The notes below the pieces were generated by a model, which saw only the letters and a list, made by a program, of their open reading frames with translations, did not search any database and had not been told where the DNA came from. Of a stretch of 33,398 bases of DNA, positions 1 to 33,398 are shown in pieces. The translations under genes and the position numbers were made by a program. The DNA is from Actinomycetota bacterium. Lineage in GTDB: Bacteria > Actinomycetota > Acidimicrobiia > Acidimicrobiales > CADCSY01. Each line of letters begins with the position of its first letter. The stretch's first letter is position 1. Location of the stretch: NCBI GenBank assembly GCA_004366205.1, contig SIRW01000102.1:1-33398 (forward strand), read 5' to 3'.

Positions 1-31
1 GACGATGAGCGATGATCTCGTTCGGGGTCAC
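1..31 (-). CDS. partial CDS, N-terminal 10 codons only, unknown product
   Basis: Only the first ten codons are inside the window: a GTG start at 31-29 reading MTPNEIIAHR, then the sequence runs off the left edge. The start is supported by an AAGGAG Shine-Dalgarno at 41-46 (minus strand), 9 nt from the GTG. Ten residues are too few to recognise a family, so no function is offered. The ribosome site is buried in a strong stem (see the leader feature), so translation of this gene is probably controlled. An overlapping plus-strand frame is open from the edge to a TAG at 130-132, but it has no visible start signal and is less likely. Confidence 0.45.
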   Translation of the reverse strand, partial: MTPNEIIAHR

Positions 32-102
32 GGTGATGGGCTCCTTGTCTCTCTGGTAGGAGCCACAGAGTCCATCGCCGGACCCCACCAAGTGGGGGAC
101 CC
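32..102 (-). promoter_or_regulatory. structured 5' leader that sequesters the ribosome site of the edge gene
   Basis: On the minus strand, 64-58 (GGCUCCU) pairs perfectly with 45-39 (AGGAGCC), and the latter contains most of the Shine-Dalgarno (41-46). The stem is extended by 79-73 with 38-32 (6 of 7 pairs), giving about 14 pairs with one 8-nt bulge at 65-72. The bulge contains CUCUG (70-66), complementary to CAGAG in the 12-nt apical loop (55-51), so a pseudoknot is possible. A second hairpin lies just upstream at 80-102. The layout fits a translational riboswitch, thermosensor or attenuator. No known riboswitch class is matched. Confidence 0.45.
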
Positions 103-155
103 GCAACCTCAACCCCCGGACAGGAAGATCTAGCCCCCAGCGCGCCCGCCCGGCG

Positions 156-194
156 GAGCGGGAGGAGCGGCCGAGCCGGCCACCCCTCCCGCTC
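156..194 (-). terminator. intrinsic-type terminator hairpin after the beta-helix gene
   Basis: A perfect 10-bp stem (156-165 with 185-194) encloses a second GGCC/GGCC-rich stem. It starts 11 nt past the stop codon of the secreted beta-helix gene. There is no U-tract, as is common in very GC-rich actinobacteria. Confidence 0.6.
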
Positions 195-204
195 GCCGAT
201 CACG

Positions 205-1791
205 TCATGCCGGCTGGAGCGAGCCGGACGAGTCCTGGGGGATGCCCCGCCAGCCGCTCCAGGTGCGCCGGCCTCGCCACTCCCACCACCCCGTGTCCGC
301 GTCCACCAGGCGGTACGAGTTGGCCGTGAAGCGGTTGTTCGAGGAGGTGAACACCGAGGTGTCGCCGGTGTCGTCGCACACCGCGGCGGCGTAGGCGCCG
401 TTGCCCGAGCCGTCGCGGGCGTACCGCTGGGTGACCACGATGGTGTTGCCGGTCACGTGGAGGTTGCGGAGCTTGTGGTCGCCCCTGGCCTGCTGGATGG
501 CCGTGATGCCGTTCCAGTTATCCTCCACGACGTTGCCCTGCACGGTGACGTCGGAGGAGTGCGCGACGAGGATCCCCGACCCGTAGCACCATGACCGGTG
601 CCCCAGGCCGTTGCGGCGCACGGTGTTGTGGCGGATCGTCGCCGCGTAGCTCACCTCGTGGAAGATGCCTTCACCCGTGTTGCCCTCGACCAGGTTCTGT
701 TCGTAGAGGGTGTTCGTGTTGCGCCAGTCGGTCCACAGGCCGGGGCCGACGTTGCTGTGCACGTGGTTCCCCCGCACGACGAGGTCGTTGGTGAGGACGA
801 ACTTCGAGCCTCCTGCCTCCCAGCCGGGGTCGAAGGCGCGGTTCGGGTTGTTGTAGGCGATCTCGTTGCCCTCCACGACGGTGCGGTCGCCGATGCCCCC
901 GATCCCGAGCTGCTCGTTGCGCAGGATCCGGTTGTTGCGCACGACCATGTCGCTGCCGATGCGGATCCCCATGCCGGCGTTGCGCTGCACCACGTTGTCC
1001 TCGACGACCCACCCGGTCCGGCTGTCGGCCGGGTTGTGCCCGCCCGCCTGGATGGCGCCCACTTGCGCGGGGTTGGCGTAGTGCTGGATCGTGAGGCCGC
1101 GGATCGTGACGTGGTCCGCGGTGCGGTCGAAGGCGAGGGTGGCGGCGCCCTCGCCGTCGAGGACGGCGCCGGGCTCGCCGATGAAGCTGTTGCCGTGCTT
1201 GGGCCGCACGTGCTGGCGCCGGTAGGTGCCCGCCGCCAGGCAGAAGGTCGTGCCCGCGGGGTGCGCGTCCACGGCCTGCTGGATGCTGTCGCCGGGCCGG
1301 AGCTGCACGCCCGCACAGCCCGTGGAGGTGCTGGTCCCGGAGGTGCCCGGGCTCTGCTCGACGACGGTCGGATCGGCGGTCACCTCGGTCGCCGCAGGCT
1401 CACCGGTGCCGCTGGTCGCGAGCGGGGCGGTGGTCGCCGAGACCACCGCCGACCGACCGCCCTCGCGCCCGCGCTGCTCCACGACGACCTGGTAGCTGTA
1501 GGTGGTTCCGGGCCGTAGACCGGTGTGGGCGTACGTGCGGTTCCGGGAGCGGCGGAGCAGCTCATCGCCCGCGGGGTCCTTGCGGTACAGCGCGTAGTCG
1601 ACGTTCCCGCGCACGTTGGTCCAGGACAGGTCGATCTGGGTGGACGACACCGCGACGGCGGTGAGCACCACGGTCGCGGCCGTGCGGTTGGGGTTCGCCG
1701 CGGCAGGCGTACCGGGGGGGTAGACGGTTGCGACGAGCACTGCGAAGACCAGGGCGGCGAGCGCGCCGCTTCGACGCAGTTGGGGTGGCAT
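205..1791 (-). CDS. secreted fibronectin type III + right-handed beta-helix protein
   Basis: This 528-residue protein starts at ATG 1791 with a GGGAG ribosome site 8 nt upstream. Residues 1-31 form a signal peptide (Arg-rich n-region, hydrophobic core, AxA-like site). Residues about 38-125 look like one fibronectin type III domain (DLSWTN and SYQVVV strands). A Thr/Ser/Pro-rich linker follows. Residues about 160-528 are a pectate-lyase-like right-handed beta-helix: repeated short turns of the type VVEDN, VVRNN, VVEGN, VVRGN and TIRHN, opening with a PGDSIQQAVDA segment typical of Pectate_lyase_3/NosD-like folds. Such proteins bind or cleave extracellular polysaccharide. No catalytic residues can be assigned safely, so lyase, hydrolase, epimerase or simple adhesin remain open. 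A c-di-GMP riboswitch directly precedes it, tying its production to the biofilm/motility second messenger. It is followed by a terminator hairpin, so it is probably monocistronic. Confidence 0.88.
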   Translation of the reverse strand: MPPQLRRSGALAALVFAVLVATVYPPGTPAAANPNRTAATVVLTAVAVSSTQIDLSWTNVRGNVDYALYRKDPAGDELLRRSRNRTYAHTGLRPGTTYSYQVVVEQRGREGGRSAVVSATTAPLATSGTGEPAATEVTADPTVVEQSPGTSGTSTSTGCAGVQLRPGDSIQQAVDAHPAGTTFCLAAGTYRRQHVRPKHGNSFIGEPGAVLDGEGAATLAFDRTADHVTIRGLTIQHYANPAQVGAIQAGGHNPADSRTGWVVEDNVVQRNAGMGIRIGSDMVVRNNRILRNEQLGIGGIGDRTVVEGNEIAYNNPNRAFDPGWEAGGSKFVLTNDLVVRGNHVHSNVGPGLWTDWRNTNTLYEQNLVEGNTGEGIFHEVSYAATIRHNTVRRNGLGHRSWCYGSGILVAHSSDVTVQGNVVEDNWNGITAIQQARGDHKLRNLHVTGNTIVVTQRYARDGSGNGAYAAAVCDDTGDTSVFTSSNNRFTANSYRLVDADTGWWEWRGRRTWSGWRGIPQDSSGSLQPA

Positions 1792-1802
1792 CGGTGGATC
1801 TC

Positions 1803-1886
1803 CCTTCGGTAGCCGGGCTACCTCGCGGCGCGCGAGGCCCCGTGGCTTTGCGTCCCCGCCTCACGACGGGTTTGCCTTTTCGGTGG
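1803..1886 (-). promoter_or_regulatory. cyclic di-GMP-I (GEMM-I) riboswitch
   Basis: The minus strand shows the conserved GEMM-I core in order. AAAAGGCAAACC (1880-1869) comes first. A GUGA-capped hairpin follows (CCCGUC/GGCGGG, 1870-1855). The near-invariant GGACGCAAAGCCAC lies at 1855-1842. A variable stem CCUCGCG/CGCGAGG spans 1837-1821. Last is GGUAGCCCGGCUACCG (1822-1807). GEMM-I aptamers bind cyclic di-GMP through a GNRA tetraloop-docked three-way junction (family knowledge). The aptamer's 3' strand ends right at the GAAGGGAG ribosome site (1807-1800) of the beta-helix gene, so control is most likely at translation initiation. Whether ligand turns the gene on or off cannot be read from the sequence. 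Confidence 0.9.
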
Positions 1887-1957
1887 GCCGGACGGTCCGG
1901 TGCCGGGCATCCCTACTCCGTCCGACGGGTTCGGGATCGGCGCGCTGCGTAGCGATC

Positions 1958-1989
1958 TTGAGCACTGTCCCTACGACGAGTAGTGACAG
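1958..1989 (+). promoter_or_regulatory. sigma70-like promoter with overlapping palindromic operator candidate
   Basis: TTGAGC (1958-1963), a 17-nt spacer and TAGTGA (1981-1986) form a plausible housekeeping promoter for the epimerase at 2077. A palindrome, CTGTCCCTAC-N5-GTAGTGACAG (1965-1989, 9 of 10 pairs), fills the spacer and covers the -10 box. This is the usual place for a repressor operator. It lies in the divergent region shared with the riboswitch gene. Confidence 0.45.
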
Positions 1990-2076
1990 GGTGCACCGTC
2001 CGCCCCATGGCTCAAGGCGGGCGTCGCGCGCGCCGAACTACGCTCGAGTCGGATCGCGACGCGGAGGGAGAACTCG

Positions 2077-3036
2077 ATGAAGCGGATCCTCGTGACCGGC
2101 GCCGGCGGCTTCATCGCCGGCCACCTGGTCAAGCGACTCAAGGCGGAGGGCGACTGGGTGCGTGCCGTCGACATCAAGCTGCCCGAGTTCGGCCCGAGCG
2201 CGGCCGACGAGTTCGCCAAGCTCGACCTGCGCGACCGCGAGGCCTGCCGGCGCGCCCTCGAGGTCGAGGGCGGCTTCGACGAGGTCTACCACCTCGCGGC
2301 CGACATGGGCGGCATGGGCTTCATCCACTCCGCCGAGTGCGAGATCATGCGCAACAACGCCCTCATCAACCTGAACATGATCGACGCCGCGGCGGCGGTG
2401 GGCGTTCCCCGGTACTTCTTCTCGTCGTCGGTGTGCGTGTACCGGGACATGCAGCCCGGCGAGCCCGAGCTCACCGAAGCCGACGCGTACCCCGCCCTCC
2501 CGGACAACGAGTACGGCTGGGAGAAGCTCTACGCCGAGCGGACGGCGGAGGCCTACGGGCGCCGCTTCGGGTTCGCGGTGCGGATCGCCCGCTTCCAGAA
2601 CTGCTACGGGCCTGAGGGGACGTGGCGGGGCGGGCGCGAGAAGGCCCCGGCGGCGATCTGCCGGAAGGTCGCCGAGGCGCCCGACGGGGGGACCATCGAG
2701 GTGTGGGGCGACGGCAGCGCCGTTCGGTCCTACACCTACGTCGACGACATGGTCGAGGGCATCGTCCTGCTCACGCGCTCGGACCTCGAGGGGCCGGTGA
2801 ACATCGGGAGCCCCCAGTACGTGACCGTCGACGAGCTCGTCGCCACCGTGGCGAAGGTGGCAGGCAAGGAGATCGCCATCGAGCACGTCGAGGGACCGGT
2901 GGGGGTGCAGTCCCGCAACTTCAGCCACGCCCGGATCGAGAGCCTGGGCTGGCGTGCCCGGCACGACCTCGAATCGGGCATCGCCCGGACGTTTCCGTGG
3001 ATCGCCGAGCAGGTCGCGCTCGCAGCCGCCTCCTGA
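2077..3036 (+). CDS. GDP-mannose 3,5-epimerase-like NAD-dependent epimerase
   Basis: This 319-residue extended SDR starts at ATG 2077 behind a strong GGAGGGAG ribosome site. The Rossmann motif TGAGGFIAGH is at residues 7-16. The signature LAADMGGMGFIHS (73-85) and the block SSSVCVYRDM (116-125) closely resemble plant GDP-D-mannose 3,5-epimerase. The four expected catalytic residues are present: Cys120, Tyr146 and Lys150 (YGWEK), and Lys189 in RGGREKAP. The plant enzyme makes GDP-L-galactose and GDP-L-gulose from GDP-mannose in the cytosol. Here the product probably feeds a surface glycan, since a WecG-type glycosyltransferase follows convergently 9 nt after the stop and a secreted beta-helix protein is divergent. 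A related specificity such as GDP-mannose 4,6-dehydratase is less likely given the conserved Cys/Lys pair. Confidence 0.85.
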   Translation: MKRILVTGAGGFIAGHLVKRLKAEGDWVRAVDIKLPEFGPSAADEFAKLDLRDREACRRALEVEGGFDEVYHLAADMGGMGFIHSAECEIMRNNALINLNMIDAAAAVGVPRYFFSSSVCVYRDMQPGEPELTEADAYPALPDNEYGWEKLYAERTAEAYGRRFGFAVRIARFQNCYGPEGTWRGGREKAPAAICRKVAEAPDGGTIEVWGDGSAVRSYTYVDDMVEGIVLLTRSDLEGPVNIGSPQYVTVDELVATVAKVAGKEIAIEHVEGPVGVQSRNFSHARIESLGWRARHDLESGIARTFPWIAEQVALAAAS

Positions 3037-3045
3037 GCGCGCCGC

Positions 3046-3825
3046 TCAGCCGATCAGCCGGGGACGCTCTCGCGCCACGGCGACCAGGAACGTGGCGTTG
3101 CCGACCAGGTACCGTCGCCACAGCCGGCGCGGCTCGCGCGTGAGCCGGTAGAGCCACTCCAGGCCCCGGTCCTGCATCCAGCGGGGCGCCTGGCGGAGCG
3201 TGCCGGCGTGGAAGTCGAAGGCCGCGCCGACCGCGGCGAGCGTGAGCCCGGTCCGGTCCCGGAACTCGTCGACGAAGCGGTCCTGGCGGGGCGTCCCGAG
3301 CCCCACCCACACCACGTCGGGCCGGGCGCTGCGCAGGCGCGCCGCCACCGCCTCCTGCTCGGCGGGGTCGAGGGGGCGGAATGGCGGGGACTCGGCCCCG
3401 GCGATCACCGCACCGGGCCAGCGCTCCTGCACGTTGGCCGTGAGCCGGTCGATGACCTCGGGCGTCGAGCCGTAGAAGTAGTGGCGCACGCCGGTCGCCC
3501 GGCCCCGGTCGAGCGTCGCCGCCATGAGGTCCGGGCCGTACACCCGCCCCTCGAGGGCGACACCCAGCCGGCGGCCGATCCAGACGAGCGGCATGCCGTC
3601 GGGCAGGTTCAGGTCGCCCCGGTTGATGCAGTCCGCGAAGTCGGGGTCTCGGGCGGCCAGCGCGAGGGTGAACGCGTTGCAGAGGTGCACGGCGCGGGGT
3701 CCGGGCTCGCGACGGCACAGAGCCTCGACCGCGTCGTCGAAGCGGTACAGGTCGATCCGCGTCCCGCAGCAGGCCATCTGCGGAACCTCGCCTGCCGAAC
3801 CCGCCCTCGTCGCACGGCTGGCCAC
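3046..3825 (-). CDS. WecG/TagA/CpsF family glycosyltransferase
   Basis: The protein belongs to GT26, which transfers a sugar (ManNAc, ManNAcA or another) from a nucleotide donor to a lipid-linked acceptor at the inner membrane face during capsule, teichoic acid or common-antigen synthesis. Family hallmarks seen are HLCNAFTLALA, the acidic NLPDGMPLVW block, the HYFYGSTPEVI segment and VWVGLGTPRQD. A basic C-terminal tail (EPRRLWRRYL) probably touches the membrane. The GTG at 3825 lies 9 nt after a TAGCCT box (near-leaderless). An alternative ATG at 3777 has a GAGG ribosome site and would give 243 residues, nearer the family core. It converges on the epimerase with only 9 nt between stops. Donor and acceptor are unknown. 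Confidence 0.85.
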   Translation of the reverse strand: MASRATRAGSAGEVPQMACCGTRIDLYRFDDAVEALCRREPGPRAVHLCNAFTLALAARDPDFADCINRGDLNLPDGMPLVWIGRRLGVALEGRVYGPDLMAATLDRGRATGVRHYFYGSTPEVIDRLTANVQERWPGAVIAGAESPPFRPLDPAEQEAVAARLRSARPDVVWVGLGTPRQDRFVDEFRDRTGLTLAAVGAAFDFHAGTLRQAPRWMQDRGLEWLYRLTREPRRLWRRYLVGNATFLVAVARERPRLIG

Positions 3826-3834
3826 GAGGCGCAG

Positions 3835-3840
3835 AGGCTA
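3835..3840 (-). promoter_or_regulatory. -10 box candidate (TAGCCT)
   Basis: TAGCCT on the minus strand ends 9 nt before the GTG at 3825. This would give a nearly leaderless transcript of the glycosyltransferase gene. Confidence 0.35.
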
Positions 3841-3884
3841 GCGGAGCCCGGGACGGGCGCCACCGACGGGGTGGCCCGGCGCGC

Positions 3885-5165
3885 TCAGCTGGACCGGAAG
3901 CCCCGCAGCGGGGGCCACAGCTCAGGTGGTGTGGTGTCGTAGTCGTAGACGCTGCCGCCGACGGCCCGGCGGTCCACGGCAGCCCGCAGCAGGTTGTGGG
4001 CCTCGTCGGGGGGCATGCGGTCGGCGATCCCGCCGATGAGGTGCACGCGGGCCTCGGGGTCGCCGAGGTTGGCGCGCAGCCGGTCGATGTTCTCGGTGCC
4101 GTAGCGGTAGGCGTCGCGCCAGCCCGAGTCGGCCCGGCGGTCGGTCTGGTAGCTCATCGGCAGCCACACGTCGTAGTAGGGGTGGATCTCCCGCCACGGG
4201 AAGCGGGGCCAGTACGCCGGGTTGATCACCTCGATGTGCACCGGGGCGAGGGTGATGCTACCGAGCGCCGTGGTCGGGAGGGCCGCCCGCAACTCGGCGG
4301 AGAGCCAGATCAGCCGGCGGTTGCGCTCGTCGACGTCGGCCACGTGGCGGCTCTCGATGTCAACGGCGACGGAGTCCACGCCCTCGAGGCCGGCGACGGC
4401 GAGCAGGCGGCGCAGGTCGGCGCCGGGGTCGGTGAACGTCGGCAGGTACCAGGTCACGACGCGCAGGCCCCGCTGCTTGGCCCGGCGGATCATGGGCAGG
4501 AGGCGCTCGGGCTCGACCACGTCCCCCGGCCCGGCCCAGTCGTAGCGGGCGGCCTGGATGTAGAGGGTCTGCACGCCCTCGGCGGCCATGTGGTCGACCT
4601 CGGCCACGCCCACGCGGGGCCGGCCGCCGGTCCACTGCTCGGTCCAGTCGAACACGTCGACCCACGCCCCCAGGCCCGTGTAGGCGATCAGCCCGGCCCG
4701 TTGGGCGCCCGCCGGTCCGCCGGGCGTCGGAGCGGGGGCCGGTGCCGGCTGCGACGGTGGCGGCGCTGGCGCCGGAGCGGTTGACCCGCCGGGGCCGTCG
4801 GTCCCCGGGCCGGACGCGGCGGAGCCGCCCGGCTCGGTCCCGCCCGTGCCACTGTTCGCGGAGCCGCTCCCGCCCGGTGGGGAGACCGACGCGGCCGCCC
4901 CGCCGGCCCCACTGTCGGTGCCCTCCGGTCCGGTCCCGTCACCGCTGCCGACGCCACCCGCGCCGGCGAGACCGGCCAGGCTGTCCCCGCCCCCCGGTCC
5001 GCCCCGTGCGCCGGCGTCGGCGCCGTCGGCGGGACCTCTGGTGGCTGTGGGGCCGGGATCGCCGGCGACGCGAGTGAGACCCTCCGGTCCCGCCACCGCC
5101 CCCGAGCCGCACGCCGCCGCCAGCAGGGCGGCGACCAGCAGCAGTGCCACGCTCAGCCGCCGCAT
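3885..5165 (-). CDS. lipoprotein with glycoside-hydrolase-like (TIM-barrel) domain
   Basis: From ATG 5165 the product has 426 residues. A lipoprotein signal peptide has the lipobox LAAAC with Cys19. About 130 residues of Gly/Ser/Thr/Pro linker follow. The C-terminal domain of about 260 residues resembles glycoside-hydrolase-like barrels, with strands such as GVQTLYIQAARYDW, LRVVTWYLPTF, VDSVAVDIES and YDVWLPMSY. The acidic residues in AVDIES lie where barrel hydrolases of this type keep catalytic or binding acids, but no catalytic pair is certain. It should be anchored on the outer face of the membrane and could act on surface glycan. The start is chosen because TACCCT lies exactly 7 nt upstream of this ATG (leaderless). 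An in-frame GTG at 5198 would add 11 residues without any start signal. Confidence 0.78.
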   Translation of the reverse strand: MRRLSVALLLVAALLAAACGSGAVAGPEGLTRVAGDPGPTATRGPADGADAGARGGPGGGDSLAGLAGAGGVGSGDGTGPEGTDSGAGGAAASVSPPGGSGSANSGTGGTEPGGSAASGPGTDGPGGSTAPAPAPPPSQPAPAPAPTPGGPAGAQRAGLIAYTGLGAWVDVFDWTEQWTGGRPRVGVAEVDHMAAEGVQTLYIQAARYDWAGPGDVVEPERLLPMIRRAKQRGLRVVTWYLPTFTDPGADLRRLLAVAGLEGVDSVAVDIESRHVADVDERNRRLIWLSAELRAALPTTALGSITLAPVHIEVINPAYWPRFPWREIHPYYDVWLPMSYQTDRRADSGWRDAYRYGTENIDRLRANLGDPEARVHLIGGIADRMPPDEAHNLLRAAVDRRAVGGSVYDYDTTPPELWPPLRGFRSS

Positions 5166-5172
5166 GGCCGCC

Positions 5173-5178
5173 AGGGTA
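5173..5178 (-). promoter_or_regulatory. leaderless -10 box (TACCCT)
   Basis: TACCCT ends 7 nt before ATG 5165 of the lipoprotein gene and decides that start. Confidence 0.55.
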
Positions 5179-5219
5179 CTCCTCAGCCCCCTCTGCACCG
5201 GCGCCGGGCGGTGGCCCCT

Positions 5220-5270
5220 CGAACTGTGAGGATTTTCTCACCGCAGGGGTCAGAAAACCCTCACAGTTCG
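5220..5270. repeat. 51-bp near-perfect palindrome between divergent genes
   Basis: Arms 5220-5242 and 5248-5270 pair at 21 of 23 positions around a 5-nt centre. The AT-rich core (TTTTCT/AGAAAA) stands out from the surrounding GC-rich DNA. It lies between the divergent lipoprotein and CLC genes, where a terminator is not needed. It may be an operator or an interspersed palindromic element. Compare 20884-20936 and 29230-29279. Confidence 0.7.
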
Positions 5271-5305
5271 CTTCGGGGGTGGGGTGGGTGGTGTAACCAA
5301 GGGGT

Positions 5306-6976
5306 GTGCCGGAGGGGGGACGGATCAGCTCGCTGCTGGAGGGGACCCGCCAGCAGGGGGCGATCGCCGTGGCCGCCCTCACCGGCGTGCTCGTCGGGCT
5401 GACCGTGGCCGTCATCGAGCGGCTCGTGGACCGGGGGATGCTCCACGCCCTGTTCGGGATGCCGCTGGCCGTCCAGGCCGCGGCGCCCGCGGTCGGCCTG
5501 GCCGTGGCCGCCCTGGCGCTGCGCTACACGGCGGGCGGGGCGTCTCCCGCCACCGCCGACGAGTACGTCGCCAACTTCCACGACCGGCGCCGGCGCCTCC
5601 CGCTGGCGCCCGTGCCCGGCCGGCTCCTCGCCGGCATCGCCACCCTCGGCAGCGGGGGCGCCATGGGCCTGGAGGGCCCGTCGATCTACGCGGGGGCCGC
5701 CATCGGGTCGGGCGTGCAGCACCGGCTCCGGCACCTGTTCCGGGGCGCGGACGCCAAGCTCCTGCTCGTCGCCGGGGCCGCCGCCGGGGTGGCCGCGGTG
5801 TTCAAGGCGCCCGCCACCGGCGTCATCTTCGCGCTCGAGGTCCCCTACACCGACGACGTCGCCCGCCGGGCGCTCATCCCGGCCCTCATCGCCTCGGCGG
5901 CCAGCTACGTCACCTTCGTGTTCATCGTCGGCACCCAGCCCCTGTTCGTGCTCACGGGCACGGCACCGGGGTTCGGTCTCGTCGACCTCAGCGGCGCGGT
6001 GCTGCTGGGCGTGGCCGCGGGGGGTGGCGCCCGGCTGTTCGCCGTGGTGACCCGGTGGGCCAAGGCGGTCCAGACCCGGTGGCCGGCGTGGCAGCGGGTG
6101 GCCGCCGCCGGGGTGGTGCTCGCCGGGCTCACCGTGCTCACCGTCGAGGTGTACGACCAGCCGTTCAACCTCGGACCGGGCTATGAGATCTTCGGGTGGG
6201 CCGACCAGGCCGACCTCGCCCTCGGCCTCGTCGCCCTGCTGTTCCTCATCCGCCTGACCGCCACCACCGCCACCCTGGCCGGCGGCGGGGCCGGCGGGAT
6301 CTTCATCCCCCTGGCCGTGCAGGGGGTGCTGCTGGGCCGGCTCGTGGCCGGCGGGGTGGGCCAGGCCGAGTCGGCCCTCTACCCCATCATCGGCATCGCC
6401 GCCTTCCTCGGCGCCGGCTACCGCACGCCGCTCGCGTCGGTGATGTTCGTGGCCGAGACCACCGGGCGGCCCCTGTTCGTGGTGCCCGCCCTCATCGCCG
6501 CCGCCACGTCCCAGCTGATGATGGGCCGCTGGTCGGTGTCCTCGACGCAGCAGTCGGTGCGCTCGGGGCACCTCGAGCGGCGCTTCCGGCTGCCGATCGC
6601 CTCGGCGCTCACCACCGACGTGCTCACCGTGCCGCCCGACGCCACCGCCGCCGAGTTCGTGTGGGTCCACGTGGTCGGCCACCGCCAGCGGGCCGTCCCG
6701 GTGGTCGACGGCGACCGCTACCTGGGCCTGTGCCTGCTCGAGGACGTGTCCGAGCTGCCGCGGGAGGTGTGGGATGAGACCACCGTCGCGGCCCTCATGC
6801 GCACCGGCGTGCCCGCGGGCCGCCCGTCCTGGACGCTGCGCGACGCCATGGTCGCCATGGAGGACGCGGAGGTCGACCGCCTGGCCGTCACCGACGACGC
6901 CGGTGTGTTCGTGGGCGTGGTCCTGCTCGAGGAGATCCTGAAGCTCGACGAGATCCTCGACGAGACCGGCGGGTGA
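5306..6976 (+). CDS. CLC-type chloride channel/transporter with C-terminal CBS pair
   Basis: This 556-residue integral membrane protein starts at GTG 5306. Residues 1 to about 420 form the multi-helix CLC core: the gating-glutamate motif is GLEGPSIY and the second selectivity motif is AGGIFIPLA. The GSGIP motif of the family is replaced by GGASP. At the position of the proton glutamate of CLC-ec1 (IEEM) this protein reads LEVP, like the channel-type SIEV. That suggests passive anion conduction rather than H+/Cl- exchange (inference from alignment by eye). Residues about 430-556 carry two CBS domains (VLTVPPDATAAEFV and LRDAMVAMEDAEVDRLAVTD), expected to sense adenine nucleotides. It is probably monocistronic. 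The 51-bp palindrome lies just upstream. Confidence 0.9.
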   Translation: MPEGGRISSLLEGTRQQGAIAVAALTGVLVGLTVAVIERLVDRGMLHALFGMPLAVQAAAPAVGLAVAALALRYTAGGASPATADEYVANFHDRRRRLPLAPVPGRLLAGIATLGSGGAMGLEGPSIYAGAAIGSGVQHRLRHLFRGADAKLLLVAGAAAGVAAVFKAPATGVIFALEVPYTDDVARRALIPALIASAASYVTFVFIVGTQPLFVLTGTAPGFGLVDLSGAVLLGVAAGGGARLFAVVTRWAKAVQTRWPAWQRVAAAGVVLAGLTVLTVEVYDQPFNLGPGYEIFGWADQADLALGLVALLFLIRLTATTATLAGGGAGGIFIPLAVQGVLLGRLVAGGVGQAESALYPIIGIAAFLGAGYRTPLASVMFVAETTGRPLFVVPALIAAATSQLMMGRWSVSSTQQSVRSGHLERRFRLPIASALTTDVLTVPPDATAAEFVWVHVVGHRQRAVPVVDGDRYLGLCLLEDVSELPREVWDETTVAALMRTGVPAGRPSWTLRDAMVAMEDAEVDRLAVTDDAGVFVGVVLLEEILKLDEILDETGG

Positions 6977-6993
6977 GCCGCCGGCCGCCCCGG

Positions 6994-7185
6994 TCAGTCC
7001 TCGTCGTCGTCCTCGTCGTCGTCGAAGTCGACGCCGTAGCGCTCGGCGATGCGGGCGTACTCGTCGTCCTCGTCGGCGCCTCGGTCGTCCCGCCGGGTGG
7101 TGTCGGGCAGGTCGAGCAGCGCGTCCGGACCCATCTGCTTCAGCTTCCGCGCTTCCTCGAAGCGGCGGTGGCGTCCCTTCTTCAC
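6994..7185 (-). CDS. small acidic protein, unknown function
   Basis: The product is a 63-residue soluble protein with a basic N-terminal half (MKKGRHRRFEEARKLKQ) and a strongly acidic tail ending in a run of Asp/Glu (DFDDDEDDDED). The GTG at 7185 has a GGGAG ribosome site 5-6 nt upstream. The frame stays open further upstream, but that part only shadows the GH13 gene. The charge pattern and central ARIAERYGVDFDD segment suggest a binding or chaperone-like partner protein, but I recognise no family. It converges with the CLC gene and is divergent from GH13. Confidence 0.65.
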   Translation of the reverse strand: MKKGRHRRFEEARKLKQMGPDALLDLPDTTRRDDRGADEDDEYARIAERYGVDFDDDEDDDED

Positions 7186-7242
7186 GAGCGCTCCCAGGCG
7201 TCGCAGCGATGTCGTACGTGCGTGGTGGTGCGTACCGGCCCG

Positions 7243-7248
7243 AGTGTA
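7243..7248 (-). promoter_or_regulatory. -10 box candidate (TACACT)
   Basis: TACACT on the minus strand lies about 58 nt upstream of GTG 7185, leaving a short leader with the GGGAG ribosome site. Confidence 0.35.
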
Positions 7249-7283
7249 CCGCCGGGCCGGCCGAACCTCGCAGGACGCCACAC

Positions 7284-7289
7284 TACCAT
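7284..7289 (+). promoter_or_regulatory. leaderless -10 box (TACCAT)
   Basis: TACCAT ends exactly 7 nt before ATG 7297 of the GH13 gene, which has no Shine-Dalgarno. Confidence 0.55.
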
Positions 7290-7296
7290 CCCCCGG

Positions 7297-8901
7297 ATGG
7301 CCGAACCGTGGTGGCAGACCGGGGTCGTCTACCAGATCTACCCTCGCTCCTTCGCCGACGCGAGCGGCGACGGGGTCGGCGACCTGCCCGGCATCACCAC
7401 CCACCTCGACCACCTGGCGTGGCTGGGCGTCGACGCGGTGTGGCTCTCGCCGTTCTACCGCTCCCCCATGGCCGACTTCGGCTACGACGTGGCCGACCAC
7501 TGCGACGTCGACCCGCTGTTCGGCACGCTCGACGACTTCGACGCCCTCCTCGCCGCCGCCCACCGGCGGGGCATCCGGGTGCTCGTCGACTGGGTGCCCA
7601 ACCACACCTCCGACCAGCACCCCTGGTTCCTGGAGTCCCGTTCGTCCCGGGAGAGCCCCAAGCGGGACTGGTACGTGTGGCGCGACGGCCGGGCGGGGGG
7701 CGCCGAGCCGCCCAACAACTGGGTCGCGGCGTTCACCAACAGCTCCGCCTGGGAGCACGACGAGGCGACCGGCCAGTGGTACCTGCACCTGTTCCTCCCC
7801 CAGCAGCCCGACTTGAACTGGGACAACCCCGAGGTCGTCCGGGCCATGCACGGGGTGCTGCGGTTCTGGCTCGACCGGGGCGTCGACGGGTTCCGGGCCG
7901 ACGTCATCCACCTCATCGGCAAGGACCCCGCCCTCCCCGACGACCCGCCCGAGCTGCTCGGCATCCCCAAGTCGGGCACGAACGACCACGAGCGCACCCA
8001 CGAGCTGCTGCGCGCCATCCGCCGGCTGCTCGACTCCTACCCCGGCGACCGGGCCATGGTCGGCGAGGTGTACCTGCTGTCCACGGCGAAGGTCGCCCGC
8101 TACTACGGCGCCGGCGACGAGCTGCACCTGGCGTTCAACTTCCCGCCGCTGTACGCCGCGTGGGAGGCGCCCGTGTGGCGGCGACGGATCGAGCGGGTGA
8201 TCGAGGAGCTCGAGCCCCGCTCGGCGTGGCCCACCTGGGTGCTGTCGAACCACGACAACCCCCGGCACCGCACCCGCTACGGCAGCGAGGCCCGGGCCCG
8301 GGCGGCGGCGGTGCTGCTGCTCACCCTGCGGGGCACGCCGTTTCTGTACCAGGGCGAGGAGCTGGGCCTGGAGGACGCCGCCGTGCCGCCCGATCGGGTG
8401 GTGGACCCCGGTGGGCGGGACGGGTGCCGGGCGCCGGTCCCGTGGACGGCCGAGGCGCCGCACGGCTGGGCCGGCGCCGAGCCGTGGCTGCCGTTCCCGC
8501 CCGACGCCGGCGCCCGCAGCGTCGAGGCCCAGCGGGCCGACGAGTCGTCGATCCTGCACCTGTACCGGCGCCTGCTCGCGGCCCGCCGGGCGTCGGCGGC
8601 GCTGCGCGCCGGCGACTTCGCGTTCCTCGACGACGCCGCCGACGTGACCGGCGGCGTGCTCGTCTACGAGCGCCGGGCCGGCGGCGGCCGGAACCGGGGT
8701 GCGGGCGACGCCGGCGGGGACGCCGCCGGTGGGGGCGGCGACCGCCGGGTGGTGGCGGTGAGCTTCGTGGCCGAGCCGCGAGCCGTCGCGCTGGGCGGCG
8801 ACTGGGTGGTGGAGGTGGCGAGCGACGGCGGCGGTGAGGGTGAGCCCTTCCGCGGCACGCTCGCCCCCGACCAGGCCGTCGTGCTCCGTCCCGGTGGTTG
8901 A
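7297..8901 (+). CDS. GH13 alpha-glucosidase / oligo-1,6-glucosidase
   Basis: The 534-residue cytosolic enzyme hydrolyses alpha-glucosidic bonds of short oligosaccharides (maltose, isomaltose, sucrose or trehalose type). The GH13 signature regions are clear: VDWVPNHTS (region I), DGFRADVIH with nucleophile Asp202 (II), GEVYL with acid/base Glu257 (III) and SNHDNPR with transition-state Asp320 (IV). The N-terminus WWQTGVVYQIYPRSF and the GDGVGDLPGI loop are typical of the oligo-1,6-glucosidase group. A low-complexity Gly/Ala/Arg stretch (about residues 462-480) interrupts the C-terminal beta domain. The true start is ATG 7297, set by the leaderless -10 box; the frame is open much further upstream without coding character. 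The exact substrate cannot be decided. It converges with rnd. Confidence 0.9.
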   Translation: MAEPWWQTGVVYQIYPRSFADASGDGVGDLPGITTHLDHLAWLGVDAVWLSPFYRSPMADFGYDVADHCDVDPLFGTLDDFDALLAAAHRRGIRVLVDWVPNHTSDQHPWFLESRSSRESPKRDWYVWRDGRAGGAEPPNNWVAAFTNSSAWEHDEATGQWYLHLFLPQQPDLNWDNPEVVRAMHGVLRFWLDRGVDGFRADVIHLIGKDPALPDDPPELLGIPKSGTNDHERTHELLRAIRRLLDSYPGDRAMVGEVYLLSTAKVARYYGAGDELHLAFNFPPLYAAWEAPVWRRRIERVIEELEPRSAWPTWVLSNHDNPRHRTRYGSEARARAAAVLLLTLRGTPFLYQGEELGLEDAAVPPDRVVDPGGRDGCRAPVPWTAEAPHGWAGAEPWLPFPPDAGARSVEAQRADESSILHLYRRLLAARRASAALRAGDFAFLDDAADVTGGVLVYERRAGGGRNRGAGDAGGDAAGGGGDRRVVAVSFVAEPRAVALGGDWVVEVASDGGGEGEPFRGTLAPDQAVVLRPGG

Positions 8902-8907
8902 CCGGCC

Positions 8908-10197
8908 TCAGCCGCGGGGGCGGGTCCAGGGGGCCGAGGGGCGGGGCAGGTCGACGAGAAGGGGCCGGTGCGAGCGGTCCTCGAGCAGGAGCCGGCCGCC
9001 GGGGTCGAAGGCCAGGGCGGCCTGCCCCTCGACGACCCGGCGCACGGGCTCGCCCAGCAGCTCGGCCCGCCAGCCCGACTCGAGGCGCGACCCGTCGCCC
9101 CGCAGGAACCCCTCGATGTCGGCCCTGGTCGCGAGGACGGCGGTGTCGATGGCCAGGTCCCGGCCAAGCTGGGCGATCCACGCCGACAGCAGCGCCACCG
9201 CCGGCCGCAGCTCGCGGTCGAGCTCGTCCCGGCGGGCCGGGCCCGACACCGACCCCTGCTCGCGGCCGGCCCTGATGACCTCGAGCAGCTCCCGGGCGGC
9301 GCCGCCCCGAAGGTGGCGCTCGTCGACGCCCCGGATCCGGCGGAGCTCGTGCTCGGTCGACGGTGGGTGCTGGGCGATGCCGATGATCGCCAGGTCCGAC
9401 AGCACGAACCGCACCGGCTGGTCGAGTTGAGCGGCCCGGCGCTCCCGCCACGCCGCCAGGGCCTGGGCGACGCCCCGGGCGGGGCCGCGCAGGTTGCGGG
9501 CGTCCTTCATGCGCAGCCACGCCGTCTCGGGGTCGGGGACCTTCACGCCCCGCTCGAGCAGGGCGGCGCACTCGTCCTGCACCCACCCGAGCCGACCGCA
9601 CGCCCGCAGCTCGGGCTCGAGCGCGTCGTGGACCGCCAGCAGGTGCCGCACGTCGGCCGCCGCGTAGTCGAGCTGCTCGGAGCGCAGCGGCCGGCGCAGC
9701 CAGTCGGTCAGGCGGTTCCCCTTCGGCAGGGTGACCCCCAGCACCCGCTCCACCAGCACCGCCAGCGAGGGCGTAGAGAACCCGACGAACCCGGCGGCCA
9801 CCTGCGTGTCGAACAGCCGGCGCGGCAGCGTCCCGCACGCCCGGTCGAGCACCTCCAGGTCCTGGCCGGCGGCGTGCATGACGGCCAGCCCGTCGCCGTC
9901 GAGGACGGCGGCGAGCGGTGTGAGGTCGACGGCGAGGGCGTCGACGAGCACGAGCTCGCCCGGCCAGGCCAGCTGCACGAGGGCGAGGCGGGGCCAGTAG
10001 GTGCGCTCGCGGTGGAACTCGGTATCGAGCGCGTAGCGGGGCTCGCCGGCGAGCGTGTCGACCAGGCGTCGCAGCTCGAGGTCGTCGGTGACGAGCCGGT
10101 ACGGGCCGGCGGCGCCGGCCGCCGGGCGCCGGCCTTCGCCGCTCGGCTCGCGGTCGTCGTCGGTGCGTCCCCCGGCGTCCGCCTGCGGCGCGCTCAA
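8908..10197 (-). CDS. rnd: ribonuclease D-like 3'-5' exonuclease with HRDC domain
   Basis: The product has 429 residues. The DEDDy exonuclease domain (about 32-215) has all metal ligands: Asp58 and Glu60 (ALDTEF), Asp113 (AAGQDLEVL), and Tyr178 with Asp182 (DYAAADVRHL). An HRDC helicase/RNaseD C-terminal domain follows at about 240-310 (ALAAWRERRAAQLD, IRGVDERHL), then a less conserved tail. RNase D trims 3' ends of tRNA and other stable RNAs. The start is a TTG at 10197 that overlaps the TGA of the MobA-rhodanese gene (TTGA) and has a GGAG site 5 nt upstream. The two are therefore translationally coupled. It ends 6 nt from the convergent GH13 stop. Confidence 0.88.
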   Translation of the reverse strand: MSAPQADAGGRTDDDREPSGEGRRPAAGAAGPYRLVTDDLELRRLVDTLAGEPRYALDTEFHRERTYWPRLALVQLAWPGELVLVDALAVDLTPLAAVLDGDGLAVMHAAGQDLEVLDRACGTLPRRLFDTQVAAGFVGFSTPSLAVLVERVLGVTLPKGNRLTDWLRRPLRSEQLDYAAADVRHLLAVHDALEPELRACGRLGWVQDECAALLERGVKVPDPETAWLRMKDARNLRGPARGVAQALAAWRERRAAQLDQPVRFVLSDLAIIGIAQHPPSTEHELRRIRGVDERHLRGGAARELLEVIRAGREQGSVSGPARRDELDRELRPAVALLSAWIAQLGRDLAIDTAVLATRADIEGFLRGDGSRLESGWRAELLGEPVRRVVEGQAALAFDPGGRLLLEDRSHRPLLVDLPRPSAPWTRPRG

Positions 10198-11165
10198 CCG
10201 GGCTCCGGGCCGGTGGCCACGGGCAGGCCGGCGTCGATCCAGGCGAGGGTGCCGCCGGCGACGTTGGTGGCGTCGTAGCCGGCCCGGCGCAGGGCGTCGA
10301 CAGCCACCCCGCTGCGGCCCCCGCTGCGGCAGATGACGTAGATCGGGCGGTCCGACGGGACCTCCCCGGCTCGCTCGCCGAGCTGGTCGAGGGGGATCAG
10401 GTAAGCGCCGGGCACGTGCGCCTCGTCGTACTCGTCGGGCTGGCGGACGTCGAGCAGGAACTCGCCCTGCTCCCGCAGGCGTGCGAGGTCGTGCACGTCG
10501 ATGGCCGGGATCGTGCTGCCGTCGTGCTGGTCGCTCACGCTGCCTCCGTCATGCTCCGCCGGCGGGCGGCCCCAGAGCTCCCCCGGTGTGTTCACGTTGC
10601 GCGCCCACGCCGCCGGGACGGCGACGCGGACCGGGTCCACGGTAGCGACCGCGCGGACGAGCGAGCGCTCCCCACCCGCGAAGGCGGCGCGCAGCGGGGG
10701 CGCGGCTGCGACCGGGTGCCAGGCGCCGAGCAGGGGTTGGGCGCGACCGCCGGCGACGGCGATCACCCCTGGCCGTCCCGGCGCGGCCCGCTCGAGGGCA
10801 TCGAGCAGGGCCCGCACGGTCCCGGCCGTCACGCCGGGCAGGTCGCAGGCGAGCACGACCACGGGGTCGTGGGCGGCGTGGTCGAGCGCGCTCAGCAGCC
10901 CGCCCAGCGGGCCCTCGCCCGGCTCGGCGTCCGCCACGGGGCGCAGGCCGAGGGCACCGAGCCGCTCCGCCCGCTCCCCCGTCGCCCCCACGGCCAGCAC
11001 CTCGGCCGCCCCCGCCCCCACGAGCGCGTCCCTCGTGACGGCCGCCAGGGGCCGGCCGCTCGGTGGGCGAGTCGCCACGGCCAGGAAGGGCTTGTCCGCA
11101 CCCATGCGGCTGCTCGCGCCACCGACGAGGACGGCACCGCTGAACGGCCGGGCCTCCGCCGGCAT
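10194..11165 (-). CDS. MobA-like molybdenum cofactor guanylyltransferase fused to rhodanese
   Basis: One frame of 323 residues carries two domains. Residues 1-200 are MobA-like nucleotidyltransferase: LVGGASSRMGADKPFL (13-28), the metal-binding Asp in LACDLPGV (Asp108) and the closing NVNTPGEL. MobA adds GMP to molybdopterin. Residues about 218-318 are a single rhodanese domain with the active-site loop CRSGGRS (Cys279), which carries persulfide sulfur. An in-frame GTG at 10538 with GGAGG 4 nt upstream could also make a free rhodanese of 114 residues. The ATG at 11165 shares one base with the stop of the zinc-protease-like gene, and the stop overlaps the rnd start. All three are therefore one operon. 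A generic NTP-transferase role for the first domain is possible. Confidence 0.82.
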   Translation of the reverse strand: MPAEARPFSGAVLVGGASSRMGADKPFLAVATRPPSGRPLAAVTRDALVGAGAAEVLAVGATGERAERLGALGLRPVADAEPGEGPLGGLLSALDHAAHDPVVVLACDLPGVTAGTVRALLDALERAAPGRPGVIAVAGGRAQPLLGAWHPVAAAPPLRAAFAGGERSLVRAVATVDPVRVAVPAAWARNVNTPGELWGRPPAEHDGGSVSDQHDGSTIPAIDVHDLARLREQGEFLLDVRQPDEYDEAHVPGAYLIPLDQLGERAGEVPSDRPIYVICRSGGRSGVAVDALRRAGYDATNVAGGTLAWIDAGLPVATGPEPG

Positions 11166-12169
11166 CAGCCCCCGGCGCCGGCGCGGATGGCGGCGAGGTC
11201 GGCGAGGTCGTCGGCGTCGAAGTCGCGGGGTGGGCCGCCCCGGAGCACGTCGACCACCATCGTCGTCTGCACGGCCCAGTACATGACCGACCGGGGGTTC
11301 GGCGAGTGGCCCGGATGATCGGGATCGGCCCGGCCGGTGTCGTGGTAGAGGTCGACGAGGCCGAGCAGGTGGCCGACCTCGTGCAGGGTGACGGCCTCCT
11401 CGATGGGTCCGGCCCCCACGAGTGGGGTGCCGGTGGCCCGGATGCGCTCGACGAACACGGCGCCGGCGTCGCCCCGCACGGCCACGCCGAGGGCCTGCTC
11501 GCTCTCGGCGAACCCGCCCCGGAGGAACAGCAGGCGGATCACGGCCTGGCCGTCGCCGTGGCGCTCGCCGGCCAGGACGTCGGCGGCGGCCCGGATGTCG
11601 TCGCCCGACCACGACCGGCGGTCCCCCGGCACGGCCACGGGGCCGGCGACCCGAACGGGCTTGCCCGTGACCTCCTCGACGATGCGCCGGGTCCGGTCGA
11701 GGCTGGCGGGACGGGGCTCGGCGCCCGGCTGCACGTAGGTCTCGATCACGAGCCGGTCGCTCAACTGCGGCCGCAGCAGGACGGGAGCGAAGCTCCCGGG
11801 CGGGCCGGTCCCGTCGGGCTGGGCGTCGACCCCGCCGGGCGGCGCGTGGTGGTGCTGGCCGCCGGTGGCGGGATCGGTCTGCGGGCCGGCCGGTGGCGCC
11901 GGGGCCCCCGCGGCGCCGGCGTCGCCGGGGGAGCCGGGAGGGCCGAGGTTGGGAGGCGGGGCATCGGGCGCCCCGGGGACCTCGGCAGCCGGTGCGCCGT
12001 CCTCGGCCGGCGTGACGACCTCGTCGACCGCCTCCTCCACCGCCCCACAGGCGGCGGCCAGGAGGGCGAGCACGACGAAGGCGGCGCCCGCAGCCGCACG
12101 GGCACGGGGGTGCGTCGTCAGGCGGCGACGGGCGCCGGCGGGTGCACGGGCGGGCGGCACGCGCACCAT
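11165..12169 (-). CDS. lipoprotein with matrixin-like zinc metalloprotease domain
   Basis: The product has 334 residues. An Arg-rich n-region and hydrophobic core lead to the lipobox LAAAC (Cys41). A Pro/Gly/Ala linker with a His cluster (QHHHAP) reaches about residue 128, followed by a catalytic domain. The zinc motif is HEVGHLLGLVD (His263, Glu264, His267, third ligand position Asp273), followed by a Met-turn-like SVMYW (294-298). This is the metzincin/matrixin layout with Asp in place of the third His. It should work outside the membrane. An earlier start than ATG 12169 is not seen, and the weak CAGG upstream makes the start uncertain. It leads the operon with mobA-rhodanese and rnd. Confidence 0.78.
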   Translation of the reverse strand: MVRVPPARAPAGARRRLTTHPRARAAAGAAFVVLALLAAACGAVEEAVDEVVTPAEDGAPAAEVPGAPDAPPPNLGPPGSPGDAGAAGAPAPPAGPQTDPATGGQHHHAPPGGVDAQPDGTGPPGSFAPVLLRPQLSDRLVIETYVQPGAEPRPASLDRTRRIVEEVTGKPVRVAGPVAVPGDRRSWSGDDIRAAADVLAGERHGDGQAVIRLLFLRGGFAESEQALGVAVRGDAGAVFVERIRATGTPLVGAGPIEEAVTLHEVGHLLGLVDLYHDTGRADPDHPGHSPNPRSVMYWAVQTTMVVDVLRGGPPRDFDADDLADLAAIRAGAGG

Positions 12170-12216
12170 CCTGGCCTGCCGGTGCCCGCAGGTGGGCGCG
12201 CGCAGCCCCGGCGGAT

Positions 12217-12759
12217 CTATCCGCCGTAGTTCATCCGGGTGTCCTCCATCCGCAGGACGGGTGTGCCCTCGTCCTTCTGGAACCCGGCGTCGACGACCTC
12301 GCCGATGAAGAACGTGTGGTCGCCGCAGTCGACCGGGTTCGTGACCCGGCAGTCCAGGTAGGCGACCGCCTGGGCGAGGATGGGCGCGCCGGTGAGCCCG
12401 TCCCGGTACGGGAAGCCGTTGAGGGTGCGGGCGTCGGCGTCGACCTCGACGGGCTTGGTGAACTTGCGGACGATGGCCCGGTCCTCCCGGTCCACGATCG
12501 ACAGGGCGAACACACCGCCCTCGCGCACGAGCTCGTGCGTGAACGCCTCCTTCCAGACAGCCACGCCGAGCAGCTTGGGGTCGGTGGCCACCTGCGTCAC
12601 GAGGTTGATCGTCATCCCGTTGCGCCGCTCACCGGCGCGGGCGCCGAGCACGTACAGCCCGTAGGGCAGGGTCCACAGGACCCGCCGGCGGAGCTTGTCG
12701 TACTCCTCGGGGTCGCGGCCCTCGGGGATCGGTCCGACGATGCCGTGCTGGGTGGGCAT
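12217..12759 (-). CDS. flavin reductase-like FMN-binding protein
   Basis: The 180-residue protein has the split-barrel flavin reductase fold: LPYGLYVLGAR, then NGMTINLVTQVATDPKLL, the FALSIV segment and a DCRVTNPVDCGDHTFFIGEV block. These proteins bind FMN and either supply reduced flavin to a monooxygenase or act as small reductases. No monooxygenase partner lies next to it. The start at ATG 12759 has TAGGGT 6 nt upstream and no Shine-Dalgarno, so it is read as leaderless. Physiological substrate unknown. Confidence 0.82.
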   Translation of the reverse strand: MPTQHGIVGPIPEGRDPEEYDKLRRRVLWTLPYGLYVLGARAGERRNGMTINLVTQVATDPKLLGVAVWKEAFTHELVREGGVFALSIVDREDRAIVRKFTKPVEVDADARTLNGFPYRDGLTGAPILAQAVAYLDCRVTNPVDCGDHTFFIGEVVDAGFQKDEGTPVLRMEDTRMNYGG

Positions 12760-12765
12760 GGTCCG

Positions 12766-12771
12766 ACCCTA
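12766..12771 (-). promoter_or_regulatory. leaderless -10 box (TAGGGT)
   Basis: TAGGGT ends 6 nt before ATG 12759 of the flavin reductase gene. Confidence 0.55.
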
Positions 12772-12789
12772 CCGGCTCCGAAAACCTCG

Positions 12790-12824
12790 CCACGGCGGGC
12801 CCGGTGACCCGGGACCCGCCGTGG
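12790..12824 (-). terminator. terminator hairpin after the one-TM protein gene
   Basis: CCACGGCGGG and CCCGG (12790-12804) pair with CCGGG and CCCGCCGTGG (12809-12824), with a single bulged base and a 4-nt loop. It lies 33 nt past the stop of the 84-residue gene. Confidence 0.55.
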
Positions 12825-12857
12825 GTGGGAGCTTCCGACCGGTGTCGCGGCAGGCGG

Positions 12858-13112
12858 CTACTCGCCCCCGCCCCCACCGCCGCCACCGTCACCGCCACCG
12901 GCGTCGGGCGTGTCGATGTCGACGTTGATGTCCTCGGGCACCAGCGGTGCGTCGGTGCCGTTGCCGTCGCCGCCGAAGGCGCCGAAGGCGAACAGGGCCA
13001 CCAGCAGCACCAGGACGACGGCCAGCACCACGCCGACGATCATCCCGACGGCCGGACCCTCACCGCCGCCCTCTCGCACGACCTCTCGCTCGCGTACCTC
13101 GCGCTCTGCCAT
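12858..13112 (-). CDS. small single-pass membrane protein, unknown function
   Basis: The product has 84 residues. A charged N-terminus (MAEREVREREVV) precedes one strong transmembrane helix at about 22-47 (Val/Leu/Ala-rich). A short acidic segment (PEDINVDIDTPD) and a Gly-rich tail follow. By the positive-inside rule the topology is not obvious. The start at 13112 has an ideal AGGAGG ribosome site 8 nt upstream. Similar one-helix proteins are common in actinobacteria, but no role is known to me. Confidence 0.75.
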   Translation of the reverse strand: MAEREVREREVVREGGGEGPAVGMIVGVVLAVVLVLLVALFAFGAFGGDGNGTDAPLVPEDINVDIDTPDAGGGDGGGGGGGGE

Positions 13113-13179
13113 GGGGCTTCCTCCTCACTGGGGGTGGACGAACGGGTACCCGGCGCCGGGTGCCGGCAAACGCGAGCGC

Positions 13180-13196
13180 GCCGGTCAGAGACCGGC
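13180..13196 (-). terminator. short hairpin after DUF3151 gene
   Basis: GCCGGTC (13180-13186) and GACCGGC (13190-13196) form a 7-bp stem with a 3-nt loop, 4 nt past the stop codon. No U-tract. Confidence 0.45.
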
Positions 13197-13200
13197 CGTG

Positions 13201-13632
13201 CTAGCCGAGCGACGGGTCGAGCTGGGCGAGGAACGCAGCGCACCGCTCGGCCTCGGCGTCCTCGCCGATGGCGGCGGCCGCCCGCTGCAGGCCCTGGAGG
13301 GCGAGCAGGAAGCCGCGGTTCGTCTCGTGCTCCCAGCGCACGTAGCCCGACCCCCGCCAGCCCGACTGCCGGAGCCGGTCGAGGCCCCGGTGGTAGCCCA
13401 CCCGGAAGCACGCGTAGCTCTCCACGTCGTCCCGGCCGAGCTCGCCCAGCCGGGCCCACGCCTCGAGGTAGGCCGGCCAGCGCCGGACGACGTCGGAGAT
13501 GGCGTCGCGCCGCACGGCGTCGGGCGCCTTCATGGCCTCGTGCAGTGCCGCCGCCGCCTCGGGCGGGTCGGGTGGCAGCACCGTCTCGGGGGGACCCTGG
13601 CGGCTGAGGTGCACGGGCGACTCGTCACTCAC
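13201..13632 (-). CDS. DUF3151 family protein
   Basis: The 143-residue protein matches the actinobacterial DUF3151 family over its whole length: PPETVLPPDPPEAAAAL near the start, then WPAYLEAWARLGELG, the conserved YACFRVGYHRGLDRLRQ helix and SGWRGSGYVRWEHETNRGF, ending in EAERCAAFLAQLDPS. The helical, TPR-like character suggests a protein-binding role; the function of the family is unknown to me. The GTG at 13632 is chosen because TACGAT lies exactly 7 nt upstream and because family members start here. The same frame stays open upstream through a winged-helix-like ORF (next feature), with no stop between them. Confidence 0.82.
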   Translation of the reverse strand: MSDESPVHLSRQGPPETVLPPDPPEAAAALHEAMKAPDAVRRDAISDVVRRWPAYLEAWARLGELGRDDVESYACFRVGYHRGLDRLRQSGWRGSGYVRWEHETNRGFLLALQGLQRAAAAIGEDAEAERCAAFLAQLDPSLG

Positions 13633-14193
13633 GCACCCGATCGTAGGTGTCGGCGGGACGGCCTCGTACCGGTTCCGCGCGACCTTCACGACCTCGCCGC
13701 GGCGAATCGCCCCTCGAAGGGCGTTCCAGACGGCCTGCGATGCGTTGCCCGCAGCCGGCCGCAGCCCGGTGAGTGCCAGGACGTCGAGCACCTCCCCGAC
13801 TCCCAGGGGCTCGCCCGCCTCCGTGAGCACCCGAACGACTGCGCTCTGGAGGTCGCCCGAGCGCAACGTACCCAGGGACGGTGCCACCGTCCCTGCCAGG
13901 TCGAATGGCCGAGGTGGATCCTCGGGCCGGTTCCAGTGCTCGGGCCGGCGGTAATGGGCACCCCGGGCGTTGAGCACCCGGTTGGCGCGCTCGACACGTC
14001 GCACCAGCTGGCGCCGCTCGGTCGCCAGTGGTGCGACCGAGGCGTCGATCTCCCGGATGCGGTCGACGTCTTCCGCCCGCATCGCTTCCACGTCGACTCG
14101 GAGACGCTTACCGACCCACCGGCCTGTCGGATGATCGACGTGGCTCCGAGCGATGTTGCGGCGCGCTTCGGGGGTGAGCATGGGGCCGAGCAT
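13633..14193 (-). CDS. winged-helix-like ORF lacking its own stop, running in frame into DUF3151
   Basis: From ATG 14193 (or 14181) this frame looks protein-like for about 187 codons. The N-terminal part is basic (TPEARRNIARSHVDHPTGR). A charged, probably helical stretch follows (RAEDVDRIREIDASV, ERRQLVRRVERANRVL). The C-terminal part resembles a winged helix (LQSAVVRVLTEAGEPLGVGEVLDVL, RGAIRRGEVVKVARNRYE), shown here in pieces. No Shine-Dalgarno or clear -10 box is seen. Base composition is less GC-rich than the neighbours. Because no stop precedes the DUF3151 start, translation would give a 330-residue fusion. It may be a lineage-specific DNA-binding protein, an inserted gene, or a decaying remnant. 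I do not recognise a named family. Confidence 0.4.
13640..13645 (-). promoter_or_regulatory. leaderless -10 box (TACGAT) inside upstream ORF
   Basis: TACGAT ends 7 nt before GTG 13632 of DUF3151. It is embedded in the last codons (TPTIG) of the winged-helix-like ORF. Confidence 0.55.
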
Positions 14194-14311
14194 GGCAGCG
14201 AGGTGTAACGACAACGGGTTCCGAAGCCGCGCCGACGCGCTCGCGATCCGTCGGGTTCCACCCCCGTCGAGGTCGATGCCGAACTCGCACGCCGGCGCCT
14301 TGCACCCGAAT

Positions 14312-14361
14312 CTCCGCTGTCTCCGGGCATCCGGGCGGCACCCCTCCTGGAGACACCGGAG
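14312..14361. repeat. inverted repeat in the 289-nt gap between ORFs
   Basis: CTCCGCTGTCTCC (14312-14324) pairs with GGAGACACCGGAG (14349-14361) at 12 of 13 positions, across a 24-nt loop. It lies in the divergent gap 14194-14482, where I see no further gene. It may be an operator or a transcript hairpin. Confidence 0.4.
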
Positions 14362-14469
14362 ACTCGAGTGCAACGGTCTGCCACGTGGGTGCGTCGGCGC
14401 TCCCTCGACGAGTGGGATGGAGACGGGGCGGCGGCTCCCCCGGCTCAGCAGGACCGCTCCCCGCCTCAC

Positions 14470-14475
14470 TACCGT
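14470..14475 (+). promoter_or_regulatory. leaderless -10 box (TACCGT)
   Basis: TACCGT ends 7 nt before ATG 14483 of the small membrane protein, which has no Shine-Dalgarno. Confidence 0.5.
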
Positions 14476-14482
14476 CGCGCTG

Positions 14483-14731
14483 ATGGGGCGCGAGCTGGAT
14501 CCCGAGCTGCTGCGCTGGATCGCCGTTGGGGTGATGGCGCTCGCGGTGCTGGGCATCTTCGTGGCCCTCCGCTTCGTGCGGCGGGTCGCGCTGCGCATCG
14601 CGATCGTCGCCGCGCTCGTCGGCTTCGGCGCGCTGCTGTGGTTCCAGCGGGACGGGTTGCAGGGCTGCGTCGACCGCTGCGACTGCCGGTTCCTCGGCTA
14701 CGAGTTCACCCCACCCGGCTGCCCCCGCTGA
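14483..14731 (+). CDS. small membrane protein with Cys-rich tail, unknown function
   Basis: The 82-residue protein has two hydrophobic segments (about 11-29 and 36-53), separated by a short basic turn (RFVRRVALR). The C-terminal tail carries four cysteines (GCVDRCDC and PPGC), which could form disulfides if exported or bind metal. The paired-helix topology with a basic loop would place both ends outside. The start at ATG 14483 is set by the leaderless -10 box; the frame is open upstream but without coding character. It converges with pyruvate kinase, leaving 16 nt between stops. No family recognised. Confidence 0.65.
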
Positions 14732-14747
14732 CGTCCCGGCGGGTGGG

Positions 14748-16316
<1,569 letters not shown>

Positions 16317-16339
16317 GGCCCGTCAGCCTCCCCCGCCGC

Positions 16340-16735
16340 TCACAGGCGCCGTCGCATGGGGTGGTCCTCGGGGACCTCGACGACCCGGATGGCCAGGCCG
16401 TCGGGGCCGGTGACGTCCATCTCCCGCAGCCCCCACGGCATGACGGCGGGCTCGCCGAGGCCTTCGGCGCCGGCGGCGGCCAGGCGGGCGTGCTCGGCGT
16501 CGACGTCGCGCACCTGGAGCCAGAGGCGGGCGCCCGCCGGGGTCCGCCCCCCGGGTGGCTGCCCGCCTCCGGCGACCTCCAGGTACCCGCCGCCCAGGAA
16601 GTACACGACGCCCGTGACACGGCCGTCGACGCCGTACTCCCGGAAGCGGTGCAACCCCAGGATGTCGTCGAAGAAGCGCAGCGCCCCGGCGAAGTCGGAC
16701 GGGTAGACGATCACCCGGCTGGCGAGCACCTCCAC
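16340..16735 (-). CDS. VOC (glyoxalase/bleomycin-resistance fold) protein
   Basis: The 131-residue protein is a single VOC unit. The N-terminal beta-alpha-beta ([20 protein letters not shown]) is followed by [13 protein letters not shown], a second module [19 protein letters not shown], and the closing [20 protein letters not shown] proteins use a metal site or a hydrophobic pocket for dioxygenases, isomerases or drug binding. Glu in YLEVAGG and in RVVEVP are candidate metal ligands. The substrate is unknown. The GTG at 16735 has TAGGGT 6 nt upstream (leaderless). It is the first gene of a likely operon with pyk and is divergent from the histidine phosphatase. Confidence 0.78.
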
Positions 16736-16741
16736 GCCCTC

Positions 16742-16751
16742 ACCCTATGCT
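16742..16751. promoter_or_regulatory. overlapping divergent leaderless -10 boxes
   Basis: TAGGGT (minus strand, 16747-16742) and TATGCT (plus strand, 16746-16751) share the two bases TA. Each ends 6 nt before its start codon: GTG 16735 of the VOC gene and ATG 16758 of the phosphatase gene. Polymerase bound to one -10 should exclude the other. Confidence 0.6.
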
Positions 16752-16757
16752 CGCCCC

Positions 16758-17354
16758 ATGGAGCTCCTGCTCATCCGCCACGGGCGCCCGGTCCGCATCG
16801 AGAACGCCGATGGGCCCGCCGACCCCGAGCTGGACGACGAGGGGCGCGAACAGGCCCGTCGCCTCGCCGGCTGGCTCCGGCACGAGCAGATCGACGCCGT
16901 CTACACCAGCCCGCTCCGCCGGGCCCGGGAGACCGCGGCCCCGCTCGCCGCGGTGACCGGACACGAGGTGGTCGTCGACGACGAGCTCGCCGAGTTCGAC
17001 CGCGACGCCCACTTCTACATCCACTACGAGGAGCTCAAGGCCGCGAAGGACGAGCGCTGGCAGCAGATGCTGACCGGCGACTGGGCCGAGGTCGACCCGG
17101 CCACCTTCCAGCGGGTGGTGGTCGGCGCCATCGAGCGCATCGTCGACGCCCATCCCGGCCAGCGGGTCGCGGTCGTGTGCCACGGCGGGGTCGTCAACGC
17201 CTACGCCGCCCACCTGCTCAAGCTCGACTACCCGCTGTTCTTCGAGCCGGCCTACACGAGCATCAGCCGCGTCCAGGCCGCCCGCACCGGTGAGCGGTCG
17301 ATCCTCAGCCTCAACGAGACCGGCCACCTCGTCGGCACCCGGGACGCCGCCTGA
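16758..17354 (+). CDS. histidine phosphatase (phosphoglycerate mutase superfamily)
   Basis: The 198-residue protein starts at ATG 16758, set by the leaderless -10 box. The phosphoacceptor motif LIRHGRP (His8) lies in the first strand, with TSPLRRARETA as the second arginine block and VVCHGGV (His142) as the second catalytic histidine. This is the acid-phosphatase/cofactor-independent mutase fold; substrates range from sugar phosphates to alpha-ribazole phosphate and cannot be told here. Its TGA directly abuts the TCA (antisense stop) of the acyl-CoA dehydrogenase, so the two convergent genes meet without a spacer. Confidence 0.85.
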   Translation: MELLLIRHGRPVRIENADGPADPELDDEGREQARRLAGWLRHEQIDAVYTSPLRRARETAAPLAAVTGHEVVVDDELAEFDRDAHFYIHYEELKAAKDERWQQMLTGDWAEVDPATFQRVVVGAIERIVDAHPGQRVAVVCHGGVVNAYAAHLLKLDYPLFFEPAYTSISRVQAARTGERSILSLNETGHLVGTRDAA

Positions 17355-18554
17355 TCAGCTGCGGGGCACCTCGATCCAGGGAAGGTCCTTGTCGGTGCGC
17401 ACGTCGCCGGGCAGGCCCAGCACCCGCTCGCCCAGGATGTTGCGCATGATCTCGGAGGTGCCGCCCTCGATGGAGTTGGCCCGGGCCCGCAGGAACGCCT
17501 TCTGGGGCGTGCGGGTGTCCATGGCCACCTCGGGGCGGGTCCGCTGGTAGCCGCCGGGGTACAGCATCCCTTCGGGACCGAGGAGGTCGACGCAGAGCTC
17601 GTAGATCTCCTTGTTGAGCTCGGCGAAGGCCAGCTTGCCGATCGAGCCCTCGGGGCCGGGCGTGCCCTTTGCCCGGTTCTGCGAAGCCCGGATGTTGGTG
17701 AGCCGGTTGATCTCCGCGCGGATCCACAAGGCCATGAGCCGGTCGCGCACCGCGGGGTCCTTGTCGTCCCGCTTGTTCCAGAGGTCCACGGCCATGGCGA
17801 TCGGCCCCGAGCCCCGCGGGGCGATCGAGCCGCCGATGGCGACCCGCTCGTTCATCAGCGTCGTGAGCGACACCCGCCACCCGTCGCCGACCTCGCCGAG
17901 CCGCTCGGAGTCGGGGATGCGCACGTCGGTGAAGAACACCTCGTTGAACTCGGCCTCGCCGGTGATCTGGTAGAGGGGCTTGACCTCCACGCCCGGCGCG
18001 TGCATGTCGACCACGAAGTACGTGAGGCCCTTGTGCTTCGGCTGCTGCGGGTCGGTGCGGGCCACGAGCAGGCCCCAGCGGGAGATGTGGGCGAGCGTCG
18101 TCCACACCTTCTGGCCGTTCACCACCCACTCGTCGCCGTCCCTGACCGCCCGGGACGACAGGCTGGCCACGTCCGAGCCGGCGCCGGGCTCGCTGAACAG
18201 CTGGCACCAGATCTCCTCGCCGGTGAACAGCGGGCGCAGGTAGCGCTGCTTCTGCTCCTCGCTGCCGTGCGTGACGATGGTCGGCGCCGCCATGCCGTAG
18301 CCGATGGGGTTGCGGTAGTAGGGGCTGGGCGCCCCCGCCGAGCTCAGCTGCTCGTTGATCTGCTTTTGCAGCTTGGGCGACAGGCCGAGCCCGCCGTAGC
18401 CCTCCGGGAAGTGCACCCACGCCAGGCCGGCGTCGTACTGGGCGCCGAGGAACGTGGTGGCGTCGGTGCCCTTGGGGTCGTGCTCGGCCAGCAGGGCGTC
18501 GATGCGCTCCTGGACCAGCTGCTCGTCGGTGCCGGCGGACGTGGTGGCGGTCAT
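17355..18554 (-). CDS. acyl-CoA dehydrogenase (FadE type)
   Basis: The 399-residue flavoenzyme oxidises an acyl-CoA to the 2-enoyl-CoA, passing electrons to ETF. Seen are the N-terminal helical domain, WCQLFSEPGAGSDVASL (FAD/substrate beta domain), the VNGQKVWTTLAH strand, and the closing NSIEGGTSEIMRNILGE typical of the actinobacterial FadE group. Chain length is not readable; steroid or branched-chain CoA are possible substrates. The start at ATG 18554 has TAGTCT 6 nt upstream (leaderless). It fits with the acyl-CoA synthetase genes further right. Confidence 0.9.
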   Translation of the reverse strand: MTATTSAGTDEQLVQERIDALLAEHDPKGTDATTFLGAQYDAGLAWVHFPEGYGGLGLSPKLQKQINEQLSSAGAPSPYYRNPIGYGMAAPTIVTHGSEEQKQRYLRPLFTGEEIWCQLFSEPGAGSDVASLSSRAVRDGDEWVVNGQKVWTTLAHISRWGLLVARTDPQQPKHKGLTYFVVDMHAPGVEVKPLYQITGEAEFNEVFFTDVRIPDSERLGEVGDGWRVSLTTLMNERVAIGGSIAPRGSGPIAMAVDLWNKRDDKDPAVRDRLMALWIRAEINRLTNIRASQNRAKGTPGPEGSIGKLAFAELNKEIYELCVDLLGPEGMLYPGGYQRTRPEVAMDTRTPQKAFLRARANSIEGGTSEIMRNILGERVLGLPGDVRTDKDLPWIEVPRS

Positions 18555-18560
18555 GGGTCG

Positions 18561-18566
18561 AGACTA
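18561..18566 (-). promoter_or_regulatory. leaderless -10 box (TAGTCT)
   Basis: TAGTCT ends 6 nt before ATG 18554 of the acyl-CoA dehydrogenase gene. It sits in the 16-nt gap after the SirB1 stop. Confidence 0.5.
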
Positions 18567-18570
18567 CCCA

Positions 18571-19224
18571 TCAGTTCAGGCGGGCGGCCATGCGGCGGCC
18601 CTCGCCCGGGACGCTCGACCGCAGCGCCAGCACCCACCGCAGGGCGTCCCGGTCGGCGGCGCGCACGTAGATGCCCTGGAGGTTGGCGAGCATCCGCACG
18701 ACGACGGCTCGGCGGGGCGACGGGTCGAGGAACCGCTCGTCGAACGGGACGCCGGGGTGCAGGGCGTGGAAGCGGCGCCGGCACCCGGCGCGGTCGATCA
18801 CCCGGCCGTGGTCGAAGGCGTCGACGAACACCTCGGGGTCGACCCGGTCCCGCACGAGGAAGTGCCCCGGCATGCTCACCCCGGCGAGGGGCACGCCGAG
18901 GCGCCGCCCCACCTCCATCAGCACCACCGCGAGGGTGATGGGGATGCCCGTGCGGCGGTCGAGAACCTCGTGCAGCAACGAGTTGCGGGGGTCGTGGTAG
19001 TCGAGGGTGTTCCCGACAAAGCCCAGGTCGCTGAACAGCAGGCGCCGCAGCCCGTCGAGGGTGGGCTCCCGGCACCGCGCGGCGAGGTCGTCGAGGCGGG
19101 CGAGCTGGGCGTCGACGTCGAGGCCGGGGGCGGCGTGAGCGGCGATGCAGAGCGCGGCCTCGTCGAGGGGCACCTCGGGATCGGGCCGGCCGACGGCGGC
19201 GGCGAAGCGCTCGGCGGGGTCCAC
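18571..19224 (-). CDS. SirB1 family transglutaminase-like protein
   Basis: From GTG 19224 the product has 217 residues. It matches the SirB1 N-terminal transglutaminase-like domain: DYHDPRNSLLHEVLDRRTGIPI with the catalytic-Cys position replaced (Ser/Leu rather than Cys), then VPLAGVSMPGHFLVR with the conserved His, and VFVDAFDHGRVI. Enzymatic activity is therefore doubtful; members are probably protein-interaction modules. A conserved C-terminal RMLANLQGIYVRAAD segment closes the domain. The start is chosen because TAGCGT lies exactly 7 nt upstream; upstream in-frame codons to 19344 overlap the divergent gene's leader and look non-coding. Confidence 0.78.
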   Translation of the reverse strand: MDPAERFAAAVGRPDPEVPLDEAALCIAAHAAPGLDVDAQLARLDDLAARCREPTLDGLRRLLFSDLGFVGNTLDYHDPRNSLLHEVLDRRTGIPITLAVVLMEVGRRLGVPLAGVSMPGHFLVRDRVDPEVFVDAFDHGRVIDRAGCRRRFHALHPGVPFDERFLDPSPRRAVVVRMLANLQGIYVRAADRDALRWVLALRSSVPGEGRRMAARLN

Positions 19225-19231
19225 CCGCGCG

Positions 19232-19248
19232 ACGCTACCGAGTACCGT
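19232..19248. promoter_or_regulatory. divergent -10 pair, 5 nt apart
   Basis: TAGCGT (minus strand, 19237-19232) lies 7 nt before GTG 19224 of SirB1. TACCGT (plus strand, 19243-19248) could start the acyl-CoA synthetase transcript, leaving a leader of about 65 nt with its own ribosome site. Confidence 0.45.
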
Positions 19249-19321
19249 TGCCCGCTGGACTGCTGCTGACAGCCTCGTCACCGCGACCTGTCGAGCCACG
19301 ACGAACGACCGAGGAGCGACC

Positions 19322-20869
19322 GTGTACCCCGGAGCCATCGCCAAGGACCGCCCCGACCACCCCGCCTACATCATGGGGTCCACCGGCCAGGTGGTGACCT
19401 ACCGCGAGCTCGACGATGAGTCGAACCGCATCGCCCAGCTCTTCTGGGACGCCGGGCTGCGCGAGGGCGACCACATCGCTTTCATGATGGAGAACCACCC
19501 CCGCTTCCTCCAGATCGCCTGGGCCGCCCAGCGCGCCGGCCTCTACTACACGGCCATCAGCTGGCGGCTCACGCCGTCGGAGGTCGAGTACATCGTCAAC
19601 GACTGCGGCGCCAAGGCGTTCATCACCACCCACGCCCGGCGCGACGTGGCCAGCCAGGTGCTCGACAAGCTGCCCGAGGCCAAGGTGCGCCTCATGATCG
19701 ACGGGGTCGTCGACGGCTACGACCCCTTCGAGGAGCGCATCGCCCAGTACCCCGCCGAGCCCATCCCCGAAGAGCGCGAGGGCGCCGACATGCTCTACTC
19801 GTCGGGCACCACCGGCCAGCCCAAGGGCGTGAAGCCCAAGCTCCCCGGCGTGGCCGCGGGCGACTTCCCCGGCGGGGTGCTCATGCTGTTCCAGGGCCTG
19901 TTCGGGGCGGACCAGGACACCGTCTACCTGTCCCCGGCGCCGCTGTACCACGCCGCCCCGCTGCGCTTCACCATGGCCGTGCACCGCCTGGGCGGCACGG
20001 CCGTGATCATGGAGCACTTCGACCCCGTCGAGTGCCTGGCGCTCATCGAGCGCTACAAGGTCACCCACGCTCAGTTCGTGCCCACCATGTTCGTGCGGAT
20101 GCTCAAGCTCCCCGAGGAGGAGCGGGCCCGCTACGACGTGTCGAGCCTGAAGGTGGCGATCCACGCCGCCGCGCCGTGCCCCGTGCCCGTGAAGGAGCAG
20201 ATGATCGAGTGGTGGGGCCCGATCATCCACGAGTACTACGCCGGTACCGAGGGCAACGGCTTCGTGTACTGCAACAGCGAGGACTGGCTGGCCCACAAGG
20301 GCACGGTCGGCAAGCCGCTGCTGGGCGCCCTGCACATCCTCGACGAGGAGGGCAACGAGCTGCCGCCCCGCCAGGAGGGCACGATCTACTTCGAGTCCGC
20401 CGCCGACTTCGAGTACCACAACGACCCCGAGAAGACGAAGGCGTCGCGCACCGAGCAGGGCTGGTCGACGCTGGGCGACGTGGGCTACGTCGACGAGGAC
20501 GGGTTCCTGTACCTGACCGACCGCAAGGCGTACATGATCATCTCGGGCGGCGTGAACATCTACCCGCAGGAGGCCGAGAACGTCCTGACCGTGCACCCCA
20601 AGGTGCTGGACGTGGCGGTGATCGGCGTTCCCAACGACGAGATGGGCGAGGAGGTGAAGGCCATCGTGCAGCCCATGGACATGGCCGACGCCGGCCCCGA
20701 CCTCGAGCGCGAGCTGATCGACTACTGCAAGCAGCACCTGGCCAGCTACAAGTGCCCCCGCTCGGTCGACTTCCGCGAGGAGCTGCCCCGGCACCCCACC
20801 GGCAAGCTCTACAAGCGCCTCCTGCGCGACGAGTACTGGGAGGGCCACCAGACCCGCATCGGCAACTGA
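19322..20869 (+). CDS. acyl-CoA synthetase (AMP-forming, FadD type)
   Basis: The 515-residue ANL-superfamily ligase activates a carboxylic acid to its acyl-CoA by way of an acyl-adenylate. The ATP loop YSSGTTGQPKGV starts at Tyr159. The adenine-binding motif is YYAGTEGNG, followed by the GDVGYVDEDGFLYLTDR hinge and the catalytic Lys region PRHPTGKLYKRLL. The start at GTG 19322 has a GAGGAG ribosome site 5 nt upstream. It is intact, unlike the second ligase at 25636. The substrate may be a fatty acid or a steroid/branched acid. It is divergent from SirB1 and ends at a palindromic terminator. Confidence 0.9.
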   Translation: MYPGAIAKDRPDHPAYIMGSTGQVVTYRELDDESNRIAQLFWDAGLREGDHIAFMMENHPRFLQIAWAAQRAGLYYTAISWRLTPSEVEYIVNDCGAKAFITTHARRDVASQVLDKLPEAKVRLMIDGVVDGYDPFEERIAQYPAEPIPEEREGADMLYSSGTTGQPKGVKPKLPGVAAGDFPGGVLMLFQGLFGADQDTVYLSPAPLYHAAPLRFTMAVHRLGGTAVIMEHFDPVECLALIERYKVTHAQFVPTMFVRMLKLPEEERARYDVSSLKVAIHAAAPCPVPVKEQMIEWWGPIIHEYYAGTEGNGFVYCNSEDWLAHKGTVGKPLLGALHILDEEGNELPPRQEGTIYFESAADFEYHNDPEKTKASRTEQGWSTLGDVGYVDEDGFLYLTDRKAYMIISGGVNIYPQEAENVLTVHPKVLDVAVIGVPNDEMGEEVKAIVQPMDMADAGPDLERELIDYCKQHLASYKCPRSVDFREELPRHPTGKLYKRLLRDEYWEGHQTRIGN

Positions 20870-20883
20870 GCCCGCCGGTCGCC

Positions 20884-20936
20884 GCGTACTCGAGGCCGAG
20901 CGCGCCGGGATCCGGCACGTTGAGCCTCGAGAACGC
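20884..20936. terminator. 53-bp near-perfect palindrome between convergent genes
   Basis: Positions pair about a centre at 20910: arms 20884-20908 and 20912-20936 match at 20 of 25 positions (one further G-T), with a GAT loop. It lies between the convergent acyl-CoA synthetase and MFS stops, so it can serve as a bidirectional terminator. In size and edge sequence it resembles the palindromes at 5220 and 29230. Confidence 0.7.
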
Positions 20937-20938
20937 AC

Positions 20939-22141
20939 TCAGGTGGCGGGAGCGGGCCGGGCCGCGACCTCCCGGACGAGCAGGCGGCGACCGGCCACGA
21001 CGACGAGCGCGGCGGCGAGCGACGTGACGCCGGCGGCGAGCCAGGCGGGGCCGTAGCCGGCGGTCTCGACGACGAGGCCGAACAGCACCGGACCGGCCAT
21101 GCCCCCGACGTACACGCCGGTCTGGGTGATCCCGGTCGCCGCCGCGGGCGCGGCGATGTGGTTGCGGACGATGGCCAGGTGGAACAGGCCCGGCCACGCC
21201 CAGCCGGCGCCGAACGCGACCGGCGTGCCCAGCACGTACAGCGCCGGCGCGCCGGCGGCGAGCAGCAGGTAGCCGCCGGCGCCCAGGGCGAGCATGGCGG
21301 CCACGACGGGCAGGTGCCGCCCGCCCCGGACGTCGGCCCGGGCGCCGGCGATCAGCCGCACCGTCAGGCCGGTGGCGCTGCCGGCGGCGAACAGCAGCCC
21401 GGACGGGCCCTCGCCGAGACCGGCGTGCACGCCGCCGCTGACGAGGAAGGCGGCGAGCGACCCCGCGGCTGCCGCGCCGAGGCCGCACCCGACGCTCAAC
21501 ACCACGAGCGGCCGCAGCGCCGGGCCCCGCAGCGAGGGCGCCGGCCCCGTGGTGGGTGCCGGGAGGCGCCGGCCCGGGCCGGCGGCCGCCACCACCGCGC
21601 CGGCGGCCGCCGCCGCCGCGAAGGCCCAGCGCCACCCGACGGTGAGGGCGACGGCGGGCACGGCCAGGCCGCCGAGCAGCGTGGCCGCGGGGACCGCCGA
21701 CTGCTTCACCCCCAGCGACAGGCCGAGCCGGTCCCCGGCGACGGCCCGGGCGATGTACAGGTTCGCGGCGGGCTGGGCCACCGCGTTGGCGAGCCCGCCG
21801 AGGACGAGGGCGGCCACGAGCACCCCGTAGCGGGGGGCGAGCGCCGCCACGCAGGCGGCGACGACCGAGCCGGCGGCGGCAACCCGCATGGCCGTCCCGG
21901 GCCCGAGCGCCTCGCTGACCCGCCCGGCGACGGCCGAGGTGAGCGCGCCGGTGGCGAAGAAGACGGCGACGGCGCTGCCCAGCGCCGTCGCCCCGAACCC
22001 GAGGTCCGCCCGCATCTGCACCGCCATGGCCCCGGTGAGGAACACCGGCAGCACGCCCACGGTCGCCACCGCCACGGCGCCCGCGAGGGGCCGCGGGTCG
22101 ATGCGGGCCCGGGTGGGGGCGGCGTCAGGTGGTGGGGGCAC
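20939..22141 (-). CDS. MFS transporter
   Basis: The 400-residue membrane protein has about twelve hydrophobic helices in two halves. Visible MFS marks are the short basic loops after helices 2 and 8 (VAGRVSEALGPG, LIAGARADVRGGRH) and ITQTGVYVGGMAGPVLFG in the second half. Substrate and direction cannot be inferred; the fold resembles cyanate/sugar/drug efflux members. The start at GTG 22141 has TAGCGT 6 nt upstream (leaderless). It lies downstream of and in the same direction as the aldehyde dehydrogenase, but with its own promoter. Confidence 0.82.
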   Translation of the reverse strand: MPPPPDAAPTRARIDPRPLAGAVAVATVGVLPVFLTGAMAVQMRADLGFGATALGSAVAVFFATGALTSAVAGRVSEALGPGTAMRVAAAGSVVAACVAALAPRYGVLVAALVLGGLANAVAQPAANLYIARAVAGDRLGLSLGVKQSAVPAATLLGGLAVPAVALTVGWRWAFAAAAAAGAVVAAAGPGRRLPAPTTGPAPSLRGPALRPLVVLSVGCGLGAAAAGSLAAFLVSGGVHAGLGEGPSGLLFAAGSATGLTVRLIAGARADVRGGRHLPVVAAMLALGAGGYLLLAAGAPALYVLGTPVAFGAGWAWPGLFHLAIVRNHIAAPAAATGITQTGVYVGGMAGPVLFGLVVETAGYGPAWLAAGVTSLAAALVVVAGRRLLVREVAARPAPAT

Positions 22142-22147
22142 GCCGGG

Positions 22148-22153
22148 ACGCTA
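22148..22153 (-). promoter_or_regulatory. leaderless -10 box (TAGCGT)
   Basis: TAGCGT ends 6 nt before GTG 22141 of the MFS gene. Confidence 0.5.
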
Positions 22154-22172
22154 CCGGCCCGCACCGCGGGGC

Positions 22173-23597
22173 TCAGGGTTGGATGACGACGAGGCGCTCG
22201 TCGGTCATCTCCCGCGCGGCCCAGGCGGGGCCCTCCTTGGTGTTGCCGCTCTCCCCCACACCGCCGTAGGGCATCTGGTCGGCGCGCCAGGTCGGCACCT
22301 CGTTGACGAGCACACCGCCGAACCGAAGGCGCCGGGCCGCCGCCAGCGCCTTGCCGATGTCCCGGGTGAACACGGCGGCCTGGAGCCCGTAGCGGGTGTC
22401 GCCGGCGAGGCGGAGCGCCTCGTCGTAGTCGTCGTAGGCGGCCACCCCCACGACCGGGCCGAAGACCTCCTCGCGGCACACCTTCATGTCGTTGGTGACG
22501 CCGGTGAGCACGGTCGGGGTCAGCACGCCGGCGCGCACCTCGCCGCCGCAGGCGACCTGGGCGCCGGCGGCCACGGCGTCGGCCACCCACGCCGCCACCC
22601 GCTCGGTCTCGCGCGGGGAGATCAGCGCCGAGACGTCGGTGGCCTCGTCGAGGGGATCGCCCACCACGAGGGACGCCACCTGCCCGACGAGGGCTTCGGT
22701 GAACCGCCCGGCGACCGAGCGGTGCACGTACACCCGTTGGGTCGAGATGCACGACTGGCCGGCGTGGCTGTAGCCGGCGACCTTGATCGCCGCGGCGGCC
22801 CGCTCCCAGTCACCGTCGGGCTCGATGATCACCGGCGCGTTGTTCCCCAGCTCCAGGCTGACCCGCTTGCGGGGCGCGGCCGCCCGGATCGACCAGCCGA
22901 CGTCGGGCGAGCCGGTGAAGGTGATCATGGCCACGTCCGGGTGCTCGACCAGCGCCCCGCCGGTGGTGCCGCCCGGGCCGGTCACCACGCTCAGGTGCGC
23001 CGGCGGCAGGCCGCAGTCCTCGAGGAGGATCCGGGCCAGGGCGATGGCCGACAGCGGGGTCTGCCCGGCCGGCTTGAGCACCACCGGGCAGCCGGCCGCG
23101 ACGGCGGGGGCGAGCTTGTGGGCCACGAGGTTCAACGGGAAGTTGAACGGGGTGATGGCGCCCACCACCCCGACCGGCACCCGCAGGGTGAAGGCCAGCT
23201 TGCCGGCGCCCGGCGGGCTGGCGTCGATCGGGACGACCTCCCCGGCGAGCGTGCGGGCGGCGACCGCCGCGAACGTGAAGGTCTGCACAGCGCGCTCGGC
23301 CTCGGCACGGGCGGTGCGGATCGGCTTGGCCGCCTCGAGCGCGATCGTGCGGGCGAGCTGCTCGCGGCGCTCGGCGAGCACACGGGCCGCGGCGTCGAGG
23401 ATCTCGGCGCGCCGCCACGCCGGCAGCGGCTCGTCGAGCACGGCGCGCGCCGCGGCCACCGCGCCGTCGACGGCCGCGGCGTCGAGGTCGGGGACCCGGG
23501 CGAGCTCGGCGCCGTCGTAGGGGGCCCGGATCGTGCGATGGGCGCCGCCGGCACCGTCCACCCACCGCCCGGCGACGGGCACGGCGGTCACCTCCAC
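22173..23597 (-). CDS. aldehyde dehydrogenase, NAD(P)-dependent
   Basis: From GTG 23597 the product has 474 residues. It oxidises an aldehyde to a carboxylate, or to an acyl phosphate/CoA in some members. The oxyanion Asn motif is TPFNFPLN, the catalytic glutamate Glu249 is in LELGNN, and the nucleophile Cys283 is in AGQSCIS. The coenzyme segment ITFTGSPDVGW and the C-terminal EEVFGPVVGV and MPYGGVGESG are intact. The start has GGGAGG 7 nt upstream. An in-frame GTG two codons on (23591) overlaps the TGA of the leaderless upstream ORF and is an alternative coupled start. Methylmalonate-semialdehyde or GAPN-like substrates are possible; none is certain. Confidence 0.85.
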   Translation of the reverse strand: MEVTAVPVAGRWVDGAGGAHRTIRAPYDGAELARVPDLDAAAVDGAVAAARAVLDEPLPAWRRAEILDAAARVLAERREQLARTIALEAAKPIRTARAEAERAVQTFTFAAVAARTLAGEVVPIDASPPGAGKLAFTLRVPVGVVGAITPFNFPLNLVAHKLAPAVAAGCPVVLKPAGQTPLSAIALARILLEDCGLPPAHLSVVTGPGGTTGGALVEHPDVAMITFTGSPDVGWSIRAAAPRKRVSLELGNNAPVIIEPDGDWERAAAAIKVAGYSHAGQSCISTQRVYVHRSVAGRFTEALVGQVASLVVGDPLDEATDVSALISPRETERVAAWVADAVAAGAQVACGGEVRAGVLTPTVLTGVTNDMKVCREEVFGPVVGVAAYDDYDEALRLAGDTRYGLQAAVFTRDIGKALAAARRLRFGGVLVNEVPTWRADQMPYGGVGESGNTKEGPAWAAREMTDERLVVIQP

Positions 23598-23692
23598 GGG
23601 CCGCCTCCCGGCCGGGCGTGCCCGGATGACCACCGCCGCCCGCCCCTGGCGCCGGCAGCCCGCTCACGGCGCGGGGCCCTGGTCAGGTCCAT
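23588..23692 (-). CDS. leaderless 34-residue upstream ORF, Arg/Gly-rich
   Basis: ATG 23692 lies exactly 7 nt after TAGAGT (23705-23700), the same geometry as the leaderless genes in this window. The frame encodes a 34-residue Arg/Gly-rich peptide beginning MDLTRAPRRERAAG. Its TGA (23590-23588) overlaps the second GTG of the aldehyde dehydrogenase (GTGA). It is therefore either a translated leader peptide coupled to the dehydrogenase, or the promoter simply serves a transcript beginning with an AUG. The peptide has no recognisable domain and may act only in cis. Confidence 0.4.
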   Translation of the reverse strand: MDLTRAPRRERAAGARGGRRWSSGHARPGGGPWR

Positions 23693-23699
23693 GGGCGCG

Positions 23700-23709
23700 A
23701 CTCTACGAT
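23700..23709. promoter_or_regulatory. overlapping divergent leaderless -10 boxes
   Basis: TAGAGT (minus strand, 23705-23700) and TACGAT (plus strand, 23704-23709) share TA. Each ends 7 nt before a start codon: ATG 23692 of the upstream ORF, and GTG 23717 of the cyclopropane synthase gene. Confidence 0.6.
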
Positions 23710-23716
23710 TGACGGC

Positions 23717-24955
23717 GTGGAGCTCGGGGCGCTCCTCGAGGACGTGCTCGGGCGCGACCTCCCCGTCGCGGTCGAGGCTTACGACGGCAGCCGGCTGGGG
23801 CCGGCCGGCGCCCCGGCGACGCTGCGGATCCGCTCGCCCGACGCGCTGCGCCGCATCCTCACCGCCCCGGGCGAGCTGGGGCTGGGGCGGGCGTACGTCG
23901 CCGGCGACATCGACGTCGACGGCGACCTGTTCGCCGCCCTCGAGCTGCACGAGCGCCTGCCCGCGGTCCGCCTGACCGCCCGGCAGCTCGCCGCCGTCGC
24001 CCGCCTGGTCGGGCCGGCGGGCCTGCGCCCGCTGCCGCCCCCGCCCGAGGAGGCCCGCCTGCGGGGCCGGCGCCACAGCCGGGCCCGCGACGCCGCCGCC
24101 ATCGCCCACCACTACGACGTGTCGAACCGCTTCTACGAGCTCGTGCTCGGGCCGTCGATGACCTACTCGTGCGCGGTGTTCACGAACCCCGCCGACACCC
24201 TCGAGCAGGCCCAGGCCAACAAGCACGAGCTCGTCTGCCGCAAGCTCGGGCTGCAACCGGGCATGCGCCTGCTCGACGTGGGCTGCGGATGGGGGACGCT
24301 CGCCCGCCACGCCGCCCGCCACCACGGCGCCCGGGTGCTGGGCGTGACGCTCAGCGCCGCCCAGGCCGAGTGGGCCGCCAAGGCCGTCGCCGACGAGGGC
24401 CTCGCCCAGCTCGTCGAGATCCGCCATTGCGACTACCGCGACGTCCACGAGCCACCGTTCGACGCCATCAGCTCGATCGGCATGTTCGAGCACGTCGGGC
24501 TCGACCGGCTCGGCGAGTACTTCGGGCACCTGCACAGCCTGCTGCGCCCGGGTGGGCGGTTGCTGAACCACGGGATCGCCCGCCCGCCGTTCCGGCGCAA
24601 CCGCCTGCGCCGGCCCCGGACGTTCATCGACCGCTACGTGTTCCCCGACGGCGACCTGCACGAGGTCGGCGCGGTCGTCACCGCCGCGCAGCGGGCCGGG
24701 TTCGAGGCCCGGCACCTCGAGAACCTGCGGGAGCACTACGAGCTGACGCTGCGCCGCTGGGTCGCGAACCTCGAGGCCCACTGGGACGCCGCCGTCGCCG
24801 AGGCCGGGGAGGCCCGGGCCCGGGTGTGGCGCCTGTACATGGCGGCGTCGGCCCGGACCTTCGCCCGGGGCCGCACCCAGATCCACCAGCTCCTCGCCGT
24901 GCGGCCCACGGGCGGGAAGAGCGGCCTGCCCCTGCGCCCGGACTGGGGCCCGTGA
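23717..24955 (+). CDS. cyclopropane-fatty-acyl-phospholipid synthase family methyltransferase
   Basis: The 412-residue protein has an N-terminal domain (1-115) of the type that precedes CFA synthases (LGLGRAYVAGDIDVDGDLF). A SAM-dependent methyltransferase domain follows. The CFA signature HHYDVSNRFYELVLG is near 135. The SAM loop LLDVGCGWG starts at about 186, and SSIGMFEHVGL and RWVANLEAHWD follow. It should methylenate or methylate unsaturated acyl chains of membrane lipids at the cytosolic face, making cyclopropane or methyl-branched chains. The start at GTG 23717 has TACGAT 7 nt upstream (leaderless). It converges with the Rho-N-like gene, leaving 4 nt. Confidence 0.88.
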   Translation: MELGALLEDVLGRDLPVAVEAYDGSRLGPAGAPATLRIRSPDALRRILTAPGELGLGRAYVAGDIDVDGDLFAALELHERLPAVRLTARQLAAVARLVGPAGLRPLPPPPEEARLRGRRHSRARDAAAIAHHYDVSNRFYELVLGPSMTYSCAVFTNPADTLEQAQANKHELVCRKLGLQPGMRLLDVGCGWGTLARHAARHHGARVLGVTLSAAQAEWAAKAVADEGLAQLVEIRHCDYRDVHEPPFDAISSIGMFEHVGLDRLGEYFGHLHSLLRPGGRLLNHGIARPPFRRNRLRRPRTFIDRYVFPDGDLHEVGAVVTAAQRAGFEARHLENLREHYELTLRRWVANLEAHWDAAVAEAGEARARVWRLYMAASARTFARGRTQIHQLLAVRPTGGKSGLPLRPDWGP

Positions 24956-24959
24956 CGGC

Positions 24960-25217
24960 TCAGCGGTCACGGAGGGCCGAGATCAGCTCGGACTTGCTCA
25001 TGCCCGAGCGGCCCTCGATGCCGACCTCCTTCGCCTTGTCGTAGAGCTCCTGCTTCGTCCAGTCCTCGTAGGACTGCGCCTTGCCGCCCTCACGGCCCGT
25101 CTCGGAGCGGGGCGAGTTGGCGATGCGGGCCGCCTTCTCCTTGCCCATCCCCTGCTCCCGGAGCCGCTCGTACTGGCGGTCGTCCTTGATGCTGGGTCCG
25201 TGGTCCTTGGTGGCCAT
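24960..25217 (-). CDS. small Rho-N/SAP-like nucleic-acid-binding protein
   Basis: The 85-residue soluble protein is highly charged. Residues 1-48 are a conserved-looking basic part (DRQYERLREQGMGKEKAARIAN, given in pieces). Residues 50-85 match a Rho termination factor N-terminal/SAP-type helix-extended-loop-helix (WTKQELYDKAKEVGIEG, MSKSELISALRDR). Such domains bind single-stranded or AT-rich nucleic acid. Proteins of this layout are widespread in actinobacteria, often described as general stress or plasmid-stabilising, but the role is unproven. The ATG at 25217 has GAGGGG about 11 nt upstream. Confidence 0.75.
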   Translation of the reverse strand: MATKDHGPSIKDDRQYERLREQGMGKEKAARIANSPRSETGREGGKAQSYEDWTKQELYDKAKEVGIEGRSGMSKSELISALRDR

Positions 25218-25272
25218 GCCCGACGCGTTCCCCTCGACCCCGGGCCGGAAACGCCACGGCGGGACGGCTTCC

Positions 25273-25278
25273 TACGAT
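25273..25278 (+). promoter_or_regulatory. leaderless -10 box (TACGAT)
   Basis: TACGAT ends 6 nt before GTG 25285 of the truncated GDPD gene, so the fragment keeps an intact promoter. Confidence 0.5.
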
Positions 25279-25284
25279 GGCGGC

Positions 25285-25563
25285 GTGCCCCCGTCCCCCT
25301 GGCCGTTCCTCGACCACCCCGGCCCGCTCGCCATCGCGCACCGGGGCGGGGCGGGCGACTGGCCCGAGAACACCATGCCGGCGTTCGAGGGCGCCGTCCG
25401 CCTGGGCGACCGCTACGTCGAGACCGACGTGCACGTGACCGCCGACGGGGTGCTGCTCGCCTTCCACGACGACCGCCTCGACCGGGTCACCGACCGCACC
25501 GGCGTGGTCGCCGAGCTGCCGTGGTCCGAGGTGGCCACGGCCCGGGTCGACGGGCGCGAGCAT
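25285..25563 (+). pseudogene. truncated glycerophosphodiester phosphodiesterase (N-terminal third)
   Basis: About 93 codons match the start of a GDPD: AIAHRGGAGDWPENTMPAF with the catalytic His-Arg and metal Glu, then VETDVHVTADGVLLAFHDD with the second metal/catalytic group. It stops matching after ARVDGRE, where family members continue with a proline-rich PIPRLEE-like segment. A whole enzyme is about 240 residues, so the remaining barrel and its acid/base residues are missing. The frame then runs on, without a stop, into the next ligase fragment. It cannot be catalytically complete. The start GTG 25285 has a leaderless -10 box. Confidence 0.7.
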
Positions 25564-25564
25564 C

Positions 25565-25627
25565 ATGACCGACCGCCCCCCCGTGCTTCGGGACGTCCTC
25601 AGCCAGCGCGACGGGTGGGTGGCCTGA
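25565..25627 (+). pseudogene. 20-residue stub, possibly start of an enoyl-CoA hydratase
   Basis: ATG 25565 begins a 20-residue frame (MTDRPPVLRDVLSQRDGWVA) that ends at TGA 25627. It looks like the first strand of an enoyl-CoA hydratase/isomerase (VL...RDGWVA is a usual lead-in) cut off before the catalytic core. The family guess is weak. It lies between two other broken genes and is in a different frame from them. Confidence 0.3.
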
Positions 25628-25635
25628 GCGGCGCC

Positions 25636-26920
25636 ATGGAGCTCCCCCTCACCCCGCTCGACTTCCTCGACCGGGCCGCCCGGCTGTTCCCCCGGCGCCA
25701 GGGCGTGATCGCCGGCGAGCGGCGCTTCACCTACGCCGAGTACGCCGAGCGGTGCCACCGCCTGGCCCACGCCCTCACCGACGAGCTCGGGGTCCGGCCC
25801 GGGGACCGCGTGGCGTGGCTCGGCGGGAACACCCACGAGGTGCTCGAGGCGTACTACGGGGTGCTGCTGGCCGGGGGCGTCCTCGTGCCCCTCAACATCC
25901 GCCTCGGGCCCGCCGAGCTGCGCTTCTGCCTCGATGACGCCGGGCCCGCCGTGCTGTTCCGCCACCCCGACCAGCCCGACCCCTCGGCCGGCGCCGGTGG
26001 GACCGGCCGAGTGCGCCGGGTCGTGCTCGGCGACGAGCACGAGGCGCTGCTGTCGGCCCAGCCCGCCGCGCCGGTCGAGCGCCCGGCGCTGGACGAGTCC
26101 GATCCGGCCGAGATCTTCTACACCAGCGCTCGCCGGGCGCGACACGACCAGCCTGGTGCAGGTGTCGATCGGCGGCGCGCCCGCCGGTCCCGACCTGCTC
26201 GCCGAGGTGGAGGACCGGCTCGGCTGCGAGTGCATCTGCGGCTACGGCATGACCGAGTCGAGCCCCACGCTCACCCGATCGCTCGACAAGCCCGGCGAGC
26301 CGCCTGCCCGGGCCCGGCGGGCGACCACGGGCCTGCCGATCCTCGGGGTCGACGTGCGGGTGCTCGGCGACGGCGACGAGGAGGTGCCGTGGGACGGCGT
26401 GACCACCGGCGAGGTGTGCGCCCGGTCGAACCACGTGATGACCGGCTACTGGAACCGTCCCGCCGAGACGGCCGAGGCTCTGCGCGGCGGCTGGCTGCGC
26501 ACGGGCGACGTGGCCGTGGTCGACCCCGACGGCTACCTCACGATCGTCGACCGCAAGAAGGACGTGATCGTCTCGGGGGGCGAGAACATCTCGAGCGTGC
26601 AGGTCGAGAAGTGCCTGGCGGCGCACCCCGCGGTGCGGGAGGTCGCCGTGGTGGGCATGCCCCACCAGCGCTGGGGCGAGGTCCCCCGGGCCTGGGTGGA
26701 GCTGCACCCGGGCGCCGAGGTCACCGAGGCCGAGCTCATCGGGTGGGTGCGCGACCGCCTGGCGCACTTCAAGGCCCCGCACGAGGTGGTGTTCGTGGAC
26801 GCCCTGCCGGTCGGCGGCACCGGCGAGGTGCTCAAGCACGAGCTCAGGCGGCGCGACCCGCCCCCCCGTCAAGAGGCGCCTTCGGGGCGCCGTCGGGCCG
26901 GTGGTGCTCCGAGGCGATGA
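25636..26920 (+). pseudogene. acyl-CoA ligase with central deletion and frameshift
   Basis: ATG 25636 opens a clear ANL ligase N-terminus (TPLDFLDRAARLFPRR, then YGVLLAGGVLVPLNIRLG) up to EIFYTS near 26125. The ATP loop GTTGxPKG should follow but is absent. The sequence jumps, with a +1 shift, to LAGRDTTSLVQVSIGGAPA and continues normally: CGYGMTESSP, VARSN-like block, LRTGDVAVVDPDGYLTIVDRKKD and GTGEVLKHELRR. Roughly 100-150 residues of the adenylation domain are lost. The C-terminal frame runs to 26920 and overlaps the antisense end of the YihY gene. It cannot make an active ligase; an assembly error is the main alternative to true decay. Confidence 0.75.
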
Positions 26921-27773
26921 AGTACCCCAGCAGCAGGAACAGGTTGGCGAAGTACAGCCAGATGCACAGCAGCACCACGGCGGCCATCCCCGTGCCCGCC
27001 ACCTGCTCCTCGAAGTCGGCTGCCTCCCCCGCCCAGAGGGCGAACCCCACCGACATGACGGCGATGGCCGCGGCGGCGACGCCGGCGCCGAGAGCCAGGG
27101 ACCGCACGCCGATCGGCCGGGGCCCGAACAGGCGGTAGATCACGCCCAGGACCACGGCGGTGGCGGCGAACCCGCCCACGAGCCCGCCGCCCCAGCCCAG
27201 CACCCGCACCAGCCAGCCGTCGTCAGCGGCGCCACCCGCCACCGACGCGATCAACAGGGCGCCCATGACGAACACGGGCAGGGTGGCCACGATCACGAGC
27301 GTCTTCAGCCGCCCCCGGACCCCGGCGAGGCTGCGCTCGGGCTCCTCGCTCAGCACGTCGAACGAGCGCAGGAGGCCCGAGCCGTAGCGGCTCGCGGTCC
27401 ACAGGGCGGCGGCGAGCGCCGGGATCCCGAGCCGGCCGCCGACCTCGGCGAGGTTGTCGAACATGCGGTCCACGCCCGTGCCCGCCGGCAGCAGCTCCGC
27501 CAGCCGCTCGCCGTAGTCCCGGATGCGGTCGGGGTCGATGAAGGCCCCGGTGATCCAGAAGGCGATGAGCAGCGTGGGCACGACCGAGACGAGGGCGTAG
27601 AACGCGAGCGAGCTGGCGAAGACCGCCACGTCGGTGTCGAGGATGCGCCGGGCGACCTTCTCGGGGACGCCGGGCAGCCGCTCGAGCGTGGCCTCGGTGT
27701 ACTCGTGGGCCTTCTCCCCGGCGTCGCTCGCGAGCTCGCCGGCGCGGTCGCGCAGCTCGTCGACGGAACGCAC
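26844..27773 (-). CDS. YihY/BrkB family membrane protein
   Basis: The 309-residue protein has six hydrophobic helices of the YihY/virulence-factor BrkB family: FASSLAFYALVSVVPTLL at the start, TASRYGSGLLRSFDV in the middle and CIWLYFANLFLLLGYFIASE near the end. The role is unknown; members were once called ribonuclease BN in error. A charged helical N-terminus (SVDELRDRAGELASD) lies in the cytosol. The GTG at 27773 is chosen; a TTG at 27806 overlapping the FAD-oxidase TGA (TTGA) is an alternative and would couple the two genes. Its 3' end overlaps the broken ligase. Confidence 0.78.
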   Translation of the reverse strand: MRSVDELRDRAGELASDAGEKAHEYTEATLERLPGVPEKVARRILDTDVAVFASSLAFYALVSVVPTLLIAFWITGAFIDPDRIRDYGERLAELLPAGTGVDRMFDNLAEVGGRLGIPALAAALWTASRYGSGLLRSFDVLSEEPERSLAGVRGRLKTLVIVATLPVFVMGALLIASVAGGAADDGWLVRVLGWGGGLVGGFAATAVVLGVIYRLFGPRPIGVRSLALGAGVAAAAIAVMSVGFALWAGEAADFEEQVAGTGMAAVVLLCIWLYFANLFLLLGYFIASEHHRPDGAPKAPLDGGAGRAA

Positions 27774-27802
27774 CTGCGCACCATTCCCGGCCCCGTCGGT
27801 CG

Positions 27803-29179
27803 TCAAGCGCGCGCGGGGAGCAGGGCGTTGGGGTTGAGGATGCCGGCGGGGTCGAGGGCGTGCTTGATCGCCGCGAACGCCGCGAGCTCCGCGGGCGACC
27901 GGTTCAGGTGCAAAAAGGCGCGCTTGGCCGTGCCGATGCCGTGCTCGGCGCTGATGCTCCCCCCGAGCTCGGCCACGAGGCCGAGCACCGCCGCCTCGAC
28001 GTCGGTGACGGCGCTGGGCGGCCCGGAGGCGCCCATCACGTTGACGTGGAGGTTCCCGTCGGCGGCGTGGCCGAACAGGATGCACCGGGCGCCCGGCGCG
28101 GCGCCGGCGACCCGGGCGCGCACCGCGGGCACGAACGCGGCCAACCGGGCGGCGGGGAGGGTCACGTCGAGCTTCACGGGCGGGCCGCCGGCCTGGACGG
28201 CCTCGGTGTGGGACTCCCGGTACGCCCACAGCCGGGCCCGGGTGGCGGTGTCGGTCCCCACGGCGACGGCGGCGGGCTGGTCGGCGAGCCCGGCGACGGC
28301 GGCGGCGAGCCGGTCGGCGGGGTCGTCGTGGGCCGCGCACTCGAGCAGCAGGTACGTGTCGTGGGGGTCGGGGAACGGCGGCGTCAGGCCGGTCACGTCG
28401 CACACGAGGGCGAGCCCGTCACCGAAGAACACCTCGGCGGCATCCAGGTCGACCAGCCGGTGGCGCGCCGCGCCGGCGGCGGCGAGGGCGGGCTCGACGC
28501 CGGGGAAGGCGAGCAGGGCGGTCACCCGCTGGTCGTACCGGGGGACGAGGCGGAGGCGGGCGGCGGTGACGACCGCCAGGGTTCCCTCGCTCCCGCACAG
28601 CAGCCCGGCGAGGTCGTAGCCCGTGTTGTCCTTGGCCAGCCCGCCGAGGTGGCTGAGCACCTCGCCGGTCGAGCGGACGGCCTCGACCCCGGCGACCTGG
28701 GCGCGCATGGGGCCGTGGCGCACCACCCGGAGGCCACCGGCGTTGGTCGCGACCATCCCGCCGATCGTCGCCGAGTCGCGGGCGGCGAGGTCGACCCCGA
28801 CGTCGAGGCCTTCGTCCCGCGCGGTCCGCTGCACGGCGGCGAGCGTCGCGCCGGCGCCGGCCGTCACCTGCGCCGCGAGCGGATCCACCGGTCCGATGGT
28901 CGCGAGCCGGCGCAGGCTGAGCACCACCTCGCCCGCCAGGGGCACGCCGCCCCCGACGAGTCCGGTGTTGCCGCCCTGGGGGACGACGGCGACGCCCTCC
29001 GCCGCGCAGCGGGCGAGCACGGCGGCCACCTCGCCGGCCGACCCCGGGCGGACGACGGCGGGCGTGGCGCCCCGGAACCGCCCCGTCCAGTCCGTGGCGT
29101 ACGACGCCGTCACGTCGGGCGCCGTGAGCACGTGGGCGTCACCCACCACCTCCGCCAGCGCCCGCTCGATGCCTGTCAT
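27803..29179 (-). CDS. FAD-linked oxidase (GlcD / D-lactate dehydrogenase-like)
   Basis: The 458-residue protein has a PCMH-type FAD domain: VVPQGGNTGLVGGGVPL, then the second loop ATIGGMVATNAGGLRVVRHG and GSEGTLAVVTAARLRL. The C-terminal FAD-oxidase domain has CILFGHAADGNLHVNV (His-rich metal/substrate motif) and ISAEHGIGTAKRAFL. The family oxidises 2-hydroxy acids such as glycolate, D-lactate or D-2-hydroxyglutarate. ATG 29179 is chosen: TACGGT lies 8 nt upstream. An in-frame ATG at 29215 gives 12 extra residues and would be in front of the promoter. It is followed by YihY in a likely operon. Confidence 0.88.
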   Translation of the reverse strand: MTGIERALAEVVGDAHVLTAPDVTASYATDWTGRFRGATPAVVRPGSAGEVAAVLARCAAEGVAVVPQGGNTGLVGGGVPLAGEVVLSLRRLATIGPVDPLAAQVTAGAGATLAAVQRTARDEGLDVGVDLAARDSATIGGMVATNAGGLRVVRHGPMRAQVAGVEAVRSTGEVLSHLGGLAKDNTGYDLAGLLCGSEGTLAVVTAARLRLVPRYDQRVTALLAFPGVEPALAAAGAARHRLVDLDAAEVFFGDGLALVCDVTGLTPPFPDPHDTYLLLECAAHDDPADRLAAAVAGLADQPAAVAVGTDTATRARLWAYRESHTEAVQAGGPPVKLDVTLPAARLAAFVPAVRARVAGAAPGARCILFGHAADGNLHVNVMGASGPPSAVTDVEAAVLGLVAELGGSISAEHGIGTAKRAFLHLNRSPAELAAFAAIKHALDPAGILNPNALLPARA

Positions 29180-29187
29180 CGCCGCCC

Positions 29188-29193
29188 ACCGTA
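29188..29193 (-). promoter_or_regulatory. leaderless -10 box (TACGGT)
   Basis: TACGGT ends 8 nt before ATG 29179 of the FAD-linked oxidase gene. Confidence 0.45.
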
Positions 29194-29229
29194 CGCACCC
29201 CACACCCCCGCCCACCCCGACCGCCGCCG

Positions 29230-29279
29230 GTTCTGGGGGGGCCGGGTCTCACCCTCGTGGAACCAGAGCCCCCCAGAAC
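29230..29279. repeat. 50-bp imperfect palindrome between tandem genes
   Basis: The outer arms 29230-29240 and 29269-29279 pair perfectly (11 bp). The inner part (29241-29268) pairs partly, including CAC/GTG near the centre. It lies after the gamma-glutamyltransferase stop (22 nt) and upstream of the FAD-oxidase promoter, so it can terminate the former. It belongs with the palindromes at 5220 and 20884. Confidence 0.65.
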
Positions 29280-29301
29280 GGGTCGCGAGCGGGGCGTGCC
29301 G

Positions 29302-30891
29302 CTACCAGCCGGCGGCGTCGCCGGTGCGGGGGCGCGGGTCGGTGGCGCCCGCGAGGTGGTCGCCGGCGACGAGGATCACGTGGGCGTGCCCGAAGTCCGC
29401 CGAGAACGCCGCCTCCCGGCGGACCCGGTGGCCGCGCTCGGCCAGGCCCGCGTCCCAGGCGCCGGGGGCGTGGCCCTCGACGCGGACGGTGACGGCGCCG
29501 CCCTGCGACCACGTGTCGAAGCCGGTCTCGCCGGCCCCCAGCACCCAACGCCCGGCGGCGAGCGCCGGACCCGGTTCCTCGCCGTGCACCAGCAGGCGGG
29601 CGAGCAGTTGCAGGAGCACCTGCGGCTGGGAGTCGCCACCCATCGTCCCGAGCACGCCGGCGAGCGAGCCGTCGCCGGGCCGGGTGAGGAGCGCGGGCGC
29701 GAGGGTGTGCGGCGGCCGCCGGCCCGGGCCGTAGGCGGCCGGGTGGCCCGGCTCCAGCGAGAAGCCGGTGCCGCGGTTGTGCAGGAAGATCCCCGTCGAC
29801 GGCTCCACGATGTGGGCCCCGAACCCGGCGGCGTTCGACTGGATGAGCGACACGCCCATGCGGTCGGGGTCGACGGCGGCGAGGTGGATGGTGCCGCCCG
29901 CCCGCGGCACCGGATCGCCGAGCGCCGCCGCCCGGCGGGCATCGACGGCGGCGCGCCGCGGCGCCAGCCGGCCCGGGGCGATCAGGGCGGCACCGTCGGC
30001 GGCGTCGTGCAGGACGGCCGGTCGGTCGTGACCCACCTGGCGGGCGGTCTCGACCAACAGGTGCGCCCAGCCCGGATCGTCGGGGTCGTCGGGCAGGGCC
30101 AGCCCGGCGGCGACCCACGCTCCGGCGAGGGTCAGGTACCCCTGGGACGGCGGCGGCACCGTCCAGATCCGCCGGCCCCACGCGTCGACGTGCAGCGGCT
30201 CGACCCAGCGCGCCTGGGGCCGGGCCAGGTCCTCGGCGGTGAACTCGCCCGCGCCGAGTGCCACCAGTCCCTGGCCGAACTCGCCCTCGTAGAACGCGGC
30301 GCGCCCGCCCTCCACGACGGCGCGCAGGGTCCGGGCCACGCCGGGCCGGGTGATGCGGTCACCGGGGCGGATCGGCATGCGGCGGGCGAAGTCCTCGGCG
30401 CCCGGGAGGTCCGCCACCAGCGCAGCGCTGGCGGCGAGCGTCGGCGAGGCGGGGAAGCCGCCCTCGGCGTAGCCGACGGCGGGCCCCAGGACGTCGGCGA
30501 GGGGCGCCCGCCCGTACCGGTCGTGGAGGGCCAGCCAGCCGTCGACGCAGCCGGGGACGGTCACGCAGCGGATGTCCCCGCGGAAGGGCATGACGGTCGC
30601 CCCCTCGGCCCGGAGGCGCGCCGCGTCGGCACCGGACCCAGCCGATCCGGCGGCGTCGAGCGCGGCGGGGGCCCCCGCTTGGTCGTGCACGAGCGCGAAC
30701 AGGTCGCCCCCCAGGCCGCACCCGTGCTGCCACACGACGGTGAGCACCGCGCTGGTGGCGACGGCCGCGTCGACGGCGTTGCCGCCGGCGCGCATGACGG
30801 CCACGCCGGCCGCCGAGGCGAGCTGGTCCACCGAGCACACCATCCCGTTCGGAACCCGCCGGGTTGCGTACGGGGCCAGGGCGCGCAGCAT
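29302..30891 (-). CDS. gamma-glutamyltransferase-like Ntn hydrolase
   Basis: The 529-residue protein belongs to the GGT family, which cleaves itself into two subunits and uses the new N-terminal Thr as nucleophile. Thr334 in AGGTIHLAAVD is the expected catalytic Thr. VMRAGGNAVDAAVATSAVL and GCGLGGDLFAL in the N-terminal part and the GTMGGDSQPQVLLQLL C-terminal motif agree. No signal peptide is seen, so it is probably cytosolic. Substrates may be glutathione, gamma-glutamyl amides or acyl amides (acylase-like members). The start at ATG 30891 has TACGGT 6 nt upstream. The gene follows the CDHN-repeat gene by 49 nt. Confidence 0.85.
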   Translation of the reverse strand: MLRALAPYATRRVPNGMVCSVDQLASAAGVAVMRAGGNAVDAAVATSAVLTVVWQHGCGLGGDLFALVHDQAGAPAALDAAGSAGSGADAARLRAEGATVMPFRGDIRCVTVPGCVDGWLALHDRYGRAPLADVLGPAVGYAEGGFPASPTLAASAALVADLPGAEDFARRMPIRPGDRITRPGVARTLRAVVEGGRAAFYEGEFGQGLVALGAGEFTAEDLARPQARWVEPLHVDAWGRRIWTVPPPSQGYLTLAGAWVAAGLALPDDPDDPGWAHLLVETARQVGHDRPAVLHDAADGAALIAPGRLAPRRAAVDARRAAALGDPVPRAGGTIHLAAVDPDRMGVSLIQSNAAGFGAHIVEPSTGIFLHNRGTGFSLEPGHPAAYGPGRRPPHTLAPALLTRPGDGSLAGVLGTMGGDSQPQVLLQLLARLLVHGEEPGPALAAGRWVLGAGETGFDTWSQGGAVTVRVEGHAPGAWDAGLAERGHRVRREAAFSADFGHAHVILVAGDHLAGATDPRPRTGDAAGW

Positions 30892-30897
30892 CGCCGC

Positions 30898-30903
30898 ACC
30901 GTA
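30898..30903 (-). promoter_or_regulatory. leaderless -10 box (TACGGT)
   Basis: TACGGT ends 6 nt before ATG 30891 of the gamma-glutamyltransferase gene. Confidence 0.5.
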
Positions 30904-30940
30904 CCGCCCGCGGTGCCCGCCGCCCCCGTGTCGGCCTGGC

Positions 30941-31909
30941 TCAGTCGAGCAGCCCCAGGTCGGGGCGGCGGCCGTCGGGCTCGGGGTGCTCGCCGGCGGC
31001 GGCGAAGTGGACGCGGGCGGCCTGCTCGCGCTCGGCGGCCTCGTCGGGGCGGCCCAGCTCCCGCAGGACGACGGCGAGGTTGTGGTCGCAGGCGGCGGCG
31101 GCGAGCTCCCGTCCCTCCTCTGCGAACCGGGCACGTGCCGCTTCGAGCGCGGCACGGGCGCCCTCCAGGTCCTCCAGCGACCGGAGGCACGCGGCCGCGT
31201 TCTGCTCGCACGCGGCCACGTCGAGCGATCGGCCGGCCGCAACGAAGGCGGCCCGAGCCTCGCGGAGGCGCTCGAGGGCCTCGGCGGCCCGGCCCAGGTC
31301 GAACAGCACGACCCCGAGGTTGTGGTCGCACACCGCGACCTCGTGCCGGCGCCCGGCGTCGACGAACACGGCCCGGGCATCCTCGAGGGCGTCGTAGGCC
31401 TGCACGTGGCGGCCGAGGGCGTGGAGGATCACGGCGGCGTTGTGGTCGCACACCGCCACGGCGTCGGCATCCCCCGACTCGGTGAACGCCGTCCAGGCCG
31501 TCTGCAGCAACAGCAGCGCCTCGTCGTCCTCGCCCCGGGCGTGGAGGCAACGGGCCAGCTCGTGGTCGCAGCGCGCCACCTCGAGCTCGTCGCCGGCTTC
31601 CTCCATCGCAGCGCGGGCGGCGCGCAGGTGGGCCTCGGCCTCGTCGACCCGGCCGAGACCGAGGAGCACGCCCCCGGCCAGCAGGTCGCAGCGCGCCAGC
31701 TCGGCCGGGCGGGCGCCCTCGCGCTCGAGCGCCACCCGGGCGGCGCCGACCGTCTCGAGCGCCGCTGCGGGCCGTCCCGCCCGCTGCTGGGCGGCGGCCA
31801 GCCGCTGCAGGGCCCGGGCCCGCTCGAGACCCTCGGCGGCGGCGACCGCGGCCTGCAGCCGGGCCAGGCGCTCGTCCGCCGTGCCCGCCGGCGTGCCGGG
31901 CGCGGTCAC
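30941..31909 (-). CDS. helical-repeat protein with 40-residue CDHN repeats
   Basis: The 322-residue protein is a TPR-like solenoid. After a short N-terminus and one degenerate repeat (about 31-71), six repeats of exactly 40 residues occupy 72-311, each a helix pair with the pattern A(V/A)CDHN-LAVVL-LGR-EA-L-AR-F-G. Cys at repeat position 3 is kept in all six; Asp-His-Asn follow in most (repeat 5 reads CEQN and repeat 1 CDLL). Stacked Cys and His at the same helix position could form a ladder on one face and bind metal or heme, but this is inference. No enzyme domain is attached. GTG 31909 is chosen because GGAGG lies 7 nt upstream. It follows the amine oxidase by 66 nt and may share its transcript. 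Confidence 0.8.
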   Translation of the reverse strand: MTAPGTPAGTADERLARLQAAVAAAEGLERARALQRLAAAQQRAGRPAAALETVGAARVALEREGARPAELARCDLLAGGVLLGLGRVDEAEAHLRAARAAMEEAGDELEVARCDHELARCLHARGEDDEALLLLQTAWTAFTESGDADAVAVCDHNAAVILHALGRHVQAYDALEDARAVFVDAGRRHEVAVCDHNLGVVLFDLGRAAEALERLREARAAFVAAGRSLDVAACEQNAAACLRSLEDLEGARAALEAARARFAEEGRELAAAACDHNLAVVLRELGRPDEAAEREQAARVHFAAAGEHPEPDGRRPDLGLLD

Positions 31910-31975
31910 GGGCGGCCCTCCCCCCGCGGTGCACCCCACCGCCGGCCGCTCCCCCCTTGCCGCGCCGTCACCCGG

Positions 31976-33358
31976 TCACGGCTCCTGGCGGATGGCCTCA
32001 CCCGCGAGGGCGGCGAGCACGTCGGCGGCGGCCCGCTCACCCGATCGCACGGCGCCGTCCATGTAGCCGTTCCACACGGCGGCGGTCTCGGTGCCCGCCC
32101 AGTGGACCCGACCGTGAGGCCGGCGGAGCGCCGGACCCAGCTGCGTCCAGGCCCCGGGCACCAGGTGGGCGCCGTAGCAACCGCCGGCCCACCGGTCGGC
32201 CGCCCAGTCCTTCTCCAGGACCTCGACCGGCCGGCGGGCCTCCGGACCGAACAGCCGGGCGAAGCACTCGAGCACCGCGGCGCGGCGCTCCTCGGCCGGG
32301 AGGGCACCGAGCTCGCGTGCGTCCCGGCCCTCGACGAAGCCGAGCAGCACGCCGGGCGAGCCCGCCTGCGGCGTGTTGTCGAACGTGACCCGCACGGGTC
32401 CGACGTCGCTCGTGCCCTGGCCGTTGAGGCCCGCGGCCCGCCAGAACGGCTCGTCGTAGACCGCCATGCACTTGATCACCGCGCCCATCGGCATCTTCTG
32501 CACGAGCTGGGCGCGGCCGGCGGGCAGGGGCGGGTCGAACTCGATGCGGTTCAGCACGGCGGGCGGGACGGTGACGATCGCGGCGCGGGCGGACACCGTG
32601 CGCCCGCCGGCCTCGACCGTCACGCCGGAATCGTCCTGGCGCACGGCGCGCGCCGGCGCCGACAGCACGACCCGCTCGCCCAGCCGGTCCGCCAGCCGTT
32701 CGCTCACCAGCTGCGAGCCCCCGACGAACCGGGTCTCCTGGGCGCCGTCGCGCGTGGCGAGCAGGCGCTCGAGCGTGCCGCCGGAGTGGACGTAGAAGAG
32801 GAAGTGCAGGAACGACAGCTCGGCGGGCTCGGCCGCGAACACGGCGGCGACCATCAGGCGCAGCAGGTCGCGGGCGCCCTTGGTGACGACGTTGCGGCGC
32901 AGCCACGTCTCGAGGGTCTGGCCGTCCCAGTCCTCGGCCCGGGCCGCCCGCCACGGGCGCTCGAGGGGCACCGTGGCCGCCATGCGGTCGAGCCGGCTCT
33001 GCGCCTGCTGGATGTCGAGCAGCACCCGCTTCGGCAGCGGCGCGAGGCCCCGGTGCTCCTGGGTCGTGCCGTCCCAGTGCAGCACCGAGCTGCCCGTCGT
33101 CCACGTCGGGTAGGTGGCCACGTCGAGCTCCTCGGCCAGGGCGAGCATGCGGTCCTGCGTGGGGCCGATCCACTGCCCGCCGACCTCGAGCGGCGTGCCG
33201 TCGGCGGTGGCCTGGTTCAAGGTCCGGCCCCCGACCCGGTCCTGGGCCTCGAGCACGAGCACGTCCCGGCCGGCGGCCACCAGGTCCCGCGCGGCGGCGA
33301 GGCCGGCCAGGCCGGCACCGATGACCACGACGTCGCACGCCTGTTGCTCAGGGACCAC
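31976..33358 (-). CDS. flavin monoamine oxidase family protein
   Basis: The 460-residue flavoenzyme has the dinucleotide-binding motif VVVIGAGLAGLAAARDL (10-26) with EAQDRVGGRT, then GGQWIGPTQ. The C-terminus has HWAGTETAAVWNGYMDGAV and ends soon after. The motif GGCY corresponds to the MAO cysteine that holds FAD covalently (Cys397 in MAO-B), so covalent FAD is likely. It should oxidise a primary amine (putrescine, tyramine or similar) with oxygen, giving aldehyde, ammonia and peroxide. The aldehyde dehydrogenase at 22173 could use the product, but they are not linked. GTG 33358 has TAGCGT 8 nt upstream (near-leaderless). Confidence 0.88.
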   Translation of the reverse strand: MVPEQQACDVVVIGAGLAGLAAARDLVAAGRDVLVLEAQDRVGGRTLNQATADGTPLEVGGQWIGPTQDRMLALAEELDVATYPTWTTGSSVLHWDGTTQEHRGLAPLPKRVLLDIQQAQSRLDRMAATVPLERPWRAARAEDWDGQTLETWLRRNVVTKGARDLLRLMVAAVFAAEPAELSFLHFLFYVHSGGTLERLLATRDGAQETRFVGGSQLVSERLADRLGERVVLSAPARAVRQDDSGVTVEAGGRTVSARAAIVTVPPAVLNRIEFDPPLPAGRAQLVQKMPMGAVIKCMAVYDEPFWRAAGLNGQGTSDVGPVRVTFDNTPQAGSPGVLLGFVEGRDARELGALPAEERRAAVLECFARLFGPEARRPVEVLEKDWAADRWAGGCYGAHLVPGAWTQLGPALRRPHGRVHWAGTETAAVWNGYMDGAVRSGERAAADVLAALAGEAIRQEP

Positions 33359-33366
33359 GGTCGCGC

Positions 33367-33372
33367 ACGCTA
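33367..33372 (-). promoter_or_regulatory. leaderless -10 box (TAGCGT)
   Basis: TAGCGT ends 8 nt before GTG 33358 of the monoamine oxidase gene. Confidence 0.45.
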
Positions 33373-33398
33373 CACGGGCCTCGCGGCGCGACCGCTCG

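Follow-up and report, generated by a model that had tools for sequence, protein, structure and literature searches.

A class I c-di-GMP riboswitch abutting the ribosome-binding site of a gene for a putative beta-helix carbohydrate-active enzyme in Acidimicrobiales

In the 33,398-nt stretch of an Acidimicrobiales genome analysed here (the window), an ordinary class I c-di-GMP riboswitch lies on the reverse strand, immediately before the gene of a 528-aa exported protein. According to our best explanation, which we hold to be reasonably probable as a whole, this riboswitch acts at the level of translation as an OFF switch, and its single target would be an exported beta-helix carbohydrate-active enzyme with an FN3 domain. 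The element itself is ordinary for its class and matters mainly as an entry to the c-di-GMP regulon of a poorly studied group, as well as a compact case in which c-di-GMP may set the translation of a secreted polysaccharide enzyme. Our literature search found no paper pairing c-di-GMP riboswitches with Acidimicrobi* taxa, and the order-wide control of exported proteins by such riboswitches seems to be little described.

When the whole window was scanned with cmscan against Rfam, a single match exceeded its gathering score, namely the full-length c-di-GMP-I-GGC model (RF03167: 66.0 bits, gathering score 59 bits, E = 1.2e-13) at positions 1885–1804 (−). The c-di-GMP-I model itself (RF01051) matches at 1886–1805 (−) with 66.1 bits (genome E = 1.2e-12), well above its gathering cut-off of 35 bits and over its full length (model positions 1–87), and the same search returned 0 matches in 14 control genomes. 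The bases that contact c-di-GMP in Vc2 (G20, A47 and C92; PMC4744006) are all canonical in the window element: G20 at 1876, A47 within CGC-A-AAGCC and C92 within CUACC-GAAG. When the aptamer (1804–1885, −) is folded alone, the minimum free energy structure recovers P2, P3 and P1b with a GUGA (GNRA) loop, but its folding energy does not differ significantly from that of shuffled sequences (z = −1.42) and is weak evidence by itself, so that the class assignment rests on the covariance model. The initial annotation had proposed a class I c-di-GMP riboswitch at 1791–1886, an interval running from the start codon to the 5′ end of the aptamer, and had named the absence of an RF01051 match as one possible refutation; both the covariance model and the contact bases bear the proposal out. 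The aptamer would thus be expected to bind c-di-GMP, and the same genome carries diguanylate cyclase-type genes, with 23 GGDEF matches.

Read along the reverse strand, the leader consists of a 5′ flank (CCGGACCGUCCGGCCC), the aptamer, the Shine-Dalgarno (SD) segment GGGAG (1800–1804, −), 8 nt and the ATG at 1791, which places the 3′ end of the aptamer 13 nt before the start codon. The SD overlaps the last base of P1 and thus touches its 3′ strand, just as the initial annotation had noticed. The core of P1 is made of G1881–C1808 and C1882–G1807, followed by a CA/AA internal loop and by three further pairs (C1885–G1804, C1886–G1803 and C1887–G1802), which use the G bases of the SD itself. Constrained ensemble folding (aptamer and P1 enforced) predicts that the CCC at the base of the 5′ P1 strand (1885–1887, −) pairs with the GGG of the SD (1804–1802) in the ligand-bound form. 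The probability of this pairing is about 1.0 when the 3′ end is short, for most 5′ ends that lie at 1892 or further upstream, and 0.35–0.9 in other folding windows. A promoter scan for sigma-70 promoters found none.

Under the proposed mechanism, binding of c-di-GMP would lock the P1 helix, the extension of which (CCC 1887–1885 with GGG 1804–1802) would cover part of the SD, so that high c-di-GMP would lower translation. At low c-di-GMP, the secreted enzyme would be produced and might, for instance, break down or modify extracellular polysaccharide as long as the cell is uncommitted to surface life. We lean slightly towards this OFF direction because the extension of P1 over the SD seems to recur in the order, judging from a comparison of loci drawn from 91 c-di-GMP-I riboswitches (found in 38 of 298 genomes). 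In the 25 loci whose start codon lies within 20 nt of the aptamer, the 12-nt 5′ flank is more strongly complementary to the SD segment of the same locus than to SD segments permuted from the others (−6.91 vs. −6.03 kcal/mol, p = 0.022; p = 0.019 for the 21 non-redundant loci left after removal of near-duplicates). The effect is modest, the permutation test was framed after examples had been seen, and the pairing in the window itself amounts to only 3 bp. Three control comparisons, two with segments further upstream and one with the start of the coding region, yielded no excess complementarity (p = 0.41–0.95). These sequence comparisons support the view that P1 extension over the SD is a recurring device in the order.

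The same aptamer could instead work as an ON switch, if the bound P1 ended just before the SD and kept CUACC from other pairing, thereby raising translation. Such a direction has a precedent in Vc1, the class I riboswitch before gbpA, where less c-di-GMP leads to less Vc1-dependent expression (PMC4744006), and it agrees with the unconstrained folds, in which the 3′ segment enters other strong helices (e.g., GGUAGC:GCUACC) that hide the start region when the folding window is longer. Folding does not settle the direction, since the G bases of the SD are also paired, by other partners, in many folding windows without the aptamer constraint, and the start codon is frequently inaccessible whether or not the constraint is applied. 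Nevertheless, the predicted pairing of the SD with CCC once P1 is formed, together with the recurrence of flank:SD complementarity in similar loci, makes the ON switch possible but rather unlikely, and we retain the OFF direction.

That the element might belong to the c-di-GMP-I-GGC variant, with an altered ligand preference and no sensing of c-di-GMP, appears very improbable, even though RF03167 is the best clan member according to cmscan. Its score is equalled by that of RF01051, and the base at position 47, from which the variant takes its name, tells against it: the RF03167 consensus is ACGC-G-AA, whereas the window reads ACGC-A-AA, and A occupies this position in all 90 readable relatives of the order too. 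GGC-variant membership is rejected on this position, and because G20, A47 and C92 are canonical, we file the element under ordinary c-di-GMP-I in spite of the choice made within the Rfam clan. Nor does the element, with its G20, have the A at position 20 that marks the cGAMP-sensing GEMM-Ib riboswitches. Elsewhere in the order, position 20 is A in two riboswitches (L067:3013-3086 −, in G020:C79, and L102:503-577 +, in G113:C8) and C in L099:1493-1570. Besides, a subgroup (L056, L057, L134, L135 and L136) carries AGC instead of CGC ahead of A47, and every member precedes a small-protein gene, in most cases with a product of the pattern MIG..LTTLAGK. L134 and L136 have U where the partner G83 would be expected, which by eye looks like an inter-helix C-G turned into A-U.

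The gene under the riboswitch (205–1791, −) encodes a protein beginning with a hydrophobic segment typical of export, taken by eye as a signal peptide, followed by an FN3 domain (residues 43–119) and a right-handed parallel beta-helix (residues ~160–528), as delimited from Pfam, profile matches to the PDB, the alignment of homologs, and a structural model with a fold search. Pfam thereby bears out the exported FN3/beta-helix architecture that had been read from the sequence. Among solved structures, the GH120 xylosidase TsXylC is the nearest in sequence (1.9e-10 with the single sequence, 2.6e-18 with a 15-member profile), the mannuronan C-5 epimerases AlgE4 and AlgE6 coming next by profile (4.6e-12 and 2e-10). 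The nucleophile and the acid/base of TsXylC are D382 and E405 (PMC8954004), which align with D355 and E379 of the target, so that the latter combines similarity to TsXylC with the catalytic Asp and Glu of GH120. Across the 15 homologs of the alignment, K330 and D355 are invariant and E379 is conserved in at least 90%. The AlphaFold2 model, confident over residues ~160–450 and weak in its N-terminal part, superposes best on AlgE6 and AlgE4 (Z ~36, 2.2–2.4 Å over ~320 residues), but tailspikes and numerous further beta-helix enzymes match it as well. Between the two roles initially suggested, polysaccharide-acting or adhesive, the profile matches to GH120 and AlgE and the conserved D355 and E379 thus favour the first: the target is more likely a carbohydrate-active enzyme than an adhesin, its activity and substrate being predicted from sequence and model. 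Since AlgE-type epimerases give the best superpositions, the reaction class is not fixed among hydrolase, lyase and epimerase, and the enzyme could be an epimerase or a lyase instead.

Two genes related to sugar nucleotides or glycosyl transfer adjoin this locus. The divergent gene at 2077–3036 (+) is, as initially proposed, GDP-mannose 3,5-epimerase-like (PDB 2c59, E = 1.5e-85; 8sg0, 3.3e-84; Pfam Epimerase), matching the characterised GDP-mannose 3,5-epimerases over its whole length at ~1e-85, with the next family at 2.8e-28. The WecG/TagA/CpsF glycosyltransferase gene at 3046–3825 (−; PF03808, 7.4e-57; TIGR00696) had been said to follow the target but, read along the reverse strand, it comes before the riboswitch, and the + strand epimerase gene separates the two. 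Consequently, as far as the contig shows, the riboswitch can act on the beta-helix gene only, and the suggested glycan locus holds in part only. A local glycan operon co-ordinated by the riboswitch is hardly credible and is rejected on gene order since, although the three genes are adjacent and two of them are sugar-nucleotide or transferase genes, neither the divergent epimerase nor the upstream transferase can be on the downstream transcript. Just past the stop codon of the target gene, a perfect 10-bp inverted repeat (156–194, −; arms 156–165 and 185–194) is a possible transcript end, beyond which the contig stops; it has no T-run and was not called by a terminator scan that requires one. 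Two further features of the window deserve mention: a near-perfect inverted repeat at 5219–5273 (CGAACTGTGAGGATTTTCT / AGAAAACCCTCACAGTTCG, one mismatch, by eye), possibly a regulator site, separating a − strand gene from the + strand gene of a CLC channel, and a single open frame at 25081–27138 (+) in which a GDPD domain and an AMP-binding domain, both partial, occur together, perhaps through fusion, frameshift or misassembly.

At the 15 loci encoding homologs of the target, cmscan found no riboswitch; upstream DNA was available to the scan at several of them (including L168, L169, L140, L159 and L141) and was barely present at L139 and L158. Two genomes with a target homolog (G154 and G274) have c-di-GMP-I riboswitches elsewhere, before pilins and not before the homolog. 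A conserved pairing of riboswitch and target is therefore not borne out at these loci, and since the closest homologs lack the riboswitch, conserved linkage lends no support to the function of the target. For the same reason, the coupling of riboswitch and enzyme looks lineage-specific, suggestive of a local recruitment.

In the phylum, RF01051 has matches in 155 of 396 sampled genomes. Two more riboswitches of this class are found in the genome of the window, one before a type IV pilin gene (C58) and the other before the gene of a CAP-domain protein (C31; PF00188, 3.2e-17), and most of the 91 riboswitches of the order precede genes for exported proteins. Their targets include a cluster of 43 proteins, mostly CAP-like by their N-termini (Pfam having been run on the member from the genome of the window only), and another of 18 pilins. 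Many more are single proteins that for the most part look exported, such as GH5-, GH26- and beta-helix-type enzymes and a camelysin-like protein. Outside this group, riboswitches have previously been described in front of pilin, fimbrial and chitinase genes (PMC6366702). The CAP-type leaders (L051, G000:C31:11245-11334 +, and many other loci of the order) display a repeated pattern, UGGGGGC..GCCCUCCGUGGG..GGAGGG, in which CCCACG, the 5′ strand of P1, is complementary to CGUGGG, and GCCCUCC to either GGGGGC or the SD; from sequence, such a leader looks like a three-way translational switch. The pilin leaders (L050, G000:C58:6471-6568 −, and 17 other loci) have a different P1 (CUCUUG/CUGGAG), a long-range leader helix (UGCGAGC/GCUCGCA) and, in most cases, a conserved ATCCATTG before the SD. 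The duplexes of both platforms exceed those of shuffled partners, but native and swapped duplex energies reveal no covariation in either of them (−9.02 vs. −8.99 and −17.72 vs. −17.66 for the CAP and pilin platforms, respectively). We give an even chance to a broader reading, in which class I c-di-GMP riboswitches would be a control layer dedicated, in this order, to the exported surface, with CAP-domain proteins, type IV pilins and glycan-active enzymes that are secreted. The platform would then depend on the target class, the CCCACG/CGUGGG exchange serving CAP genes and the long-range helix pilin genes, while P1 would mask the SD in all other cases, including the enzyme of the window.

Compared with known systems, the target shares with the GH120 beta-xylosidase TsXylC (PDB 3vst/3vsu) the beta-helix core and the aligned Asp382/Glu405 pair, but it is only ~12% identical in the structural match, is devoid of the large insertion and has an FN3 domain added, whereas AlgE4 and AlgE6 superpose on it better than TsXylC does, with 22% identity. 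The aptamer resembles Vc2 of Vibrio cholerae (PDB 3IRW) and the RF01051 family in its contact bases, its GNRA loop and its P1-P2-P3 fold, and differs from them in having the SD directly against P1, without a distinct expression platform, and a P3 where no standard tetraloop receptor is obvious by eye. GbpA is a secreted colonisation factor, and Vc1 before gbpA is likewise a class I aptamer preceding the gene of a secreted, surface-related protein. Yet the transcript of Vc1 begins 244 bp before the start codon, and its riboswitch acts ON (PMC4744006), whereas the aptamer of the window lies 13 nt from its ATG and would rather act OFF.
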